Source: Candidatus Harrysmithiimonas galli
GTDB lineage: Bacteria > Bacillota > Bacilli > CAJFEE01
Length of the DNA: 64,000 nt
Direction: 5' to 3'
NCBI GenBank assembly: GCA_904373265.1
Contig: CAJFEE010000007.1
Coordinates: 1-64,000, forward strand
The notes beneath the pieces were generated by a model. It was not told the DNA's origin and did no database searches. It saw nothing but the letters and a program-made list of their open reading frames with translations. This document shows, one piece after another, positions 1 through 64,000 of the stretch; within the stretch, counting starts at the first letter, position 1, and each line of letters opens with the position of its first letter. The translations under genes were made by a program, and so were the position numbers.

Positions 1-119
1 CTTTATGCTCCGCTTCTTTTTTCGTGTGAAGCACACGTTTATTGACGCTTGGCTTGTTTGTTGGTTGTTCAGTTTTCAAAGAACTTCTCTATCGCTGTTT
101 TCTTGCGACGACTCTTATT
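1..119 (-). other. Pre-16S rRNA leader (5' end of an rrn operon)
   Basis: Read on the minus strand, this segment carries AAGTTCTTTGAAAACT followed by GAACAACCAACAAAC, the boxA-type antitermination leader found just upstream of 16S rRNA in Bacillus-like bacteria. The 16S gene itself would lie beyond the left edge of the window. It follows directly on the two promoters at 120-243. No rRNA sequence proper is visible here. Confidence 0.75.
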
Positions 120-243
120 ACTTTACACGATTCAAAAACAAATGTCAACAACTTTTTTTAAAAAATAATTTAAACTCAATTTCAAGTAACTGATTTATTT
201 CTGGCGCTGAATAAAAATAGCATACTTTGAAAACATTTGTCAA
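120..243 (-). promoter_or_regulatory. Tandem rrn promoters P1 and P2
   Basis: Two sigma-A promoters read leftwards. P1 has a perfect TTGACA (243-238) and TATTTT (219-214) with an 18-bp spacer and an extended TG motif. P2 has a perfect TTGACA (148-143) and TAAAGT (125-120) with a 17-bp spacer. Tandem promoters with ideal -35 boxes about 95 bp apart, followed by a boxA leader, are typical of rRNA operons. Confidence 0.7.
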
Positions 244-1036
244 TGATAATATAAAAATAATCATATGGATATTTATACCCATACTAAAATAATACATTCA
301 GTGTGTAGAAATAATTTTTTGTTTTTACATAAATATCGGATTATAGCAATATTCTAAACAGATATTTTTTAAGTGAACCATCATCCAACTTTGAACACTT
401 AAATAAATTATACACATAACCAAGTAAAAAAAAATAACAACAAAAAGCATTTATTAAAAAATTCCGTTTTAGAATAATAGAAGTTTGAATCAACCCCCTG
501 ATATTTATAGTTAAAAATAAATATTATATAATTGCAAACCAAAAGATTTGATCAGATAACCCCTATAATTCATACCGTATTGAAAAAAACCATACTTTTG
601 CAGATTCAATTTATTCTACATATGCTCTACAGAAAATAACAAAACTGTCTTAAATACCAAACTTGAGATAGAGAGCAAAACTCATACTCACTTTAATAAT
701 ATTTATTTTTGGAAAAAATAACGAGAAATCAACAATTTTAGTCTAGCAATAAGTTTTATACTATACTCATATTGTACAGATAAAACGACTAAAACAAGAG
801 CGAAACAAAAAGTGATTCAAATGAAAAATCATACATAAAATATCCCTTTGTCTTAAAAGTATGATAAGATCTTTTTGGCTCATCCTTTAACATTTCCTAT
901 AAACATATCAATGTTTTGTACACTTATTTTATATTATTTGGTATTTCTTGGTTCAATAAATAATAAAATTTTCTTTTATTTTTCCGTTTTATTTTTATAC
1001 ACAGTGTTTTACGCATAATATTTCATTCACATGCAA
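244..1036. other. AT-rich intergenic region, no gene seen
   Basis: About 800 bp of very AT-rich sequence between the rrn promoters and the Crp-like gene. I see no ORF with a ribosome binding site, no clear hairpin terminator and no repeat. Confidence 0.6.
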
Positions 1037-1726
1037 TTAGTCTTTACTGCTCTTAAAAGTTGAAAGCTCCTCTTGCATTTTTTCCATATCTAAAATTTTG
1101 ACAACATCAGATACAAATTCGATTAAACCGTCTCTTTGCATATTTTTAAACTCTCGGGATAAAGACGGACGAGCAACATTCAAAAAGTCTGCCAACATTT
1201 CACGGTTCATCCCTAATCGAACATACACTTTTCCTTTTCCTTTTTCCAATAAAAAACGAATAATTTTCTGACGTAATGTTCCGCTTGTCAAAAGCTGTAC
1301 ACGACGATTCAATGTATAAGCTTTTTTCCCAAGAATTCTCAACATATTATAAGTCAATTTTTGATATGCAGATAGATGCGCATATCGCATGTCTCGAAAA
1401 AATGTTTTCGGAATTTCCAAAATTTCAGAAGGTGCGCAAGTCACGGTATAAAAATCATAGGGAATTTCCGCAAATAAAAAAACTTCCCCGAAAATATCTC
1501 CGGAGTGAATTTTACTGATAATATAGCGTCTTCCATCCACCGAATCCCTACAAACATATACCCCCCCAGAAAGCAGGACATAGAGAAAAGATGGTGTGTC
1601 TTGCTGATGAAAAATCAAATATTCCTTATCAGTCTGATACTGTCGAGCACCAGACAAGGAAATACATTGGTTCACTTCCATTTCTGTCATCCCGTTAAAA
1701 ACTGCATTTTTTTTTAGATTTTCCAC
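1037..1726 (-). CDS. Crp/Fnr family transcriptional regulator
   Basis: A 229-residue regulator with an N-terminal cyclic-nucleotide-binding-like beta roll (about residues 20-140, including a glycine-rich turn and GDIFGEVFLF) and a C-terminal winged helix-turn-helix (about 160-225; MNREMLADFLNVARPSLSREF is the recognition region). I start at GTG 1726, nine bases after GGAGG. A longer reading frame extends upstream but would run into the neighbouring esterase gene and adds residues foreign to the family. No cysteine cluster of the FNR iron-sulfur type is seen. The ligand and regulon are unknown; the family often controls responses to oxygen, nitrosative stress or carbon. It lies just downstream of the esterase on the same strand (38 bp gap) and may be cotranscribed with it. 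Confidence 0.85.
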   Translation of the reverse strand: MENLKKNAVFNGMTEMEVNQCISLSGARQYQTDKEYLIFHQQDTPSFLYVLLSGGVYVCRDSVDGRRYIISKIHSGDIFGEVFLFAEIPYDFYTVTCAPSEILEIPKTFFRDMRYAHLSAYQKLTYNMLRILGKKAYTLNRRVQLLTSGTLRQKIIRFLLEKGKGKVYVRLGMNREMLADFLNVARPSLSREFKNMQRDGLIEFVSDVVKILDMEKMQEELSTFKSSKD

Positions 1727-1764
1727 ATTAACTTTCCTCCAGTATTCTCGCACATTCAAAAAAA

Positions 1765-2718
1765 CTATCCATAAATGTGCTTGGCAACAAATGCAGCCAT
1801 TTCCCTTAAGCCTTGCACCGCTTCTGGAAATGCTGGTGCCATTAAGGGAAAACAATGAAACATTCCTGGCCAAATTTTTATTTGACAATCTACACCAGCA
1901 CGTATAGCTTTTTGATGAAAACGAACAGAATCATCCAATAAAATTTCATCTTCTCCAACATGAATCATAATTGGCGGCAGATCTTCCAATGCACCAAATA
2001 ATGGAGAGGCATACGGCGTTGCAGGATTACTTCCCTTTGTATAGTATCCGCCAAATGTTTCAATACAGCCTTCAGGAATAAAATGTTCAACATCTTTTTT
2101 GGTCTGCACACTTTCACCACTAAATGTCAAATCAGTCCATGGTGACATAACAACAGCTGCTTTAGGTAACGAAATCTGACGATCTTTTAAAGCCAGCATT
2201 GTTGCCAATACCAATCCTCCACCAGCTGAATCTCCAGCCAAAACGATATTTTTGGGATGTACACCGCGACTCAGCAGCCATTGATACGTAAATGCTGCAT
2301 CATCCACCGCTGCTGGAAATGGATGCTCTGGAGCCAAACGATAGTTGATAATTAATGCTGTAACACTACTTTCTTTGACCAACTTTGTCATAAAAGAACG
2401 ATACGTATTACAAGAGCCAAAAACATATCCACCTCCATGCAAATAAAGCATAACTTGATCTTTAGAACTGTGTGCTGGTAAAATCCACTCTCCATACAGA
2501 TGATAAATCTGTTCTGGCTCTACACGTATTCCTGTTGCCAAACGTGTAATTTTAGTCATCCATGACATTTGTTCCATCCGCTGAGCAAATTTCTCGGAAA
2601 CAGCTCTTGTTTCTTCAATAGATGTATTTTCATCAATTTTTCCTTTCTCCATTTGCCCCATAAAATAATGACTGTTTTTTAATAAAAATTTGGCCATATT
2701 ACTTTTCATACTTGCCAT
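1765..2718 (-). CDS. Alpha/beta hydrolase, hormone-sensitive-lipase type esterase
   Basis: A 317-residue hydrolase of the HSL (family IV esterase) group. The oxyanion-hole motif HGGGYVFGS, the nucleophile elbow GDSAGGG, an acid region (GEDEILLDDS) and a catalytic histidine in GMFHCF are all present and in the usual order. It probably hydrolyses short acyl esters in the cytoplasm, as there is no signal peptide. Start: GAGGGGG lies nine bases before ATG 2718; upstream in-frame TTG and ATG codons sit on or before that ribosome binding site. It is followed by the Crp-like gene on the same strand. The natural substrate cannot be read from sequence. Confidence 0.9.
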   Translation of the reverse strand: MASMKSNMAKFLLKNSHYFMGQMEKGKIDENTSIEETRAVSEKFAQRMEQMSWMTKITRLATGIRVEPEQIYHLYGEWILPAHSSKDQVMLYLHGGGYVFGSCNTYRSFMTKLVKESSVTALIINYRLAPEHPFPAAVDDAAFTYQWLLSRGVHPKNIVLAGDSAGGGLVLATMLALKDRQISLPKAAVVMSPWTDLTFSGESVQTKKDVEHFIPEGCIETFGGYYTKGSNPATPYASPLFGALEDLPPIMIHVGEDEILLDDSVRFHQKAIRAGVDCQIKIWPGMFHCFPLMAPAFPEAVQGLREMAAFVAKHIYG

Positions 2719-4793
2719 TCTTTGCATCCCCCTCAAAGATTTTCTCTCTATAATTATACAGATAAAACACTAAGATTTTGTTATTATACGGGATTCTAGT
2801 CATCATGTAAATTTATACAGTCTAAAAATCTTTTGACTGCCTCAGCATCTTTCATTGTTTCTTTCTTTCCAAAATACATTTTTTGTCTAACTGTTTTTTT
2901 GCATTATGAATATGCCATCTAAAGCTCTCTATAGCAATTTCAATATTTGGTTTCCCACTTTTTGTTGCCAAATAAACTTCCTATAAATCAAGATCATCCA
3001 AAAGTGCATAAGGAAAAACCGATGTATAAACTCCATAGGTCATCTTTATTTTTTCAAACACCCATTGTATTTCTCTTAAGCAAAACCATTACAGTCATCC
3101 ACTGTAAATCAATCATTTTTTGTACCCATCGTACAAATATGCTTTCATACACATAATTTTTAATATTTTGCCTTAGCGTATGGCAATTCCAATCTCCCCA
3201 TACATCCAGTTGTCTCATATGGTAACTCTGCAAAAATCGACAAAACTTCTCGATTATCCTTTCAAAATTTCCTAACCTACCAATCTCTTCTTGCAACAGA
3301 TACGTAATTTTCTTTTTATAATGATTACACCATTTACAAAATCTCGGAAAATCGATTCATAAAATCTTGCCTGTTCAACCCCTTTAAAATCTATAACAAC
3401 TCCACCAGTTAAAAGCAATTTCTGTGATGATTTTGCTGTATATTCAAAACCTACAAAACAAATAGCCTTTGTTGTTCACAAACCATTCTACGATTTCGCA
3501 CGAGCTCAATTTGATGTGTATATGCTTTTTCTTTGTTTTTTCTGCATCGATATATTTGTTAATGATTTAAATTCCAATAAATAAATATATATATATATAT
3601 TTCTCCTTTAATTCCAATCATTCTTTCACCTTATCTCCCCCCTTCTCATATGATTTTTCAGTTCCCCACTCAACTATTTTTCCCATTCCAACTCCAAAAC
3701 TTGCTTACTTATTAAATTTTTACATCTCATATTTTAATAAAGTTTTTGTACAAGCTTTCAGTTTTTGATCTTTTTTGTTAAAAAAGTTCCGTTGGCGCAT
3801 TCGTTTCATTCAGTCGCCTTCATTCTTTAAAAACAAATTAAGCAATTAAATCCATAAAATTTTATAAAACATATTTTCAAAATATTGTATTTAATTAATT
3901 ATTATATCTATAAATTTTATTTTAATGTTGAAAATCAATATATTAACAAAAAAGAAAAATCCATTCCAATTTGTACATGCCATTTTAATAAGAATATCTG
4001 AGTTTCATTTGTAGCAAAAATAAACAACCCATTTTCGTTCTATCATCTAAAACGAAATAAAAACAAAATTTATCTTGTTTTTCATGAAGAAATCATATTG
4101 AAAATGCGTCTTTTTGAAAATTTTAGGCTTCTGCATGTTTTTCATAAACATATAGCATAATTTTTAAAAGTATAGACAACACTTTTTCTTTATCATTTTT
4201 CTATTTGTTCTTCGGAAAAAACATAACTTCCTCAGTTAAAAAAGGTTCGCTTTGTTATACATCAAACACATCACTCACTGATTTGGTATAATCTACCTCT
4301 TCAATCCAAATTTATCGGAAAATTATCAATTATTTAAACGTTAAGCTTCCTACCTTGCAAACTCCATAATCCTCACAGACATAAATTTGAGGTGTTCTAC
4401 CCTATAGAAAATTCTTTAGGTGATACTTTTTAGAATCTTTACCAAATATATTCTTTGTCACATTTGCATTTCAGTTATATCCACTTTTACACTTTGGACA
4501 CACCTATGTTCTTGGCAATCAATCTTTTATGCCTTTATTTTGATCACGGTAAAATAATACGATGAGCTGCTGACAAAATATATCTACACTGATATAACTT
4601 CGTTCATTCCATACCACTTTACCCCAATTGCCCTGTCAGTTCATATCATGATCCATCTTCATACGCCTTAACAAGTTGTATATTTTTATATTAAAATATT
4701 ATTAATTATTTACACAAAACTAAAAGTCATCAAAATAAATCAATTTATTTGATGTTTCATATTTACCACTTTATACAGGATATTTTTATCCCC
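2719..4793. other. Long non-coding stretch with decayed gene fragments
   Basis: About 2 kb without an intact gene. On the minus strand, around 3480-3310, there is a stretch that reads in frame (GFEYTAKSSQKLLLTGG and VVIDFKGVEQARFYESIF) and then shifts frame into another open segment to about 3054. Around 4510-4330 another minus-strand stretch has VCPKCKSGYN and YVCEDYGVCK, broken by stops, which looks like a relic zinc ribbon. I do not recognise the source genes. A short TA dinucleotide run lies near 3585-3600. The rest is featureless AT-rich sequence. Confidence 0.4.
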
Positions 4794-4844
4794 AATAAAA
4801 ATTGCCCCTCTAGCTCGGATATGAAAAATTCGAGCCAGAGGGGC
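4794..4844 (-). terminator. Intrinsic terminator after the HD-GYP genes
   Basis: A 14-bp GC-rich stem (GCCCCTCTAGCTCG and its near-perfect complement) is followed on the minus strand by AATTTTTATT. It lies 80 bp after the stop codon of the distal HD-GYP gene and ends that transcription unit. Confidence 0.88.
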
Positions 4845-4923
4845 ATGTCAATGATGAAAATATACATATATAAAAATCCAATATCATTTTGCCATATATC
4901 TTGCCACACTGGAAAACCATCCA

Positions 4924-5985
4924 TTAGCAAATTACTTTTTGAATCTGAAGGTCTCTGGCTCTTGATAAATCAATTAGCTGATTATTCACAACTATAATCG
5001 GGCGGAACAATTCATGATCATTGATCGCAATAATTCTTCCCCGTATGTCGTTGCTCAATTCAACCTCTTCATTGATATATGTATAAGTCATCTGTTCCAA
5101 AAACACTCTTAAGTACATATATTTGAATTTTGTATTTCCCTCATTATTCAAAGTATCAAGCGCTTCAAACGGACAAATTCCTTCATGATACGGTCGGTTT
5201 CTTGTCATCGCATCATAAGCGTCTACAATCGCTACAACAGCTGCCATTGGCTCAATCTGCTCTCCTTGCAAATGATTTGGATAACCCGAGCCATTATTTC
5301 GTTCATGATGCATTAAAATAACATTTTTAATTCGTTCATCTAAATTTTTATCTAACACCATCTCATAACCAAAACGTGGATGCTGTTTAATTTTTTCAAA
5401 CTCCTCCTCTGTCAATGCACCTTCTTTCTCTAGAATTTTCGGAGAAATTTTAATTTTTCCTATATCATGCAGTAACGCGCTCACAACCAATATATCCCGA
5501 TCTTTCTGATCCCATCCTAACCATTTTGCATACACATAACAAATCAAAGCAACACAAAGCGAATGAGAATAAGTCACATCATGAATATCACGCATATTTT
5601 TCAAAAATTCAATAATCTGTGTATTATATCGAATATCCTTTATCACAAGTTCAATAATTGATAATAGCTCCTTCTCAGTAATGTCACATCCATCAACCAC
5701 CATAGCTTCCAAAGTCTTTTTAAGTGTATTGGCTGCCTCTAAAAATCTCTCTCTAAATGTATGATAAAGAACTTCTTGACTAGAACCCAAGTACTTTTGA
5801 GAATGGAGGGGAACTGACTTCTGAATCATTACCTCTTGAATTTCAGAAGGCTTTAATCTAGCAGGATCGTAACAGGAAACCGCTGCATCTTTCTTCAATG
5901 AATACAGGTCACTTATAAATGCATCTCCTGCTGGAACACCAACTGAATCCAAGTTCTCTATTTTTTTCATTACTGATTTCATCAT
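4924..5985 (-). CDS. HD-GYP domain phosphodiesterase-like protein
   Basis: A 353-residue protein with an HD-GYP domain in its middle (about residues 120-290): ALLHDIGKIKIS supplies the HD metal site and HHERNNGSGYP is the GYP signature, both intact. HD-GYP enzymes hydrolyse cyclic di-GMP in the cytoplasm. The N-terminal third is not recognised and the C-terminal about 60 residues hold a small beta-rich domain (ELSNDIRGRIIAINDHELFRPIIVV) that is also present in the adjacent paralogue. The start at 5985 has AGGTGA upstream. It lies 82 bp downstream of the paralogue on the same strand and is followed by a terminator, so the two form one unit. Confidence 0.88.
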   Translation of the reverse strand: MMKSVMKKIENLDSVGVPAGDAFISDLYSLKKDAAVSCYDPARLKPSEIQEVMIQKSVPLHSQKYLGSSQEVLYHTFRERFLEAANTLKKTLEAMVVDGCDITEKELLSIIELVIKDIRYNTQIIEFLKNMRDIHDVTYSHSLCVALICYVYAKWLGWDQKDRDILVVSALLHDIGKIKISPKILEKEGALTEEEFEKIKQHPRFGYEMVLDKNLDERIKNVILMHHERNNGSGYPNHLQGEQIEPMAAVVAIVDAYDAMTRNRPYHEGICPFEALDTLNNEGNTKFKYMYLRVFLEQMTYTYINEEVELSNDIRGRIIAINDHELFRPIIVVNNQLIDLSRARDLQIQKVIC

Positions 5986-6067
5986 AACGATAATTCACCT
6001 TTACATGAAAATCTGCAAAACACAAAATTTTCACCTGACAAGTTTTAAAGAAAATTGTTCATCGACT

Positions 6068-7150
6068 TTAAATAATTTCCTCAACTCGAACATTTGTCGT
6101 TTTTAATAAGTCAATAAATGTATCATCGACTTTAACAATCGGTTTACTTAATGCTCGGCTGTTCAACATAATAATTTCACCTGTCATACCATTACTTAAA
6201 CGAACATTTTCTCCAATATAAGACTGTGCAATACGTTCCAAGAAAGTAAACAAATAGGCTGTATCAAATTGATGCAATCCTTCTGTTTCAAGCAAATCAA
6301 TTACATCAAACGGGCATAAACCGCTTTTTCCATATCGCATAGTTGTCATACCTACAAAAGTATTTACAATGGCTACCATTTTGGCAAGCGGATCAATTTT
6401 ATTTCCCAATAACCCCAATGGATAACCACTCCCATTATTTCGCTCATGATGCATTAAGGCAACATTTTTAATACGTGGATCGATATTTTTCTCTTTTAAG
6501 ATTTCATAACCGTATAAAGTATGGTTTTTCAAGGTAACAAGATCTGCAGCTGAAAGCTCATCATGTGAACGTAAAATCTCTTCTGGTATTTTTGTCTTTC
6601 CAATATCATGCAACAATCCCGCCAAAGTTAAAACATCAATTTCTTCAGGATCTAAATCCAACCAACGACCAAAAACATTACAAATCAGGGCAACATTAAT
6701 TGAATGCATATACGTCTCATTATCCATACTCTTCATGTAGTAAACCATATTTACCACATTGGTGCCATTATTACTTTCTTTTAAAACATGATCAACAGAA
6801 CTTAATAATTCCTCAGAATCAATTTGCTCATTACTATTTACAACATTTTCAAAGATATCCTTCAACTGCTCCGTTGACTCCTGAAAAGCTTGACGAAATG
6901 CCTTAAATGACTGAATAATATTTTGCGGCTTCTTTGCCACAATTCCTAGATTTTCTGTGTCCTGCTCTTGTTTCTGTTCTTCCTGATACACCTTAAATTC
7001 CATAATTCCATATAACTTTAATCTGGCAATTTTACGTTCTGTTAAGCTCGTATTCTGAGCAACAAGCAACATCATGCTATTTGAATGGATATCCTCCGCA
7101 GTAACCATTCCTGGTTCTGCATCGGAAACTCGGATCGTAACCGTTTCCAC
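6068..7150 (-). CDS. HD-GYP domain phosphodiesterase-like protein (paralogue)
   Basis: A 360-residue protein with the same plan as its neighbour: an N-terminal sensory-like segment beginning VRVSDAEPGMVTAEDI-type sequence (the usual start of DUF3391-like HD-GYP proteins), an HD-GYP core with LLHDIGKTKIPEEIL and HHERNNGSGYP, and a C-terminal beta segment (VRLSNGMTGEIIMLNSRALSKPIV). Metal ligands appear intact, so cyclic di-GMP phosphodiesterase activity is expected. Start is GTG 7150, eight bases after GAGGG. It is the first gene of a two-gene unit. The pair clearly arose by duplication, though identity is moderate outside the core. Confidence 0.88.
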   Translation of the reverse strand: METVTIRVSDAEPGMVTAEDIHSNSMMLLVAQNTSLTERKIARLKLYGIMEFKVYQEEQKQEQDTENLGIVAKKPQNIIQSFKAFRQAFQESTEQLKDIFENVVNSNEQIDSEELLSSVDHVLKESNNGTNVVNMVYYMKSMDNETYMHSINVALICNVFGRWLDLDPEEIDVLTLAGLLHDIGKTKIPEEILRSHDELSAADLVTLKNHTLYGYEILKEKNIDPRIKNVALMHHERNNGSGYPLGLLGNKIDPLAKMVAIVNTFVGMTTMRYGKSGLCPFDVIDLLETEGLHQFDTAYLFTFLERIAQSYIGENVRLSNGMTGEIIMLNSRALSKPIVKVDDTFIDLLKTTNVRVEEII

Positions 7151-7800
7151 CTTTAATCCCTCATTTCTAATTCATACTTTCCTACCTTCTAAATTACCAT
7201 ATATAATTTTAATTTTATAGCCTTTTTTTAGGAAAATAATGGCAAACATATGCATTTGTGACTTTAGTCCAACATTTTCCTCAGAAATTATTTTTTAGAT
7301 GCCTTCCTATTTCTTTATATATCGGTTAGAATCTATATATTTTGATCAGGAACTTTCAATCATTTTATATTGGTTCATTTGATTAAATCAAATTACAAAG
7401 CAAATCATTACAATCTCCTTATTACAAGGAAATCAATGAATTAAGAAACTATTTTTCTTTTTAAACACAGTAAAACCAATATTTTGATTCTATATTTTTA
7501 ACAAAACAGACAAAAATCAAACGGCCTTTATCTACCAACATTATAAAGAAACAAAATATTGTATAAAAAATACCTGAAGTTTTGCAGCCAAAGCACAACC
7601 CAAATCTCAGTTTATAGATTTATAAAGCAAATTATAATACATTTTTTCAAAAAATAATTTAGCGTTATAGATTTTCGTATGGTATATATAATCATATGAA
7701 TTTTTTTAAATAAAATACCATTGAACGCTTTTTACTTTATCATCACATAAATCCTTTTATTTTACATTTTGTCATCTCTTTTAAAAATTTTAAAATTGCA
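7151..7800. other. AT-rich intergenic region, no gene seen
   Basis: About 650 bp between the HD-GYP unit and sspE. It must hold the promoter for the HD-GYP genes, but I could not pick one out with confidence. No ORF, repeat or RNA element was recognised. Confidence 0.5.
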
Positions 7801-7857
7801 GCCAACCTACAAAAAAATATTGGATGTAGCGTGCGCTACACCCAATATTTTGTTGGC
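7801..7857 (-). terminator. Terminator of sspE
   Basis: A strong hairpin (AAATATTGG, TGTAGCG and their complements around a TG loop) with outer GCCAAC/GTTGGC arms. On the minus strand it is followed by seven thymines (7817-7811). It starts only 6 bp after the sspE stop codon. Confidence 0.85.
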
Positions 7858-7863
7858 TCAAAC

Positions 7864-8106
7864 TTAATTTGAGCTATTATTTTGTGAAGACGATGAGGAC
7901 ATATTACCGGAGTTTTTCATTTTTTTTGCTTCACTTTGTTGATTTTGCTTTCTGACTTCTTGAACATCTGTCTCAGAAGCAAACTCTGTGTTGAATTGAC
8001 CTTGTGATGCACTTTGCTGATTTTGCTTTCTGACCTTTTGTACATTTGTTTCAGAAGCGAACTCTGAATTAAACTGACCTTGTTGATTGTTTTGATTTTT
8101 AGCCAC
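7864..8106 (-). CDS. sspE: Gamma-type small acid-soluble spore protein
   Basis: An 80-residue, glutamine- and asparagine-rich protein with two copies of the gamma-SASP repeat: GQFNSEFASETNVQKVRKQN and GQFNTEFASETDVQEVRKQN. Each holds the FASET sequence, where the germination protease GPR normally cuts. It is a spore-core amino acid store degraded during germination and does not bind DNA. Start is GTG 8106 behind a near-perfect GGAGGTGATAATT. The order sspE-mutY-yfhP matches that of Bacillus subtilis, where yfhP lies beside these genes. It shows that the organism makes endospores. Confidence 0.96.
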   Translation of the reverse strand: MAKNQNNQQGQFNSEFASETNVQKVRKQNQQSASQGQFNTEFASETDVQEVRKQNQQSEAKKMKNSGNMSSSSSQNNSSN

Positions 8107-8126
8107 AATTATCACCTCCACGAAGA

Positions 8127-8157
8127 TAATATGGCTCAAAGCATACAAAAATATACA
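8127..8157 (-). promoter_or_regulatory. Probable sigma-G promoter of sspE
   Basis: On the minus strand TGTATA (8157-8152), an 18-bp spacer and CATATTA (8133-8127) closely fit the forespore sigma-G consensus (TGMATA, 17-18 bp, CATACTA). The predicted start lies right before the ribosome binding site, giving a very short leader. Confidence 0.6.
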
Positions 8158-8164
8158 TAGAAAA

Positions 8165-9232
8165 TTAAACGAAAACTGTATTTATAATTTTTAAAAACGG
8201 GGCAGCAAACGGAAGCTTCTCAATCTCCGCAGGTGTACAAAATTCACCAATACTCTTCCCAGCCAAAGCATGCAGCACCTTTGCATCTGCAACCATAAGC
8301 TCCCATTCAATATGCGTAAAAAGATGTGTAAATGTAAGCATAACTTCCGAAACACGAAATACAACACCATCTTCTGTTTGAAAATCCAAAAACATATCCT
8401 CTTTTAAACGTCTGCATGCTTCTTTCTCCTGACTTCCCACTAAAATATGCGGTAACTCATATAAATTGGCAAGTAAACCAGTATTGGGACGTTTCTGCAC
8501 CCATGTTCTTTTTTCATGATCCCGAGCATAAAATACAAGATGTGTCTCTTTTTTTCTTGCTTTCGCTTTGGATTTAATTGGAAGATCCAGAGCACATCCA
8601 TCTTGATAAGCTTGACAAAATTTTTGAACTGGACAATCTAAACATTTCGGATTTTTCGGTAGACAAACTGTTGCACCAAGCTCCATTAAAGCTTGATTAA
8701 AAATACATGGTGCACAATTTTTCATATGTGCACGAACAAAACCTTCTATTTCTTTTTTGGTTTTTGCTCGCGTGATATCAGAAAAACATTTTTCTATGCG
8801 GCTCATCACTCGCATTACATTTCCATCCACTGCTGGAACGGGTAGATTATAAGCAATGCTTGCTACCGCTCCAGTTGTATATGGACCAAAGCCTTTTAAT
8901 TTCAAAAGTTCTTTTGGATCATATGGCAATTTCCCACAATACTTTTCTGTAATTTCTTTGGCAGCTACATGTAAATTCCGTGCACGGGAATAATAACCAA
9001 GCCCTTCCCATATTTTCAAAACCTGTTGCTCATCTGCTTTTGCTAAATCTTGAACAGTTGGAAATTGTTCTAAAAAACGAAAATAATATGGAATGACTGT
9101 TTCAACCCGTGTTTGTTGAAGCATTGTTTCAGAAATCCAAATTTTATATGGATCACTTGTTTCTCTCCAAGGAAGCTTTCTATGGTTGCTTTCATACCAT
9201 CGACACAAAACCTGCTCAAAACTTTCGTTCAC
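8165..9232 (-). CDS. mutY: A/G-specific adenine DNA glycosylase MutY
   Basis: A 355-residue base-excision enzyme that removes adenine mispaired with 8-oxoguanine. The N-terminal glycosylase domain has ISETMLQQTRVETV with the catalytic glutamate, the helix-hairpin-helix LKGFGPYTTGAVASIAY with VDGNVMRV containing the catalytic aspartate, and a four-cysteine iron-sulfur loop ending CLDCPVQKFC. The C-terminal part is the NUDIX-like 8-oxoG recognition domain. Length fits the family. I start at GTG 9232, which follows GAGGAGG; a longer frame to 9289 would add residues not seen in MutY. It lies between sspE and the divergent yfhP, a conserved Bacillus arrangement. Confidence 0.95.
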   Translation of the reverse strand: MNESFEQVLCRWYESNHRKLPWRETSDPYKIWISETMLQQTRVETVIPYYFRFLEQFPTVQDLAKADEQQVLKIWEGLGYYSRARNLHVAAKEITEKYCGKLPYDPKELLKLKGFGPYTTGAVASIAYNLPVPAVDGNVMRVMSRIEKCFSDITRAKTKKEIEGFVRAHMKNCAPCIFNQALMELGATVCLPKNPKCLDCPVQKFCQAYQDGCALDLPIKSKAKARKKETHLVFYARDHEKRTWVQKRPNTGLLANLYELPHILVGSQEKEACRRLKEDMFLDFQTEDGVVFRVSEVMLTFTHLFTHIEWELMVADAKVLHALAGKSIGEFCTPAEIEKLPFAAPFLKIINTVFV

Positions 9233-9347
9233 AAAAAATTCCTCCTCTTGTCGAAAAATCATCGATGTTTTCTTGGCATTTTCATTCAAACTAAAGTATC
9301 GTTAAATTAATAAAGATTTTATAACTCAAATGACGGAGGGATGAAAA

Positions 9348-10325
9348 ATGGATACCGGTACACATCTTGTGATGGGTGTCACACTTGGCGGGCTTGCCTC
9401 TATCGATCCTATTGTAGCCGCCAATCCAGAGCTATCCGAAACGGTCTTTTGGACCTGTGTCATCGCATCACAGATCCCAGATATTGACACACTTTTAAAA
9501 TCACGTGGAAATGCCACTTATATAAGAAATCATCGTGGTTATACCCATTCTGTATACGCGCAAGTGTTGTGGCCAACAGTTATTACTGCTCTTGCTGTCT
9601 TGTTGGTAGGTTCGATGTATTGGTTTCATATCTGGCTTTGGGCATTTATTGCCATTATGATTCATGTGATTACAGATTCCTTTAATGGATATGGTACACA
9701 GATTTTACGACCGTTTTCAAAAAAATGGGTTGCGATCGGCGCTGTCCATACATTTGATTCTTATGTATTCGCCATCCATTTTTTAGCCATTGTTTGCGGT
9801 GTTTTTTTTCAATTCCACATCAGTATTTTTATTTTTGCTTATTTACTTACTATTTTACATTTTATTCGAAGAACATTTGTTTGTAAAAATATTCGTGCGT
9901 TGATCTTGTCTATTTTTCCAAAAGCAGAGCCCATTATTATCTCAAGCACAATCCGACAAGGTCAATATAAAATCGCTTTTGCCGTCAACGATCTGCTGTA
10001 TGTTGCACGGTATACAAAAGAAGGGCTTCATATTGTTGATAAAATTGAAAAGCGAGACTCATTTATGGAAATTCATGAACAACAAATTAAAGAAGATCCA
10101 AATATTGCTGCCTTTTTGGCATTTTCACCTATTTACCATCATGAAATTATTCAACATAAAGATTATACAGAGATTCGTTTAATGGATTTACGCTATCGCA
10201 ATCACTCGCGTTATACGTTCGTTGCTGTCGCACATATCGATCCGCTGGGAAATATTATTTCTTCCTATACTGGCTGGTTTTTTAATGAAAAAACTTTGCA
10301 AAACAAACTGAACTTAGCGAAATAA
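9348..10325 (+). CDS. yfhP: YfhP-like membrane-bound metal-dependent hydrolase
   Basis: A 325-residue protein of the YfhP/YdjM (DUF457) family. The N-terminal MDTGTHLVMGVTLGGLA with a membrane-embedded metal-binding histidine/aspartate set (IPDIDTLLKSRG, HRGYTHSV, HVITDSFNGYGT) and about four membrane helices precede a soluble C-terminal domain of about 120 residues. In Bacillus subtilis YfhP is about the same length and is reported as a negative regulator of neighbouring genes including sspE; whether that holds here is inference. Start ATG 9348 follows GGAGGGATGAAAA. It is divergent from mutY. Confidence 0.9.
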   Translation: MDTGTHLVMGVTLGGLASIDPIVAANPELSETVFWTCVIASQIPDIDTLLKSRGNATYIRNHRGYTHSVYAQVLWPTVITALAVLLVGSMYWFHIWLWAFIAIMIHVITDSFNGYGTQILRPFSKKWVAIGAVHTFDSYVFAIHFLAIVCGVFFQFHISIFIFAYLLTILHFIRRTFVCKNIRALILSIFPKAEPIIISSTIRQGQYKIAFAVNDLLYVARYTKEGLHIVDKIEKRDSFMEIHEQQIKEDPNIAAFLAFSPIYHHEIIQHKDYTEIRLMDLRYRNHSRYTFVAVAHIDPLGNIISSYTGWFFNEKTLQNKLNLAK

Positions 10326-10687
10326 AAAAATGAAATTTAAAAGACATGTATAACCAAATCGAGCCGATTGTACCATGAAGTTTCTCATCTTTCGCCATAG
10401 TATAGAGACTCATTTTCCTCTTCTTTTTATAGAGAATAAAAAAACAAAGCACAAAGATTGGATAGCAAGTACAATTCTACAAAACCTTTTTTTAAAGATA
10501 CCTGACTATATCTTTACTATGAATTTTCTTAAAATTCGAACCTATAGCCTTTTATTTGGGAAAAAATAACAAGTATTTTTTTTAGAATGTCACATAAGCT
10601 AATATTGTTCTTCCAATACAAGAGCAAGAACATGATGCAAAAAATGAAACAACCCTGTTTTATTTTTCCAATCCGGAGGTGTTTTAA
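10326..10687. other. Intergenic region between yfhP and a small ORF
   Basis: About 360 bp. A 64-codon open frame on the plus strand (10375-10569) lacks a ribosome binding site and has no recognisable features, so I treat it as chance. The last 80 bp should hold the promoter of the small ORF that follows. Confidence 0.4.
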
Positions 10688-10834
10688 ATGGGAACTGCAA
10701 ACAAACGATCGTTTAAAGATCCTTTAAAGAAAAATCACACAAACGGAAAACATAGTGCATCAAAAATAAACGGCGAATCTCAGGAGTCCAAACAAACCCA
10801 GATTATGAAAGCATCTTTAAGGCAGTTCTATTAA
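10688..10834 (+). CDS. Small hydrophilic protein, possibly sporulation-associated
   Basis: A 48-residue lysine- and asparagine-rich protein with an excellent ribosome binding site (CCGGAGGTG, 8 bp before ATG) and a terminator about 100 bp downstream. Its sequence (RSFKDPLKKNHTNGKHSASK, then INGESQESKQTQ) resembles the short Bacillus proteins of the YpzG/small spore protein sort in composition and in an NGE-type motif near the end, but I cannot assign it firmly. The strong translation signal, spore-gene neighbourhood and terminator argue that it is a real gene too short for most gene finders. Confidence 0.6.
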   Translation: MGTANKRSFKDPLKKNHTNGKHSASKINGESQESKQTQIMKASLRQFY

Positions 10835-10928
10835 ACCCGTTCGGTCTTTAAAAATTGCCGCATTTCATTTATGAATGGACTGTTGAAAGTGAATGTCTGC
10901 TTTACACGAATCAGATGCTTTCCCGCCA

Positions 10929-10966
10929 AAAAAATTGAGGTCGGAATTCTCCGATCTCAATTTTTT
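10929..10966 (+). terminator. Intrinsic terminator
   Basis: A 14-bp stem (AAAATTGAGGTCGG with CCGATCTCAATTTT) around AATTCT and followed by six thymines. Adenines on the other side would also let it work on the minus strand, ending transcription of the small HTH gene. Confidence 0.82.
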
Positions 10967-11175
10967 ATGTTAACATAAGTACCCTATCACAAAATCACCA
11001 TTGATTTGATTTGTGAATGCATAAAAGATCTACTTTTTAACCTGTATCATACAGCAAGCCCGATTTTCCCTATTTTAAATTTTAGGACACATAAACCGTT
11101 TTATTTTTCCTTATCCCATACATTTCTTTATCTTTTGTAACAAACCGTTTGCAAATCATTATATCTTCTATACAA
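10967..11175. other. Short intergenic region
   Basis: About 200 bp between the terminator and the HTH gene; nothing recognised. Confidence 0.4.
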
Positions 11176-11406
11176 TCAGTCTTCATCCTTCACATCAATA
11201 TCTTCAGGAATTGGAGTACGCCAATATTCCTCAATCATGGCTCGATATATTTTTAGCTGTTGAAAATAAGTATCAAACTGAGATTGATTGATCATATATT
11301 GCTCTCCATCAAAATGCGCCTTAATTTTCCGTTTGGCAATCAAACATTCAACTTGATTCAGTGGCATTTGAATATATTTTGCAAGCTCTTTTGCTGTTAT
11401 ATACAT
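11176..11406 (-). CDS. Small excisionase-like helix-turn-helix protein
   Basis: A 76-residue protein that opens MYITAKELAKYIQMPLNQ and continues with a recognition-helix-like segment and a short wing (KAHFDGEQYMINQ), the pattern of MerR/excisionase (HTH_17) DNA-binding domains. The C-terminus is acidic. Start ATG 11406 is six bases after GGAGGG; the longer frame extending upstream to 11667 has no ribosome binding site at its start and runs into the padR operator region. It is divergent from padR. Role unknown; no integrase or phage gene lies next to it. Confidence 0.72.
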   Translation of the reverse strand: MYITAKELAKYIQMPLNQVECLIAKRKIKAHFDGEQYMINQSQFDTYFQQLKIYRAMIEEYWRTPIPEDIDVKDED

Positions 11407-11614
11407 GAAAATCCCTCCGTTTATTGGTTTATCAATCCAATAACTAAACCCATTATTTCTAGTGCAGACTATTTTGTCAACAATTCTTTTAAACTGTCTC
11501 AGTATGTAGTGCAAAATTAAGTGAATTCTAATGCCACAACCAAACGAGAAAAATATGATAAAGTCATATATTTGCTGCTTATCCTTTTTTATTTTGTTTA
11601 AATATTTACGTTTT

Positions 11615-11690
11615 ATACTGTGTACTACACAATATAATTTTTTTATGATATACTGTGTGATACACAATATTATTGTGTATCACACAGTAT
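11615..11690 (+). promoter_or_regulatory. Operator array and promoter of the padR operon
   Basis: A perfect 41-bp palindrome lies at 11650-11690: arm ATACTGTGTGATACACAATA, one central T, then its exact reverse complement. A further near-palindromic copy, ATACTGTGTNNTACACAATAT, is at 11615-11635. A -10 like TATACT (11649-11654) and a -35 like TACACA (11626-11631) fall inside these sites. Two to three PadR-dimer operators overlapping the promoter indicate autorepression of the downstream operon; they may also act on the divergent HTH gene. Confidence 0.75.
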
Positions 11691-11719
11691 TAAAACTTCT
11701 TGAATTTTAGGAGGACAGT

Positions 11720-12043
11720 ATGAACACACAATTTAAAAAAGGAGTCATTGAACTTTGTGTACTAAAATTGATTTCCGAAAAAGACATGTACGGATATGAA
11801 GTTGTTCAAGAGCTTGCCAAGTATATTGCAATCGGGGAAAATACCATCTATCCAATTTTACGACGATTGACTAAAGAAGATCACTTTATCACATATACTG
11901 TTGAAAATCCTGGCAGTCCCGTCCGTAAATATTACAAAATTACTGAACAAGGAAAAGGAAGATATATTGATTTGATCCAAGAATGGGATACATTCATAGA
12001 CCAAATCAATCAAATTTTAAAACGAGGTGAAATTCATGGATAA
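11720..12043 (+). CDS. PadR family transcriptional regulator
   Basis: A 107-residue PadR-type repressor. The winged helix spans about residues 8-80 with the family signature FKKGVIELCVLKLISEKDMYGYEVVQEL and the wing in GSPVRKYYKITEQGKGRYIDL, followed by a short C-terminal dimerisation helix (subfamily 2, small form). GGAGGACAGT precedes ATG 11720. It is the first gene of an operon with a DUF1700 and a DUF4097 gene, a very common trio in Firmicutes in which PadR represses its own operon and responds to envelope stress or drugs. Large palindromic operators lie directly upstream. Confidence 0.93.
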   Translation: MNTQFKKGVIELCVLKLISEKDMYGYEVVQELAKYIAIGENTIYPILRRLTKEDHFITYTVENPGSPVRKYYKITEQGKGRYIDLIQEWDTFIDQINQILKRGEIHG

Positions 12044-12593
12044 AGAAACCTTTCTACAACAATTAAAAATGCATCTATCTGTTCTGGATGAAGAAGATAT
12101 TGCAGAAATTATTGAGGAATACAGACTTCTGATTGAAGAAAAACGTTCACTTGGTTTCTCTGAAGAGGAAATTATTCAGAAATTTGGCTCTCCCCAAAAA
12201 ATCGCTGAAGGCTATATTGTCGAGCTGCTTGGTGAAAAAGGGCTAGCAAAAATGCAGGAGAAAAACCAGAAAGATTTGATCTATATCCAAAAAGAAAGCA
12301 ACAAAAACCTTGCCTTATTTATCATCTTACAAATTTTTCATATTTTTGTTCTGATTCCGGCTATACTTGGAGTAATTGGCACATTATTCGGTTTGGGTAT
12401 TGCAGGCATTGCATTACTGTTTAGTGCTGGAACCACCATATTCGCACCGTTTTCAGTTGGGATAAAAGTTTTGGCTGGGCTGTTCATTTTTTCAATCGGG
12501 ATACTTTTGCTTAACTTAACCATCTTTTTATCCATGGCGATTTATAAAATTGCAAAACGATATACTCTATGGAACATCAGTTTAATTCAATAA
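12036..12593 (+). CDS. DUF1700 (HAAS domain) membrane protein
   Basis: A 185-residue protein. The N-terminal HAAS/DUF1700 domain (about residues 1-70; ETFLQQLKMHLSVLDEEDIA, then EEYRLLIEEKRSLGFSEEEI and a GSPQKIAEGYI ending) is followed by two to three membrane helices (about 90-175). ATG 12036 follows GAGGTGAAATTC and overlaps the padR stop by 8 bp, so translation is coupled; an in-frame GTG at 12027 lies in that ribosome binding site. Partner of PadR in envelope-sensing operons; exact function unknown. Confidence 0.88.
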   Translation: MDKETFLQQLKMHLSVLDEEDIAEIIEEYRLLIEEKRSLGFSEEEIIQKFGSPQKIAEGYIVELLGEKGLAKMQEKNQKDLIYIQKESNKNLALFIILQIFHIFVLIPAILGVIGTLFGLGIAGIALLFSAGTTIFAPFSVGIKVLAGLFIFSIGILLLNLTIFLSMAIYKIAKRYTLWNISLIQ

Positions 12594-12603
12594 TAAGGAG
12601 GTA

Positions 12604-12693
12604 TTGCGACTGATCTGTGTTACATCTAACTACATCAAATGGAAAAAAGCGGATGAGCCTAACACAGAGTCGAATCGCTCAAAAAGAAAATGA
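12604..12693 (+). CDS. Possible 29-codon leader ORF coupled to the DUF4097 gene
   Basis: After AAGGAGG there is a TTG start (12604) for a 29-codon frame (MRLICVTSNYIKWKKADEPN, then a basic tail) whose TGA overlaps the ATG of the DUF4097 gene as ATGA. The DUF4097 gene has no ribosome binding site of its own, so it would depend on this upstream translation. An inverted repeat CTGTGTTA/TAACACAG flanks much of the small frame. The peptide has no recognised family; it may be a coupling leader only. Confidence 0.45.
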   Translation: MRLICVTSNYIKWKKADEPNTESNRSKRK

Positions 12694-13517
12694 AAAAATA
12701 TTTGATCTTATCATCCATTATTGCCTTCATTACATCGCTTATATGTGGAAATTTACTGTTTTGGCAGTTCGCAAAAGAAGAATTTGACTTCATGGATTTA
12801 TTTTCAAACTATAGAAACGAAAATACTTTTATCATTGAGAAATATTCTGAAAAGTATACGATTCAATTTGATTTGGACAATGCAGATTTGCAGATTTTGC
12901 CATCTGAAAATGCACAGTTATATGGAAAAGTTTATTATCATAAAAAAGAAAACATCTTTGATATTCAAGAATCAGAGAATACACTTATAATTACTCAAAA
13001 ACCAACCACCGATATACAGTGGACATTTCTAAATATTGGAGAAACTACTGGGAAAGTCATTTTATATGTTCCAGAACAGTTAAAAGGGAACATCATCATC
13101 CATGGGAAAAACGGAGCAGCAGAAATTCACAATATTCATGCCAAAAATCTACATACCACATTAACAAACGGGGCTTGCAGCCTAAAATCTTTAACAGTTA
13201 CAGAAGATATTTCTCTCAAGTCAGTAAATGGTGTGATCGAAACCAAGGAATTATCTGCTAAGACATTAGATATTGAAACTACAAACGGCATTATTGAATG
13301 CCAAGGTAGCTACTCTAATTCAATCAAAATAAAAAGTGTAAATGGTCTACTGGACACGAAAGATCTATATGCCCAAACTGTATCACTACAAACGAAAAAT
13401 GGAGCCATTTCCTTAAAAAATACAAAAGACCCAGACTACGTCATTTCACATTTAATCACCTCGACCAGCTTCGGAAATGTTGAGATTGATGCCAACTATA
13501 AAAAACATACTGAATAA
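12690..13517 (+). CDS. DUF4097 family beta-strand repeat protein
   Basis: A 275-residue protein with an N-terminal membrane anchor (about residues 3-25) and an extracytoplasmic right-handed repeat domain of the DUF4097/YvlB type (about 50-260), with recurring NGxxE/Lxxx(S/T)xNG units such as TLTNGACSLKSL, VNGVIETKEL, TTNGIIECQG and VNGLLDTKDL. It closes the padR operon. Proteins of this family are linked to cell-envelope stress but have no known activity. It has a poor ribosome binding site and appears to be coupled to the short ORF before it. A terminator follows. Confidence 0.85.
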   Translation: MKKYLILSSIIAFITSLICGNLLFWQFAKEEFDFMDLFSNYRNENTFIIEKYSEKYTIQFDLDNADLQILPSENAQLYGKVYYHKKENIFDIQESENTLIITQKPTTDIQWTFLNIGETTGKVILYVPEQLKGNIIIHGKNGAAEIHNIHAKNLHTTLTNGACSLKSLTVTEDISLKSVNGVIETKELSAKTLDIETTNGIIECQGSYSNSIKIKSVNGLLDTKDLYAQTVSLQTKNGAISLKNTKDPDYVISHLITSTSFGNVEIDANYKKHTE

Positions 13518-13525
13518 GAATAAAG

Positions 13526-13570
13526 AACCACCCCAAATATGAATACTCATCTCTTTGGGGCTGGTTTTTA
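13526..13570 (+). terminator. Terminator of the padR operon
   Basis: Stem AACCA-CCCCAAA paired with TTTGGGG-TGGTT (one bulged C), then TTTTTATATTTTT. It begins 9 bp after the DUF4097 stop. Confidence 0.88.
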
Positions 13571-13737
13571 TATTTTTATGCTTAGCACTTTAAAAATGGA
13601 AAAAACAAAAACAACTTTTTAACATCTGATGCACTTTACATAACCTTTTCAAATTTTCCAATACCCGTTTTCTTAGCATTTTCCCTCAAATCTCAGTATA
13701 ATGAAAGAACAGATTATCCAAAGGAAGTGAGCTTGAA

Positions 13738-14574
13738 TTGTCAAGTCTTGTATTGGAAGGAGGAACCTTCCGCCCAATTTTTAGCAGTGGAGTAATGGAT
13801 GCATTACTGGAGTATGATATTCTGTTTCCCTATATTATCGGTGTTTCTGCTGGTATTACTCATGGTGTTTCCTATATTTCAAAACAAAAACGACGAAACT
13901 TAGACATTGCTGAAAAATATCGGAATGATAAACGTTATTTAGGAATCAGAAATCTTTTGAAATGCCGAAGTATTTTCGGACTTGACTTTGTTTTTGATGA
14001 AATTCCCAATCGGTTACATCCGTTTGATATGAATACATATACCGCATATCATGGTCGTATTCTCATCGGTGTAACCAATGCAAAAACCGGACAGGCCGAA
14101 TATATGGATGGAAAAAAACTGGATGACCGATGCTTGATGCTTCGTGCAACCTGTGCCATTCCGATGTTCTTTCCCGCCATTCTGATTGATGGCACACCAT
14201 ATTTTGACGGAGGCATTTGCGATCCCATTCCGATTCGCAAAGCAATACAAGATGGCAATCAAAAACATTTAATTATCCTTACACAAATCAAGGGCTACGA
14301 AAAAACATTAAATAAACAAAATATTTATGCTGCCAAATGGCTTAAGCGAAAATATCCTGCAATGGTTGAGCCTCTTTTAACCCGACATATTTTATACAAT
14401 GAAACAATTGCCTTTTGTGAACAATTGGAAAAAAATGGACAAGCACTGATCATTCGTCCAAGCCAACCCATTCATAGCTTTGAAAAAGATATTATAAAAC
14501 TGAAAGCCGCCTATGATGATGGCTTCCAGCAGACATTGGAAAGAATAGATGAAATTCGGGAAATCATTGAATAA
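13738..14574 (+). CDS. Patatin-like phospholipase
   Basis: A 278-residue patatin-fold serine hydrolase. LVLEGGTFRPIFSSGVMDALL holds the oxyanion-hole glycines, GVSAGI is the GXSXG nucleophile motif, and FDGGICDPIPI carries the catalytic aspartate of the Ser-Asp dyad (DGG). It resembles the YjjU-like bacterial group. No signal peptide, so it acts in the cytoplasm or on the inner membrane face, probably on lipid acyl esters. The start is TTG 13738 behind GGAAGTGAG; the frame begins right at the conserved strand, so no longer start is needed. It is a monocistronic gene. Confidence 0.9.
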   Translation: MSSLVLEGGTFRPIFSSGVMDALLEYDILFPYIIGVSAGITHGVSYISKQKRRNLDIAEKYRNDKRYLGIRNLLKCRSIFGLDFVFDEIPNRLHPFDMNTYTAYHGRILIGVTNAKTGQAEYMDGKKLDDRCLMLRATCAIPMFFPAILIDGTPYFDGGICDPIPIRKAIQDGNQKHLIILTQIKGYEKTLNKQNIYAAKWLKRKYPAMVEPLLTRHILYNETIAFCEQLEKNGQALIIRPSQPIHSFEKDIIKLKAAYDDGFQQTLERIDEIREIIE

Positions 14575-14812
14575 AATCTGTTCTATATATTTAGATGAAA
14601 TCCCGGATTTTCACTCAATAATCATTTACAAAAAAGATGAATTATTATAAATATTTTATTGATTTTATAAAACTGTTTTTTGTAATTTAAGTATATCATC
14701 AAGAATATAATGATTTTCCACATGAAATAACTGCGATTTATTATTTATAAAAGTACAGTTTACAAGGGACTACACAGGATAATAATGGTCTGACAGGAGG
14801 AAAAGCCGCCCG
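14575..14812. other. AT-rich flank of a mobile-element scar
   Basis: About 240 bp of AT-rich sequence after the patatin gene. The base composition rises sharply near 14760, which I take as the left boundary of foreign DNA. No gene seen. Confidence 0.4.
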
Positions 14813-14981
14813 TCAGATTTTCCATGTAATGTTCAAGCTATCACTTGTAGCGACTATGGTGGGAATCATCAAATCCACCACCCGCCGCTTGTCGTCAAAA
14901 GATACAGTGTCCCAAGTATTGATGTAGCTGGAAATCTGGCTGACCTGTTTCGGGCTGATAGCCTCCACAGACCATGCAAAA
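14813..14981 (-). pseudogene. C-terminal stub of a large serine recombinase
   Basis: On the minus strand, about 55 codons read FAWSVEAISPKQVSQISSYI, then DTVSFDDKRRVVDLMIPTIV and SDSLNITWKI before a TGA at 14813-14815. This is the typical end of large serine (resolvase/invertase type) recombinases carried by integrative elements. The catalytic domain is missing, so only the tail remains. The GC content is well above that of the neighbours. Confidence 0.6.
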
Positions 14982-15102
14982 CGCTAATAGCGGAGCAGAA
15001 ACGAGAGCCAGTGTCGATGGACGACGCACTGGAAATGCTTACTGGAAAATTGGGACAGGTTATTCAGATGGACGAGGAAACCACCGATCAATTCTAACAG
15101 TT
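14982..15102 (+). pseudogene. Fragment of an unrecognised mobile-element gene
   Basis: About 36 codons on the plus strand read AEQKREPVSMDDALEMLTGK, then LGQVIQMDEETTDQF and a stop. There is no start codon with a ribosome binding site, and it abuts the recombinase stub in opposite orientation. High GC content. I cannot name the parent gene. Confidence 0.4.
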
Positions 15103-15155
15103 AGCGAAAAAGATAATTGAGCAAATAGGAAATAGGAATTTGTGAGGTATATATT

Positions 15156-15629
15156 ATGGAAATAAAAGAAATCAAAAATAATAAAAAGCAATATCTTTCA
15201 TTATTGCTATTAGCGGATGAACAAGAAGATATGATAGAGCGCTATATAGAAAAAGGAACAATGTATGTGTTAGATGATAATGGTATAAAGAGTGAGTGTA
15301 TTATTACAGATGAAGGAAATGGCATTCTTGAAATTAAGAATATTGCTACGGATCCAGATTATCAAGGGAAAGGATATGGAAAAGCACTGATTGATTTTAT
15401 AACTACAAGATATCAGGGAAAGTACTCTATTTTACAAGTCGGAACAGGCTATAGCCCATTGACAATTCCTTTTTATGAAAAGTGTGGATTTATCTATTCA
15501 CACAAGATTAAAAATTTCTTTACCAATAATTATAATCATCCAATATTTGAATGTGGTATTCAACTGATAGATATGGTTTATTTAAGGAAAAGTTTATGTT
15601 CCCAGAACCATGAATCAAATAAATCCTAA
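15156..15629 (+). CDS. GNAT family N-acetyltransferase
   Basis: A 157-residue GNAT fold protein. The acetyl-CoA binding loop is ATDPDYQGKGYGKALIDF (Q/R-x-x-G-x-G/A), followed by the usual alpha/beta segment and the FYEKCGFIYSH strand near the end. It transfers acetyl from acetyl-CoA to an amine; the substrate is unknown. A GTGAGGT lies eight bases before ATG 15156. It sits inside the GC-rich mobile-element scar but is itself AT-rich, and acetyltransferases of this type are common passengers on such elements. It seems intact. Confidence 0.82.
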   Translation: MEIKEIKNNKKQYLSLLLLADEQEDMIERYIEKGTMYVLDDNGIKSECIITDEGNGILEIKNIATDPDYQGKGYGKALIDFITTRYQGKYSILQVGTGYSPLTIPFYEKCGFIYSHKIKNFFTNNYNHPIFECGIQLIDMVYLRKSLCSQNHESNKS

Positions 15630-16110
15630 GTTGTCAGAAAGATAGCAAAGACAGGCAATCAAGTGTGAAAGCCATTTTAATTTCAAGAAAAGAAACGCTC
15701 CAAAATCAAGAGGACGGCGGTCAAGGCTAGGCGAAAGCCTATTCATTTCAGCTTTGAAGGTTGCTCTCTGTCCTGCTACTTTTCTGGGAGTTGGCCATAA
15801 CTTCGGGACACTTTGTCCACAAGTTGGGGCATGAGACAAGGGTCGGGGCTTTCATATACACGCTGTCTGCTGATGAAAGCAGTCCTGACGCTTCAAATGC
15901 CGTTTTCCTCCCTGGTACAACGCCGACAGAGCATATAACATACTACACTTGGCTTCGCAAAGTCGTGTGCCAAGAGGCAAGCTCCTTTTTGGAAACCCCG
16001 GTCAACGAAATAGGCGGTATGATCCCAAAGAGGGCAGCATACCGCCGTTTGTTGTCAGCAGTCCGTTTCTTGGTCTCTGCGTACAGTTTTCCTTATAAAT
16101 TGACCTAACA
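15630..16110. mobile_element. GC-rich remnant of an integrative element
   Basis: About 480 bp with much higher GC than the surroundings and an abrupt return to AT-rich sequence at about 16110. Open frames on both strands (for example plus 15761-16108) lack ribosome binding sites and recognisable domains. The repeated short words AGGCGAAAGCC and GGGGCATGAGACAAGG are the kind seen around mobilisation regions, but I cannot prove an oriT. Together with the recombinase stub at 14813 it looks like what is left of an integrative conjugative or mobilisable element. Confidence 0.45.
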
Positions 16111-16831
16111 ATCGATGCAAGACTGTTTAAACAGCACCAACTCAATCTAAATTCCATATACATAATATCCACAACTTAGCTTGAAATGGTATATATCTGT
16201 TTGGTTGTGAACAAAATATTCCAATCGACTGATATCGCTTTACATTATACATATTTTGATATCTGCTGGCACAATAAATATCTGGAATATATAGAAAAAC
16301 ATAAAGAATTTGATTTATTTTAATGTCAATCATATCAATGTAGATTCTATATCATGTATTTTTGAAAATATTTAAAACTGCAAAAAATCAATTTAATTAA
16401 TCCACAATTAAAATGCCTACTTTAGGATATAATATAGTAATTTTTGCATAAATATAACTATAATTGTAAATTTTTAAAAACTATAAAAGGAATGTCGTAA
16501 CCAAAAACAAGGCAAAATTTAAAATCATTACTGCTATCCAAAACTTGTAGTAAAATATACAAAAGAGAAGAACACTTTAAAATATATTCCAGACCATAGA
16601 TAAAATAAGCTTCGAATAAAAAATCAGGAGGTTCTGTCACTATTTTTATCATAAAAATATTTTTTAATTTGAATTCTTTTTAACAAACAATATCATCAAA
16701 GAATTTGTAAGATTATAGTTTGGTTTTTGGATACTTGATTTAAATCAAAAATAGTAGATAAAGCCATAGTATCAACTTTGGCTGCAAATAAATTGAAAGA
16801 TATTCTTCTTTTCCTACCTTTAACACTGTAT
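16111..16831. other. AT-rich intergenic region, no gene seen
   Basis: About 700 bp downstream of the legionaminic acid operon. Small open frames on the minus strand have no ribosome binding sites. I see no clear terminator for the operon. Confidence 0.45.
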
Positions 16832-17191
16832 TCAGCGGGAATCTAAGGAAACTTCTTCAATCTTTACCAACAATTGTTCAAACAAAGGCTTAATCTCATA
16901 AGATAGAATATCTCCTATTGCAACCATATCTTTATCTTCCATTGCTTGGAGCAATCCCTTAAACTGCTCCGTGAAAACATGATTTAACGCAGAAAAACTT
17001 TCATATGTATTGGAGATATAAACCAGACCCTTTGTAATATACTCCATGGCATCGACAAAATCCTCCACTGCATCCCAAACAAAGGCTTGTTCATTTTGAT
17101 AACATTTTTCCGAAACAGCATCCAACTGCTGAATCGCACGTTCACTGTAACTCTTGTATGATTGTAATAATTCCTGTAGCTCATCCGTCAT
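16832..17191 (-). CDS. Hypothetical helical protein after the legionaminic acid genes
   Basis: A 119-residue, acidic, all-helical protein (MTDELQELLQSYKSYSERAI at the N-terminus; later FVWDAVEDFVDAMEYITKGL). ATG 17191 follows GGAGGAAATTAAA; the frame extends 12 codons further but without a ribosome binding site. It lies 77 bp after legF on the same strand and ends the operon. Size, helix content and position suggest a flagellar chaperone-like or glycosylation accessory protein, but I recognise no family and this is inference only. Confidence 0.65.
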   Translation of the reverse strand: MTDELQELLQSYKSYSERAIQQLDAVSEKCYQNEQAFVWDAVEDFVDAMEYITKGLVYISNTYESFSALNHVFTEQFKGLLQAMEDKDMVAIGDILSYEIKPLFEQLLVKIEEVSLDSR

Positions 17192-17268
17192 TTTAATTTC
17201 CTCCAACATGTTAAATTTGAACATCATATCTTTCTATTTGATCAGTTATATCATTTCTTATAGTATAG

Positions 17269-17961
17269 TCAATTTGATTTACATAGTTCTTTTTTCATTA
17301 CAAATTCGCATAACTCAAAATCATCTTGCGTATCGATATCATAAGATAAAGACCGCGGCATCTGATAAAAAATGGTATCTTCTGTTAAAAAAGTCTTTGT
17401 CTGCTTGAAACATTCCGTTTTTCCGATATAAATTGCACCATTTAATAAAAAATATGACTCATAGTCCTGTCTTCTGACTGGATGAGGTTTGGGAATTAAG
17501 GGGATACAGTTTCCATTCTTTTTGTCCACTTTATACATAAGGTAAGGTGAAGGCTCAGCCTCTGTCACACTTACACAAAAATCCGCCTTTTGATTGGTCA
17601 ATTGTGTAACTGCTTCATCAATATGTAAATTGGTGCGCAAAGGAGAAGTAGGCTGAAGCCATATCATATAGTCATAATTTGGATAATTCTCAATGACATG
17701 TAAAAGAACTTCCGAACTAGAGACTGTATCCGTTGCAAGATGTGCTGGACGTTCTAATGTAATAACCCCTTCATATGTTTTAGCTATTTCTAAAATATCA
17801 GGATCATCTGAAGATACCAGTACATCTGTAACATACTTTGATTGCTTCGCAGCCTCAATGGTCCAAGAGATTAACGGTTTTTTACATAACAGCTTTTTAT
17901 TTTTTTCTGGAACTCCTTTTGAACCACCGCGTGCTGGAATAATCGCTAAAAATGTAGACAT
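17269..17961 (-). CDS. legF: CMP-legionaminic acid synthetase (CMP-sialate cytidylyltransferase family)
   Basis: A 230-residue cytidylyltransferase. The N-terminal IIPARGGSKGVPEKNKKLL is the CTP-binding signature of the NeuA/LegF/PseF family, and WLQPTSPLR is a second conserved motif. It couples CTP to a nonulosonic acid and releases pyrophosphate in the cytoplasm. The neighbours legB, legC, legG, legI and a NeuD homologue point to N,N'-diacetyllegionaminic acid as substrate. The start at 17961 has AAAAGGGAG upstream. It lies 31 bp after ptmE. Confidence 0.88.
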   Translation of the reverse strand: MSTFLAIIPARGGSKGVPEKNKKLLCKKPLISWTIEAAKQSKYVTDVLVSSDDPDILEIAKTYEGVITLERPAHLATDTVSSSEVLLHVIENYPNYDYMIWLQPTSPLRTNLHIDEAVTQLTNQKADFCVSVTEAEPSPYLMYKVDKKNGNCIPLIPKPHPVRRQDYESYFLLNGAIYIGKTECFKQTKTFLTEDTIFYQMPRSLSYDIDTQDDFELCEFVMKKELCKSN

Positions 17962-17992
17962 TTTGCAGCTCCCTTTTATCTTTTAATCAAAA

Positions 17993-19042
17993 TTAGACAG
18001 AAAAAACTGTTGCAAATTCAATATTGGCTTTTTCATAATCTATCATTCTTCCAATATCTAACCAGTACTCCCGAATTGGAAATACATGTACATTTTGTTT
18101 TTTAGCAATCAATTGATGAAACAACTCTGGCATATCATAAAATTGTCCTTTAGGAATTTCAACAATTGCTTCTGGATTTAAAACATAGATTCCTCCATTA
18201 ACAAAAAAACGCTGTACCGGCTTTTCCTCAATTGAAATCAATTTATGTTGATCTGTTTGAATCACACCATATGGCACTTGAAAATCATATTCTCGCACAC
18301 ACATAGTTGCCATTGCACCTGACTTTGCATGAAAGTTTAAAAGCTGTTCATAATTCACTTTGGTTAATAAATCCCCATTCATAACCAAAATTGGCTTATC
18401 TGGAATATCTGACAATAGGGAAAGAGCCCCAGCCGTTCCAAGTCTTTTTTCTTCATTAATATAAGAAATTTGAACACCAAAATTTTCTCCATCACCAAAA
18501 TAATCCATAATCATATCTTTCTTATAATTGACAGAAATGGCAAATCGATAAAAACCATATGCTTTAAAATTTTGAATAATGGTTTCCAAAATTGGACGTT
18601 CTCCAACTGTTAGTAATGGTTTGGGAATTTCCTCTGTTAATGGTCGCAACCGTGTACCAAGCCCACCCGCCATTAGCACAACCAAATGATCTTTTATCGT
18701 TATATCTTCTTCATTTTCAAAACGAATCCCTGTAATTTGATGTTGGTCATTTACAAGCGGAATAAACTTCAGCTTTCTTTTTCTCATAAAACGGACAATA
18801 CTTTTCAGATGCGCTGAATCCGAAATTGTAATTGGATTTTTATTCATTACGCGCTCAACTGGCTCAGATAAAGAAATATGATTTAAAATTCCGCGCCGAA
18901 TATCACCATCTGTGACAATCCCAAGCAGACTTTGATTTTCATCAACAATAACGACCATCTGCTTTCCATACCGATCAATAACCTGCATCGCGTCTAAAAT
19001 ACTACACTCTGGTGCAATCAATAGATCATGCCAATTTCTCAT
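17993..19042 (-). CDS. ptmE: CBS-domain nucleotidyltransferase, PtmE-like (glucosamine-1-phosphate guanylyltransferase)
   Basis: A 349-residue fusion. Two CBS domains occupy about residues 1-120 (MNKNPITISDSAHLKSIVRF is one), and a sugar-phosphate nucleotidyltransferase follows (about 122-345) with LMAGGLGTRLRPLTEEIPKPLL and a NGDLLTK metal motif. The same fusion is PtmE in the Campylobacter jejuni legionaminic acid pathway, which makes GDP-glucosamine to feed LegB. Its presence here suggests that this organism also uses GDP-linked intermediates. The ATG overlaps the preceding gene as ATGA. Confidence 0.8.
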   Translation of the reverse strand: MRNWHDLLIAPECSILDAMQVIDRYGKQMVVIVDENQSLLGIVTDGDIRRGILNHISLSEPVERVMNKNPITISDSAHLKSIVRFMRKRKLKFIPLVNDQHQITGIRFENEEDITIKDHLVVLMAGGLGTRLRPLTEEIPKPLLTVGERPILETIIQNFKAYGFYRFAISVNYKKDMIMDYFGDGENFGVQISYINEEKRLGTAGALSLLSDIPDKPILVMNGDLLTKVNYEQLLNFHAKSGAMATMCVREYDFQVPYGVIQTDQHKLISIEEKPVQRFFVNGGIYVLNPEAIVEIPKGQFYDMPELFHQLIAKKQNVHVFPIREYWLDIGRMIDYEKANIEFATVFSV

Positions 19043-19674
19043 TTCTTTCTAACCTCTCTTGCAGGTGTACCAATTGCCAATGTACGATCCGAAATATTTT
19101 TCACAACAACAGAACCAGCACCAATGGTACATTTTGTACCAATTTTAATATTTTGAATCACTGTTGCGGAAGTACCGATATGTGTTTCATCTTGAACACA
19201 CACATTTCCTGAAAGAACGGTTCCTGGCGCAATATGAACATGCGCACCAATCTGGCAATCATGATCAATGCTAGCAGAAGTATTGATTAATGTATTTTCT
19301 CCAATAGATACATTCGGTTGTATCACAGCCCCTGCCATCAACTGCACCCCTTCCCCAAGAGTACAATTCACTGGTAAAATAACTGAGGGATGTATCACGG
19401 ATAAAAATGTATAACCATATCGTTTATAATACAAATAAGCATTTTTTCGGTTACCCATATCACCAACCGAACCTATACCATTGATTAAAAATGTTTCCTT
19501 TGGCATATAATTTTTAAAAATAAAATCATCTGTTCCTAAATACGGAATCGGAAAATCTTCAACAAATTTAGGACTCACGCATCCGATCACATCAATATTG
19601 TTCATCTGCAAAATATTGACCAGAACGTTTGCATGTCCTCCATTTCCAATTAAAATCACTGGCTTAGTATTCAT
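19039..19674 (-). CDS. NeuD/PglD-type sugar O/N-acetyltransferase
   Basis: A 211-residue acyltransferase with a Rossmann-like N-terminal part (KPVILIGNGGHANVLVNIL) and a left-handed beta helix of hexapeptide repeats (about residues 95-205; VQLMAGAVIQPNVSIGENTL, IGTSATVIQNIKIG). In legionaminic acid clusters this gene does the N-acetylation of the 4-amino group (LegH role); in sialic acid clusters the related NeuD does O-acetylation, so the exact step is inferred. It overlaps the end of legI; ATG 19674 has better spacing to GAGAGG than ATG 19686. Confidence 0.82.
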   Translation of the reverse strand: MNTKPVILIGNGGHANVLVNILQMNNIDVIGCVSPKFVEDFPIPYLGTDDFIFKNYMPKETFLINGIGSVGDMGNRKNAYLYYKRYGYTFLSVIHPSVILPVNCTLGEGVQLMAGAVIQPNVSIGENTLINTSASIDHDCQIGAHVHIAPGTVLSGNVCVQDETHIGTSATVIQNIKIGTKCTIGAGSVVVKNISDRTLAIGTPAREVRKK

Positions 19675-20743
19675 CAATACATTCATCCTCTCTGTAGTCT
19701 CGATTTGCAGTTTTCTTCAGATAATTCCAATACTGATAAGGACTTACTGCATCTCCAGGACGCTTGACCGTTAAGTTTTTCGCTGTGAAGTACTCCCCTT
19801 TCTGTATCGGCTTTGCTGCAACCAAACTTTTTCTTGCAATCTTTTTGTTTTTGATTTCAACATCAGAAGCAATTTTCTTTCCATTGCCTAACGCTTGTTC
19901 CATTTGTCGAATGCCTACAATCATTTCTGAAAGCTCTTGAGGATTCAAAGAGGCTTTATGATCTGGTCCTTCCATTGCTTGATCTAAAGTAAAATGCTTT
20001 TCGATAATCAAAGCACCCAGTGCAACAGAACCAATTGGAATCGCAATACCTGCTGTATGATCCGATAAGCCAACTGGCAATTGAAATTGGTCTTGCAATG
20101 TATGGATGGCACGTAAATTGACAGAATAATATGGTGCTGGATATTCGGTTGTACAATGTAAAATAGAAACATATTGTTTCAATACTTTTTGCCCCTCTAC
20201 GCTGGAAAAGGTCGCCTCAAAAGCTGATTCTGATGGCTCTTCTTGGTTATGCAAAAGTCCAAAGGCAAGAACACCCAATGCCTGTCTAACTTCTGATAAA
20301 TCACACATACCCGTAGATAAAATCATTTTTTTTCGTTCCCACCCACATGCAAGGAGAAAGGGGGCATTGGTTATTTCTCCAGATGGAATTTTAACGGTGC
20401 TCATACCCAAATCACGAATTAAAAAATGTAGGGATTCTTTATCAAACGGAGTGGAAAGAAAATCAATTTGTTTTTTTAACGCATATCTTTGTAAATGTCG
20501 AAATTCCTCTTTTGTTAATTCAAGCTTTTTGAGCATTTCTAACTGCGTTTTTGCTCCATTGGTGTTTTCCTGTTGATACTTTGCTTTTGGTGCATGGATG
20601 CTGACAAGCTTTTCAGCCTGAAAAGTTTGAAATTTAACTGCATCTGCACCACTACTTGCTGCAACATCAATCAATTTTTCAGCTAATTTCACATCTCCAT
20701 TATGATTCACACCCGCTTCGGCAATCACGTAAACTTTACTCAC
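19664..20743 (-). CDS. legI: N,N'-diacetyllegionaminate synthase (NeuB family)
   Basis: A 359-residue NeuB-family enzyme that condenses a 6-deoxy-mannosamine derivative with phosphoenolpyruvate to give the nine-carbon legionaminic acid. The N-terminal TIM barrel has VYVIAEAGVNHNGDVKLAEK, DAVKFQTFQAEKL and IEKHFTLD; the C-terminal SAF (antifreeze-like) domain starts near residue 290 (LVAAKPIQKGEYFTAKNLTV). Start is GTG 20743, nine bases after AAAGG, overlapping legG by 8 bp; ATG 20752 directly abuts that ribosome binding site and is less likely. Part of a tightly packed operon. Confidence 0.88.
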   Translation of the reverse strand: MSKVYVIAEAGVNHNGDVKLAEKLIDVAASSGADAVKFQTFQAEKLVSIHAPKAKYQQENTNGAKTQLEMLKKLELTKEEFRHLQRYALKKQIDFLSTPFDKESLHFLIRDLGMSTVKIPSGEITNAPFLLACGWERKKMILSTGMCDLSEVRQALGVLAFGLLHNQEEPSESAFEATFSSVEGQKVLKQYVSILHCTTEYPAPYYSVNLRAIHTLQDQFQLPVGLSDHTAGIAIPIGSVALGALIIEKHFTLDQAMEGPDHKASLNPQELSEMIVGIRQMEQALGNGKKIASDVEIKNKKIARKSLVAAKPIQKGEYFTAKNLTVKRPGDAVSPYQYWNYLKKTANRDYREDECIDEY

Positions 20744-21917
20744 TTTGATCATCCTTTGTTAAATCATAAAATGACTTTTGTAATATTTGTGAATCCATTG
20801 GTAGCTCCTTTAAAAGCTTTACAATTTTTTCTGATGCATTTCCATTTCCATATAATGAAACCGTATGGGGCAATTTGTTTTGAAAATCTGTACTCAATGC
20901 ATATTGAATTGCCTGGACAATACTCTTTTTATCTTCCAAACAGTCAATTACAGAGACTGCTTTTAAGCGACCGTTTTGTCTGGATCCAATATTCACCGTC
21001 GGCTTTTGAAAAAGCGGAACCTCAATTAAACCACTGGATGAATTGCCAACCACGACATCACAGTGCTGCATCATACTTAAATAACGGAGCTGACCTAAAC
21101 TGGTAAATAATTTGGTGCGATGTGGATGTTTGACAACATAATCTGCAATTTTTTCATTGATGATTCTTCCGTTTGTGTCACTGTTTGCTTTTGTAAAAAT
21201 CAAAGTCGCATTTTCAAACACATCAAGTGCCTGCAGAAGGCTCTCGATATTTTTCTCAGTTTGCTCTGATTCTAACGTAACTGGATGATATGTAATCAAA
21301 AATATCGGGTTTAATAATGACAAGCCTAATTCTTGTTCTAATTCTTCTTTTGTCAATAAATGCAGTTTCTGAATATGATCCAATCCAGGGGCACCGACGC
21401 AAAATACACGATTGGGATGTTCACCCAATTGAATAACACGCTTTCGATAAACTTCTGCTGCAACAAAATGATACTGACTCATTTTGGTTAAAGAATGTCG
21501 GATCGCTTCATCAATTACGCCCTCTGAAGTTTCTCCGCCATGAATATGTGCAACAGGAATCTGCAAAATCATCGCTGCCTGTGCAGCCGCAAATGTTTCA
21601 TAACGATCACCAAGGAGCAAAAGCACATCTGGTTGAAGACGCCTGAAACAATCTGCCATACCGATCACACCTAAACCGACAGATTTCGCAATCGCAGTTG
21701 GAGAATCTGACGAAAGTAACATATCTACCTGATCCGTAATGACAAAACCATCTTGTTCAATTTGGCGATATGTTAACCCAAACTCTGGTGATAGATGCAT
21801 CCCTGTAACAACAATTTGCAAATCAACTACATTTGATGCCTGTAATTCCTTTAAAATCCAGTAAAACAAACCATACTCAGCACGGGTTCCCGTAACCACA
21901 CAAATTTTTCTTTTCAT
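20736..21917 (-). CDS. legG: Hydrolysing UDP-sugar 2-epimerase, LegG/NeuC type
   Basis: A 393-residue GT-B fold enzyme of the UDP-GlcNAc 2-epimerase family. VTGTRAEYGLFYWILKEL is the family N-terminus; later GDRYETFAAAQAAMI and HIHGGETSEGVIDEAIRHSL carry conserved catalytic residues. The NeuC/LegG group hydrolyses the nucleotide and inverts C2, releasing 2,4-diacetamido-2,4,6-trideoxymannose for LegI. GAGGGATTATAATC precedes ATG 21917. It lies 3 bp after legC. Confidence 0.88.
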   Translation of the reverse strand: MKRKICVVTGTRAEYGLFYWILKELQASNVVDLQIVVTGMHLSPEFGLTYRQIEQDGFVITDQVDMLLSSDSPTAIAKSVGLGVIGMADCFRRLQPDVLLLLGDRYETFAAAQAAMILQIPVAHIHGGETSEGVIDEAIRHSLTKMSQYHFVAAEVYRKRVIQLGEHPNRVFCVGAPGLDHIQKLHLLTKEELEQELGLSLLNPIFLITYHPVTLESEQTEKNIESLLQALDVFENATLIFTKANSDTNGRIINEKIADYVVKHPHRTKLFTSLGQLRYLSMMQHCDVVVGNSSSGLIEVPLFQKPTVNIGSRQNGRLKAVSVIDCLEDKKSIVQAIQYALSTDFQNKLPHTVSLYGNGNASEKIVKLLKELPMDSQILQKSFYDLTKDDQSE

Positions 21918-21919
21918 GA

Positions 21920-23092
21920 TTATAATCCCTCATTCAAATTCGCACTGCTTGGAATATTGATCACCTGTCCTGCCAATTTCATCGTTGTATCCAATGGCAT
22001 AGCTGGACAATCTCTATACATTTCCAGTTGATGAATCGGTTTCCAAATGGGGCGTGACATAATCCCATTTTGATTCAATGCATCCAGCCACTGATCACGC
22101 ATTATAATATCTGACTGTTCCAATAAAAGTACATTCAACCAATAATTGGAACAACTATTCTCTGGCTCTTTAAAAAATCGAATGTTTGAAACCGAAGAAA
22201 AAAGTCTCTCATATCGATTTGCCAGCTTTCGTTTTTCTTTTAAAAATACAGGCAGTTGTTCCAACTGTGCACAACCAAGTGCTGCATTCAGATTTGGCAT
22301 ACGATAATTATAGCCAATTTCATCATGAACAAATTCATATGGATGGGAAACTTTTGCCGTCGTTGTAATATGTTTTGCTCTTTGTGCCAATTCTTCGTCA
22401 TTGGTTAAAATTGCACCGCCGCCACCCGTTGTTATAATTTTATTGCCATTAAAGCTCAATGCAGCAATGTGACCAAAATTCCCTGTATGCTTACCTTGAT
22501 AATAGGAGCCAAGAGACTCAGCTGCATCCTCTACCACTTTCAAATGAAAAGTCTGGGCAACATCCAGCAACTTGTCCATCTCAACCGGATGACCAAATGT
22601 ATGCATTGGAACCATTGCAGAAATTCTTCGCCCAGATTTTTTAGAAAAGATTTCATTATTTTTAAAAAAGGTATGCTTTGCTAAATAAGCTTCCAGTTTA
22701 TATGGATCCATCCCAAGTGTTTTTTCACTCACATCAACAAAATGTGGAATTGCACCTGTATAGGTCACAGCATTGGCAGTTGCCACAAAAGTCAAAGATG
22801 GAATGAGTACTTCATCATTTGTCTTCACACCAATCAGTTTTAAACAAATATGTAAAGCTGCTGTCCCATTGACAACAGCAACTGCTTTTTTCACACCAGT
22901 AAATTCAGCCAAATTCTGTTCAAATTGATCAACGTAAGCGCCAACAGAAGACACCCAGCCAGTATGAATGCAATCGGTTACATACATCGTCTCCTTTCCT
23001 TGGAAAATCGGCTCATGCAGCGCAATAAAATCTTTTCGCGGCAGTACTGATTGTAAGCTTTGAATGACTTCTTGTGGAGTTAATCTATTCAT
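21920..23092 (-). CDS. legC: PLP-dependent aminotransferase LegC (DegT/DnrJ/EryC1 family)
   Basis: A 390-residue sugar aminotransferase that places an amino group at C4 of the 4-keto sugar made by LegB, using glutamate. The DegT-type motifs are VVNGTAALHI, VVEDAAESLGS and SFNGNKIITTGGGG, in which the lysine should bind PLP. HIS-rich loops and the ending QVINIPSSANL also fit. The gene overlaps legB by ATGA, so expression is coupled. The LegC name rests on the cluster; PseC-like chemistry is related but the rest of the pathway is not pseudaminic. Confidence 0.87.
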   Translation of the reverse strand: MNRLTPQEVIQSLQSVLPRKDFIALHEPIFQGKETMYVTDCIHTGWVSSVGAYVDQFEQNLAEFTGVKKAVAVVNGTAALHICLKLIGVKTNDEVLIPSLTFVATANAVTYTGAIPHFVDVSEKTLGMDPYKLEAYLAKHTFFKNNEIFSKKSGRRISAMVPMHTFGHPVEMDKLLDVAQTFHLKVVEDAAESLGSYYQGKHTGNFGHIAALSFNGNKIITTGGGGAILTNDEELAQRAKHITTTAKVSHPYEFVHDEIGYNYRMPNLNAALGCAQLEQLPVFLKEKRKLANRYERLFSSVSNIRFFKEPENSCSNYWLNVLLLEQSDIIMRDQWLDALNQNGIMSRPIWKPIHQLEMYRDCPAMPLDTTMKLAGQVINIPSSANLNEGL

Positions 23093-24087
23093 AAGTTATA
23101 AACATCTGCCTTATACTGTTTTAAATTTTCTTCCTTTGTAAACCAATCCGCAGTGATTTTTAGACCCTTTTTCAATCCTTCTACACCACTGTATTGCGGC
23201 GTCCATCCAAGAAGCTGTTTTGCTTTTTCATTGCTTGCCCACAAACGCTCAACCTCACTTTTTTGTGGTCGAAAACGGGTCTCATCTGTCAAAATATGAA
23301 CTTCCTTTTCCATAACCTCAGCAATGAGCCGAACAGTATCTCCAATGGAAATTTCATAGTTACTACCAATATTGATAACCTCTCCAACAGATTGATCTGA
23401 CTCCAAAACAGAAATAAAACCGTCCACCGTATCCATAACAAAATTAAAATCACGGGTCGGATGCAATGCACCTAGCTTAATTTCTGTTTTCCCGGCTGCA
23501 ATTTGCGTAATAATTGTTGGGATTACTGCTCTTGCAGATTGGCGCGGACCATACGTATTAAATGGACGAATAATCGCCACGGGCGTATCAAAGGAAGTAT
23601 AAAAGCTCATCGCAATTTGATCTGCACCAATTTTACTTGCCGAATAAGGAGATTGTCCCTGCAGTGGGTGCTCTTCAGTAATTGGAACAAATTGTGCTGT
23701 TCCGTATACCTCGCTTGTAGATGTATGAACAACCTTTTGAATCCCGAATTCCTTAGCTGCCTGTACAATATTTAAGGTTCCTTTGACATTTGTATCCACA
23801 TACGTTGCTGGTGAGTGATAAGAATACGGAATTGCAATTAACGCTGCTAAATGCAGTATGGCATCACAATCACGCATGGCTTCCTTTACACCAAACGGAT
23901 CCCGAATATCTCCAGAAAAGATCTCGATTTGATCTCGATATGGAGAAAAATCCAACCATCCCCATGAATTAAAAGAATTATAATATACAAAAGCTTTTAC
24001 GTTATATCCCCGACGTACAAGCATTTCGGTTAAATGCGAACCGATAAAGCCGTCTGCACCTGTCACAAGAATTTTTTTATATTTCAT
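23089..24087 (-). CDS. legB: NAD-dependent nucleotide-sugar 4,6-dehydratase LegB
   Basis: A 332-residue extended SDR enzyme. ILVTGADGFIGSHLTEML is the NAD-binding glycine motif, STSEVYGTAQ and YSASKIGADQIA the Ser-Tyr-Lys catalytic triad region. It converts UDP- or GDP-GlcNAc to the 4-keto-6-deoxy sugar, the first committed step of legionaminic acid synthesis. Start ATG 24087 follows CGGAGGCTCT; an upstream in-frame ATG at 24111 precedes that ribosome binding site and is unlikely. First gene of an eight-gene unit. Confidence 0.88.
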   Translation of the reverse strand: MKYKKILVTGADGFIGSHLTEMLVRRGYNVKAFVYYNSFNSWGWLDFSPYRDQIEIFSGDIRDPFGVKEAMRDCDAILHLAALIAIPYSYHSPATYVDTNVKGTLNIVQAAKEFGIQKVVHTSTSEVYGTAQFVPITEEHPLQGQSPYSASKIGADQIAMSFYTSFDTPVAIIRPFNTYGPRQSARAVIPTIITQIAAGKTEIKLGALHPTRDFNFVMDTVDGFISVLESDQSVGEVINIGSNYEISIGDTVRLIAEVMEKEVHILTDETRFRPQKSEVERLWASNEKAKQLLGWTPQYSGVEGLKKGLKITADWFTKEENLKQYKADVYNL

Positions 24088-24129
24088 ATAGAGCCTCCGA
24101 ATATGAATCATAAATTTTTATTTTTCTTT

Positions 24130-24155
24130 TTATCGGTCATACGATCATAGCTATA
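24130..24155 (-). promoter_or_regulatory. Possible sigma-D (flagellar) promoter of the legionaminic acid operon
   Basis: On the minus strand TATA (24155-24152), 14 bp, then ACCGATAA (24137-24130) resembles the sigma-D pattern TAAA-15-GCCGATAT. It lies about 45 bp before legB. If right, it ties the operon to motility and flagellin glycosylation. The -35 part is short and easy to match by chance. Confidence 0.35.
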
Positions 24156-24271
24156 CATGCTTTAAACTGAAAAACTTAAAACCAAAAAAATAAATAAAGG
24201 AAAATTTCTGCTTCCCTTTCCATTTCACCTATATAATCTTCAAAAAATGACTGTCCACATCTGTTTTATCC

Positions 24272-24370
24272 TCTATAATAAAAATTTACCAATTGCTGTT
24301 TTTCCTGCACCAGATAATCCAGTAATCCAATATACTGTTCCTTTTAATTGACAGATTCCTCTCATAACCA
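24272..24370 (-). pseudogene. N-terminal fragment of an adenylylsulfate kinase-like gene
   Basis: On the minus strand, ATG 24370 starts MVMRGICQLKGTVYWITGLS, then GAGKTAIGKFLL, followed by a stop. The Walker A motif GLSGAGKT after GTVYWIT is typical of the CysC/adenylylsulfate kinase N-terminus. Only about 32 codons survive; a second frame continues for a few codons with DKTDVDSHF. It is a decayed relic upstream of the legionaminic acid operon. Confidence 0.5.
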
Positions 24371-25126
24371 TTTATCCTATATATCGACAAAATGCTGCTT
24401 TTTTAAAGCTGCACCTTACAAAGCCAAAATACAAAGCAGCATATGAGCATTTCATTTTCTACAATACTATTCTAACATATTTATACCGGCTATGTTCTTT
24501 TTTCATAAAATCAGAAAACAATTCAATTTTTCTTGAAAAACACCTATTAAAAACAAAATAAATTGGTTCTTGATTGCTATTGATTTTTTCGAAATAAAAT
24601 AAACTTTCGAAGAAAGATAAAAAATTAAAAATAAAAACCATCGATTTACAATCTTTGGCAACTTAAAAGAGAACAAAATATATCTCTATCATTGCCAAAC
24701 CCACTCCCAAATATGAAATTACTGGTTTAAAAATACTCTTCTATAATATGAATATATTTGATTTCAATTTTGCTAGCTTCATTTTGATGTAAAAAATAAT
24801 CAATCTTGTTATAAATCCGTAAAATCATCCAAATCACCAATACTTTCAGTAAGCATTCAAAATTCACTTCTTTTATCGAAAATGCTAGGCATAATAAAGG
24901 CAAAAAGCAAGTCTACGAACCATTGCGCTTTGTCCACGAACCTTGCTTTTTTATTTTGATCAGTGGATTCCATAACGAAGGGACAAAATCAGAAACGGGA
25001 ATACTTTGACACAAAATCTGAACATTCCTGTTTTAAACCAATAATTTTCATGAAAAAGGCTTGTACAGTAACCGTATTCCCTTCAGAACAAAATCGATTT
25101 CACAAAACAATTCATTGTGAATAACC
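24371..25126. other. Intergenic region between the glycan and type III CRISPR operons
   Basis: About 750 bp. It holds an inverted repeat ATGCTGCTTT/AAAGCAGCAT (24392-24442) and the hairpin listed at 24902. No CRISPR repeat and no gene with a ribosome binding site were found. Confidence 0.5.
24902..24952 (-). terminator. Probable (bidirectional) terminator downstream of the type III operon
   Basis: AAAAAGCAAG at 24902-24911 pairs with CTTGCTTTTT at 24942-24951 around a 30-base loop; both strands have a short thymine tract. It lies about 175 bp after the last gene of the type III operon. The thymine run is better on the plus strand, so its use on the minus strand is an inference. Confidence 0.5.
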
Positions 25127-26050
25127 TTACTTATTTATAAACAACGTGGTTTCTTCATATGAAATTACATTTATTAAATTAATCATATTGCTGATCACCG
25201 TTACCGGCATATTGGCGAACAAAAAATAAGGATATTTATTTATCGTTTCATTATCCGCCTTAGAAATTTGTATAGGCGATTTTGCATAAATCACAACAGG
25301 AATTCTAATATTTTTATCAATCAGATAATTTATATATTCTCCAATTTTTTCTTCCTGTTCTTTTCCTTTCTCTAATTCATATTTGTAGATGATTATGTCA
25401 ACAGTTCTATTTTGAACTCTTTCTTGAAATTGAAGGAAGTCATCAATCAACTGCGTTTCAAATTTTTTAACCATATATTGAATTCTTTTCAATTCATTCT
25501 TTGTTTCCTTGTAACTTTTTGTTGGACATAAAAGCAAGACATGACTTTCATGTATTCTATACTGGTTAGACAAAAATCTTTGCAAGTGACCATATTCTTT
25601 CTCTAATTGCTCCATTTTGGGATCTAGGAAACTTTGTATTTTATTTTTCGCTTCCAACTCAAGTTTATCTTTCATCATATTTTCCACTTCTGTTCGACTT
25701 TGCCCAAAAACCCAGTAAAGGACAACAAGTCCTACCGTAATTAAAATACCCAGTGCTGTAAAAGACAATGTCACAAGGTTAAAAAAACTTGTCCGATCTT
25801 GATTGGCAAACGTCATGTAATTTTCGTATTCTTTCTGTATAAAATCAAGCATTCCCTGTTCAATGTTCTTTGCTTCTTTCTGAACAGTCATTTCATCTTG
25901 TACTTTTTGTATTTCTATTTTAAATGTTGCAAGCATTTGACTCGTTTCATGCTGTTTATTCACAGCATAAATAATAAAAAACATACTCATTATCAATAAA
26001 ATGATTGCAAAACATATACAATACCTCACCCCTTTTTCTTTCTTCTTCAT
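25127..26050 (-). CDS. Two-helix membrane protein with cytoplasmic alpha/beta domain, candidate type III CRISPR effector
   Basis: A 307-residue protein that I do not recognise. It has a membrane helix at about residues 9-29, a coiled-coil stretch (about 36-85), a second membrane helix at 89-114, another helical linker (118-165) and a C-terminal alpha/beta domain (168-295). That domain has strands SHVLLLCPTKS, TVDIIIYKYE and IPVVIYAKS and a final helix after YFLFANMPV, a layout like receiver or TIR-like Rossmann folds. Its ATG directly follows the csm5 stop codon, so it is cotranscribed with the CRISPR genes in the position usually held by csm6. By analogy with CARF-membrane effectors it may sense a cyclic oligoadenylate and act on the membrane, but no CARF motif is obvious. 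Confidence 0.75.
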   Translation of the reverse strand: MKKKEKGVRYCICFAIILLIMSMFFIIYAVNKQHETSQMLATFKIEIQKVQDEMTVQKEAKNIEQGMLDFIQKEYENYMTFANQDRTSFFNLVTLSFTALGILITVGLVVLYWVFGQSRTEVENMMKDKLELEAKNKIQSFLDPKMEQLEKEYGHLQRFLSNQYRIHESHVLLLCPTKSYKETKNELKRIQYMVKKFETQLIDDFLQFQERVQNRTVDIIIYKYELEKGKEQEEKIGEYINYLIDKNIRIPVVIYAKSPIQISKADNETINKYPYFLFANMPVTVISNMINLINVISYEETTLFINK

Positions 26051-27016
26051 TTAGCTTTCCCTTTCTTTCTGATTGGTGTACAAAGATAATTCCAGCCTTA
26101 CCAATCCATAAGGCAAGAACGTTCCCTTAAAATTTTCTGTTTTTTCATTGGATTTTCCAGATATTTTTTCAACATCCAAATAAATGCCGCTTTTTATAGA
26201 ATCTTGTAATGTGTTATCAAAGATTTTTGACATAAGCAGCCCTTTATACCCACCCAAAATCAACAAATAGGTTCCGTTTGAGGTGCCATAAAGCAAATCC
26301 TGAATCGCCATTTTCATAAAGTTCAAATGGTTTAATATCCCTTCTTTATACCGATTTTGTATATTGCCAGTTATTTCATAAATCTTCTCAATTCGTGTTT
26401 GCAACTGTTTCAACTTTTGTCGGCTTTGCTCATCCGTTTGTTTTAAAATTTTTTCTAGCGTAGCACTATCTTTTTGCGTTTCGTCATAAAAAATTTGACC
26501 TTTTAACTTGACTTGGGGCTTGAGCATTTGAATACCAACATTCGGAAAAAACACGTTTAATTCAGGGATTTTTGATTCTTCTTTGTTTTCTGTTTTTATG
26601 TTTTTAGGATTTTTTTCTTTTGTAATATGAAATTGTGTAACATCTTGCAATTTATAAATATGTTTTAACACAATGTCATTTGAATCCACCTTGATATCAT
26701 CAACCATTAATACATTTCGAACATTTTTCTCCCCCTTTTTTGAGGTTCCAAAAATGGCGCCTTTTATGGAAGAACCCGGAATATGGTATTGAATTTTTTC
26801 TGCTCCATGCTCTCCACTTGAACAAAAATTGTTTTTCGATAAATGTGGAATATATTTTTCATATATGCCATACTGATAAAATGGATAAATGATGTTCACA
26901 TTCGTATTGGTTAATTCTTCTTGGTCAAAATCCACGCCCTTATAAAAAGCGTTTTGGTCTCTTGGAGATAAAATAACAGAAGAAAGAACTTCTAATTCAA
27001 TTCCATACTTTTTCAT
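26051..27016 (-). CDS. csm5: Type III-A CRISPR RAMP protein Csm5
   Basis: A 321-residue RAMP-family (Cas7-like) protein. The N-terminal half carries YHIPGSSIKGAIFG, the IPGSSIKG signature of Csm5, and the C-terminal half has LLILGGYKGLLMSK and a terminal FLPYGLVRLEL strand, also as in Csm5. Csm5 caps the Csm complex at the crRNA 3' end and helps its maturation. It overlaps csm4 by 4 bp and is directly followed by the membrane protein gene. Low similarity to any one model is likely, but order and motifs agree. Confidence 0.82.
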   Translation of the reverse strand: MKKYGIELEVLSSVILSPRDQNAFYKGVDFDQEELTNTNVNIIYPFYQYGIYEKYIPHLSKNNFCSSGEHGAEKIQYHIPGSSIKGAIFGTSKKGEKNVRNVLMVDDIKVDSNDIVLKHIYKLQDVTQFHITKEKNPKNIKTENKEESKIPELNVFFPNVGIQMLKPQVKLKGQIFYDETQKDSATLEKILKQTDEQSRQKLKQLQTRIEKIYEITGNIQNRYKEGILNHLNFMKMAIQDLLYGTSNGTYLLILGGYKGLLMSKIFDNTLQDSIKSGIYLDVEKISGKSNEKTENFKGTFLPYGLVRLELSLYTNQKERES

Positions 27017-28038
27017 TCGAGAAAATCCTCCTCTTTTAATGGGTACAAAAACGAATTCCCAAAAACGATGGCATCTGGATCAAATGGGGATTGAATTGAA
27101 CAACCAAGTTGTTTGGGATGATCTGTATAGATGATGCTCCCTGCCTGAATAAAACTAATAAATTGCTTTTTAACAGATGTACTCCACCCCTCTGCGATAT
27201 GATATGGACGACGTTCAGACGTAAACAAGCTGAAATATGATTTGGAAAAATCAAGAGATTTTAAGTGCATAGCTGATTTTTCCTGGATTAGATTGGTCTG
27301 TTTTTCTGGCTTGTCTGACTCAGAGTGTTTCAATAGCAACATACCAAGATTTAAATATCTGGAAGATTGGATTTCAATTTTTTCTTCTAATATATTTTGA
27401 ATTGTAAATGTATTCATCCCTTGTGAAGCACGAGGTCCCAAAAAAAGTGGAAATTGAGATTTTTTTATATCTATTAAAGTCTGGTACAAATTTTTTACAT
27501 TAGAATCTTCCTCAAACTTCAAATAAAAACAAAAGTCAGTAACAGATTTATTCTTTTTATTTCCCTTCATTTGCCAAACAGTTAATCTTGGAATGGAATA
27601 CAGTGTAGAATCCAAGCCCGGCAAGTCATAGGCTCGACTATCAATTGCTGTACGCAATTGTGGATTCGTGCTGAGCGAAATGTAATCACAGCAAGCGTTA
27701 ATCGCAGCAGGATTTTTCACTAAATCATATTTTATACTCCTCTCTAGGACATACTGTCTTTTTTTCATAGATTGATAGATTTCTTTTGCAGATTTCTTTT
27801 GTATACAAGATGATAAATAACTTTCTGGCAATGGGAAATAACCGAATGGCAGCATATTGGATACTTCAAAGACCATTTTTTTATCTTTTATATCTTTAAC
27901 CAACCTTGTTGCCGTTTCCGAACCATACTGATCGGCATATAAATAAATCAGTGCGCCAAATATTTTCTGCGAATCAGGCAATTGGGTTAAATCACCTTGC
28001 AACTTGGTTTGAATTTTATAAATTTTCATCTCACCCAT
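27013..28038 (-). CDS. csm4: Type III-A CRISPR RAMP protein Csm4
   Basis: A 341-residue RAMP (Cas5-like) protein. QLPDSQKIFGALIYLYADQYG and VSNMLPFGYFPLPESYL match the Csm4 start, in which the complex binds the crRNA 5' handle and the Cas10 subunit. A glycine-containing RYLNLGMLLL strand appears in the second half. It overlaps csm3 by 8 bp (the csm3 stop lies in its first codons), so translation is coupled. GGGAGAG precedes ATG 28038. Confidence 0.82.
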   Translation of the reverse strand: MGEMKIYKIQTKLQGDLTQLPDSQKIFGALIYLYADQYGSETATRLVKDIKDKKMVFEVSNMLPFGYFPLPESYLSSCIQKKSAKEIYQSMKKRQYVLERSIKYDLVKNPAAINACCDYISLSTNPQLRTAIDSRAYDLPGLDSTLYSIPRLTVWQMKGNKKNKSVTDFCFYLKFEEDSNVKNLYQTLIDIKKSQFPLFLGPRASQGMNTFTIQNILEEKIEIQSSRYLNLGMLLLKHSESDKPEKQTNLIQEKSAMHLKSLDFSKSYFSLFTSERRPYHIAEGWSTSVKKQFISFIQAGSIIYTDHPKQLGCSIQSPFDPDAIVFGNSFLYPLKEEDFLE

Positions 28039-28753
28039 TGTGCATCTCTCCCTTAACGATCTCTACTCGAATCAGACCGTATCCGCGGCTTTTGGAATTG
28101 CCTAAACGATAAATTTGTGTATTAAATTGTCCAATTGCAGTTTCTATAAATTTTTTTATGAAACCAACTGTAACCTCAGGCTCCAACGCATGCATTTTAT
28201 AAAAAAGAATCTCACCTTGAAAAGTCACACCTGGTTTTACAGTTTTATAAATACGTGGATTTGCTACAATGCCATTGTCTGTTTCCTCAATGCTATTTTT
28301 CGTATCAATGGAGAAATAACTTTTTGATGCGTCTTTTGTTTTCAAAGTAAAATCATTAAAAAATAGTTTTGGCGCTTGATTTAAACCAGAAACGCCAAAT
28401 AAATATTCCGCAGAAACTTTTTCTTGTAACTGTACAAAACGTTTCTCAGCTAATTCTTTTTGTAACGGATCATCCAATTTATTTAACTTTTCCAAAGCAC
28501 TTTTTTCGACTTTTTCAATATATTTTTGATAGGCTACTTTCACCTGCTCAGCTGCTTCGTTGCCTTCAGATACCATATCGCGGACAATTTTACGTAAAAC
28601 CCCTTTAAATGATGATGCCGGAATAATCGGATAACCTTGTGTATCCATCTGGGTACATAAATCGATGCCCCCTATTTCAAATTTAGGTGCTGCCCCACCA
28701 ATAAATAAATTGGATTGAGACGTTATCCCCAATTTTAATTTAATCGGATTCAT
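28031..28753 (-). CDS. csm3: Type III-A CRISPR backbone protein and RNase Csm3
   Basis: A 240-residue RAMP protein. SNLFIGGAAPKFEIGGIDL contains an aspartate at residue 31 in the position of the Csm3 catalytic residue that cuts target RNA every six nucleotides; YPIIPASSFKGVLRKIV is the RAMP glycine-serine motif, and LGNSKSRGYGLIRVE the C-terminal G-rich loop. Several copies form the filament along the crRNA. The only Csm3-like gene in the operon, it starts 18 bp after cas10 with no csm2 in between. Target RNA cleavage should be intact. Confidence 0.85.
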   Translation of the reverse strand: MNPIKLKLGITSQSNLFIGGAAPKFEIGGIDLCTQMDTQGYPIIPASSFKGVLRKIVRDMVSEGNEAAEQVKVAYQKYIEKVEKSALEKLNKLDDPLQKELAEKRFVQLQEKVSAEYLFGVSGLNQAPKLFFNDFTLKTKDASKSYFSIDTKNSIEETDNGIVANPRIYKTVKPGVTFQGEILFYKMHALEPEVTVGFIKKFIETAIGQFNTQIYRLGNSKSRGYGLIRVEIVKGEMHNG

Positions 28754-28771
28754 TTTTCCTTCTCCTTCGAT

Positions 28772-30913
28772 TCATTTTTTATTCTTATTTTCATTCGAAT
28801 ATAAAACTCGATAACGAATCAATGCTTGATTAAATTTATATAGAACAAGCAAAGAATCAATGTAACTATGTGTCCATAATTTGTTTGTTGCCCATTTTTT
28901 AAACTGATCAGGTATAAAAGTCAGTTTAGGTACTTTATTTTTCTCAACTTCTAATACTTCATTTGATCGGCGAGCATCTGCATTACTAGAACCTTCATCA
29001 ATCTTCTGATCTAAAGACATTGCCAAAGTACGTTCTATCATATTTTTCTGTTGATCAATTAATTTTTCATACTCAAATTTTGTATCCATTGATTTTTTCA
29101 ATCGGTAAAGAATAGAACTTGATAATTTTAATGTGCAATATACTTCTACTGGTTGATCGCTAGAATCAGGTATATATGACCTTTTATCAACAAAACAGTT
29201 CCTTAAATTGATCCTTTTACTCTCATCTTCTTTCTTTGCCAATTGTTCATCCAAATTTTGTTCATACAAATATCGCAAAGAACGATTAAAAATATTGCCC
29301 CGTAATTCCTTGATTTTTTGCTTATTTCCTCTTAAATCCTCTTCATACATATTTTCTTCTTCTACAACAATATCAAACCGATCATCTGTAAATAAAAGCA
29401 GCAGTTTAACATAATTTATCAGTTTCTCTACACACTCTTTTTTGAAGCATAATTCATATTGAGATTTTGTTTCTTTCTTGACTATAATGATTCGCAGTAT
29501 ATCCTTAAGAAAAAAGAGTTCATATTGTCTTAACTGCTCATCTGCACCATTTAAATATTTCGGAATTAAATGATACAAAACAGCATTACTCAGACACACT
29601 GATTGTTCGGTATTTTCACAAGAATCATTCAACTTATCTAACAAACCATATAAGAAATGATGTGCAGGAAAGCCTTTAGAAATCATTTTTTTCAACTTTC
29701 TCGCATTTTCTATGATTCGATTAAATGTTTGAATATTTTTTTCTTTTATTATTTTATTATTTTTATTCGGATGATAAATACAAAGTGGAAAATGATTTAC
29801 AGCTATCATTAATTGATAAATACCTTTTGTATTTTTATCACTATTTAATGCCCGACCCTTATTTTTGGCAATTTGCAACTGTTTTTCAACGCGATGATAA
29901 TAGTAACGCAGTGGTTCCGTATTAAATGCCAAGTCAATGCCTACACTTAAGGAAAGTGAAGGTGCATTTTTCTGTGGAATCTTTTTTAACGCATTATTTA
30001 TTTTACGTAGTATCTTTTTACATAGCTTTATGCCCCAAACCAATTCCGAAGTTGGTACAGCAAAAAAAAGATCATCACCAGCAATATAAAATGGATATAC
30101 TTTAAATGAGTTATGCGCATCATAAATCGTTTTAGCCGCTTTTACAAAGTTCGATAAACAAACGGTTTGATTTAAAATGTCACTTATTTTTTTATAATTT
30201 AGATAATCTGGTGTCTGATTAAATAAATCACCCATTCCATCTAAATCCGCTTTAATAATCGCAACACGAAAACGATTTTTCTCTTGTTTTCCCTGATCTA
30301 CATATAATTCATCAATATTTTCAGCAATCCAAGCACCATTATATTCTTCTATTTTTTCAAAATATTTTTTATTAAAATTAAGAATATTTGTCTGAATATC
30401 TTGAAATTCAAACAAAACTTTCTGGTTCTGCTGAATGATCTCACTTATATTTTCTGCAGATTTCAAACGGCTTTTGGCGCATTGAATTGCACATATTTTC
30501 CAATCCAATTCTTTTTCTTTCAAACAGGCACTATACAGATCAGACTCTGAATGATTGTCTAGTATTTTCTTAAAATAAGTAGACCTTAAAAATATCGTCC
30601 CGTTAAATGCTTGATAATATTCACAAAATAACTCATTTAACTTTTTTTGAATTTCTTTTTCAGGCATGCTAACCAAAAAAATACAAACACCAGAACATTG
30701 TAATAAAACATCTTTAATCTTACCCGAAAATTTCCCGTTTGTTTTGCCTAAACCAATTTTCTGATATAAATGCTCGGCAACAATTTGTGAAGAAGCGATA
30801 ACCGTTTTTAATGTTTGATTATCTTCTTGCTTTTCTTGTGAACTTACCTGGAACACTTCATATAAAAAACGTTGTACCTTGTCTACAGATATACCAACTA
30901 TATATTGATCCAC
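28772..30913 (-). CDS. cas10: Cas10/Csm1 without an HD domain
   Basis: A 713-residue Cas10 large subunit. It begins directly with the first palm-like domain (YIVGISVDKVQRFLYEVF, the GIQ-type start), so the N-terminal HD nuclease of ordinary Csm1 is missing. The catalytic palm has IIKADLDGMGDLF (residues 220-231) and FYIAGDDLFFAVP with AGDD at 278-281 in place of GGDD; the two aspartates needed for metal binding are kept, so cyclic oligoadenylate synthesis is plausible. No four-cysteine zinc finger is seen. The C-terminal helical domain has the size of a Cas11-like bundle. The start is GTG 30913 behind GGGGGAGGG. First gene of the type III operon. Confidence 0.85.
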   Translation of the reverse strand: MDQYIVGISVDKVQRFLYEVFQVSSQEKQEDNQTLKTVIASSQIVAEHLYQKIGLGKTNGKFSGKIKDVLLQCSGVCIFLVSMPEKEIQKKLNELFCEYYQAFNGTIFLRSTYFKKILDNHSESDLYSACLKEKELDWKICAIQCAKSRLKSAENISEIIQQNQKVLFEFQDIQTNILNFNKKYFEKIEEYNGAWIAENIDELYVDQGKQEKNRFRVAIIKADLDGMGDLFNQTPDYLNYKKISDILNQTVCLSNFVKAAKTIYDAHNSFKVYPFYIAGDDLFFAVPTSELVWGIKLCKKILRKINNALKKIPQKNAPSLSLSVGIDLAFNTEPLRYYYHRVEKQLQIAKNKGRALNSDKNTKGIYQLMIAVNHFPLCIYHPNKNNKIIKEKNIQTFNRIIENARKLKKMISKGFPAHHFLYGLLDKLNDSCENTEQSVCLSNAVLYHLIPKYLNGADEQLRQYELFFLKDILRIIIVKKETKSQYELCFKKECVEKLINYVKLLLLFTDDRFDIVVEEENMYEEDLRGNKQKIKELRGNIFNRSLRYLYEQNLDEQLAKKEDESKRINLRNCFVDKRSYIPDSSDQPVEVYCTLKLSSSILYRLKKSMDTKFEYEKLIDQQKNMIERTLAMSLDQKIDEGSSNADARRSNEVLEVEKNKVPKLTFIPDQFKKWATNKLWTHSYIDSLLVLYKFNQALIRYRVLYSNENKNKK

Positions 30914-31357
30914 TGCTTTATCCCTCCCCCAACACGGTTAAATATTTCAACATAGGCTCGATGCAAAAAACAGCATCAGATGATTAATCAACATCAGCAG
31001 TTGATGAAATGAAAAATAATCAACGAAAGGATTTATTCTTCAGATTATTTGACGTTGTATTATTTTAAATCAATATTTTTTAAAAATTCTTATCCAATGA
31101 CTTTAGATAGACTCACCTTATGATAGAAATTCAGTTTCTCCTAGCAGTCACATAAATTGGCAAAATAATCGTTCATTTCAACCAAAGTACACTTACCCTC
31201 TTCTTTTGCAACCAAAATAAAATCAAAATAATATTTTATCTTTGCATTTCAAGTTCATTGCACATAAGATTCGAAGCCATCATGTAGGATGGTGCATTGG
31301 TACAGGCTTTTTTGCCATATTCGTTACCATTTGAGCAATGGACTTCCTCGCTTTTTT
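30914..31357. other. Upstream region of the type III CRISPR operon
   Basis: About 440 bp that must hold the operon promoter. I could not single out a convincing one. No CRISPR repeats are present, although ATTTCAACATA near 30953 faintly recalls the end of the type I-B repeat. No gene seen. Confidence 0.4.
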
Positions 31358-31591
31358 TCAATTCGTAATGACGTCATGCCATTTTTTATTGCCCTTATAT
31401 TTATTTAGAATACTTTTACGTTCTACAACAACCACTGCTTCAATTGGAACAAACTTCAAACACCCTGAACAGAAAATGTAAGATGTATACATCTCACCAA
31501 TCATTGCTAAATCCACTTCATGAAATATATTTCCATAAGAATCAATCATAAATTTAGAGTGCTCCAACACGAATTTCTTTGGAACAATCAT
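31358..31591 (-). CDS. Hypothetical protein
   Basis: A 77-residue frame (MIVPKKFVLEHSKFMIDSYG at the start; YIFCSGCLKFVPIEAVVVVE in the middle) with AGAAGGAAG about nine bases before ATG 31591. One CXXC pair is present. I recognise no family and there is no operon partner closer than 440 bp. It could be real but could also be a chance frame. Confidence 0.4.
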   Translation of the reverse strand: MIVPKKFVLEHSKFMIDSYGNIFHEVDLAMIGEMYTSYIFCSGCLKFVPIEAVVVVERKSILNKYKGNKKWHDVITN

Positions 31592-32016
31592 TTCAAATAC
31601 TTCCTTCTAAAATATCTTCATGATGCGTTTCAATTGTTTAAAGATGTAAATTTTGTTTCATATACAATTTTCCGACAATAAATCTTAAAATTTCTAATAA
31701 TTATATCAACTATTTCCTAGTATTGTTTTATATTTTCTTTTGCCTGATTTTCCTTCATCATATTATTTTCTTTCTTATATAAATTTTTTATTTTTCGGGA
31801 ATAAATCACCTCCTTCTATTCAAAAATATCATCATTCTTCCGCACATATTTTTATTATATAAAATGCAAGCCAATTTATAAATAATTTAATCATATTAAA
31901 AAAATATAATGTTCATTTGATCACATCTATTTTTCCTTTTTCATTCAAAACCCACAGTAAATCGTTTTATGCTAAGATATGTATAGAAACCAAGTGCGTT
32001 GAAAGGAGATAACGAA
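31592..32016. other. Intergenic region before the methyltransferase gene
   Basis: About 420 bp of AT-rich sequence. A strong ribosome-binding-like word GAAGGAGGTG lies on the minus strand near 31810 but is followed only by a 31-codon GTG frame with no recognisable features. Nothing else seen. Confidence 0.4.
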
Positions 32017-32787
32017 ATGAGCAACCGAAAGTCGCTGCTTACTTTTTATGAGACACATGGACAAGAGGAATATCGTCTGCAAGAAGGCAGTGTTCATCGC
32101 ATTGAATTTCTAACAGCAACCAAATACTTTGCTGAATTGTTTCAACCAAAATCCAATATTTTAGATAATTGTGCCGGAACTGGAGCATACGCATTTTATT
32201 TGGCAGAACAGGGTCACCAAGTAACCGCTGGAGATATTGTGCCGTTTAATGTAGAAATCATGCAAAAAAAACAAGCAAAGCAGAAACGTTTACAAGAAAT
32301 TTATTTGGGAGATGTGCTGAATTTATCACGTTTTGCCAATGAAAGCTTCGATGTCGTTTTATGTATGGGTGCCTTTTATCATTTGCTAACTGCAAAAGAA
32401 CGACGACAAGCTTTAAAGGAAAATTTACGTATCTTAAAAAAGGGTGGACTGTTTATTGCAACCTATATGAATCGATATGCGGTAATTTTAGGAGATATGG
32501 TCGGTGATTTAGAAAATTTGGATGAGATTTTACGGTTTAAACAACAAGGAACCGAAGACATTTTTTATGCATCCACACCAGAAGAAGCAGAGACATTTTT
32601 TCTTTCAGAAGGATTGAAACAAGTGAAGCATATTGCCCTAGACGGAATGGCACTTTTTCTGACAGAAACAAGCAAACTTTTAACGCCAAACGGTTTGAAG
32701 CGCTGGCTCACCTACCACTTGAAAACCTGTGAAGAAAAAAGCTTACTTGGCTCTAGCTATCACGGTATGTGGATTGGACAAAAATAA
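32017..32787 (+). CDS. SAM-dependent class I methyltransferase
   Basis: A 256-residue Rossmann methyltransferase. Motif I is NILDNCAGTGAYAFYLAEQG, with an acidic GD at the end of strand 2 (VTAGDI), motif IV VLCMGAFYHLL and the RILKKGGLFIATY strand of the Methyltransf_11/25 group. Substrate unknown; similar enzymes act on small molecules. ATG 32017 follows GAAAGGAGATAACGAA; an in-frame TTG further up includes that site and is unlikely. Monocistronic. Confidence 0.87.
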   Translation: MSNRKSLLTFYETHGQEEYRLQEGSVHRIEFLTATKYFAELFQPKSNILDNCAGTGAYAFYLAEQGHQVTAGDIVPFNVEIMQKKQAKQKRLQEIYLGDVLNLSRFANESFDVVLCMGAFYHLLTAKERRQALKENLRILKKGGLFIATYMNRYAVILGDMVGDLENLDEILRFKQQGTEDIFYASTPEEAETFFLSEGLKQVKHIALDGMALFLTETSKLLTPNGLKRWLTYHLKTCEEKSLLGSSYHGMWIGQK

Positions 32788-33336
32788 TATGCGTACAAAT
32801 TTCTGTAAAATGAAGAGACTCAAACAAAACCGAAAAGAAAAAGAATGTATAACAATTAATTTTGATTATTTATTATATAAAGAAATATAAAAATATTAAT
32901 GAACCTAAGAGGAATTTATAAATGTTGAGATGACAGGCATGCAGCTCTTTTTAAAAAAGATTGTTTTTACATGCCATTTTCATTTCCATCAATTTCACCC
33001 CAATCGGAAAACCGCTCTCTAACACACCGATTCAAAATTGAATGGATTATTTAGGTGGCAACAAAATCTTGCAAAACGTTTTTCACACCAGGCTATATTT
33101 CCCAAAACAAAAAACGGCATCATCAAAAGATTTTGCCGTTTTTTGTTTGAGTAAACCTGAAACCTTTTTACGCTGACTGGAAAACGCACAAAAAGGCAAA
33201 CAAAGCTTGAATATGATCTGTCCTGATTCAACTTTATCCATTGATAGACTCTTAGCTAAGGAAATGCTTGTCCGCATTCAATCATTGAGCTATACTGAGC
33301 CATACAATTCGGTTTTACCTGGTCAGATTGTAGGGA
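32788..33336. other. Intergenic region containing a bidirectional terminator
   Basis: About 550 bp between two convergent genes. The hairpin at 33104-33146 is the only feature. Minus-strand open frames that run across that hairpin are rejected. Confidence 0.5.
33104..33146. terminator. Bidirectional intrinsic terminator
   Basis: A perfect 12-bp stem (CAAAAAACGGCA with TGCCGTTTTTTG) and a 14-base loop. With six A/T pairs at its base it gives a thymine tract on both strands and lies between the convergent methyltransferase and ytxJ genes. Confidence 0.8.
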
Positions 33337-33669
33337 TTAACCGATATCGGCTACTTTTTGTGCCTCAGTCAACTTAGCCTCTGTTATATCCCAATGGTGT
33401 GCCTCCCAGACTACCTTTCCTTCCTTGATATAAAAAATCTGTGGAGATTGGTGCGTCACTTGGAAACGATTAGCAATTTCATTTGAAAACGATCGGCTTT
33501 CTTGTACTACCAAATAATAAACTGGAACCTCTCTATTTTGTTCAAACAACATACATTCCTCATAGGCTTTTGCACTTCTTGGACAAGTATTGCTATGCTT
33601 TAACAACACCATTTCCTTTTTTCTATTCATCTTTTCTTCCAATTCATTCCAATTATAAATTTGTTGCAT
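33337..33669 (-). CDS. ytxJ: Bacillithiol-system redox protein YtxJ
   Basis: A 110-residue monothiol thioredoxin-fold protein. KEMVLLKHSNTCPRSAKAYEE holds the YtxJ active site, with a single cysteine in TCPRS; VTHQSPQIFYIKEGKVVW is the cis-proline (SP) strand and beta hairpin. YtxJ is thought to reduce mixed disulfides with bacillithiol, which supports a Bacillales host. ATG 33669 follows AAGGAGGCATAGTG and lies next to the ytxG stop, so the two genes are coupled. Confidence 0.92.
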   Translation of the reverse strand: MQQIYNWNELEEKMNRKKEMVLLKHSNTCPRSAKAYEECMLFEQNREVPVYYLVVQESRSFSNEIANRFQVTHQSPQIFYIKEGKVVWEAHHWDITEAKLTEAQKVADIG

Positions 33670-33671
33670 CA

Positions 33672-34157
33672 CTATGCCTCCTTTGATTCATTTTCTGTCT
33701 TTTGTACATGATCTTCTTTTTGTGTCACAACCACTTTATTTTCATTCTTTTTCTGAAACATACCAAGAATAAGATCAAATGCCTTTTGTCCATACGTAAA
33801 CAGGACACCAATGAGCTTTCCATTATCTGTTAAATTGTCAACAGACTTTCTCAGTTTTCCGATGGTTACACCAAATTTCTCCAGTTCCTCTTTTACTGTT
33901 ATAGCTGGTACGAGCATCTCATCCGCTTTATCCAATTTGCGGTTTACACTGGCAATGGTTTTGGTCGTTTCATCCAGCAGCCCTTTTCCGGATTGCATAA
34001 CGGGAGCAATGTTTTCATCCACTTTACTCATCACATCCTGCATTTTATGCATCGTTTTTCCGACTTCAATTAACGTTTTCACCAAATAAACAACCAGTAT
34101 AGCAACGGCCAAAGCTATCACTGCAACACTGATGCCAATTACAAATTCCATTTCCAT
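33672..34157 (-). CDS. ytxG: DUF948 membrane protein YtxG
   Basis: A 161-residue protein with one N-terminal membrane helix (about residues 4-28, FVIGISVAVIALAVAILVVY) followed by a long amphipathic helix region typical of DUF948/YtxG. Function unknown; general stress induction is known for the family in Bacillus subtilis. In that species ytxG, ytxH and ytxJ lie together downstream of murC. Here ytxH is missing and ytxG is directly followed by ytxJ. The C-terminus is charged and variable. Confidence 0.85.
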   Translation of the reverse strand: MEMEFVIGISVAVIALAVAILVVYLVKTLIEVGKTMHKMQDVMSKVDENIAPVMQSGKGLLDETTKTIASVNRKLDKADEMLVPAITVKEELEKFGVTIGKLRKSVDNLTDNGKLIGVLFTYGQKAFDLILGMFQKKNENKVVVTQKEDHVQKTENESKEA

Positions 34158-34405
34158 TCACCCATTTTTGATTTTCCTTTATTCTAGCATATTTTTTGAT
34201 TGGCGCCTAATAAACAACAACTAGATAAAATCTTTTTAGGAAGCTTTGAAACTTTCCATAGATAAAATACGATTTTCATTTTACTTTATGTATACATCAT
34301 GCTTATAATATTAGCAAAAAAAGAAAGAAAATCAGGGGCTTAAATAAACACCTATATATATTTTTTCTTTCTTTAATCACTCAGAACAAATTGGAGGAAT
34401 AAAAT

Positions 34406-35524
34406 ATGAGAGATCCACGTATCCAAAAACTAGCCGCTCAACTGATCCATTACTCCTGCCGCCTGCAAAAAGGAGAGAAAATTTTAATTGAAAATACAGG
34501 CATTGAAAAAGAAATGGTTGCTGCACTGATCGAAGAAACTTATAAAATCGGAGCACTGCCCTTTGTTTCATTGAAAGATCCGACAATCAACCGAGCCTTG
34601 CTTATGCAAGCTAACCCGACACAATTTGCACTCATGGCACAAAATGAAGCAGAGCTGATGAAACAAATGGATGCATACATCGGACTCCGTTCTGGAGACA
34701 ATGCAAACGAACTCAGTGATGTCCCTGCCGATAAATTAAAAATTCATGGCGAAACAATTTTAACCAAAGTACATTCCGAAATTCGTGTGCCAAAAACCAA
34801 ATGGGTCGTGCTCCGCTATCCGCATCCTTCGATGGCACAAATGGCAAAAATGAGCACCGAAGCTTTTGAAAATTTTTACTTTGATGTTTGTACACTGGAT
34901 TATGGTAAAATGGATCGAGCCATGGATCATCTGGTAGAATGGATGAACCGAACCGATAAAGTACAGATCACAGGACCAGGAACCAATTTAACGTTTTCCA
35001 TCAAAAATATTCCAGCAATTAAATGTGCTGGAGAGATGAATATTCCTGATGGAGAAGTCTTTACTGCTCCGGTGAAACAGTCTGTCAATGGAACACTCAC
35101 CTACAATACACCATCTCCATACAATGGATTTACCTATGAACATGTGTCCTTTACGTTCCAAGACGGGAAAATCATTGAAGCAACTGCAAACAACAATGAA
35201 AAAATTAACAAACTGTTGGATTCCGATATCGGAGCTCGTTATATCGGAGAATTTGCCATCGGAGTCAATCCGTTTATTCGTGAACCAATGGGAGATATTT
35301 TATTTGATGAAAAAATTGATGGAAGCTTCCACTTTACACCTGGTCAGGCCTATGAGGAAGCAGACAACGGAAACCGCTCACAAATTCACTGGGACTTAGT
35401 TTGTATTCAGCGGCCAGAATATGGTGGCGGAGAAATTTATTTCGATGATGTATTAATCAGAAAGGATGGGGTTTTTGTACCAAAAGAATTACAATGCCTC
35501 AATCCAGAACATTTAAAAGGATAA
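34406..35524 (+). CDS. M29 family aminopeptidase (AmpS/T type)
   Basis: A 372-residue metallo-aminopeptidase, slightly shorter than the usual about 410. Metal ligands are expected in GEMNIPDGEVFTAP (glutamate), IGEFAIGVNP (glutamate) and the C-terminal HFTPGQAYEEADNGN and SQIHWDLV (two histidines and an aspartate), all present. It releases N-terminal residues from peptides in the cytoplasm. A GGAGGAATAAAAT precedes ATG 34406. It stands alone, divergent from ytxG and convergent with murC, splitting what is a continuous murC-ytxG order in Bacillus subtilis. Confidence 0.92.
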   Translation: MRDPRIQKLAAQLIHYSCRLQKGEKILIENTGIEKEMVAALIEETYKIGALPFVSLKDPTINRALLMQANPTQFALMAQNEAELMKQMDAYIGLRSGDNANELSDVPADKLKIHGETILTKVHSEIRVPKTKWVVLRYPHPSMAQMAKMSTEAFENFYFDVCTLDYGKMDRAMDHLVEWMNRTDKVQITGPGTNLTFSIKNIPAIKCAGEMNIPDGEVFTAPVKQSVNGTLTYNTPSPYNGFTYEHVSFTFQDGKIIEATANNNEKINKLLDSDIGARYIGEFAIGVNPFIREPMGDILFDEKIDGSFHFTPGQAYEEADNGNRSQIHWDLVCIQRPEYGGGEIYFDDVLIRKDGVFVPKELQCLNPEHLKG

Positions 35525-35591
35525 CCTCTTGAATCAAAAAGCTAAATCTTAAGTTTTCCTTCTCACAAAAAACGAAAACTTCCAACCATAA

Positions 35592-35623
35592 AGCAAACCA
35601 TCCTGATCACCAGGTGGTTTGCT
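35592..35623 (+). terminator. Hairpin downstream of the aminopeptidase gene
   Basis: AGCAAACCATCCTG pairs with CCAGGTGGTTTGCT (one mismatch) around ATCA, 67 bp after the stop codon. It is very stable but has no thymine tract on either strand, so its role as terminator is uncertain. Confidence 0.45.
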
Positions 35624-35979
35624 TGCTAGATGTGGGATAATCGATTCCATAGGTATTTATAGACCCCTTCTTTAAAACCTCTTATATTTACAAAAACCAA
35701 CTATCCATATATCATTTCCCTAGAACCTTTCATTCGTCTTCAAACAGGAAGTGTTCCTATTTTCCATTTATCCATCTTATCAAAATACATTTCTCCAAAT
35801 TATGTAAGCACCATTTTGTTTTCTTATCATATATTCATATATGAAATGTTTACTGGATGTTTTAAACTTCTTTTCTTCAAGTGATATTAACCATAAAAAT
35901 TTATTTTTATTATACCTCTTTGTGGATAGACAGCAGTTCCATCTTTATCACCAAAAAGATTTAATGATTCCAAATACAA
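35624..35979. other. Intergenic region between convergent genes
   Basis: About 350 bp, AT-rich. No gene or element recognised; a 77-codon plus-strand frame at 35841-36074 overlaps the murC terminator and is rejected. Confidence 0.45.
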
Positions 35980-36021
35980 TAAAAAAGGGAAGAAAAAACA
36001 CCTTCTCTAATCCCCTTTTTA
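35980..36021 (-). terminator. Terminator of murC
   Basis: On the minus strand AAAAAGGGGA pairs with TCTTCCCTTTTTT around a loop of about 17 bases, ending in six thymines. It lies 20 bp after the murC stop. Confidence 0.7.
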
Positions 36022-36040
36022 CTTGCAAATATATTAGCAA

Positions 36041-37351
36041 TTATTTTTTCTTCATATTCAAATATTTTTCATAAGTGATAATATACTTTTGTACATCACC
36101 TGCTCCCATAAAAATCAAAACACTGTTTTCATGTTCCTCAAGCATCTGAATCGTTTGCTCCGTTAATTTACGTGCACCTGGGATTCTTTCACAAACATCT
36201 TCAATACGGATATCCCCTTCCTTTTCTCGTGCTGAACCGAAAATATCACATAAATAAACTTGATCAGCTTCTTGTAACGCTTCAATAAACTGCTCCAAAA
36301 ACTTTTGAACGCGTGTAAACGTATGTGGCTGAAAAACCACAATAATTTCTTTATCAGGAAATTTTTGTCGGGCAGCATCCAGTGTAGCATGAATTTCTGT
36401 CGGATGATGGGCATAATCATCAATAATCACTTGATGATTGACAATTTTTTCAGAAAATCTACGCTTTACACCATGAAAAGTAAGTAAACGCTCCTCCAAT
36501 TCTTTACAATCTATCCCCTCATAATGCATCACCGCAATGACTGCTAAAGCATTCATTACGCTATGCAGTCCATAGGTCGAAATCGTAAATGTTCCATAAT
36601 ACGAATTCCGGATATGCACATCAAAAGTTGTACCCCCGACTTGCCTTTGAATATTTTTGGCCTGATAATCATTATCTTCACCTAATCCATAAAACAAAAC
36701 CGGAACTTTTGCTTGTAGCATTTGTAAGTGTTCATCATCTCCATTGGCAAAAATGGCCTGTTTTACTTGCAAGGCCAACTCAGAAAAAGCAGAAAATACA
36801 TCTTCAATATCTGTAAAATAATCCGGATGATCAAAATCGATATTGGTCATAATTGCATAATCTGGCTGATAACTTAAAAAATGCCGACGATATTCGCAGG
36901 CTTCAAAAACAAAATATTTGCTGTTCGTATTGCCCGAACCCGTACCATCACCGATAATGTATGAAGTGGGCGCCATATCGGACAGAACATGTGATAAAAG
37001 ACCAGTTGTTGAGGTTTTTCCATGTACACCAGATATAGCAATGGATGTATACTCCTTCATGAAATTACCCAAAAAATGATGATAACGAATCACCGGAAGC
37101 CTCAGTTCGATTGCCTTTTTAATTTCCAAATGGTCATCCTTAAACGCATTTCCGGCAATGATTGTTAATCCCTCATGGATATTTGCAGCATCAAAGGATA
37201 AAATCTGAATATGTTTTTCTCTTAATGCATCTTCTGTAAAAAAGTACTTCTCTATATCAGAACCTTGAACCTGATGTCCCATATCAGAAAGAACTTGTGC
37301 AAGTGCACTCATACCAGTCCCTTTAATGCCTACAAAATGATAAGCAGTCAT
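36041..37351 (-). CDS. murC: UDP-N-acetylmuramate--L-alanine ligase
   Basis: A 436-residue Mur ligase that adds L-alanine to UDP-MurNAc with ATP. The N-terminal Rossmann domain is [18 protein letters not shown], the ATP loop [14 protein letters not shown], the central [10 protein letters not shown] and the ligase motif [17 protein letters not shown]. Length is normal. ATG 37351 follows GGGGGTCTTAAAATCA; the six codons before it include that ribosome binding site. Monocistronic with its own terminator; essential for the cell wall. Confidence 0.96.
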
Positions 37352-38238
37352 TGATTTTAAGACCCCCATTTATCCCGTAGTCAAATTCCATATCATGGCT
37401 ACGCAAGAAATCAATTAATACCATTATACATGAACCGTACATTACAATCTATGTTTCTGAAAGAAAAAATACACATCAAAACATAACACTTATAGATAAA
37501 AGAAAAAAATACATACTGATTATTTAGATATAAAATATGAATTGAAATAATAAAAATTTTTAAACCAATATTAAAATACCTATACTGCCATGATTGATTA
37601 ACACGAAGTATTTATTCTAATTTTAGCAAATAATATCTATCAAATTCCTTGAAACACAATAAAAAGAAAATAACAAAAGATGAAAAGATACCGTTTGCCC
37701 TTTGTAAAACATTTACGATGGGTTTAAATCTTGCGATCTGAACATTTTTTAAAGATGACTTCACATTTGTATTGGTTAACTTTATACTGCAATTTTGTAG
37801 GAAATCAAAGTATGACCAGAATATACTTTTTATCCATTTAATAACTATACAATAACCTTTTTTGTATTTACATTCTTACATATAGATCACACTTTAGTTT
37901 GGATCATTTCTTTACTGAACTTATTTTAAAAATCGGCATATTGATTCATTACTTTTTCGTATAAACAAAAGACTTTTGTTCTTGATAATTTCTTATTACA
38001 TTGTCTTTAAAAACAAACTATACACAGCTTACATGGCTCACGTTTCAATTCCTTTTCTTTGGAATACGAACTGACGGTTATCGTATTTTACATATGGCAA
38101 AAACAAATCGTAAAGTCAAAATATATCTTTGTAAAAATTGATGATGCGATTAAGGAGCTTTTAGCATTTGATCATAATATAGGGTAGAGCTTCATGAGCC
38201 CATTACAAGCATTGGTATAGAAAATATTTTCAAATCAT
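37352..38238. other. Long intergenic region, no intact gene
   Basis: About 890 bp upstream of murC. AT-rich with many stops in all frames. A short piece near 38094 (MAKTNRKVKIYLCKN, then stop) may be a relic. No hairpin, repeat or RNA motif was recognised; the murC promoter must be within the first part. Confidence 0.4.
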
Positions 38239-38289
38239 AAAAAAGGAGATTCATCACACCGTCTAGTGAAAAATAGTAGATGAATCCCC
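38239..38289 (-). terminator. Terminator of metQ
   Basis: On the minus strand GGGGATTCATC pairs with GATGAATCTCC (one G-U/mismatch) and is followed by six thymines. It begins 8 bp after the metQ stop. Confidence 0.87.
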
Positions 38290-38296
38290 AATTCTA

Positions 38297-39148
38297 TTAA
38301 AATACTGGAATAACAGCCCCTTTAAAAGTATCCTCAATAAACTTTCTTACATCATCTGTTAACAATGCATCATTTAATTTTTGCAATGTTTCATTGTTCC
38401 CTTCTCCAGCACGAATGGCAACAATATTGACATAAGGTGTTTCACTTCCTTCATAAACGAGAGCGTCTTCTTTCGGATTCATACCAGCTTCCAACGCATA
38501 GTTCGTATTTAAAACCGCAAGATCAACTGAATCCAATGAGCGTGGAATCATTGGTGCCTCCAATTCTACAATCTTTAAATTCTTTGGATTTTCTGTAATA
38601 TCACGAACTGTTGCAGCATTGCCTACATCGTCTTTCAATTGAATTAATCCTGCCGTTTGTAGCAAAAGCAACGCACGACCTCCATTGGTTGCATCATTTG
38701 GAATGGAAACCTGTGCACCATCTTTTAGATCATCTAAACGGTTCAGCTTCTCTGAGTAAATGCCCATCGGCTCAATATGTACACGTGTTAAAATATCAAA
38801 ATCTACATTGCGCTCTGCCTCAAATTGCTCCATATATTGAATATGTTGGAAAAAATTCGCATCAATGGTTCCTTCAGCAAGCGCTTGATTTTGTAACGGA
38901 TAATCCGCATATTCTGTGATTTGCAGATCCACTCCTTCTGCTGCCAATGCTGGCTTAATATAAGCCAAAATTTCAGCATGCGGTGTTGTACTCGCGCCAA
39001 TTTTTAAAACAACTGGCTTTTGATTCCCCTCAGCAGTATTATTTTGTGTTGATCCCTGATTTTGTTCTGTCTGCCCGTTTCCACAACCTGCGATAACAAA
39101 TATGAAGACAAAAATGACAAACAAGCCCCATTTTATGTTCTTTCCCAT
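38297..39148 (-). CDS. metQ: MetQ/NlpA family methionine-binding lipoprotein
   Basis: A 283-residue ABC-transporter substrate-binding lipoprotein. The signal peptide ends in the lipobox VIAGCGNG, so Cys 22 is lipidated and the protein is anchored outside the membrane. A serine/glutamine-rich linker follows, then the NlpA fold with LKIGASTTPHAEIL, DANFFQHIQYM and NTNYALEAGMNP. It binds D- and L-methionine for the MetNI importer. AAGGAGGATTTTAA precedes ATG 39148. It is under a SAM-I riboswitch, which confirms the methionine link, but no metN or metI is beside it. Confidence 0.93.
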   Translation of the reverse strand: MGKNIKWGLFVIFVFIFVIAGCGNGQTEQNQGSTQNNTAEGNQKPVVLKIGASTTPHAEILAYIKPALAAEGVDLQITEYADYPLQNQALAEGTIDANFFQHIQYMEQFEAERNVDFDILTRVHIEPMGIYSEKLNRLDDLKDGAQVSIPNDATNGGRALLLLQTAGLIQLKDDVGNAATVRDITENPKNLKIVELEAPMIPRSLDSVDLAVLNTNYALEAGMNPKEDALVYEGSETPYVNIVAIRAGEGNNETLQKLNDALLTDDVRKFIEDTFKGAVIPVF

Positions 39149-39189
39149 TTAAAATCCTCCTTTAAATAAAAAATAAATAGAATAAAAAA

Positions 39190-39222
39190 GCTAAGCACAT
39201 CTTGATTTTGCACTTAGCTGAT
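39190..39222 (-). terminator. SAM-I riboswitch expression-platform terminator
   Basis: GCTAAGTGC pairs with GTGCTTAGC around an 11-base loop and is followed on the minus strand by six thymines (39189-39184). It lies between the aptamer and metQ; the GCTAAG words of the aptamer (GGTGCTAAGTCC) can compete for the same sequence. Confidence 0.88.
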
Positions 39223-39298
39223 TTCTGGTTCTAAGCACGCCAGCGCCTCTCTTTTGGGTACAAAAAGTGAATCGAAAGCATGCATGACTCTGATCATT

Positions 39299-39416
39299 TT
39301 CTCATCTTTCCGAAAACCATTTGAAGATTTTCGCTGGACTTAGCACCTTGCCAATCAGCGGGTTGCTGCGATTTCTATGGGCCAGTTCCCTCAATCGCTC
39401 TTGATAAGAGAGTTAT
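39299..39416 (-). promoter_or_regulatory. SAM-I (S-box) riboswitch aptamer
   Basis: On the minus strand the aptamer reads CTCTTATCAAGAGCGATTGA, GGGAACTGGCCC, GCAGCAACC, GGCAAGGTGCTAAGTCCAGC and closes with GATGAG. These are the conserved S-box elements in the right order (P1, kink-turn, GGCAAGGUGCUA core, GAUGAG). Binding of S-adenosylmethionine favours the downstream terminator and turns metQ off. Confidence 0.95.
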
Positions 39417-39439
39417 TTATTCAATTTTATAGACTAAAC

Positions 39440-39471
39440 ATTATACTACAAGAGTTCGGCTTACCTGTCAA
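39440..39471 (-). promoter_or_regulatory. Promoter of the metQ leader
   Basis: Minus strand TTGACA (39471-39466), 17 bp, TAGTAT (39448-39443), overlapping TATAAT (39445-39440). It lies just before the SAM-I aptamer. Confidence 0.6.
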
Positions 39472-39653
39472 GGATTTTGCCGCAAACTTAAATCCAAAAA
39501 AGCAGCGCGTATACCCGTGCAAAAATATATTCTATATCAACATTCAATGCTTTAAACAAAATGATGAACCATTCACCACAGGCACCTTATTGAAACAAAA
39601 AGTAATCCATTTTATAAACCCTTTCGATTTTCACACAAGTATTTTATTCCAAT

Positions 39654-41138
39654 TTATATACTTTTTCCAGAATTTCTTGAACGAGATGAGCGCTTTGTAC
39701 GATCATGACTTTGATTATGCGTACGTAAACGGCTACGATCACTCGTTGAAAAACGACGGCGCTCACTATTTCTACCCTTTCGGTTACTGCCTGTATTTCT
39801 GCGATCTCGTTTCACAAAAATCGGTGCTTCTTCTGTCAATTTCACAGGTGTTTGATCTGGCTCCCTTGTTAACAGCTTAAGACAGGCTGAAATAACAGTA
39901 AGCGCATCATTTTCTTGCAGCAATTCCTCTGCTACATTTTGATAGGCCAAAAAATTTTCGGTTTCAATGGTGCTATTTACCTTTTCTACTGTAATCCTTT
40001 GCTGTCCTTCGATTGCCTGATCCAAAGTCGGAACCATTAATTTATCCATCTTGCGCTTTGTAACTTTCTCAATATTTTTTAACTGCGCAAATTCACGCGG
40101 TGTAATAAATGCAACCGCCCAACCTTCTTTTCCTGCACGACCGGTACGACCAATACGATGTACATAGGATTCTGGATCTTGCGGAATATCAAAGTTAAAT
40201 ACATGTGTAACACCCGAAATATCCAAACCACGAGCTGCTACATCGGTTGCAACCAAAATTTCAATGGTTCCCTCTTTAAATTTACGTAAAACACTCATTC
40301 GCTTTGCCTGAGATAGATCCCCGTGAATTCCTTCCGCTGCATAACCACGCAAATTCAATGCTTCCGTTAGCTCATCCACACGACGTTTGGTTCGTCCAAA
40401 AACGATGGCAAGCTCTGGGCTTTCAATATCCAACAACCGAGTTAACACATCGAATTTACGGCGCTCTTGTATCTCAATATAATACTGTCGAATCTTAGGT
40501 ACCGTCATTTCCTTTGCCTTCACTTTTACATGGACCGGATCCATCATAAATTGATCTGCCATCGCCCGAATTTGTGGTGGCATAGTTGCAGAAAACAATA
40601 GGGTTTGATGTTCTTTTGGAACTTCAGCCAGAATGGATTTGATATCATCAATAAAGCCCATATTTAACATTTCATCTGCTTCATCCAGTACAACCGTTTG
40701 TACACTACCCAACCGAATTGTTTTTCGGTTCATATGATCAAGCAAACGCCCTGGTGTTGCTACAATAACATGTGGGCGATTTTTTAACGAACGAATTTGG
40801 CGATTGATATCTTGTCCACCATAAATAGGCAAAATTTTCACACCTTTAAAGGTTCCGCCAATTCTATATAGCTCTTCAGAAACCTGAATGGCTAGCTCAC
40901 GCGTTGGTGCAATAATAACAGCTTGTACCGCACGCACGCCTACTGTAATTTTTTCCAATAAGGGAATTCCAAAGGCTGCTGTTTTTCCTGTACCCGTCTG
41001 TGCCTGTCCAATAACATCCTTTCCTTCCAGTGCTACCGGAATGGTTTCTGATTGAATCGGGGTTGCTTCTTCAAATCCCATTTTTTGAATTGCGTTTAAT
41101 AACGCTGGGCTAATGCCCAGTTCACTAAATGTTGCCAA
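39654..41138 (-). CDS. cshA: DEAD-box RNA helicase CshA
   Basis: A 494-residue ATP-dependent RNA helicase. Q motif [13 protein letters not shown], Walker [26 protein letters not shown], then domain 2 with [14 protein letters not shown] and [13 protein letters not shown]. The C-terminal tail after about residue 440 is rich in arginine, serine and asparagine ([18 protein letters not shown]), as in CshA, and binds RNA. It works in RNA decay, ribosome assembly and cold adaptation. TTG 41138 is the start, eight bases after GGAGAG. Monocistronic. Confidence 0.95.
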
Positions 41139-41533
41139 AATACATGCTCTCCTTTTTATTTTTCAATTTGTTGGAAACCGACAAACCACATGTCTGTCTA
41201 TTTTTCATACATACACTCAAAGTTTTGCAGATTTCGTATACGGATCTGCATTTTAATCCTTCACATACACAATATCTGATCCGATTTCACATACTGGATT
41301 TCATCATTTATCTACAGCTTAATCATTTTGTGACAAACAAAAGATTTTAAAATCTTTAATACGAATGATTCTTCCCATCATCAACAAAAAATAATATATA
41401 GAAAAGAACATTCAGTAATTTTCCACAACATATATCCTTTAGTTATTGTAGACAAATTTGATACAATCGAAACATATTCGTATGATAATTATACATCCTC
41501 TAACAGGCTACTCTTCGTGGAAAGTCTAATTCA
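41139..41533. other. Intergenic region upstream of cshA
   Basis: About 400 bp between cshA and ddl, both on the minus strand. Only the ddl terminator next to it was recognised; it should also hold the long 5' leader and promoter of cshA. Confidence 0.4.
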
Positions 41534-41561
41534 TTTTTAAAACCCGCAAATTCATGCGGGT
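41534..41561 (-). terminator. Terminator of ddl
   Basis: ACCCGCA/TGCGGGT stem with a 6-base loop; on the minus strand it runs into TTTTAAAAATG. 24 bp after the ddl stop. Short stem and imperfect thymine tract. Confidence 0.6.
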
Positions 41562-41584
41562 CTTAGAATGATTCTATTATTGTA

Positions 41585-42772
41585 TCATGTTTGGGTTCCT
41601 TTAGCACCTAATTTTCCTTTTGTTCCACCATGAATGGCAAATAAATTGGAATCATAAGCATAGGAAATCTCCAATTGCTCACGTGTTCGCTTAAGTGCCA
41701 GTTTAACAAGAATGTCGACCAATTCTGTAAAACTTTTTCCTGTTGGCTCCCATAAATAAAAGGAAAGCGAGCCAGGAATGCTGTTGATTTCATTTACATA
41801 TACCTTCTCCGTTTTGATATCTAACAAAAAATCTATTCGAGCAACACCCGTACAACCAAGTACATAAAAAACTTCTTTGGCCAAAGATTGAATTTCTTTT
41901 GTTTTTTCTTCGGAAATTTCAGCCGGAATTTTACGACTGGCACCGCTCATACCTTTTGAACTGTTTCCTTCATATTTGTCCTTATAGCTTAAAATTTCAT
42001 CATTTCCCAATACCTCTTCACAAACACTGGCTTCTGCTGATTCTTGATCGCCCAATACAGAACAGTTGATTTCGGTTAGTTGTTCAACAACCGCCTCTAG
42101 CAACAATTTATGAGCAAACTGTGCAGCATAATCCACTGCACTTTCCAAATCAACTCGATTTTTGGCTTTGGAAATACCAACTGATGATCCGAGATTGGCT
42201 GGTTTAACAATGATTGGATAACCAATTTCTTCTTCTGCTTTTTGCATCCAAGCTTCCTGATCTTCTAGCCATTGCGATTTATAAAACCAAATATGTTTAA
42301 CGATCGGAAGTCCCGAATCACGTAAAATATTTTTCATTACAACCTTATCCATACCTATTGCAGAAGAAAGAACATCTGGACCGACAAATGGAATGCCAAG
42401 CAACTGAAGAAATCCTTGAAGTATCCCGTCCTCTCCGTTTGTCCCATGGGTTACGGGAAAAGCAACATCAATTTCTGCTGCTTGTTTTTTCCCAAACAGC
42501 TTGGTCTCTGTTTTTTCCAATATAAACTTTCCTTCTGCCTCGCGTACCAATCGAACAGTCTCGCATTCATTCAGCAAAGCTGCTAAGTTCTTATATGCAT
42601 CAATATTTTTCAATGCAGCACCTGTATACCAAATTCCTTCTTTTGTAATATAAATCGGTATGGCTTCATATATTTTTTCATCCAGCGCATGCAGCGCCTG
42701 AAGTCCTGAAATCACAGATACTTCATGTTCAACGGATACACCACCAAACAAGATCCCTACTCTAATTTTCAT
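41585..42772 (-). CDS. ddl: D-alanine--D-alanine ligase
   Basis: A 395-residue ATP-grasp ligase that joins two D-alanines for peptidoglycan. VGILFGGVSVEHEVSVISGL is the N-terminal motif with the EHEVS segment, FPVTHGTNGEDGILQG follows, then YPIIVKPANLGSSVGISKA for ATP and VYVNEINSIPGSL for metal and D-Ala. About 20-40 residues longer than most Ddl, with a tail ending KGKLGAKGTQT. GGGGGAGCAAA precedes ATG 42772. Last gene of a unit with a hydrolase and a membrane-fused MurF. Confidence 0.94.
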   Translation of the reverse strand: MKIRVGILFGGVSVEHEVSVISGLQALHALDEKIYEAIPIYITKEGIWYTGAALKNIDAYKNLAALLNECETVRLVREAEGKFILEKTETKLFGKKQAAEIDVAFPVTHGTNGEDGILQGFLQLLGIPFVGPDVLSSAIGMDKVVMKNILRDSGLPIVKHIWFYKSQWLEDQEAWMQKAEEEIGYPIIVKPANLGSSVGISKAKNRVDLESAVDYAAQFAHKLLLEAVVEQLTEINCSVLGDQESAEASVCEEVLGNDEILSYKDKYEGNSSKGMSGASRKIPAEISEEKTKEIQSLAKEVFYVLGCTGVARIDFLLDIKTEKVYVNEINSIPGSLSFYLWEPTGKSFTELVDILVKLALKRTREQLEISYAYDSNLFAIHGGTKGKLGAKGTQT

Positions 42773-42787
42773 TTTGCTCCCCCAGTT

Positions 42788-44389
42788 TTATTTTTCATTG
42801 AAAGCATCTGGTAAATCATTTTCTAACAAAATAAAATAATGCTCTCCAGTTTTCATAATACGGTTTGCTACTTTAAACGCATCATTTAAATTAGAAACAA
42901 TCGTATACTTATCTTTCGGATAACCCACTTCCTGCAAACCATCGCGAATCGGAATGGTTTGTCTTCTACCAACCAGAATGACATGATCACAAACCTTGGC
43001 TGCCTGACTTCCAAATGCTTTATTACATTCATATTGCTTTTCACCCAATTCAATCATTCCAGGTGTGATCATAATTTTTTTACCAGGCATCGCATAAAGC
43101 ACTTCCAACGCCATTTGTGCACCAACTGGATTGGCATTAAATGCATCATCAATGATGGTTAAATCAGCGTTCACCTTTTTTAGTGCCAAACGATGCGCAA
43201 CCGGTTGAACCTTTTGTACAGCAGAAGCCATTTTCTTTAATGACAGACCCATTTCTAAGCCAACCGCAATGGCACAAAGCACATTATAAATATTATGCTT
43301 CCCTAACAAATTTGTCTGAAACTGCACTTGTTCTCCTTGCACCTCTACAAAAAAATTAGATCCCTTTTCATTATAGATAACTTCGGTCGCACGGATTTTT
43401 GCTTCAGGATTTTCAATTCCATATGTAACAATCTTACATGTATTTTGAATCGGATAAGTGGCAATATTTTGATCATCAATATTTAAAAAGGCTACACCAG
43501 ACTCTGGTAAACATTCTACAATTTCAAATTTCGTTTTCTGTACATTTTCAAGTGATCCGAACGTTTCCAAATGCTGTGGACCGATTGCCGTAATAATGGC
43601 ATAATTTGGGTGGACAATGTCACAAATCTCTTGAATATCCCCAATCTGCTTTGCTCCCATTTCAGCAATAAATACTTCATGAATTGGCTTTAAATGATTG
43701 CGCACTGTAATGGTAACGCCCATTGGGGTATTATAGCTTTCCGGTGTCATTAAGGTATGAAATTTAGAAGACAAAACCGTATGCAAAATATGCTTCACAC
43801 TTGTTTTTCCATACGAACCAGTTACCCCGATCACTTGCATTCCCTTCATCTCATCGACAATACGACGCGCATCATTCATATAACCTTGATTGATTTTACG
43901 CTCAAATGGACTGATAATCGTATTGGCCAGCCAAACCACCAGGAAATTCAAAAAAGCAGCAAATGTTAAAATCAATACAACGAACGGACTGGTATCTTTC
44001 GCCGTACCAAAGATAAAAAATGTGCCCGCATAAATCATCAAGTATAATAGAGCAATGATCACAAATAAACGCTGTACACGTGCTGTAATCACAAGCGGTT
44101 TTTTAGCTGGCTTACGCTCTTGAGTCACTGTCAGTAAAATAAAAAACACAACAAAAGACAAAATGGCATACAGCTTATTTCCCATCAAAAATAGGAAAAT
44201 AGATAAAAGTGGCAGTAAATCTCGTTTCATATATACATGTTTTGGATGTGCCTTCATCCATTTTACATATCGCTCATTGCGATAGGAATTTTGTTGGAGC
44301 ATATGCACACTTTTTAACGTTTTAATTGTTACATAACATCCATAAATCAGCAGCAATCCATATACATAAAGCAGTGTAGCAAAAGACAT
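42788..44389 (-). CDS. MurF-like ligase with N-terminal membrane domain
   Basis: A 533-residue Mur ligase. The first about 165 residues hold four to five membrane helices (LLYVYGLLLIYGCYV, LLPLLSIFLFLMG, FVVFFILLTV, LFVIIALLYLMIYAGTF, VLILTFAAFLNFLVVWL), absent from normal MurF. The ligase core starts near 180 with VIGVTGSYGKTSVKHIL (ATP loop), EMGAKQIGDIQEI, GKHNIYNVLCAIAVG and IDDAFNANPVGAQMAL, which are MurF motifs. It lies between an alpha/beta hydrolase (1-bp overlap) and ddl (15 bp), fitting addition of D-Ala-D-Ala to a cell-wall precursor. Whether it is the housekeeping MurF or a specialised paralogue is unknown. Confidence 0.85.
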   Translation of the reverse strand: MSFATLLYVYGLLLIYGCYVTIKTLKSVHMLQQNSYRNERYVKWMKAHPKHVYMKRDLLPLLSIFLFLMGNKLYAILSFVVFFILLTVTQERKPAKKPLVITARVQRLFVIIALLYLMIYAGTFFIFGTAKDTSPFVVLILTFAAFLNFLVVWLANTIISPFERKINQGYMNDARRIVDEMKGMQVIGVTGSYGKTSVKHILHTVLSSKFHTLMTPESYNTPMGVTITVRNHLKPIHEVFIAEMGAKQIGDIQEICDIVHPNYAIITAIGPQHLETFGSLENVQKTKFEIVECLPESGVAFLNIDDQNIATYPIQNTCKIVTYGIENPEAKIRATEVIYNEKGSNFFVEVQGEQVQFQTNLLGKHNIYNVLCAIAVGLEMGLSLKKMASAVQKVQPVAHRLALKKVNADLTIIDDAFNANPVGAQMALEVLYAMPGKKIMITPGMIELGEKQYECNKAFGSQAAKVCDHVILVGRRQTIPIRDGLQEVGYPKDKYTIVSNLNDAFKVANRIMKTGEHYFILLENDLPDAFNEK

Positions 44390-45159
44390 TATGATTTTTC
44401 ACCGTCTTTCTTTAAAAAATGATCAATAATGATCTGAAACTCATAAAACTTTTCCAAATAGGAAAAATGTCCGCAATCTTTCAGAACCACCAGACCAGCA
44501 TCCGGAATTTTTTTCTCCATAATTTTTCCATCTGATATCGGAGTTACTGTATCATTTTCACCCCATATCAACAAGGTTGGAGCCTGAATTTTCGGCATAA
44601 AAAGCTGTAAATCTTCATTCACAACAAGAACCATTGTTTGTTGCATTACACCAGACACATTTGTATAATCGGAAGAACCAAATTTTGCTCGCAGCTTTTG
44701 CAACAACACTTCTTCTTTTCGATTGACAATAGGAAACTTCAATAAATATTTTGCTGTTTTAAATGAATAAACCTTCAGATAATAAGATAAACTTCTTTTT
44801 GGCTTTATTCCAGCACTATCCACAAGAATCATCTTGCAAACTGGGTTTCTTGAAGCATACACGATGCCAACTCGGCCCCCAAAGGAATGTCCCATTAAAA
44901 TCGGATTCTTGATTCCCAACTGTTTGACAAAATCCTCCAGCATTTCCGCATAATCTTTAACTGTCCATGGCTTAGGTGGGTCTACACTTGCACCAAAACC
45001 TGGAAAATCAATGGTAAATACACGGAAGCAAGATGCCAAATGCTGATGAACCGCCGCAAAAGCTTCAATATTCTGACCCCAGCCATGCAACAAAATCACA
45101 TCTTGCCCAGATCCATTCATAATATAATTGATTTTTACACCTTTTGCTTGTATTTCCAT
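44389..45159 (-). CDS. Alpha/beta hydrolase in a murF-ddl operon
   Basis: A 256-residue alpha/beta hydrolase. VILLHGWGQNIEAFAAV is the oxyanion HG motif, LMGHSFGGRVGIVYA the nucleophile elbow with Ser in GHSFGG, WGENDTVTPI the acid and DCGHFSYLEK the histidine. No signal peptide. First gene of the unit with murF and ddl; its stop overlaps the murF start by one base. Similar hydrolases sit next to membrane MurF and Ddl in other Firmicutes to my knowledge, but the substrate is unknown; a role in wall precursor or dipeptide turnover is a guess. Confidence 0.87.
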   Translation of the reverse strand: MEIQAKGVKINYIMNGSGQDVILLHGWGQNIEAFAAVHQHLASCFRVFTIDFPGFGASVDPPKPWTVKDYAEMLEDFVKQLGIKNPILMGHSFGGRVGIVYASRNPVCKMILVDSAGIKPKRSLSYYLKVYSFKTAKYLLKFPIVNRKEEVLLQKLRAKFGSSDYTNVSGVMQQTMVLVVNEDLQLFMPKIQAPTLLIWGENDTVTPISDGKIMEKKIPDAGLVVLKDCGHFSYLEKFYEFQIIIDHFLKKDGEKS

Positions 45160-45634
45160 TTCATGCAGCCTCCATCATGACTCATTCCCGCTTAAATTCT
45201 TGCATATCACATTTCTTTATCATATCAAATTCTACTTGCTTTTGCTATATAGATACAGATATATCCATTTATGCATATGCATATATGTGTATTTTCGTGC
45301 TTTTACTTTTAAAATGGACACCAAAAAAACAGAGCAGATCTTATTTCAAACAGAAACCATCTACTCCATGAATAGCTGAAGTTACTTTTCTTTTCCCAAT
45401 CAATCTTTTATACTCTCACACCATTTTTAATTTGATTTCAAACCATTTATAGGAAATTTTTAGAAATATATTTTGAAATATAGTATAATGTTAAGATGGA
45501 AGAAATAGCCAAACTATTTTGGTTATTTTATCTTAAATTGCTGAATCTACTAAAGTTTTACCAATAAAAACAAACTTATGCTTACTTTCTCAACCGAATC
45601 TAAGAAAATATAAAACTGTTAAGGGGGAACCAAA
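45160..45634. other. Intergenic region between divergent genes
   Basis: About 475 bp separating the hydrolase-murF-ddl unit from the beta-helix gene. A plausible -10 box TATAAT lies near 45483 on the plus strand, serving the beta-helix gene with a leader of about 140 bases. No other element found. Confidence 0.4.
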
Positions 45635-47092
45635 TTGCTTATAAAAAAGAAAAATCGTAGAAAGTTGATTTTACTCTTGATTGCTTGTTTATTTTTACAA
45701 GCAACATCAGTCATGGCCAATGAAACCAGTGCCGAAGCGGACGCACCATTGATTGTCGAGCCAAATGCGGAAGTTCCTGTTGAATCAAATACTGAACCGC
45801 CACCAAGCACATCCTCTGTTGGTACACCAGAAGAGTTTGGTGCAAATGCATTCGACACAGAAGATGACACTGAGGCTTTGCAGCAAGCTTTAGATACATA
45901 TGATACCGTTAAATTGACAGACGGCGGTGTATATTATATTTCTGATACACTTTATATAAAGAAAAATCAAAAAATTTATACACCTGAAGTACGTGCAAGC
46001 ATTATACAAACCGTACCATTAGCAGCACTTTCCAATGTTCCAAAGTTAAAAACAACTCTGAAGCTAAACAAATGGCTAAAAAAAGGGCAATCAGCTATTC
46101 AAATTGCTGCACCAGACAGCATGATATCAGATCTGTTCGAATCGGATACTGTTGACTCAAATACATCTGAGTTAGATATTGCCACAAATGATTTTATTCT
46201 CATGCGATCCGACCAATTATGGAAGGAAGATAACCGTGGATATTTACGAAAAGGAGAAATTCATCTTGCGCAATCCTATACAGATGGTCTTTTAACGCTA
46301 TCTGAAGATCTTTTTGATACATATTATGCGAGCGAAACCGTTACCATGAACATATATGAACCGATGACTGTGGAACTTGACAATATTGAATTTAAAAATT
46401 CAACACCCGTTTTCAATACTTTGATTAGCATTTGGTATACACAAAATTCTGTATTCAAAAATCTTAACATTGCCAATGCAAAAGAAGCCGGAATTATTTT
46501 GCAATATAACTACAAAGCTACCATTGAAAATAGCACATTTCATCTAGGAATTACAAAAGACGATAGCCAAACCGGCTATGGAATTCAAGATAACGGCGGT
46601 ATTTATACATCCATCTCAGAATGCACGTTCAGAGGAGTTCGACGTGGTGTTGATTTATCCGGAAACGTCCCAAACTGGTACAGTACTGTGGAAAATTGTG
46701 AAGCATATGGACCCATGAACACCACGCAGTTGGCAACCGGAAACAGTGGATTTGGCACACATTCAACCTGTATGTATGCAACGTTTCGGAACAACTATGT
46801 GAAAGGATTCAGACAAGGATTCGCACTGCGTGGCTCAAATCTTCTGTTGGAGAACAATACAGTGTATGGAAATCAAGATTATTTTCTACAAGCAACACAT
46901 GGAACCAATATTACTGTGCAAAAAAATACGTATACACGTTTTAGCAAAAAAACAAAACTTCCCGTATTTGCCAACTTGACACAAAGCTTTTCTGGGAAAA
47001 TTAAATTGATTAACAACCAGTCTTCTCCGGTTACCAAATGGACAAGCAAAGCCAAAAACACCAGCACATCGGGAAATAAAACAGTGAAATAA
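45635..47092 (+). CDS. Secreted right-handed beta-helix protein
   Basis: A 485-residue exported protein. A Sec signal peptide covers about residues 1-29 (basic start, LILLLIACLFLQATSV, cut near VMANE), then a low-complexity acidic/proline linker (30-70) and a pectate-lyase-like N-cap (FGANAFDTEDDTEALQQALD) followed by parallel beta-helix repeats (about 250-460; IENSTFHLG, ISECTFRGV, VENCEAYG, LLENNTVYG, VQKNTYT). Proteins like this bind or cut polysaccharide; no catalytic residues can be named. TTG 45635 is the start behind GGGGGAACC. Monocistronic, with its own terminator. Confidence 0.85.
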   Translation: MLIKKKNRRKLILLLIACLFLQATSVMANETSAEADAPLIVEPNAEVPVESNTEPPPSTSSVGTPEEFGANAFDTEDDTEALQQALDTYDTVKLTDGGVYYISDTLYIKKNQKIYTPEVRASIIQTVPLAALSNVPKLKTTLKLNKWLKKGQSAIQIAAPDSMISDLFESDTVDSNTSELDIATNDFILMRSDQLWKEDNRGYLRKGEIHLAQSYTDGLLTLSEDLFDTYYASETVTMNIYEPMTVELDNIEFKNSTPVFNTLISIWYTQNSVFKNLNIANAKEAGIILQYNYKATIENSTFHLGITKDDSQTGYGIQDNGGIYTSISECTFRGVRRGVDLSGNVPNWYSTVENCEAYGPMNTTQLATGNSGFGTHSTCMYATFRNNYVKGFRQGFALRGSNLLLENNTVYGNQDYFLQATHGTNITVQKNTYTRFSKKTKLPVFANLTQSFSGKIKLINNQSSPVTKWTSKAKNTSTSGNKTVK

Positions 47093-47132
47093 TCGTTTGT
47101 CACTCAAAAATGATTTCAACATTTTCTTTATA

Positions 47133-47193
47133 AAAAATAAAAAATGCACTTATAAACCCATTTTTTCGGTCTACAAGTGCATTTTTATTTTTT
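47133..47193 (+). terminator. Terminator of the beta-helix gene
   Basis: AAAAATGCACTTATA pairs with TACAAGTGCATTTTT around a loop of about 18 bases, followed by ATTTTTTC. It lies about 45 bp after the stop and may also act on the opposite strand. Confidence 0.85.
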
Positions 47194-47396
47194 CTCACCT
47201 GAGCATATCAATGAAACAACCAACTCAATCAAGAGCAATGCCTTAAAGGCGCCAATATCAAATTTTATGGTGAATGCTCCCCATCTAAATCCAATGGAAT
47301 GGTAACCCTACTTTTTCAATCAAAGAATGCAAAAAAATTGAGTAGGCTTCTTGACTGATAGATTCTTTTTCATAGCAACCTCGTGCAAAGATTTAT

Positions 47397-48494
47397 TCAA
47401 GAAGGAATCTGTGATTCATAGCGCGCTTTTGTCAAAACATCCTGGACAATTTCTCGATCTGCTTCATTTTGAAAGCTGATACGTAAAATCCCAAATATAT
47501 CTTCTCGCTCTTCAATAATACGAATATTGGTAATGCTAATATTTAATGACTCAATCAAACCAGTCACATGCGCAATCGCTCCTGGACGGTCAACAATATC
47601 TACAAATAAATCATAAAAGCTTGGAATGGCGCCAGATCCCTTTTGTGGCAAACGATCACGAAATATGCGCGCCTCATCAAAATATGCGTAAATTCCAGCT
47701 GCATCATTTTTTTCAATTAAACGTTTGATTGAAAGCATTTCCTCTGACCATTCTTCTAATAAGGAAATGACATTAGCACGGTTGGAACGAATAACATCCA
47801 GCCAAATCTCTGGGCTACTGGAAGCAATACGTGTAATATCTTTAAAGCCACCTGCTGCCAACCTTTGTGTAAACGGATGAGACTGAGAAAAGCGCTCCGT
47901 TTGCCGAACAATCCCTGCTGCAATCACATGTGGAAAATGACTGATCATTCCAGTTAACCGATCATGTTCATCGGCAGGCATAATTTGAAAATGGGCAGCA
48001 GTGCCCGACAGCAAATTCTGCAAATCGGAAAGCTGAAAATCTGTTATTTGTTCTGTCGGTGTAAAAATATAAAATGCGTTCTCAAATAAATGCGCTCGAG
48101 CTGCTGCAACACCAGTTTTATGCGATCCTGCCATTGGGTGACCACCGATAAAACAAATCCCTTTTTCAAGTAATGGATCCGCTGCTTGCAAAATTTCCTG
48201 CTTTGTACTGCCAGTATCTGAAATCACCACATGTTTTTGTAACTGAAAAGTAGATAGTTCCTGTAAAATCTCACAAATGGCAGAAATTGGTGTCGCTAAA
48301 AATATATAATCTGCGCTCTCTGCCGCAGTATGTAAACTTTTTGTATATGAATCAATTATACCTAGCTGTAAAGCCAATGCACCTTCTGCATCATTTAAAT
48401 CATATCCGATAATTTGAACCTCATGTTTTTTTCGAATTGCCAGTGCAATGGAACCGCCAATCAACCCTAAACCGACCAATAAGATTTTTTTCAA
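47397..48494 (-). CDS. tyrA: Prephenate dehydrogenase
   Basis: A 365-residue enzyme that oxidatively decarboxylates prephenate to 4-hydroxyphenylpyruvate with NAD in tyrosine synthesis. ILLVGLGLIGGSIALAI is the dinucleotide fold, DTGSTKQEI and GGHPMAGSHKTG are catalytic-region motifs, and a C-terminal ACT domain (about 295-365; VDIVDRPGAIAHVTGLIESL) is the likely tyrosine feedback site. The start is TTG 48494 behind GGAGGTAGCCGCT. It lies 27 bp after hisC on the same strand, forming an aromatic amino acid unit with hisC. Confidence 0.94.
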   Translation of the reverse strand: MKKILLVGLGLIGGSIALAIRKKHEVQIIGYDLNDAEGALALQLGIIDSYTKSLHTAAESADYIFLATPISAICEILQELSTFQLQKHVVISDTGSTKQEILQAADPLLEKGICFIGGHPMAGSHKTGVAAARAHLFENAFYIFTPTEQITDFQLSDLQNLLSGTAAHFQIMPADEHDRLTGMISHFPHVIAAGIVRQTERFSQSHPFTQRLAAGGFKDITRIASSSPEIWLDVIRSNRANVISLLEEWSEEMLSIKRLIEKNDAAGIYAYFDEARIFRDRLPQKGSGAIPSFYDLFVDIVDRPGAIAHVTGLIESLNISITNIRIIEEREDIFGILRISFQNEADREIVQDVLTKARYESQIPS

Positions 48495-48521
48495 AGCGGC
48501 TACCTCCGTTTCTACCTTTTA

Positions 48522-49595
48522 TCACTTTCTCTTCTTATAAACTTTGGAGAATACTTTAATAAACTGCTCTAAAACTTTTTGTTTTGGTATGGTCACACGG
48601 ATTCCATTTGGAAATGCACGAACAATAAAGCCTTTTTGTTCCAAACGGATTGAAAGCTGTTCTGCATTGGAAAGCTTCATATAAACAAAATTGGCTTGTG
48701 ATGGATAAGATTTGATTCCCATCGTTCTACAATAGCTTTCCAGCATTTGTCTGCCTTTTTCATTTTCTTTTACACATTTTTGAATAAATTTTTGACCTTT
48801 TAACGCACCAAAAGCTGCAACTTGAGCAATTGTACTTGTATTAAACGGCAGCCGAGCAAGATTCAGCTGAGTAATGAATTCTTTACGAGCGACCGCATAG
48901 CCAATTCGATAGGCCGCCAAACCGTAAGCTTTGGAAAATGTACGTGTAACCACAATATTTTCAAATTCTTGAATCCATGGAATTGTTTCGGCAAAACAAT
49001 CCGTTGTTACATATTCATAGTACGCTTCATCCAACACAATTAAAACATCTGGAGGAACTTGCTTAACAAAGTTAAACAAATTGGTTTGATCAACAATTGT
49101 GCCCGTCGGATTGTTTGGATTACATATCCAGACAATTTTTGTTCTTTCATCAATCGCCTGAAGCATGCCTGGTAAATCATGTACACCAGCAATTAAAGGG
49201 ACACGCTTCACATCAGCGCCCTCAATCACTGCATGATGCGCATATTGAGAAAAAGTCAAATCAGCTTGTACAATATTGTCTCCAGGCAAAAGAAGCGCAC
49301 GACTGATCATTTGAATGATTTCATCCACACCCGCACCAAACAAAATCTGTTCCTCTTGAACATTTAAATGTGCACTCAATGCAATCCGCAAATTCATCGC
49401 TGCACCATCTGGATAAATATTCGGTGTATGAAAATATTTTCTGATTGCTTTTTCAACTTTTTTTGAACAACCGAATGGATTTTCATTGGATGCCAGCTTG
49501 TGGATTGTATCCAACTGATATGTTTTTTGAATCGTTTCTATTGAACGACCTGGAACATATGCTGACAGCTTTGCAAATTGCGGCTTTACTTTCAT
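48522..49595 (-). CDS. hisC: Histidinol-phosphate/aromatic aminotransferase
   Basis: A 357-residue fold type I PLP aminotransferase. LASNENPFGCS is the N-terminal substrate motif, NPNNPTG and DEAYYEY the cofactor motifs, and RTFSKAYGLAAYRIGYA holds the PLP lysine. In Bacillus HisC serves both histidine synthesis and the last step to tyrosine and phenylalanine, which fits its position before tyrA; no other his gene is near. ATG 49595 follows AAGGGTGTGATCATT. Confidence 0.92.
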   Translation of the reverse strand: MKVKPQFAKLSAYVPGRSIETIQKTYQLDTIHKLASNENPFGCSKKVEKAIRKYFHTPNIYPDGAAMNLRIALSAHLNVQEEQILFGAGVDEIIQMISRALLLPGDNIVQADLTFSQYAHHAVIEGADVKRVPLIAGVHDLPGMLQAIDERTKIVWICNPNNPTGTIVDQTNLFNFVKQVPPDVLIVLDEAYYEYVTTDCFAETIPWIQEFENIVVTRTFSKAYGLAAYRIGYAVARKEFITQLNLARLPFNTSTIAQVAAFGALKGQKFIQKCVKENEKGRQMLESYCRTMGIKSYPSQANFVYMKLSNAEQLSIRLEQKGFIVRAFPNGIRVTIPKQKVLEQFIKVFSKVYKKRK

Positions 49596-49898
49596 AATGA
49601 TCACACCCTTTTTATCAAATTATATATGGCCATTCCATCGATGTTCTTTTACTTTGCTATTTTTGGCATTTACCACCACTTGGCAAACAAAAGAGATGGT
49701 GGCATTACATCCTATTTTACAATCGTTAAAATTCCTGCTAAAAAATAGACGTTCCAGCTATAGAAAAACTTTACTTCCCCAATCGTACTCAATATAAATA
49801 AAAGACAAACCATCAACAGGGCAAAATCATAAAGTTGATCATCTAATAAATAATGAAATGCACATATTCAAATGAACATGCGCATTCATTTTAAATTC
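49596..49898. other. Intergenic region between aroA and hisC
   Basis: About 300 bp. It holds the hairpin at 49852-49890 and should hold a promoter for hisC-tyrA, which I could not identify with confidence. Confidence 0.4.
49852..49890 (-). terminator. Probable terminator of aroA
   Basis: AATGAATGCGCATGTTCA and TGAATATGTGCATTTCATT form a long stem with a few mismatches or G-U pairs and a two-base loop, followed on the minus strand by ATTTATTAG. It lies 9 bp after the aroA stop. The thymine tract is weak. Confidence 0.55.
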
Positions 49899-50981
49899 TT
49901 ACTTTTTTTCCTGGTTCATTAAAGGACCGACTGCATCCATAAATTCATCAAATTCTGTAAAATTTAATTGTTGCTGTGAATCAGACAAAGCTTCTGGCGG
50001 ATTTGGATGCACTTCAACCATAACAGCATCTGCTCCAATCGCAAGTGCTGCACGTGCAGATGGGATTAAAATATCTTTACGTCCGGCTGCATGGGTCACA
50101 TCAACCATAACTGGCAAATGTGTTTCCTTCTTTAAAATTGGAACTGCGTTAATATCCAAAGTATTTCGTGTTGCTTTTTCGTAAGTTCGAATGCCTCGTT
50201 CACATAAAATAATATTTGGATTGCCTTGACTCATAATATACTCCGCTGCATGAACAAATTCTTCAATGGTTGCAGATAAACCTCGTTTTAAAAGAATCGG
50301 TTTATGCACACGCCCGGCTGCTTTTAACAACTCAAAATTTTGCATATTTCGTGCGCCAATCTGAATAACATCTACATAGGTCAATGCAGGTTCAATATCG
50401 GCTGGTGTAACAATTTCTGAAACAACTTTCAAGCCGTATTCATCACCGACTTGGCGCAAAATTTTTAACCCTTCTATACCTAACCCTTGGAAATCATATG
50501 GTGAGGTACGTGGCTTAAACGCACCTCCGCGAATAAATTTCAATCCTTTTGATTTTAAAACCGCTGCCACTTCACGAACTTGTTCTAAAGACTCCACTGA
50601 ACATGGTCCAGAAATAATGGTTTGTGTACCGTCACCAACTGGCACATCTCCAACCATAACAACGGTATCTTCCAACTTTGCTCTACGAGATACAAGCAAT
50701 ACTTTCTTTGATTTTTCAACTTGCAAATCAATGCTTTCTTTAAATAAAATTTTAAAAATATGACGAAGCATTGTATCTGAGTAAGGTCCTTTATTATGTG
50801 CCGCCAAACGATCCAATACCTGCCGTTCTCGCTTCGGATCATGATATTTTAAACCTTTTTTATCTTTATACTCTCCAACCTCTTTTACCAATTGCCCACG
50901 TTTATTAAAAAGCTCCAAAAGCTGTAAATCTAAGGCGTCAATTTCTTCACGAATTTTTTCAATTGTTTTGTTGTTTTCCAT
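49899..50981 (-). CDS. aroA: Bifunctional chorismate mutase / DAHP synthase
   Basis: A 360-residue fusion. Residues 1-85 are an AroQ-type chorismate mutase ([32 protein letters not shown]), which serves as the regulatory domain in Bacillus. The rest is a KDO8P-like (type I beta) 3-deoxy-7-phosphoheptulonate synthase with [29 protein letters not shown] and [11 protein letters not shown]. It condenses PEP and erythrose 4-phosphate, the first shikimate step. AGGGAGGAATAGGA precedes ATG 50981. A T-box leader upstream controls it. The symbol follows Bacillus subtilis usage. Confidence 0.95.
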
Positions 50982-51020
50982 TCCTATTCCTCCCTAAATT
51001 TCCATATCAAAATAATAAAA

Positions 51021-51299
51021 GTCCCTTGCGGTTTCTTTTGAAAATACCGCAAGGGACGAATATATCGTGGTACCACCCTTGTTCATGAAGCAAAATGTTT
51101 CATCTCATCACGAATACCGGCGTGAACCGCCCTTTTCATCTGATAAAACAAATGACAAAGGAAAACTCCAAGCTGTAATTCGCAGTCAGCTTTTCACCAA
51201 TTTCCACCACCATTGGCTCTCTGCATCCATTTTGAAGGGAGCTGAACATGCTACTTTTGACTCTTCATCGTTTTATTTACTTTATCGCATTAAAGTGTT
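51021..51299 (-). promoter_or_regulatory. T-box leader of aroA, probable tyrosine specificity
   Basis: On the minus strand the leader has stem I elements (GATGAAGAG, then AGAGAGCC and GGTGGAAA), the hallmark T-box AGGGTGGTACCACG (51079-51066) and a terminator GTCCCTTGCGGT/ACCGCAAGGGAC (51021-51057) followed by TTTTATTATTTT. A UAC codon at 51177-51175 (in GAATTACAGC) sits where the specifier is expected, which would read uncharged tRNA-Tyr. This fits control of DAHP synthase by tyrosine supply. Confidence 0.88.
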
Positions 51300-51305
51300 A
51301 TGTGT

Positions 51306-51334
51306 ATTATAGAAAGGTTCACTATAAAAGTCAA
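51306..51334 (-). promoter_or_regulatory. Promoter of the aroA T-box leader
   Basis: Minus strand TTGACT (51334-51329), a 17-bp spacer and a perfect TATAAT (51311-51306). Predicted transcription start is about 51299. Confidence 0.8.
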
Positions 51335-51410
51335 TAGTTTTTAAAAAAATTGTTTGAAGAATTTTTGAACCCAATTTATTTCATTGTTCACAACCAAGGA
51401 TGATCATTTC

Positions 51411-52947
51411 ATATCCATACATCCTATGTTACGGTTCAACGAGATTGCCCAGTTATGCGGAGCCAATGTCCGTGAAATTTCAATACATCCTATGTTACGG
51501 TTCAACGGACTAATCCAGATGCTAATGTAACAGGTAATCAAAATTTCAATACATCCTATGTTACGGTTCAACCCTATCGTCAATCGACACTAAGAGTTAT
51601 GTTGGAGAATTTCAATACATCCTATGTTACGGTTCAACAAATAAAATAAAAGGAATTTTAAAAATACAGCAAGAATTTCAATACATCCTATGTTACGGTT
51701 CAACTAAATTCGCCTTTCTCACTTTTGCATTTTCTTCCAATTTCAATACATCCTATGTTACGGTTCAACACAAAACCATTCCTATCCTCTGGAAATTCAA
51801 GAGGATTTCAATACATCCTATGTTACGGTTCAACCACGACCCTATCTACTGGGAAAGAAACAAGGTTGTATTTCAATACATCCTATGTTACGGTTCAACT
51901 TAGCCATTTCTGATAAACTTGTAATCTCAAACATAATTTCAATACATCCTATGTTACGGTTCAACCGCGATGTACCCGATCTGTTTGGTCAGCGTTTTGA
52001 TATTTCAATACATCCTATGTTACGGTTCAACATATTCTGGCATTGGCAAACCAGAACCGCTAAAAGATTTCAATACATCCTATGTTACGGTTCAACTTAC
52101 ACATATCGTTTTTTATAACTTTAAATTTAACCATTTCAATACATCCTATGTTACGGTTCAACTTTTAGTCGCTGTGTTGTTAATTCGATGTTTTCAGATT
52201 TCAATACATCCTATGTTACGGTTCAACCTCTTGTGTTGGCTCCGCTTGTCGTTAAGGTCACGGATTTCAATACATCCTATGTTACGGTTCAACAATGACC
52301 TGGTTGCTTGTAAAATCTTCGTTTTTGTATTTCAATACATCCTATGTTACGGTTCAACATCTTCCCTGTATTTAGCCCAAGAATCTAAAGAAATTTCAAT
52401 ACATCCTATGTTACGGTTCAACCTAATTTATCAGCCGGAAAAACTATTGGACTAACAACATTTCAATACATCCTATGTTACGGTTCAACAACTATAAAAA
52501 ATATTATATTTACCTATCCCCTTCATTTCAATACATCCTATGTTACGGTTCAACCTCTTTCCTATAACTTTCACAGGCTATGGCAATTAAATTTCAATAC
52601 ATCCTATGTTACGGTTCAACAACCACGGTAATACCTCAAAACGCGAATCAAAAAAATTTCAATACATCCTATGTTACGGTTCAACATCTCTCACAGCAAT
52701 ACCATGCAAATAAAAAAGATAATTTCAATACATCCTATGTTACGGTTCAACAGGTGGGAAATGTCATAGAGAAGTTATATTTATACTATTTCAATACATC
52801 CTATGTTACGGTTCAACACTGTCTCCCAAACAGATACAGGCATTTCTTTTTGGATTTCAATACATCCTATGTTACGGTTCAACCCTGTGTTGTAAATGGA
52901 ACAAAGATTGCTGTTGCATTTCAATACATCCTATGTTACGGTTCAAC
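51411..52947 (-). CRISPR. Type I-B CRISPR array, 24 repeats and 23 spacers
   Basis: Twenty-four 30-bp repeats with 23 spacers of 34-37 bp. Read on the minus strand, the repeat starts GTTGAACCGTAACATAGG and ends GATGTATTGAAAT, giving the AUUGAAAU handle typical of type I-B and III systems. All repeats are identical as far as I can see, except the last (51411-51440), which has two changes; this marks the leader-distal end. The array is transcribed leftwards, in the same direction as the cas operon just upstream (cas2 ends at 53122). Confidence 0.98.
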
Positions 52948-53121
52948 CATTGCGGTTCATATGATCTATGCCTTTCATTATACAGGCATAACGTTGAAAC
53001 ATCAACAATTTTTATAATTTTTTCCAATGATTTATGATTTTTTTAGAAAAAAGAAAAAGAATACGATAAACATTGAAATCTCAACATATAATTGCCCGAT
53101 TGCCATCTTGTAATTGGAAAA
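52948..53121 (-). promoter_or_regulatory. CRISPR leader with array promoter
   Basis: AT-rich leader between cas2 and the first repeat. On the minus strand it has TTGATG (53005-53000), 17 bp and a perfect TATAAT (52982-52977), so transcription would start about 22 bp before the first repeat. New spacers should enter at this end. Confidence 0.85.
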
Positions 53122-53409
53122 TTATAAAATTAAAGATTCTCCATTTTCTCGTTTATTTCCTAAAATTTCTTCTCCGAAAACTGTTTCATTCATCATTTTA
53201 ATCATACATACAAAATCTTCCTCTTTATCAATGACTCTTTTTAAATCATTTCTCAGCGCAATCATATTTGATGGTGTAATTTCACCACGAAAGACAGATT
53301 TCTGGAAATGCGATAAATATTTCTTACAAATCTTAAAAACCTTCTGCACACGTTTCTCATTGACATCATAAAACAGAAACATATAATTAAAATTTATATT
53401 TTTCTTCAT
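53122..53409 (-). CDS. cas2: CRISPR adaptation endoribonuclease-like Cas2
   Basis: A 95-residue ferredoxin-fold protein that forms the integrase with Cas1. MFLFYDVNEKRVQKVFKICK contains the conserved strand with the aspartate, and HFQKSVFRGEIT the second conserved strand. ATG 53409 overlaps the cas1 stop (TGATG) and has AAGGAG eight bases before it. Last gene of the cas operon, next to the CRISPR leader. Confidence 0.94.
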   Translation of the reverse strand: MKKNINFNYMFLFYDVNEKRVQKVFKICKKYLSHFQKSVFRGEITPSNMIALRNDLKRVIDKEEDFVCMIKMMNETVFGEEILGNKRENGESLIL

Positions 53410-54413
53410 CACAGATTCTCCTTTAAGTCAAATGGTTTAAAATCCTGCCCTTCCATAATCATCTTAATGAGCTTATATGCATCCAGTTTCATCGCTGTTT
53501 GATAACTAATTTTTCTTTTCAATTTTTTATGTGTAAAAACAGATTGCAGTCGCGCTTCAAACGCTTCAATAAAAATATCTCTTCCTTCTTCATTGAGCAA
53601 ACAATAGTTTACTTTTTTATCAAAATGCTTTTCAACTTTCAAACGTTTTCGATTGACCAATTCAAAAATCGTACGATACACAATGACTGGTTTAAATGCC
53701 TCACTTAAATCCAGGCTCAACGAAAATCTACGTTCAGATGGATCATGTAAAAAACTAATACGTTGATCCAAATGTGTACGATAGATGGCAGAGATCATCT
53801 TTGTATACAACAGCATATTCCCAAATGAAATCAATGCATTCATAGGGTTATCCGGCGGACGCTTCACTCTTTTATTTAATATAAAATCCTCTGGCAAAAA
53901 ATAGACCAAAGAACGGTAGAAACCTTCCCATAAATTTCCTTCATAGGCCATAATCTCAGGAATAGAATTTGCGGTCTTCACAGCTTCTGAAAAATCTTGA
54001 TGGATCCAATCCAAAAATGGTTTTAAATCAGATTTTCCATGTCTATAATAATGATACAATGCTTCATAAATATTTTTCCCAATTCCTAAAACAATGGATT
54101 TTGCAATTTTTAAACGCCGCACGGGATCTTTAAATGTTTCCACCTGCTTAATCAATACTTTCCCACTGTTATATTGATTTTTAGGATAGAATGTCCCTGT
54201 ATAACCTTTATAATAATGAAAAAAATGAACCACAACATGGTTTTGAGATAAAAAATCAAGCAATTTTGTATTGATACTCACCTCATTTAAACAATAAATT
54301 TCCTTTGTATTCTCAATTGGGATGTACACATTTTTCCCATTCTTTCGAAAGCAAATTGAATGGTCTTTTCTTGTCAATTCGCCCATTGAACGAATATATT
54401 TTGTCGTTCCCAT
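53409..54413 (-). CDS. cas1: CRISPR integrase Cas1 (type I-B)
   Basis: A 334-residue Cas1. The beta domain (KYIRSMGELTRKDHSICFRK) is followed by the helical catalytic domain with YEGNLWEGFYRSL (the glutamate of the active site), the PPDNPMNALISFGNMLLY helix and LHDPSERRFSLSLDLSEAFKPVI (histidine, aspartate). Inserts spacers at the leader end with Cas2. I choose ATG 54413; an in-frame GTG four codons upstream is possible. Follows cas4 by 27 bp. Confidence 0.95.
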   Translation of the reverse strand: MGTTKYIRSMGELTRKDHSICFRKNGKNVYIPIENTKEIYCLNEVSINTKLLDFLSQNHVVVHFFHYYKGYTGTFYPKNQYNSGKVLIKQVETFKDPVRRLKIAKSIVLGIGKNIYEALYHYYRHGKSDLKPFLDWIHQDFSEAVKTANSIPEIMAYEGNLWEGFYRSLVYFLPEDFILNKRVKRPPDNPMNALISFGNMLLYTKMISAIYRTHLDQRISFLHDPSERRFSLSLDLSEAFKPVIVYRTIFELVNRKRLKVEKHFDKKVNYCLLNEEGRDIFIEAFEARLQSVFTHKKLKRKISYQTAMKLDAYKLIKMIMEGQDFKPFDLKENL

Positions 54414-54440
54414 GCCTTTTTCCACCCTTCATGATAAAAA

Positions 54441-54932
54441 TTAAATATAGCAATATTCATAGTACGCACATTTCTTACATTTTTTTGCATGTATGATTGG
54501 CGGGACATCCTCACTTTGAACCAACTTTTGAATTTCTTCTATATATTGTGCAAGCATTTCTTCATTTTCCTTCGTTAATTCAAAAACCAACACTTTTTTC
54601 GTTTGTTTCTTCTTTTCAATAAATTCCAGTTTCCCCTTCCGTTCCAAACCCTTGTCTTTTAAAACCTTTAAATAGAACATAAGCTGCCATTTTGCCGCCT
54701 CTACATCTGCATCTGATTTTTTAATTTCTGTTACATATTCCTTTCCCAATTTATCCACAACAATGGACTCAATATGAATGTCATCTGCTTTTTGTGCATG
54801 CAATATTTTCCCCATTTGTACATGCTGGCTATTCTCTTCTAGGTTGAGTTTATGCATAGACAAGTAGCATTGCCTTTTGCAATGAAAATAATAATTGATT
54901 ATCGTACCAGTAACATTTATCAAATGATTCAC
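54441..54932 (-). CDS. cas4: CRISPR-associated exonuclease Cas4
   Basis: A 163-residue RecB-type nuclease that trims prespacers and sets PAM orientation during adaptation. One cysteine of the iron-sulfur cluster lies near the N-terminus (FHCKRQCYLSM), the others at the C-terminus (KKCKKCAYYEYCYI). VTEIKKSD and AAKWQLMFYLKVL are the nuclease motifs II/III and QXXXY. Ends 27 bp before cas1 and starts 4 bp after cas3. Confidence 0.93.
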   Translation of the reverse strand: MNHLINVTGTIINYYFHCKRQCYLSMHKLNLEENSQHVQMGKILHAQKADDIHIESIVVDKLGKEYVTEIKKSDADVEAAKWQLMFYLKVLKDKGLERKGKLEFIEKKKQTKKVLVFELTKENEEMLAQYIEEIQKLVQSEDVPPIIHAKKCKKCAYYEYCYI

Positions 54933-54936
54933 CCCA

Positions 54937-57531
54937 CTAATAAATAAAATCTACATTTCTGACAAGATTCAGCTTCCCCTCTTTAAAATAATTCTCCCGA
55001 TCTGCAATATAATAAATTTCACCGACTTGTTCATCATAATAGGCAATGGCAGCCATTGAAGGCAGTTGATATAAAAAATAATTCATTTTTGCCCGGATTG
55101 CAGCAAGCTTCACCTTCTTCTTTGCAAATGAAATTTGCTCATTTTCCAACAGTTGAACATAGGTATCCCAAATTTCTTTCCCGTAAAAAACTTCACCCGT
55201 TTTCTCATCTATAATTTCTCCATTAAAGAACACCCAAATCAATTGACGATTATCTTCAATTAATTCCATACGTTTGGCAATCCCAGCGTAGTCAAGCAGC
55301 ATCAATTCATCTTCAAAAAACTTTCTCAAGCCTTCTGGCCCCCATGAATCATTGAAATTATTTTTCAAACTTTCCATAATCAGATCATAATAGTCCGAAA
55401 ACCGTTTTTCATTCAGAATTTCTTGCATCTTGACTTGTTCCAACAAATAATCTGAGCTAATGCGCACATCTTTGTGATAAACTTTACTCGGCTCATCTAC
55501 TTTAAAAAAATACACCCTACCCAATTTTTTCCCTGAGCGATTGATCCGTCCCAAAAATTGTTCTTCGCTATCCAGTTTAGAAATATTCTTATACCCAATA
55601 TCCATATCAATGTCTATACCCGCTTCAACAACCTGTGTTGCAATCAAAATTAAACCATTTGGTTGTTCTGAAGTTACTTCTTTCAAAATACGGTTGCGTT
55701 CAATGAAACTATCATCGCCAGTCATTAATTCTATGACACATTCTAATTCTTCATCTTCTTTTAAAAGCTGAAAAAAATTTACTGCTGTTTTCTTACATAT
55801 AAATTCAACCAAAATCTTCCTGTTCTTTTCCACTTGCTCTGCAATATGTACATGCAGAGTGTCCATATCTACTTTTTGCTCTAGCAACTCAAAATTCAAT
55901 TGAACTCGTTTTTTAAAAATCGGATGAGCAAAATATTTTTCACGATTGTCAACAAGATGTGTACAAATATGATCATTATTCATATACCTCGAATATATCT
56001 CGCTTTTTTGGTTTAATAAGTATGTAAAATCTGGCAATGTTGCTGACATCACAATAACTTTGCAATGAAATAATTTAGAAAACGCTTCCAAAAATAAGAT
56101 GATCTCCGTCCAAATTTGGTTTTTATAGCTTTGAATCTCATCTAACACAATGACACTATTTGCAATTTGGTGAAAGGCAAACGCTGACTCACGACGCACA
56201 CCAAATAAAATATCAAACAAACTCACATGTGTTGTTAAAACAAATGGATAATTTAAAAACTGTCGATCAAGCAAAATTTTTTCGTAATGTTCTGTATACA
56301 TTTCTTCCTCTTTGAGTTTTTGATCATATCCCTTTACTTTCATTGGCGTCAATGCATTTACAACCGCAATCTGCTGAAATAATTCCGGATTGTTTCCAAA
56401 TATTTTCTCCAGGTTATTTAAATTTTGTTCAACCAATGTGTTAAACGGATAAACGTACAAAATTTTGTTTAACTCTGTTTTTTCCTGAATCAGCTTGAAA
56501 CTACAATTGAAAGCAACATTGCTCTTTCCACTTCCAGTTGGTGCCTCAATAAAAAATATAAGGTCGTCCATATGCCGTTCCAGCTTCGATTCAATATCTA
56601 AAAACAATTCATTTCGCAAAACAAAAATATCTTTCTCATTTGGAGAAACTTCTATTTGCTTGTACCGCTCTTTTTCATACTTACGAATTTGCTGCAAGAC
56701 CGTTGTTTCTTGATAAGCTTGCTGGAAAGTGGCGATATCCGCCAAATTACCAAAATCGTGGATTTCCACATCATTCATATATGCAGTTGTAGCATAATAA
56801 TCCGAAGCGATAAGCAACGAGAACAAAAATCGCAAATATCCAGATAAAAATAAAGCTTTTTCAGGTGTATTTTTTCTTAAACGAGAATCCACTGTCCGAC
56901 ATATTTTTTGCATTTTTCCCCATTGGAGCTGCGACTGAAATAAGTACAAATCATTTTGTTGTAATTTTTCGCCACTTATTCTCATCGTACCATTTGTAAA
57001 TTTTTCTAAATAATTCTGGAATGCCTGTAACGATCCATGATGCTTGCTAATTAAGTAAGCATATAAAAATACAAACGGGAGAAGCAAACCTTTTTCCTTT
57101 TTTTCAAGTACTTTTAAATTTGTCATAAAATAATCTATATATATCAATGAGGATAAATTGGAATGTTTTGAGCCTTCTTTTAAAAAATCTTGAAAATGAC
57201 CTTTTAAATGATGATCCATTTTCTCACTTTGAAACTGGGGATTAATTTTTCCCAAATCATGGAAAGTAATTACATTTGCAGTCATCCGATAAAAAAATGT
57301 CCGTCCCGAATCCGACAGTGACTGTTCGAAATAATATGAAAGAAATCGATCAAAAACTGGAAATAACTGTTTTTTCTCAATGAGTTCCAAAAAATACATT
57401 TGGCATTTTTTTGTATGTGCTTGTAAAGTTTCTTTTTGATTTGTTTCTTTTTGCCGATGTGCATAAAATATATACTTTTGTGCATTGATACAATCTGCTA
57501 TGTCAACAAAATCTGTTTGCCTAAAAGCCAT
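54937..57531 (-). CDS. cas3: CRISPR nuclease-helicase Cas3
   Basis: An 864-residue effector that unwinds and degrades target DNA after Cascade binding. The N-terminal HD nuclease has VITFHDLGKINPQFQ (His-Asp at 91-92). The helicase follows with EAPTGSGKSN (Walker A), VIVLDEIQSY (DEXH-type box), VMSATLP and GRINRSGKKLG (motif VI). Both activities look intact. ATG 57531 follows GGGGGTGTAATT; a longer frame to 57552 would start inside that site. It is preceded by a hairpin that may attenuate transcription from the Cascade genes. Confidence 0.95.
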   Translation of the reverse strand: MAFRQTDFVDIADCINAQKYIFYAHRQKETNQKETLQAHTKKCQMYFLELIEKKQLFPVFDRFLSYYFEQSLSDSGRTFFYRMTANVITFHDLGKINPQFQSEKMDHHLKGHFQDFLKEGSKHSNLSSLIYIDYFMTNLKVLEKKEKGLLLPFVFLYAYLISKHHGSLQAFQNYLEKFTNGTMRISGEKLQQNDLYLFQSQLQWGKMQKICRTVDSRLRKNTPEKALFLSGYLRFLFSLLIASDYYATTAYMNDVEIHDFGNLADIATFQQAYQETTVLQQIRKYEKERYKQIEVSPNEKDIFVLRNELFLDIESKLERHMDDLIFFIEAPTGSGKSNVAFNCSFKLIQEKTELNKILYVYPFNTLVEQNLNNLEKIFGNNPELFQQIAVVNALTPMKVKGYDQKLKEEEMYTEHYEKILLDRQFLNYPFVLTTHVSLFDILFGVRRESAFAFHQIANSVIVLDEIQSYKNQIWTEIILFLEAFSKLFHCKVIVMSATLPDFTYLLNQKSEIYSRYMNNDHICTHLVDNREKYFAHPIFKKRVQLNFELLEQKVDMDTLHVHIAEQVEKNRKILVEFICKKTAVNFFQLLKEDEELECVIELMTGDDSFIERNRILKEVTSEQPNGLILIATQVVEAGIDIDMDIGYKNISKLDSEEQFLGRINRSGKKLGRVYFFKVDEPSKVYHKDVRISSDYLLEQVKMQEILNEKRFSDYYDLIMESLKNNFNDSWGPEGLRKFFEDELMLLDYAGIAKRMELIEDNRQLIWVFFNGEIIDEKTGEVFYGKEIWDTYVQLLENEQISFAKKKVKLAAIRAKMNYFLYQLPSMAAIAYYDEQVGEIYYIADRENYFKEGKLNLVRNVDFIY

Positions 57532-57550
57532 AATTACACCCCCAAAATAC

Positions 57551-57589
57551 AAAAGCCACTTTCTACCATTTTGGAAAAAAGTGGCTTTT
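57551..57589 (-). terminator. Intra-operon hairpin between cas5 and cas3 (attenuator)
   Basis: A perfect 12-bp stem, AAAAGCCACTTT with AAAGTGGCTTTT, in the 61-bp gap between cas5 and cas3. On the minus strand the stem ends in TTTTGTATTTTGG. It should end part of the transcription, lowering expression of cas3 and the adaptation genes relative to Cascade. Confidence 0.7.
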
Positions 57590-57592
57590 TAT

Positions 57593-58339
57593 TTAATAAA
57601 AAGTCAGAATACGACCACCTACCGAATAAGCCACTTTTTTTCGTTCGCTTACTTTCATATTGGTCAAAACAAAAGTCTTTACTTCATATAAATTGGTCTG
57701 TGCATTTAATGCAACAGGCAATTTTTCCTCATATTTATACGGATTCATATCTTCTTCATCTTCATCGTAATCATCATAATCCGGAAAATGAATGGCAAAA
57801 TCCTGCTTTAAAAATAGGCTGTCCAATCGTTCTGGTTGTTCATATCTTATGACATCTGAAAAAATTTCTACATCTGAAATGGATGCCAGATGATCATTTT
57901 TCCCTAAATATGGAATAAAAATGCTTTTCCTAATATTTAAATAATCTGCTAGCTTCTCACTTTCTTCACAAGCAACTTGTACATAAATATCCCATGCTGG
58001 ACTTTCCAACCATTGCTCCCTAACCACAAGATTCCCACCTTGTTCTTGTGAAGCATAACCAACCGAATTGTTAAAAACTTGAATTTTTTTGGGAAATACG
58101 CCACCTACAGCCCCAATTGGAACCACAGATAGCTGCAAATTCTTTAATCGTTCATAAAACGCTGGAAACATCTCGTCTTTTTTTTGCTGTGCATACCCCC
58201 CATAACCAAGGATTGCTCCAAATAAACCGAGCAATGCAATTTTATGCAAGTGACCATATGTAAAATAAAAATACGTGTTGACATCTGGTTTTTTAAAAAA
58301 GGCTGTTTCTCCGCTTAAACGAAATTTGAGCACTCTCAT
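57593..58339 (-). CDS. cas5: CRISPR Cascade protein Cas5 (type I-B)
   Basis: A 248-residue RAMP protein that holds the crRNA 5' handle. The N-terminal LKFRLSGETAFFKKPDVNTYF and IALLGLFGAILGYGGY are the Cas5 signature; a run of aspartates and glutamates (DYDDYDEDEEDMN) lies near residue 200. Two bases separate it from cas7. Followed by the intra-operon hairpin. Confidence 0.92.
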   Translation of the reverse strand: MRVLKFRLSGETAFFKKPDVNTYFYFTYGHLHKIALLGLFGAILGYGGYAQQKKDEMFPAFYERLKNLQLSVVPIGAVGGVFPKKIQVFNNSVGYASQEQGGNLVVREQWLESPAWDIYVQVACEESEKLADYLNIRKSIFIPYLGKNDHLASISDVEIFSDVIRYEQPERLDSLFLKQDFAIHFPDYDDYDEDEEDMNPYKYEEKLPVALNAQTNLYEVKTFVLTNMKVSERKKVAYSVGGRILTFY

Positions 58340-58341
58340 GT

Positions 58342-59286
58342 TTAAACCTCTTTTTGTGTAAAAATATGGTATTGTTTGACATTCTCCACATCCGTTTTGA
58401 TTTCGGTTGTGTTTGGATTATAATAAATTTCAACCTTTTGAATCTGGTTTTGCAATGAATTCAGCAGCCCCCCAATAGAAAAACCAATCGTATTTTTCTC
58501 CTCACCTTTTTCAAATTCCATATAAGCAGACAAATTCGGTAAATATACATCTGGATCGGTTTCCACAAATAAAGCAAATTCATTTTCACAGCCAATTTTG
58601 GCATTCGTTGCAAAAGCTGTAGCACTTTTTAAAGCGACCGCTTTAAATTTGGCATAATCGTCTTCGGTATAACCGTCGGTTACTCCCAACTCTTGATATT
58701 CTTTATATGCAAGTGGATTGACCACAAACGGATAAAAATAATGCGCTTCATTGCTGACTATTTTCGTTCCAAGTGTAGAATTCTTCGCTTCTTCTGAATT
58801 TTCTTTTTTATCTTTTGTTCCATCACGAAACGGGGATAAAATTTGCTGTTCTTCTGGATTGGTATCGGCATAAAAATTCAATCCTTGACCAATTTGTACT
58901 GCCCCAGTAATGGAAATATTTTTCTTTTTTGCTGCAAAAGTGGCACCAAAATTTTTCACATCAATTGCACAAAACAGATTTTCCAATATTTCCTTGGCAG
59001 ACGTATTCTCCAAATCTGGTACATTGAATAAATATTCGTATCGTTCACTTAATGTACGGGGAACAAGATTCACTCCACCCTTTTTCTCTGTGGATAGTTT
59101 GAAAGATTTTATGTATAAAACTTTCTCACCCTGATCTTCCCACATTTTCTTCATAGGATATTTCAAAGCTTTATCGCTTCCAAACGTTGTCCCATCTGAA
59201 AGGGTTTTCGGATATCCACTAAAATCCGCATTCCAATTTGATAAAATCGAAGAAATTCCAATTATTCCATACACTCTTTTATTCAT
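58342..59286 (-). CDS. cas7: CRISPR Cascade backbone protein Cas7 (type I-B, Cst2/DevR type)
   Basis: A 314-residue protein that forms the Cascade filament along the crRNA. RVYGIIGISSILSNWNADFS with GYPKTLSDGTTFGSDKALKY is the Cas7/DevR start, and FSIGGLLNSLQNQIQKVEIYY the end. It overlaps the end of cas8b by 8 bp, so the two are coupled, and stoichiometry would be helped by its own ribosome binding site (GGAGGAAA). Confidence 0.92.
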   Translation of the reverse strand: MNKRVYGIIGISSILSNWNADFSGYPKTLSDGTTFGSDKALKYPMKKMWEDQGEKVLYIKSFKLSTEKKGGVNLVPRTLSERYEYLFNVPDLENTSAKEILENLFCAIDVKNFGATFAAKKKNISITGAVQIGQGLNFYADTNPEEQQILSPFRDGTKDKKENSEEAKNSTLGTKIVSNEAHYFYPFVVNPLAYKEYQELGVTDGYTEDDYAKFKAVALKSATAFATNAKIGCENEFALFVETDPDVYLPNLSAYMEFEKGEEKNTIGFSIGGLLNSLQNQIQKVEIYYNPNTTEIKTDVENVKQYHIFTQKEV

Positions 59287-59674
59287 TTTCTATTTCCTCC
59301 TTTTTTTCGTAGAACAAATTGCTATGCAAAAAACCATTAATTAACATACTTCGGTCAACGATATGACTTCCCGGTTCATATGCTGTTGCCATAGCGTACA
59401 AATGATTGAAACGTTTTTCATATATCGTAATGTCATAGTTGTATTTCATATATAATTTCTCCAGTTTTTCTTTTAAAAGTCGATCGGTTTTCACAGTTAA
59501 AAAGCCGTTTAACAAAGATTGTGGAATCTTTTTGCTTTGACTTTTTGAAAATAAGTAATAAATCAATTGTCCTACTACAAAGTAATATTCATGATCACTC
59601 TGAATTTGGTCTGTTTCTTTCGCATACATCTTTTGTTTCAAATTTTTCTTTATTTCATTAACCCGGTCCCCCAT
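59279..59674 (-). CDS. cas11b: Cas11b small subunit from an internal start in cas8b
   Basis: Inside cas8b, in frame, the codons for EGGENM provide GAAGGAGGAGAAAAT followed by ATG 59674, a near-ideal ribosome binding site with correct spacing. It would give a 131-residue all-helical protein, MGDRVNEIKKNLKQKMYAKE onward, of the size of Cas11. In type I-B and I-D systems the small subunit is known to come from internal translation of the large-subunit gene. No separate small-subunit gene is present in the operon, which supports this. Confidence 0.8.
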   Translation of the reverse strand: MGDRVNEIKKNLKQKMYAKETDQIQSDHEYYFVVGQLIYYLFSKSQSKKIPQSLLNGFLTVKTDRLLKEKLEKLYMKYNYDITIYEKRFNHLYAMATAYEPGSHIVDRSMLINGFLHSNLFYEKKEEIENE

Positions 59675-61027
59675 ATTTTCTCCTCCTTCAAAATAAATTT
59701 TTAATGAAAGCCATAAATTAAATTGATGTGCAGCTTTCTTTACATTTCCTTTTAGTAAAGAATTCCTTAGCAATAAAAATACAACCTGATCATATAGACC
59801 TCGAAATAATACAGCATTTCCCTTATATAACCATTCAAACAAGCTATCTCTTGTCAGCACAAATAGCTGCTTTTCTATTGAATCTTTCAGCGGAACATCT
59901 TTTGCTGGTGTAAAATAATTGTTGGATAAAAAAGGAAATAAATATTTCTCCAATAGATCTTCCATTTCCCGACGTTTCCAAATGGACCCATATGGGTAAT
60001 CTTCCAACCTTTTTATATGTAAATGATTATTCTGCTCAAAAGATTTAGATAATTCCTCATAATAACCAGAAATCACATCAAACCGATGAATCTCTGCTCC
60101 TTCCTTCCCTTTTTGAATGCGCAAAAAATAGCCGCTAAAATGCGCTGGGCATTTCCCATCTTGATAAGACTGAATGGTTGCTGTATCTGGATCAATATAG
60201 ATATTAAATTCTCTTCGATCAGCGAAGCTTAACAAATACTCAAAAAATTCCAGTTGCAAAATGGCTTCTTTGATTGAGATTAAGTACGGAATCTTTGTTT
60301 TGCGACTTTTGTTTTCCAAAAACGGTTTTTTATCATTCATGCTCATATTTTGATTTGGCAAACCCAAAATACCAGTCTCAGTTTTTATGTTAAAATCATT
60401 TTTATTGTAAATCGTTGGATAGAGATATCTTTCAAACTCTTGCTCATACACCGCCAACGGAAATTCAAAAAATATTTTCAAATAATCTTTTCCTTCTATT
60501 GCACACCACTTCTCCAAAGAAAAAATATTTTGCAGTATCCACGTTTTAGCTTTCTCCAAACTTGTACAATCAACTGGACCATTCTTTTCTTCAAAAGCTT
60601 GATAAAGCTCCAATGACTTCGATTTCTTAGCATACTTTACTGAAAAATCTTTTAATGTATCATAATAATTTACAATCCCTTCAGACGTTAACTTGCCGCC
60701 TTTTAGGCTCTCTTTTTTCACAAAAAACGAGCAATAATTGTTGCTGTGAATGATCTTTTGTTTATCTACAGGCTTATTCATATCTCGCAACTTACTATAG
60801 AAGTCATACCGACAAATATCCCGAAATTTAGGATTGGCTCTGGCTGCCAATTCTTTTGCTTTTTTATCTTGTTTCACTTCAATGATAGTTGGCTCACCAA
60901 AACCATCATCTTTAACCGGAACCAAAAGATAACTGCCATCTACAGGAATATAATTATCAAAAATCAGCGCCATTCCTTTTTGTTTCAATTCCTGTTCAAA
61001 CACTTCTAAGCAATCTTTTAGCATCAT
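59279..61027 (-). CDS. cas8b: CRISPR Cascade large subunit Cas8b
   Basis: A 582-residue type I-B large subunit (Cst1/Cas8b1-like) that recognises the PAM and recruits Cas3. Identified mainly by position between cas6 and cas7 and by size; the sequence starts MMLKDCLEVFEQELKQKGMA and has SYLLVPVKDDGFGEPTIIEV. The last about 130 residues are helical and are probably also made separately as Cas11b from an internal start (see next entry). Begins 9 bp after cas6. Confidence 0.88.
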   Translation of the reverse strand: MMLKDCLEVFEQELKQKGMALIFDNYIPVDGSYLLVPVKDDGFGEPTIIEVKQDKKAKELAARANPKFRDICRYDFYSKLRDMNKPVDKQKIIHSNNYCSFFVKKESLKGGKLTSEGIVNYYDTLKDFSVKYAKKSKSLELYQAFEEKNGPVDCTSLEKAKTWILQNIFSLEKWCAIEGKDYLKIFFEFPLAVYEQEFERYLYPTIYNKNDFNIKTETGILGLPNQNMSMNDKKPFLENKSRKTKIPYLISIKEAILQLEFFEYLLSFADRREFNIYIDPDTATIQSYQDGKCPAHFSGYFLRIQKGKEGAEIHRFDVISGYYEELSKSFEQNNHLHIKRLEDYPYGSIWKRREMEDLLEKYLFPFLSNNYFTPAKDVPLKDSIEKQLFVLTRDSLFEWLYKGNAVLFRGLYDQVVFLLLRNSLLKGNVKKAAHQFNLWLSLKIYFEGGENMGDRVNEIKKNLKQKMYAKETDQIQSDHEYYFVVGQLIYYLFSKSQSKKIPQSLLNGFLTVKTDRLLKEKLEKLYMKYNYDITIYEKRFNHLYAMATAYEPGSHIVDRSMLINGFLHSNLFYEKKEEIENE

Positions 61028-61036
61028 TACACCTCC

Positions 61037-61732
61037 CTATTTCCACTTGACATTGACAAATCCACTGCCCCTAGCGTTATTTCCCCCTAAGCCTACACCT
61101 AATGCAAAATGAGCCAAAATTTGGGCAGAAGAATGTTCAGAAATTTTCAGTTCTAATTTATCCCCAAGTAAAATAATATTTTTTTGTTTTACAGCAATTG
61201 GCTTACGATTGGAAAAAGTAATGGAATTTGTCCATGTGAAATTTTCATCCAATTTTTTTCCAGTGGACTCATTATATTTTTTGACAAGATTAATAAAAAG
61301 TTGATTTTCATATTCTGATAGGGTCATCCAATCTCGCCAATAGCCTTTATCATTCTTTAACACAACCGGTGTAATGGAGTAGAGACGATCAATCGGACGA
61401 TAAGGGACAGTGCGAATTTCTGTAGATTTTCCTTGTAGTAAAGAGCTTTCATGATGTGATAAAACGCGGTCAAAATATATCGCTAAGTCTTTCTTAATGG
61501 TACGAATGGTTAAAGTATATGGCTTGCCCACTTGATAAATTTTATTGCTCTCCATCGGGTACAACTGATCAAAGCAATAAAACTTAAATCTTCGTTGATG
61601 ATGTAACTCGCCAATACTTTCATCAAAAAATAAAGATGAATCCATAAATTGAATTAATGCTTGTTGTAATACTTCCCACAAAAGTTCTTTTTTGGGCAAA
61701 ATCTTACAACGAATTTGAAAAACATCTAACAT
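61037..61732 (-). CDS. cas6: CRISPR repeat endoribonuclease Cas6
   Basis: A 231-residue RAMP nuclease that cuts the repeat to give crRNAs with an 8-base handle. MLDVFQIRCKILPKKEL opens the first ferredoxin fold, and the C-terminal LGVGLGGNNARGSGFVNVKW is the glycine-rich loop of Cas6. A histidine pair near residue 44 (GELHHQRR) may include the catalytic one. GGAGGTGCTGT precedes ATG 61732. First gene of the cas operon; it probably also supplies crRNAs to the type III complex, which has no cas6 of its own. Confidence 0.93.
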   Translation of the reverse strand: MLDVFQIRCKILPKKELLWEVLQQALIQFMDSSLFFDESIGELHHQRRFKFYCFDQLYPMESNKIYQVGKPYTLTIRTIKKDLAIYFDRVLSHHESSLLQGKSTEIRTVPYRPIDRLYSITPVVLKNDKGYWRDWMTLSEYENQLFINLVKKYNESTGKKLDENFTWTNSITFSNRKPIAVKQKNIILLGDKLELKISEHSSAQILAHFALGVGLGGNNARGSGFVNVKWK

Positions 61733-61764
61733 ACAGCACCTCCAAAATCATAAATCTTATATCA

Positions 61765-61793
61765 ATTGTAATTTATTAAAAAGTAGCTTTCAA
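61765..61793 (-). promoter_or_regulatory. Promoter of the type I-B cas operon
   Basis: Minus strand TTGAAA (61793-61788), 17 bp, TACAAT (61770-61765), 33 bp before the cas6 start codon. Confidence 0.7.
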
Positions 61794-62016
61794 TCATTTT
61801 TATAACTTCTATTTCTATTTTATATTAAAATATATTTTCAGAAAATAATATCTAAATAAACAATTGTATCACACCCTCTAAAATATAAGAACTAAGATGC
61901 TGTCTACTTCTATCAAATAAAACAAAAATAAGCTGCTTCTAAAAACTTTTACACCGCTTGCTTTTCTTCTTTCATAGATCCCGAATCCATCTTTAAAGAA
62001 ACTTTCATGTTTCATG

Positions 62017-62061
62017 TTAAAGTACAGGTATTCTACAGCAAAATGAGATAAATAGTTTCAT
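62017..62061 (-). CDS. creT: CreT-like 14-codon toxin ORF
   Basis: A tiny ORF, MKLFISFCCRIPVL, with an excellent ribosome binding site (GAAAGGAG, six bases before ATG 62061). It has its own strong promoter about 95 bp upstream, and that promoter is matched by the pseudo-spacer of the crRNA-like gene at 62250. In the CreTA modules known from type I-B systems, CreT is a very short ORF or RNA with strong translation initiation; in Haloarcula it acts by trapping a rare tRNA. AGA-ATA codons occur in tandem here at positions 10-11. Whether the peptide or the RNA is toxic cannot be read. The name is by analogy. Confidence 0.65.
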   Translation of the reverse strand: MKLFISFCCRIPVL

Positions 62062-62140
62062 TTTAGTCTCCTTTCTTTGATTTTTAATGATTATAAATAT
62101 AAAAATATTTTAATGACAAAAAGCAGCCAACAAATTCTCG

Positions 62141-62167
62141 TATGTATTTTTAAATTATATCAGAAAG
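62141..62167 (+). promoter_or_regulatory. Protospacer for the CreA-like RNA over the creT promoter
   Basis: Plus-strand sequence TATGTATTTTTAAATTAT (62141-62158) matches positions 1-18 of the pseudo-spacer with one mismatch, at position 6; the remaining 9 positions do not match well. It covers the -10 box and the predicted start of creT. The 5' flank is CTCG, so TCG would be the PAM. A seed-plus match of this kind should let Cascade bind without triggering Cas3 cleavage. Confidence 0.8.
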
Positions 62168-62182
62168 AACTGTTTTTTGCAA
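62154..62182 (-). promoter_or_regulatory. Promoter of the creT-like ORF
   Basis: Minus strand TTGCAA (62182-62177), 17 bp, perfect TATAAT (62159-62154) with an extended TGA just before it. Predicted start near 62147. Confidence 0.8.
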
Positions 62183-62183
62183 C

Positions 62184-62221
62184 AAAAAAGCAAGTGCCAA
62201 ATTCGTTTTTTAGCACTTGCT
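62184..62221 (-). terminator. Terminator of the CreA-like RNA gene
   Basis: AGCAAGTGC pairs with GCACTTGCT around a 15-base loop and is followed on the minus strand by six thymines. It lies 28 bp after the second degenerate repeat and directly abuts the creT promoter. Confidence 0.88.
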
Positions 62222-62249
62222 TATTAAAATATATATTCCAACAATATTC

Positions 62250-62336
62250 ATAAAAATACATCCAATGTTACGGTTCAACAAAAATATAATAATTTAAAAA
62301 AACATAATTTAAATACACCTATGTGTTAGGGTTCAT
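62250..62336 (-). ncRNA. creA: CreA-like solitary crRNA gene (degenerate repeat-spacer-repeat)
   Basis: Two degenerate copies of the array repeat, in the same orientation as the array, flank a 27-bp spacer (62280-62306), shorter than the 34-37 bp of the real array. The upstream copy on the minus strand (62336-62307) keeps the 3' handle as ATTTAAAT; the downstream copy (62279-62250) keeps the 5' part GTTGAACCGTAACAT exactly and has decayed only where it is not needed for this one crRNA. It has its own promoter and terminator. Cas6 cutting would give a single crRNA whose spacer matches the adjacent creT promoter. This is the hallmark of the antitoxin RNA of CreTA modules. Confidence 0.82.
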
Positions 62337-62347
62337 TACTATCTTAA

Positions 62348-62376
62348 ATTATGCCAGGATTCTTTTCTGATTTCAA
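62348..62376 (-). promoter_or_regulatory. Promoter of the CreA-like RNA
   Basis: Minus strand TTGAAA (62376-62371), 17 bp, CATAAT (62353-62348) preceded by an extended TG motif. Transcription would start near 62341, a few bases before the first degenerate repeat. Confidence 0.75.
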
Positions 62377-62774
62377 GTCTTTGTTTTTTACACAAAAAAA
62401 CATCCTATCACATCAAAACTCTGCATGGAATCATTCAAAACAATATTTTGATTTCCTAGCCAATCAAGGGAAGTTAGAGCAAAAAACAAAATGGCTTTTT
62501 CCTATTGAAGCCTTTTCCCTAAGTAAACCAGAAAAGCCTGCTATAAACTGTCAGCCTTTTCTGGATCTTTTCTTTTGATAGAAGTCTTTCCGATAAAAAA
62601 CCTAAGAAAAAAGGCAAAGCGAAATTTTCATAACAAAAAACACGATCATTCCATCCTGATTGAATCCATAATCAAGCTTTTATAAAACTTTATCTTTGAT
62701 CTGATCTGCCAAAACCACACCATTTTTTCGCTTTGTTATTTTAACAACAAAGCATATGGAAATGGAAGTCTCAT
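62377..62774. other. Intergenic region between creA and potD
   Basis: About 400 bp. Two hairpins are seen: CCAGAAAAG/CTTTTCTGG at 62528-62564, followed on the plus strand by ATCTTTTCTTTT, and GCTTTGTT/AACAAAGC near 62731-62755 without a thymine tract. Either may end potD transcription. A 75-codon plus-strand frame at 62351-62578 runs through the first hairpin and is not accepted as a gene. Confidence 0.45.
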
Positions 62775-63851
62775 TTATTTCCGGTGCATTTTAAACTCCA
62801 AAAACAATTCGTTATAATAAGCCAAATTGCGTTTGCCCAGATTTTCATAAACCTCCAGACGTTCAACTACTGCATCGGGCGGATAAAAACGCTCGTCGTT
62901 GACAATTTCGGGATCCATCAATTCCAGTGCAGACAAATTCGGTGTAGAGTAACCGATGTACTCTGCATTTTGTGCCGCATTTTCCGGACGCAGCATAAAA
63001 TCAATAAACTGATGTGCAGCTTCTACATTTTTTGCCGTTTTCGGAATAACCATATTATCAAAGAAAATATTGGAACCTTCTGGCGGCAAAACATAGTCCA
63101 ATGCTTCATTGTCCCACATCATTTCAGCGGCATCCCCTGACCAAGTTACACCAATTCCTGCCTCATTATTAACCATCAACAATTTCATTTCATCGCCAAT
63201 AATGGCCTTAATATTTGGTGTCAATAAATCCAACTTCTCCTTTGCTGCAATCAGCTTCTCTTTATCCGTTGTATTCAAAGAATGATGTAAGCTGTTTAAA
63301 GAAAAACCCAGTACTTCACGTGCACTGTCTACCAAAAAGATTTCATTTTCCAACTTCGGATTCCATAAATCATCCCAATGTTCCAATACAATATTTTCAT
63401 CCAATAATTCCGAATTATACACAATCCCGACAGTACCCCAAAAATAAGGAATTGAATATTGATTGCCTGGATCGAATACCAAATCCATAAACCGCGGGTC
63501 AATATGTTTTAAATTTGGCAACTTGTTATGATCCAGTGGCAATAGCAAATCCTCCTCAATCATTTTGTTAATCATATATTCCGAAGGAACAGCGATATCA
63601 TAATTTGTTCCACCCTGCTCAATTTTCACAAGCATAGCTTCATTGGAGTCAAAGGTTTCATATACAACGGTTAATCCGGTCTCTTCCTTAAATTTTGCCA
63701 AAAGATCTGGATCCAAATAATCGCCCCAATTGTAAATGGTCAATGTATCACTCCCGGAAAATCCCTCAGAAACATTCAAGCGGTGATTAACAAAAAACAA
63801 GCCAACAACCAAAATCAAAACGACAACCAATGTTTGAAACAATGCTTTCAT
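62775..63851 (-). CDS. potD: Spermidine/putrescine-binding protein PotD
   Basis: A 358-residue periplasmic-type binding protein for polyamine uptake. An N-terminal membrane anchor (about residues 5-22) lacks a lipobox cysteine, so it is held by its signal helix or released. The fold has LTIYNWGDYLDPDLLAKFKE, YDIAVPSEYMI, WGTVGIVYNS and GVTWSGDAAEMMW, all typical of PotD, including the aromatic and acidic residues that bind polyamines. The ATG overlaps the potC stop. AAGGAGG lies about 14 bases upstream within potC. Confidence 0.94.
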   Translation of the reverse strand: MKALFQTLVVVLILVVGLFFVNHRLNVSEGFSGSDTLTIYNWGDYLDPDLLAKFKEETGLTVVYETFDSNEAMLVKIEQGGTNYDIAVPSEYMINKMIEEDLLLPLDHNKLPNLKHIDPRFMDLVFDPGNQYSIPYFWGTVGIVYNSELLDENIVLEHWDDLWNPKLENEIFLVDSAREVLGFSLNSLHHSLNTTDKEKLIAAKEKLDLLTPNIKAIIGDEMKLLMVNNEAGIGVTWSGDAAEMMWDNEALDYVLPPEGSNIFFDNMVIPKTAKNVEAAHQFIDFMLRPENAAQNAEYIGYSTPNLSALELMDPEIVNDERFYPPDAVVERLEVYENLGKRNLAYYNELFLEFKMHRK

Positions 63852-64000
63852 GATCTCACTGTACCTCCTTTCTTTCGTTTATCACGTGTAAATATATAGA
63901 CCGCTAAAACAACAATTACAGTAATAATAAAAATAATGGTAGTTAAAGCATTGATCTCCAAAGAAATTCCCATGCGAGCCATCGAATAAATTTCTACTGC
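63848..64000 (-). CDS. potC: Polyamine ABC transporter permease PotC, C-terminal part
   Basis: The last 50 codons of a permease that continues beyond the right edge. AVEIYSMARMGISLEINALT and a final membrane helix (IIFIITVIVVLAVYIF) with a basic tail are as in PotC. It overlaps potD by 4 bp (ATGA), so it belongs to a potABCD-type operon transcribed leftwards. Confidence 0.88.
   Translation of the reverse strand, partial: AVEIYSMARMGISLEINALTTIIFIITVIVVLAVYIFTRDKRKKGGTVRS

Follow-up and report, generated by a model that had tools for sequence, protein, structure and literature searches.

Locus architecture

The window, a stretch of 64,000 nucleotides from Candidatus Harrysmithiimonas galli, carries a complete type I-B cas operon in which cas6 occupies 61732-61037 on the minus strand, followed by a CRISPR array. 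Upstream of cas6 lies a module of 360 bp that contains, in one orientation, a promoter-like site, a degenerate repeat, a 27-bp spacer (psiS), a further repeat, a terminator, a second promoter-like site, a Shine-Dalgarno (SD) sequence and a 14-codon ORF (Table 1). An earlier note had read these parts from the letters of the DNA, and all were found where it had put them. Its statement that the module lies within 360 bp upstream of cas6 was accurate for the length, although the module ends 284 bp short of the cas6 ATG (61732). As in CreTA members, a multi-subunit type I effector, with Cas6, is encoded beside the module.

Table 1 Features at the putative creTA module and in the adjoining cas region (positions and strand of the window)
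Feature	Position	Strand	Details
creA promoter-like site P1	62348..62376	-	TTGAAA-17-CATAAT; 10/12 consensus; TG before second hexamer
psiR1, degenerate first repeat	62307..62339	-	last 8 nt are the predicted 5' handle
psiS, CreA pseudo-spacer	62280..62306	-	27 nt
psiR2, second repeat	62250..62279	-	first 22 nt are the predicted 3' handle
Intrinsic terminator between creA and creT	62184..62222	-	14 pairs and T tail
PcreT, likely repressed promoter-like site	62154..62182	-	TTGCAA-17-TATAAT; TG before -10
Protospacer of psiS	62141..62158	+	psiS positions 1-5 and 7-18 identical
TCG flank, putative PAM	62138..62140	+	matched relatives carry TCA or TCG
Second promoter-like site in creT leader, alternative creT promoter	62090..62119	-	TTGTCA-18-TATAAT; 11/12
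creT mini-ORF	62017..62061	-	14 codons, MKLFISFCCRIPVL; SD AAAGGAG at 62074-62068
Predicted stem-loop over mini-ORF end	61980..62036	-	-10.9 kcal/mol, z -1.70; 8/200 shuffles as good
45-aa ORF after creT stop	61881..62015	-	starts one base past creT stop; no SD
Promoter-like site adjoining cas6	61765..61793	-	TTGAAA-17-TACAAT; not matched by psiS
Type I-B cas operon	53122..61732	-	cas6-cas8b-cas7-cas5-cas3-cas4-cas1-cas2
CRISPR array	51411..52947	-	24 repeats

Six more arrays, sharing this repeat exactly or almost exactly, were located on contigs C2, C6, C7, C13, C27 and C34 of the same genome (records L119-L125), and cas1 had one match in the genome despite these further arrays. Isolated intact repeats were also present on contigs C7 and C29.

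Cas8b was found in five of 398 genomes of the host's class, its own included, with the other four at 24-39% identity. Two protein relatives reached 61% and 59% identity, and the nearest named relatives are Clostridia. Among plasmid records the best Cas8b relative reached 36% identity and the creTA region had no match, and IMG/VR contained no Cas8b relative. The scarcity of Cas8b in the host's class, together with the clostridial source of its nearest named relatives, suggests that the CRISPR-Cas system arrived horizontally.

A crRNA-like creA outside the array

The repeats that enclose psiS differ in how they depart from the array repeat. psiR1 has indels in its first part, and its handle is identical to the array repeat at 7/8 positions. 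psiR2 matches at 26/30 positions overall, with 21/22 in the first 22 positions and 5/8 in the last eight. The fit of psiR1 to the repeat scored 18.1, whereas the best of 1000 shuffled versions of the 676-nt intergenic region scored 17.0. This divergence follows the published asymmetry of creA: according to excerpts of PMC8501985, most two-repeat creA genes keep the 5' handle of psiR1 and the first part of psiR2, and an excerpt of PMC9458426 describes psiR1 as usually the more diverged of the two. Mature CreA is described in PMC8501985, again in excerpt, with an 8-nt 5' handle and a 22-nt 3' handle. The predicted mature guide (8-nt handle, 27 nt and 22 nt) agrees with the Cas6-processed RNA that the earlier note had anticipated at 62314-62258. 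Like the creA of CreTA members, the predicted gene is crRNA-like, with degenerate repeats outside the array.

Terminators of the kind at 62222-62184 were expected 0.1 times in shuffled sequence, compared with the one found, and by this terminator creA and creT would form separate transcription units. Promoter-like sites are common at this locus (11 found versus 5.5 ± 2.9 expected).

The pseudo-spacer matches the predicted creT promoter

The match between psiS and its protospacer extends to position 18 (k = 18), with a sole mismatch within this stretch at position 6; among positions 19-27, one place only matches the target. The protospacer covers the -10 element of PcreT, the second promoter-like site of the module. 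A promoter-spacer match had been proposed as a check in the earlier note, and psiS does match the putative creT promoter next to a TCG flank. As in CreTA members, psiS is partly complementary to a flanked site at the creT promoter with position 6 free, the identity of the PAM being deduced from relatives. According to PMC8501985, nucleotides 6 and 12 of type I-B CreA take no part in pairing.

The 2.7-Mb genome contains four sites with the psiS seed and a TCN flank, of which only 62141-62158 reaches 18 (12, 12 and 13 for the others); a reversed control pattern occurred three times. Within the 64-kb window no other non-self match of psiS exceeded k = 12 when every sixth position was ignored, and none of k at least 10 lay elsewhere within the 950 bp that surround the start of cas6. 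Spacers of the window, C2 and C27 arrays were compared with phage records as a source for the PAM; the one microvirus match obtained was weak (89.7%), with ATT as its flank and mismatches close to its start, and was not used.

These observations bear on the view that the repeats are the remnant of a decayed array with no regulatory role, the promoter match being a coincidence. Other isolated, mostly intact remnant-like repeats do occur in the genome, both psiS and its target have a high AT content, and shuffling the local region produced a match of 18 in 10 of 20,000 trials when no PAM was demanded. However, the mismatch falls only at position 6, the flank is PAM-like, the terminator is dedicated, and the same architecture recurs in relatives (see below). 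Moreover, the divergence of psiR1 and psiR2 follows that of creA repeats, whereas the array repeats are almost all intact. We therefore consider a remnant highly improbable.

The length of the guide was compared with the behaviour of another type I-B system which, according to excerpts of PMC10551041, represses with crRNA spacers of up to 26 nt and cleaves with longer full matches. psiS, at 27 nt versus 34-37 nt for the array spacers (22 measured), is one base above this limit, which comes from another species' system. Since the pairing of psiS ends at about position 18, repression rather than self-cleavage would be expected.

The site at 62119-62090, absent from the earlier note, is the best-scoring promoter-like site and lies between the target and the mini-ORF. 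Were creT in fact transcribed from this site, repression would require Cascade to work 19 bp upstream of the site's -35 element.

The predicted creT gene

creT, as in CreTA members, has a strong translation start followed by a mini-ORF; 77 of 5000 shuffles contained such an SD-ATG mini-ORF by chance. A hairpin is a further trait of CreT RNAs. Here a predicted local stem-loop covers the end of the mini-ORF (Table 1), but leader and ORF taken together folded no better than shuffled sequence (z +0.76). A start-codon hairpin like that of CreT from Acinetobacter WCHA45 (PMC10097628, in excerpt) was sought and not convincingly present, the folds (z +0.21 and -1.12) being no better than shuffles. A 7-base inverted repeat encloses the creT AUG, and inverted repeats of at least this length enclose 1.5% of 2690 ATGs.

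In archaeal CreT the mini-ORF doubles a rare codon, AGA or AUA, that is read by one rare tRNA; the present mini-ORF has neither doublet. It contains adjacent Cys codons, TGC TGT. Across 43 window proteins, with 14,564 residue pairs, Cys-Cys occurs once, and the draft genome yielded 37 tRNA genes, one of them for tRNA-Cys, although rRNA-linked tRNAs may be missing from it. A same-box doublet no commoner than Cys is found in 0.9% of 13-codon gene windows and in 3.3% of random frames. Because the Cys-Cys pair was noticed post hoc, and because a comparable doublet occurs in 3.3% of random frames, we treat it as a lead and not as evidence.

Alternatively, the 14-aa peptide or the product of the 45-aa ORF could be a small protein toxin under Cascade repression, by analogy with CrePA (Shu et al. 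2025, as summarised in part in PMC12737573), in which a small gene is likewise repressed by Cascade. The two ORFs are adjacent, the second beginning one base past the first stop, and protein-coding genes (67, 71 and 146 aa) occupy the same place in some relatives. Nevertheless, neither ORF resembles a recognisable protein toxin: the 45-aa ORF is without an SD, had no Pfam match and no homologue within what was searched, and the 14-aa peptide had no homologue in the fetched related loci. A protein toxin at this locus is therefore improbable.

Guides and targets in related type I-B loci

To place the locus among its relatives, 61 loci, mostly from Clostridia, were fetched by Cas8b alignment. Six were left out, as L005, L024 and L048 had no cas6 ORF and L010, L011 and L040 too little upstream sequence; 56 loci were analysed, comprising 55 relatives and the window. 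In each locus a repeat-like psiR1 was sought upstream of cas6, and then a match nearby to the bases that follow it. Under the strict rule, which set no PAM requirement, every sixth position was disregarded and the match had to reach at least 13. The window was among 21 of the 56 loci with strict matches, flanked by TCA in 18 and by TCG in three. As a control, 9143 pretend spacer starts were tried in those same upstream regions: 0.05% passed with TCA or TCG as the flank, and 4.0% when no PAM was demanded, the latter partly from array repeats in some regions.

Since the strict rule itself tolerates mismatches at sixth positions, the search was repeated unmasked, demanding at least 14/18 identical positions and skipping matches beside array-like repeats. 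Matches were obtained in 28/56 loci (22 TCA, one TCG and five without TCA or TCG), and 39 of the 64 mismatches fell at positions 6, 12 and 18. Of 812 pretend starts, 105 reached 14/18, three of them with TCA or TCG. The matches of L004, L017, L019 and L036 were taken as chance, having no TC-type flank, and that of L036 is a terminator hairpin; the match of L028 is flanked by CCA. For L054 the unmasked match differs from the strict target, and L022 and L003 were not found by the unmasked search. The design of the window module recurs in related type I-B loci, which the earlier note had proposed to compare for conserved promoter-spacer matching.

A relaxed search that demanded a TC, TT or CC PAM was applied to 41 loci unmatched by the strict rule (two of these without upstream sequence). 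It gave matches in 11, none of which was counted among the strict 21: six with TCA (L003, L027, L036, L044, L045 and L047), two with TCG (L053 and L060), and one each with CCA (L028), CCC (L055) and TTG (L017).

The targets differ in what they precede. In 16/21 strict loci the stretch from target to cas6 is free of any SD-led ORF, an arrangement like that of CreR in which the guide appears to aim at the promoter nearest cas6, and in L016, L029, L030, L034 and L042 the protospacer runs up to the -35 element of a promoter-like site. The target precedes an SD-led ORF in 5/21 (the window, L002, L032, L012 and L022); L002, L012 and L032 were scored by script and L022 by eye, as its SD is further off. 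An opposite-strand protospacer is common to the window, L002 and L050, and in L002 it stands before a small ORF.

Several of these intervals contain genes of their own. Lys-rich ORFs lie between target and cas6 in two Clostridium species (L002:9020-9127, 36 aa; L032:9097-9219, 41 aa) and are candidates for further creT or creP genes. In Clostridium tetanomorphum (L012:8971-9171) the target precedes a 67-aa HTH_11 gene, followed by cas6, so Cascade may repress a regulator there; L058 has an ORF 42% identical to it upstream of its own cas6. In an uncultured Lachnospiraceae (L022:8764-9201) the gene between target and cas6 encodes 146 aa and had no Pfam match, and an ORF upstream of the L018 cas6 is 71% identical to it. 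In Anaerovorax odorimutans (L039) one pseudo-spacer has two TCA-flanked targets, 108 and 386 bp upstream of cas6, one before cas6 (k = 20) and one before a 71-aa gene (k = 13) that is DUF3791-like below the Pfam cut-off. From these matches, it is possible that the L039 guide is double-acting.

The commoner arrangement among relatives frames the main rival to a CreTA-like module, namely autorepression of the CreR type by read-through, in which transcription from PcreT would run through some 415 nt of leader into the cas genes and Cas levels would be tuned by the guide. The mini-ORF would then be incidental or encode a leader peptide. CreR (Liu et al. 2023, as outlined in part in PMC12737573) is likewise a crRNA-like guide beside the cas operon. 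A terminator scan between creT and cas6 found none, the 16 strict relatives without an SD-led ORF have this layout, and the target-to-cas6 distances of L012 and L022 are long too. In contrast to CreR, however, the window target lies 408 bp from cas6 and precedes an SD-led mini-ORF, and the promoter-like site nearest cas6 is left unmatched. The target is also on the opposite strand, unlike in 18/21 strict loci. Autorepression is less likely than the CreTA reading, though it carries enough weight to be kept in view.

Discussion

Taken together, these results lead us to favour, with some confidence, a model in which the locus is a CreTA-like module, a new member of this group, whose creA guide represses creT, probably a toxic RNA. 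The halves of the pair advanced in the earlier note fared differently. The CreA half stood and is strongly supported by sequence, with the asymmetry of the repeats, a promoter match that is unique in the genome at its length, and the relatives all in its favour. The CreT half did not stand as firmly: it comprises a mini-ORF with a strong SD and a possible local hairpin, and had no homologue in the fetched loci. Guide-directed repression of the predicted creT promoter is well supported, and by analogy with characterised modules the CreT transcript is probably a toxic RNA.

By the same analogy, the creA transcript would be cut by Cas6 to about 62314-62258 and carried to PcreT by the neighbouring type I-B Cascade, where pairing of about 18 nt would block RNA polymerase and leave the DNA intact. 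Were Cascade lost, PcreT would open, CreT RNA would be made and the cell might be poisoned, toxicity being a candidate property of this RNA.

The characterised CreTA modules comprise two archaeal systems and one bacterial type I-F system, as counted in an excerpt of PMC10097628 (2023). The archaeal modules, of Halobacterium hubeiense and Haloarcula hispanica, belong to type I-B, as does the locus described here; by the excerpted account in PMC8501985, H. hubeiense creA likewise lies upstream of the cas operon, with psiS enclosed by two divergent repeats, and archaeal CreTA likewise has a PAM-flanked target at the creT promoter and a mini-ORF led by an SD or start codon. Matched positions are 1-5 and 7-11 in those modules, whereas here they continue to 18, with position 6 free in both, and the flank is TTC there versus TCG here. 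Unlike archaeal CreTA as described there, creA lies upstream of creT and has its own terminator, and the mini-ORF carries no doubled AGA or AUA.

The CreTA of Acinetobacter WCHA45 (type I-F), as far as the excerpts of PMC10097628 describe it, resembles the present locus in being bacterial, in its long pairing between psiS and target and in a psiR2 that is closer than psiR1 to the array repeat. Its SD-led mini-ORF is 33 bp long versus 45 bp here, and it differs in having a CC PAM, hairpin repeats and a mini-ORF divergent from creA. Judged by titles and the opening of abstracts, no paper returned by literature searches for CreTA and CreR describes this locus or guide loci of Clostridium-type I-B systems, though an earlier listing in a primary paper or supplement is possible.

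A bolder combination, which we consider quite unlikely, would join a new toxin logic, in which ribosomes stall at the adjacent Cys codons of the strongly initiated 14-codon RNA and tRNA-Cys is sequestered, to a mini-CRISPR slot upstream of cas6 that, within this I-B lineage, has been re-aimed repeatedly between the cas promoter, as in CreR, and the promoters of small genes, as in CreTA or CreP.

The CreTA-like locus in the window brings type I-B into the bacterial cases, and its guide and target form a complete, testable pair. The combination of a TCA or TCG flank with mismatches that pile up at positions 6, 12 and 18 offers a filter for finding more such loci. Moreover, since the related loci share one guide slot that is mostly aimed upstream of cas6 and sometimes at small genes, the interchange of autoregulation and addiction becomes directly testable in this family.
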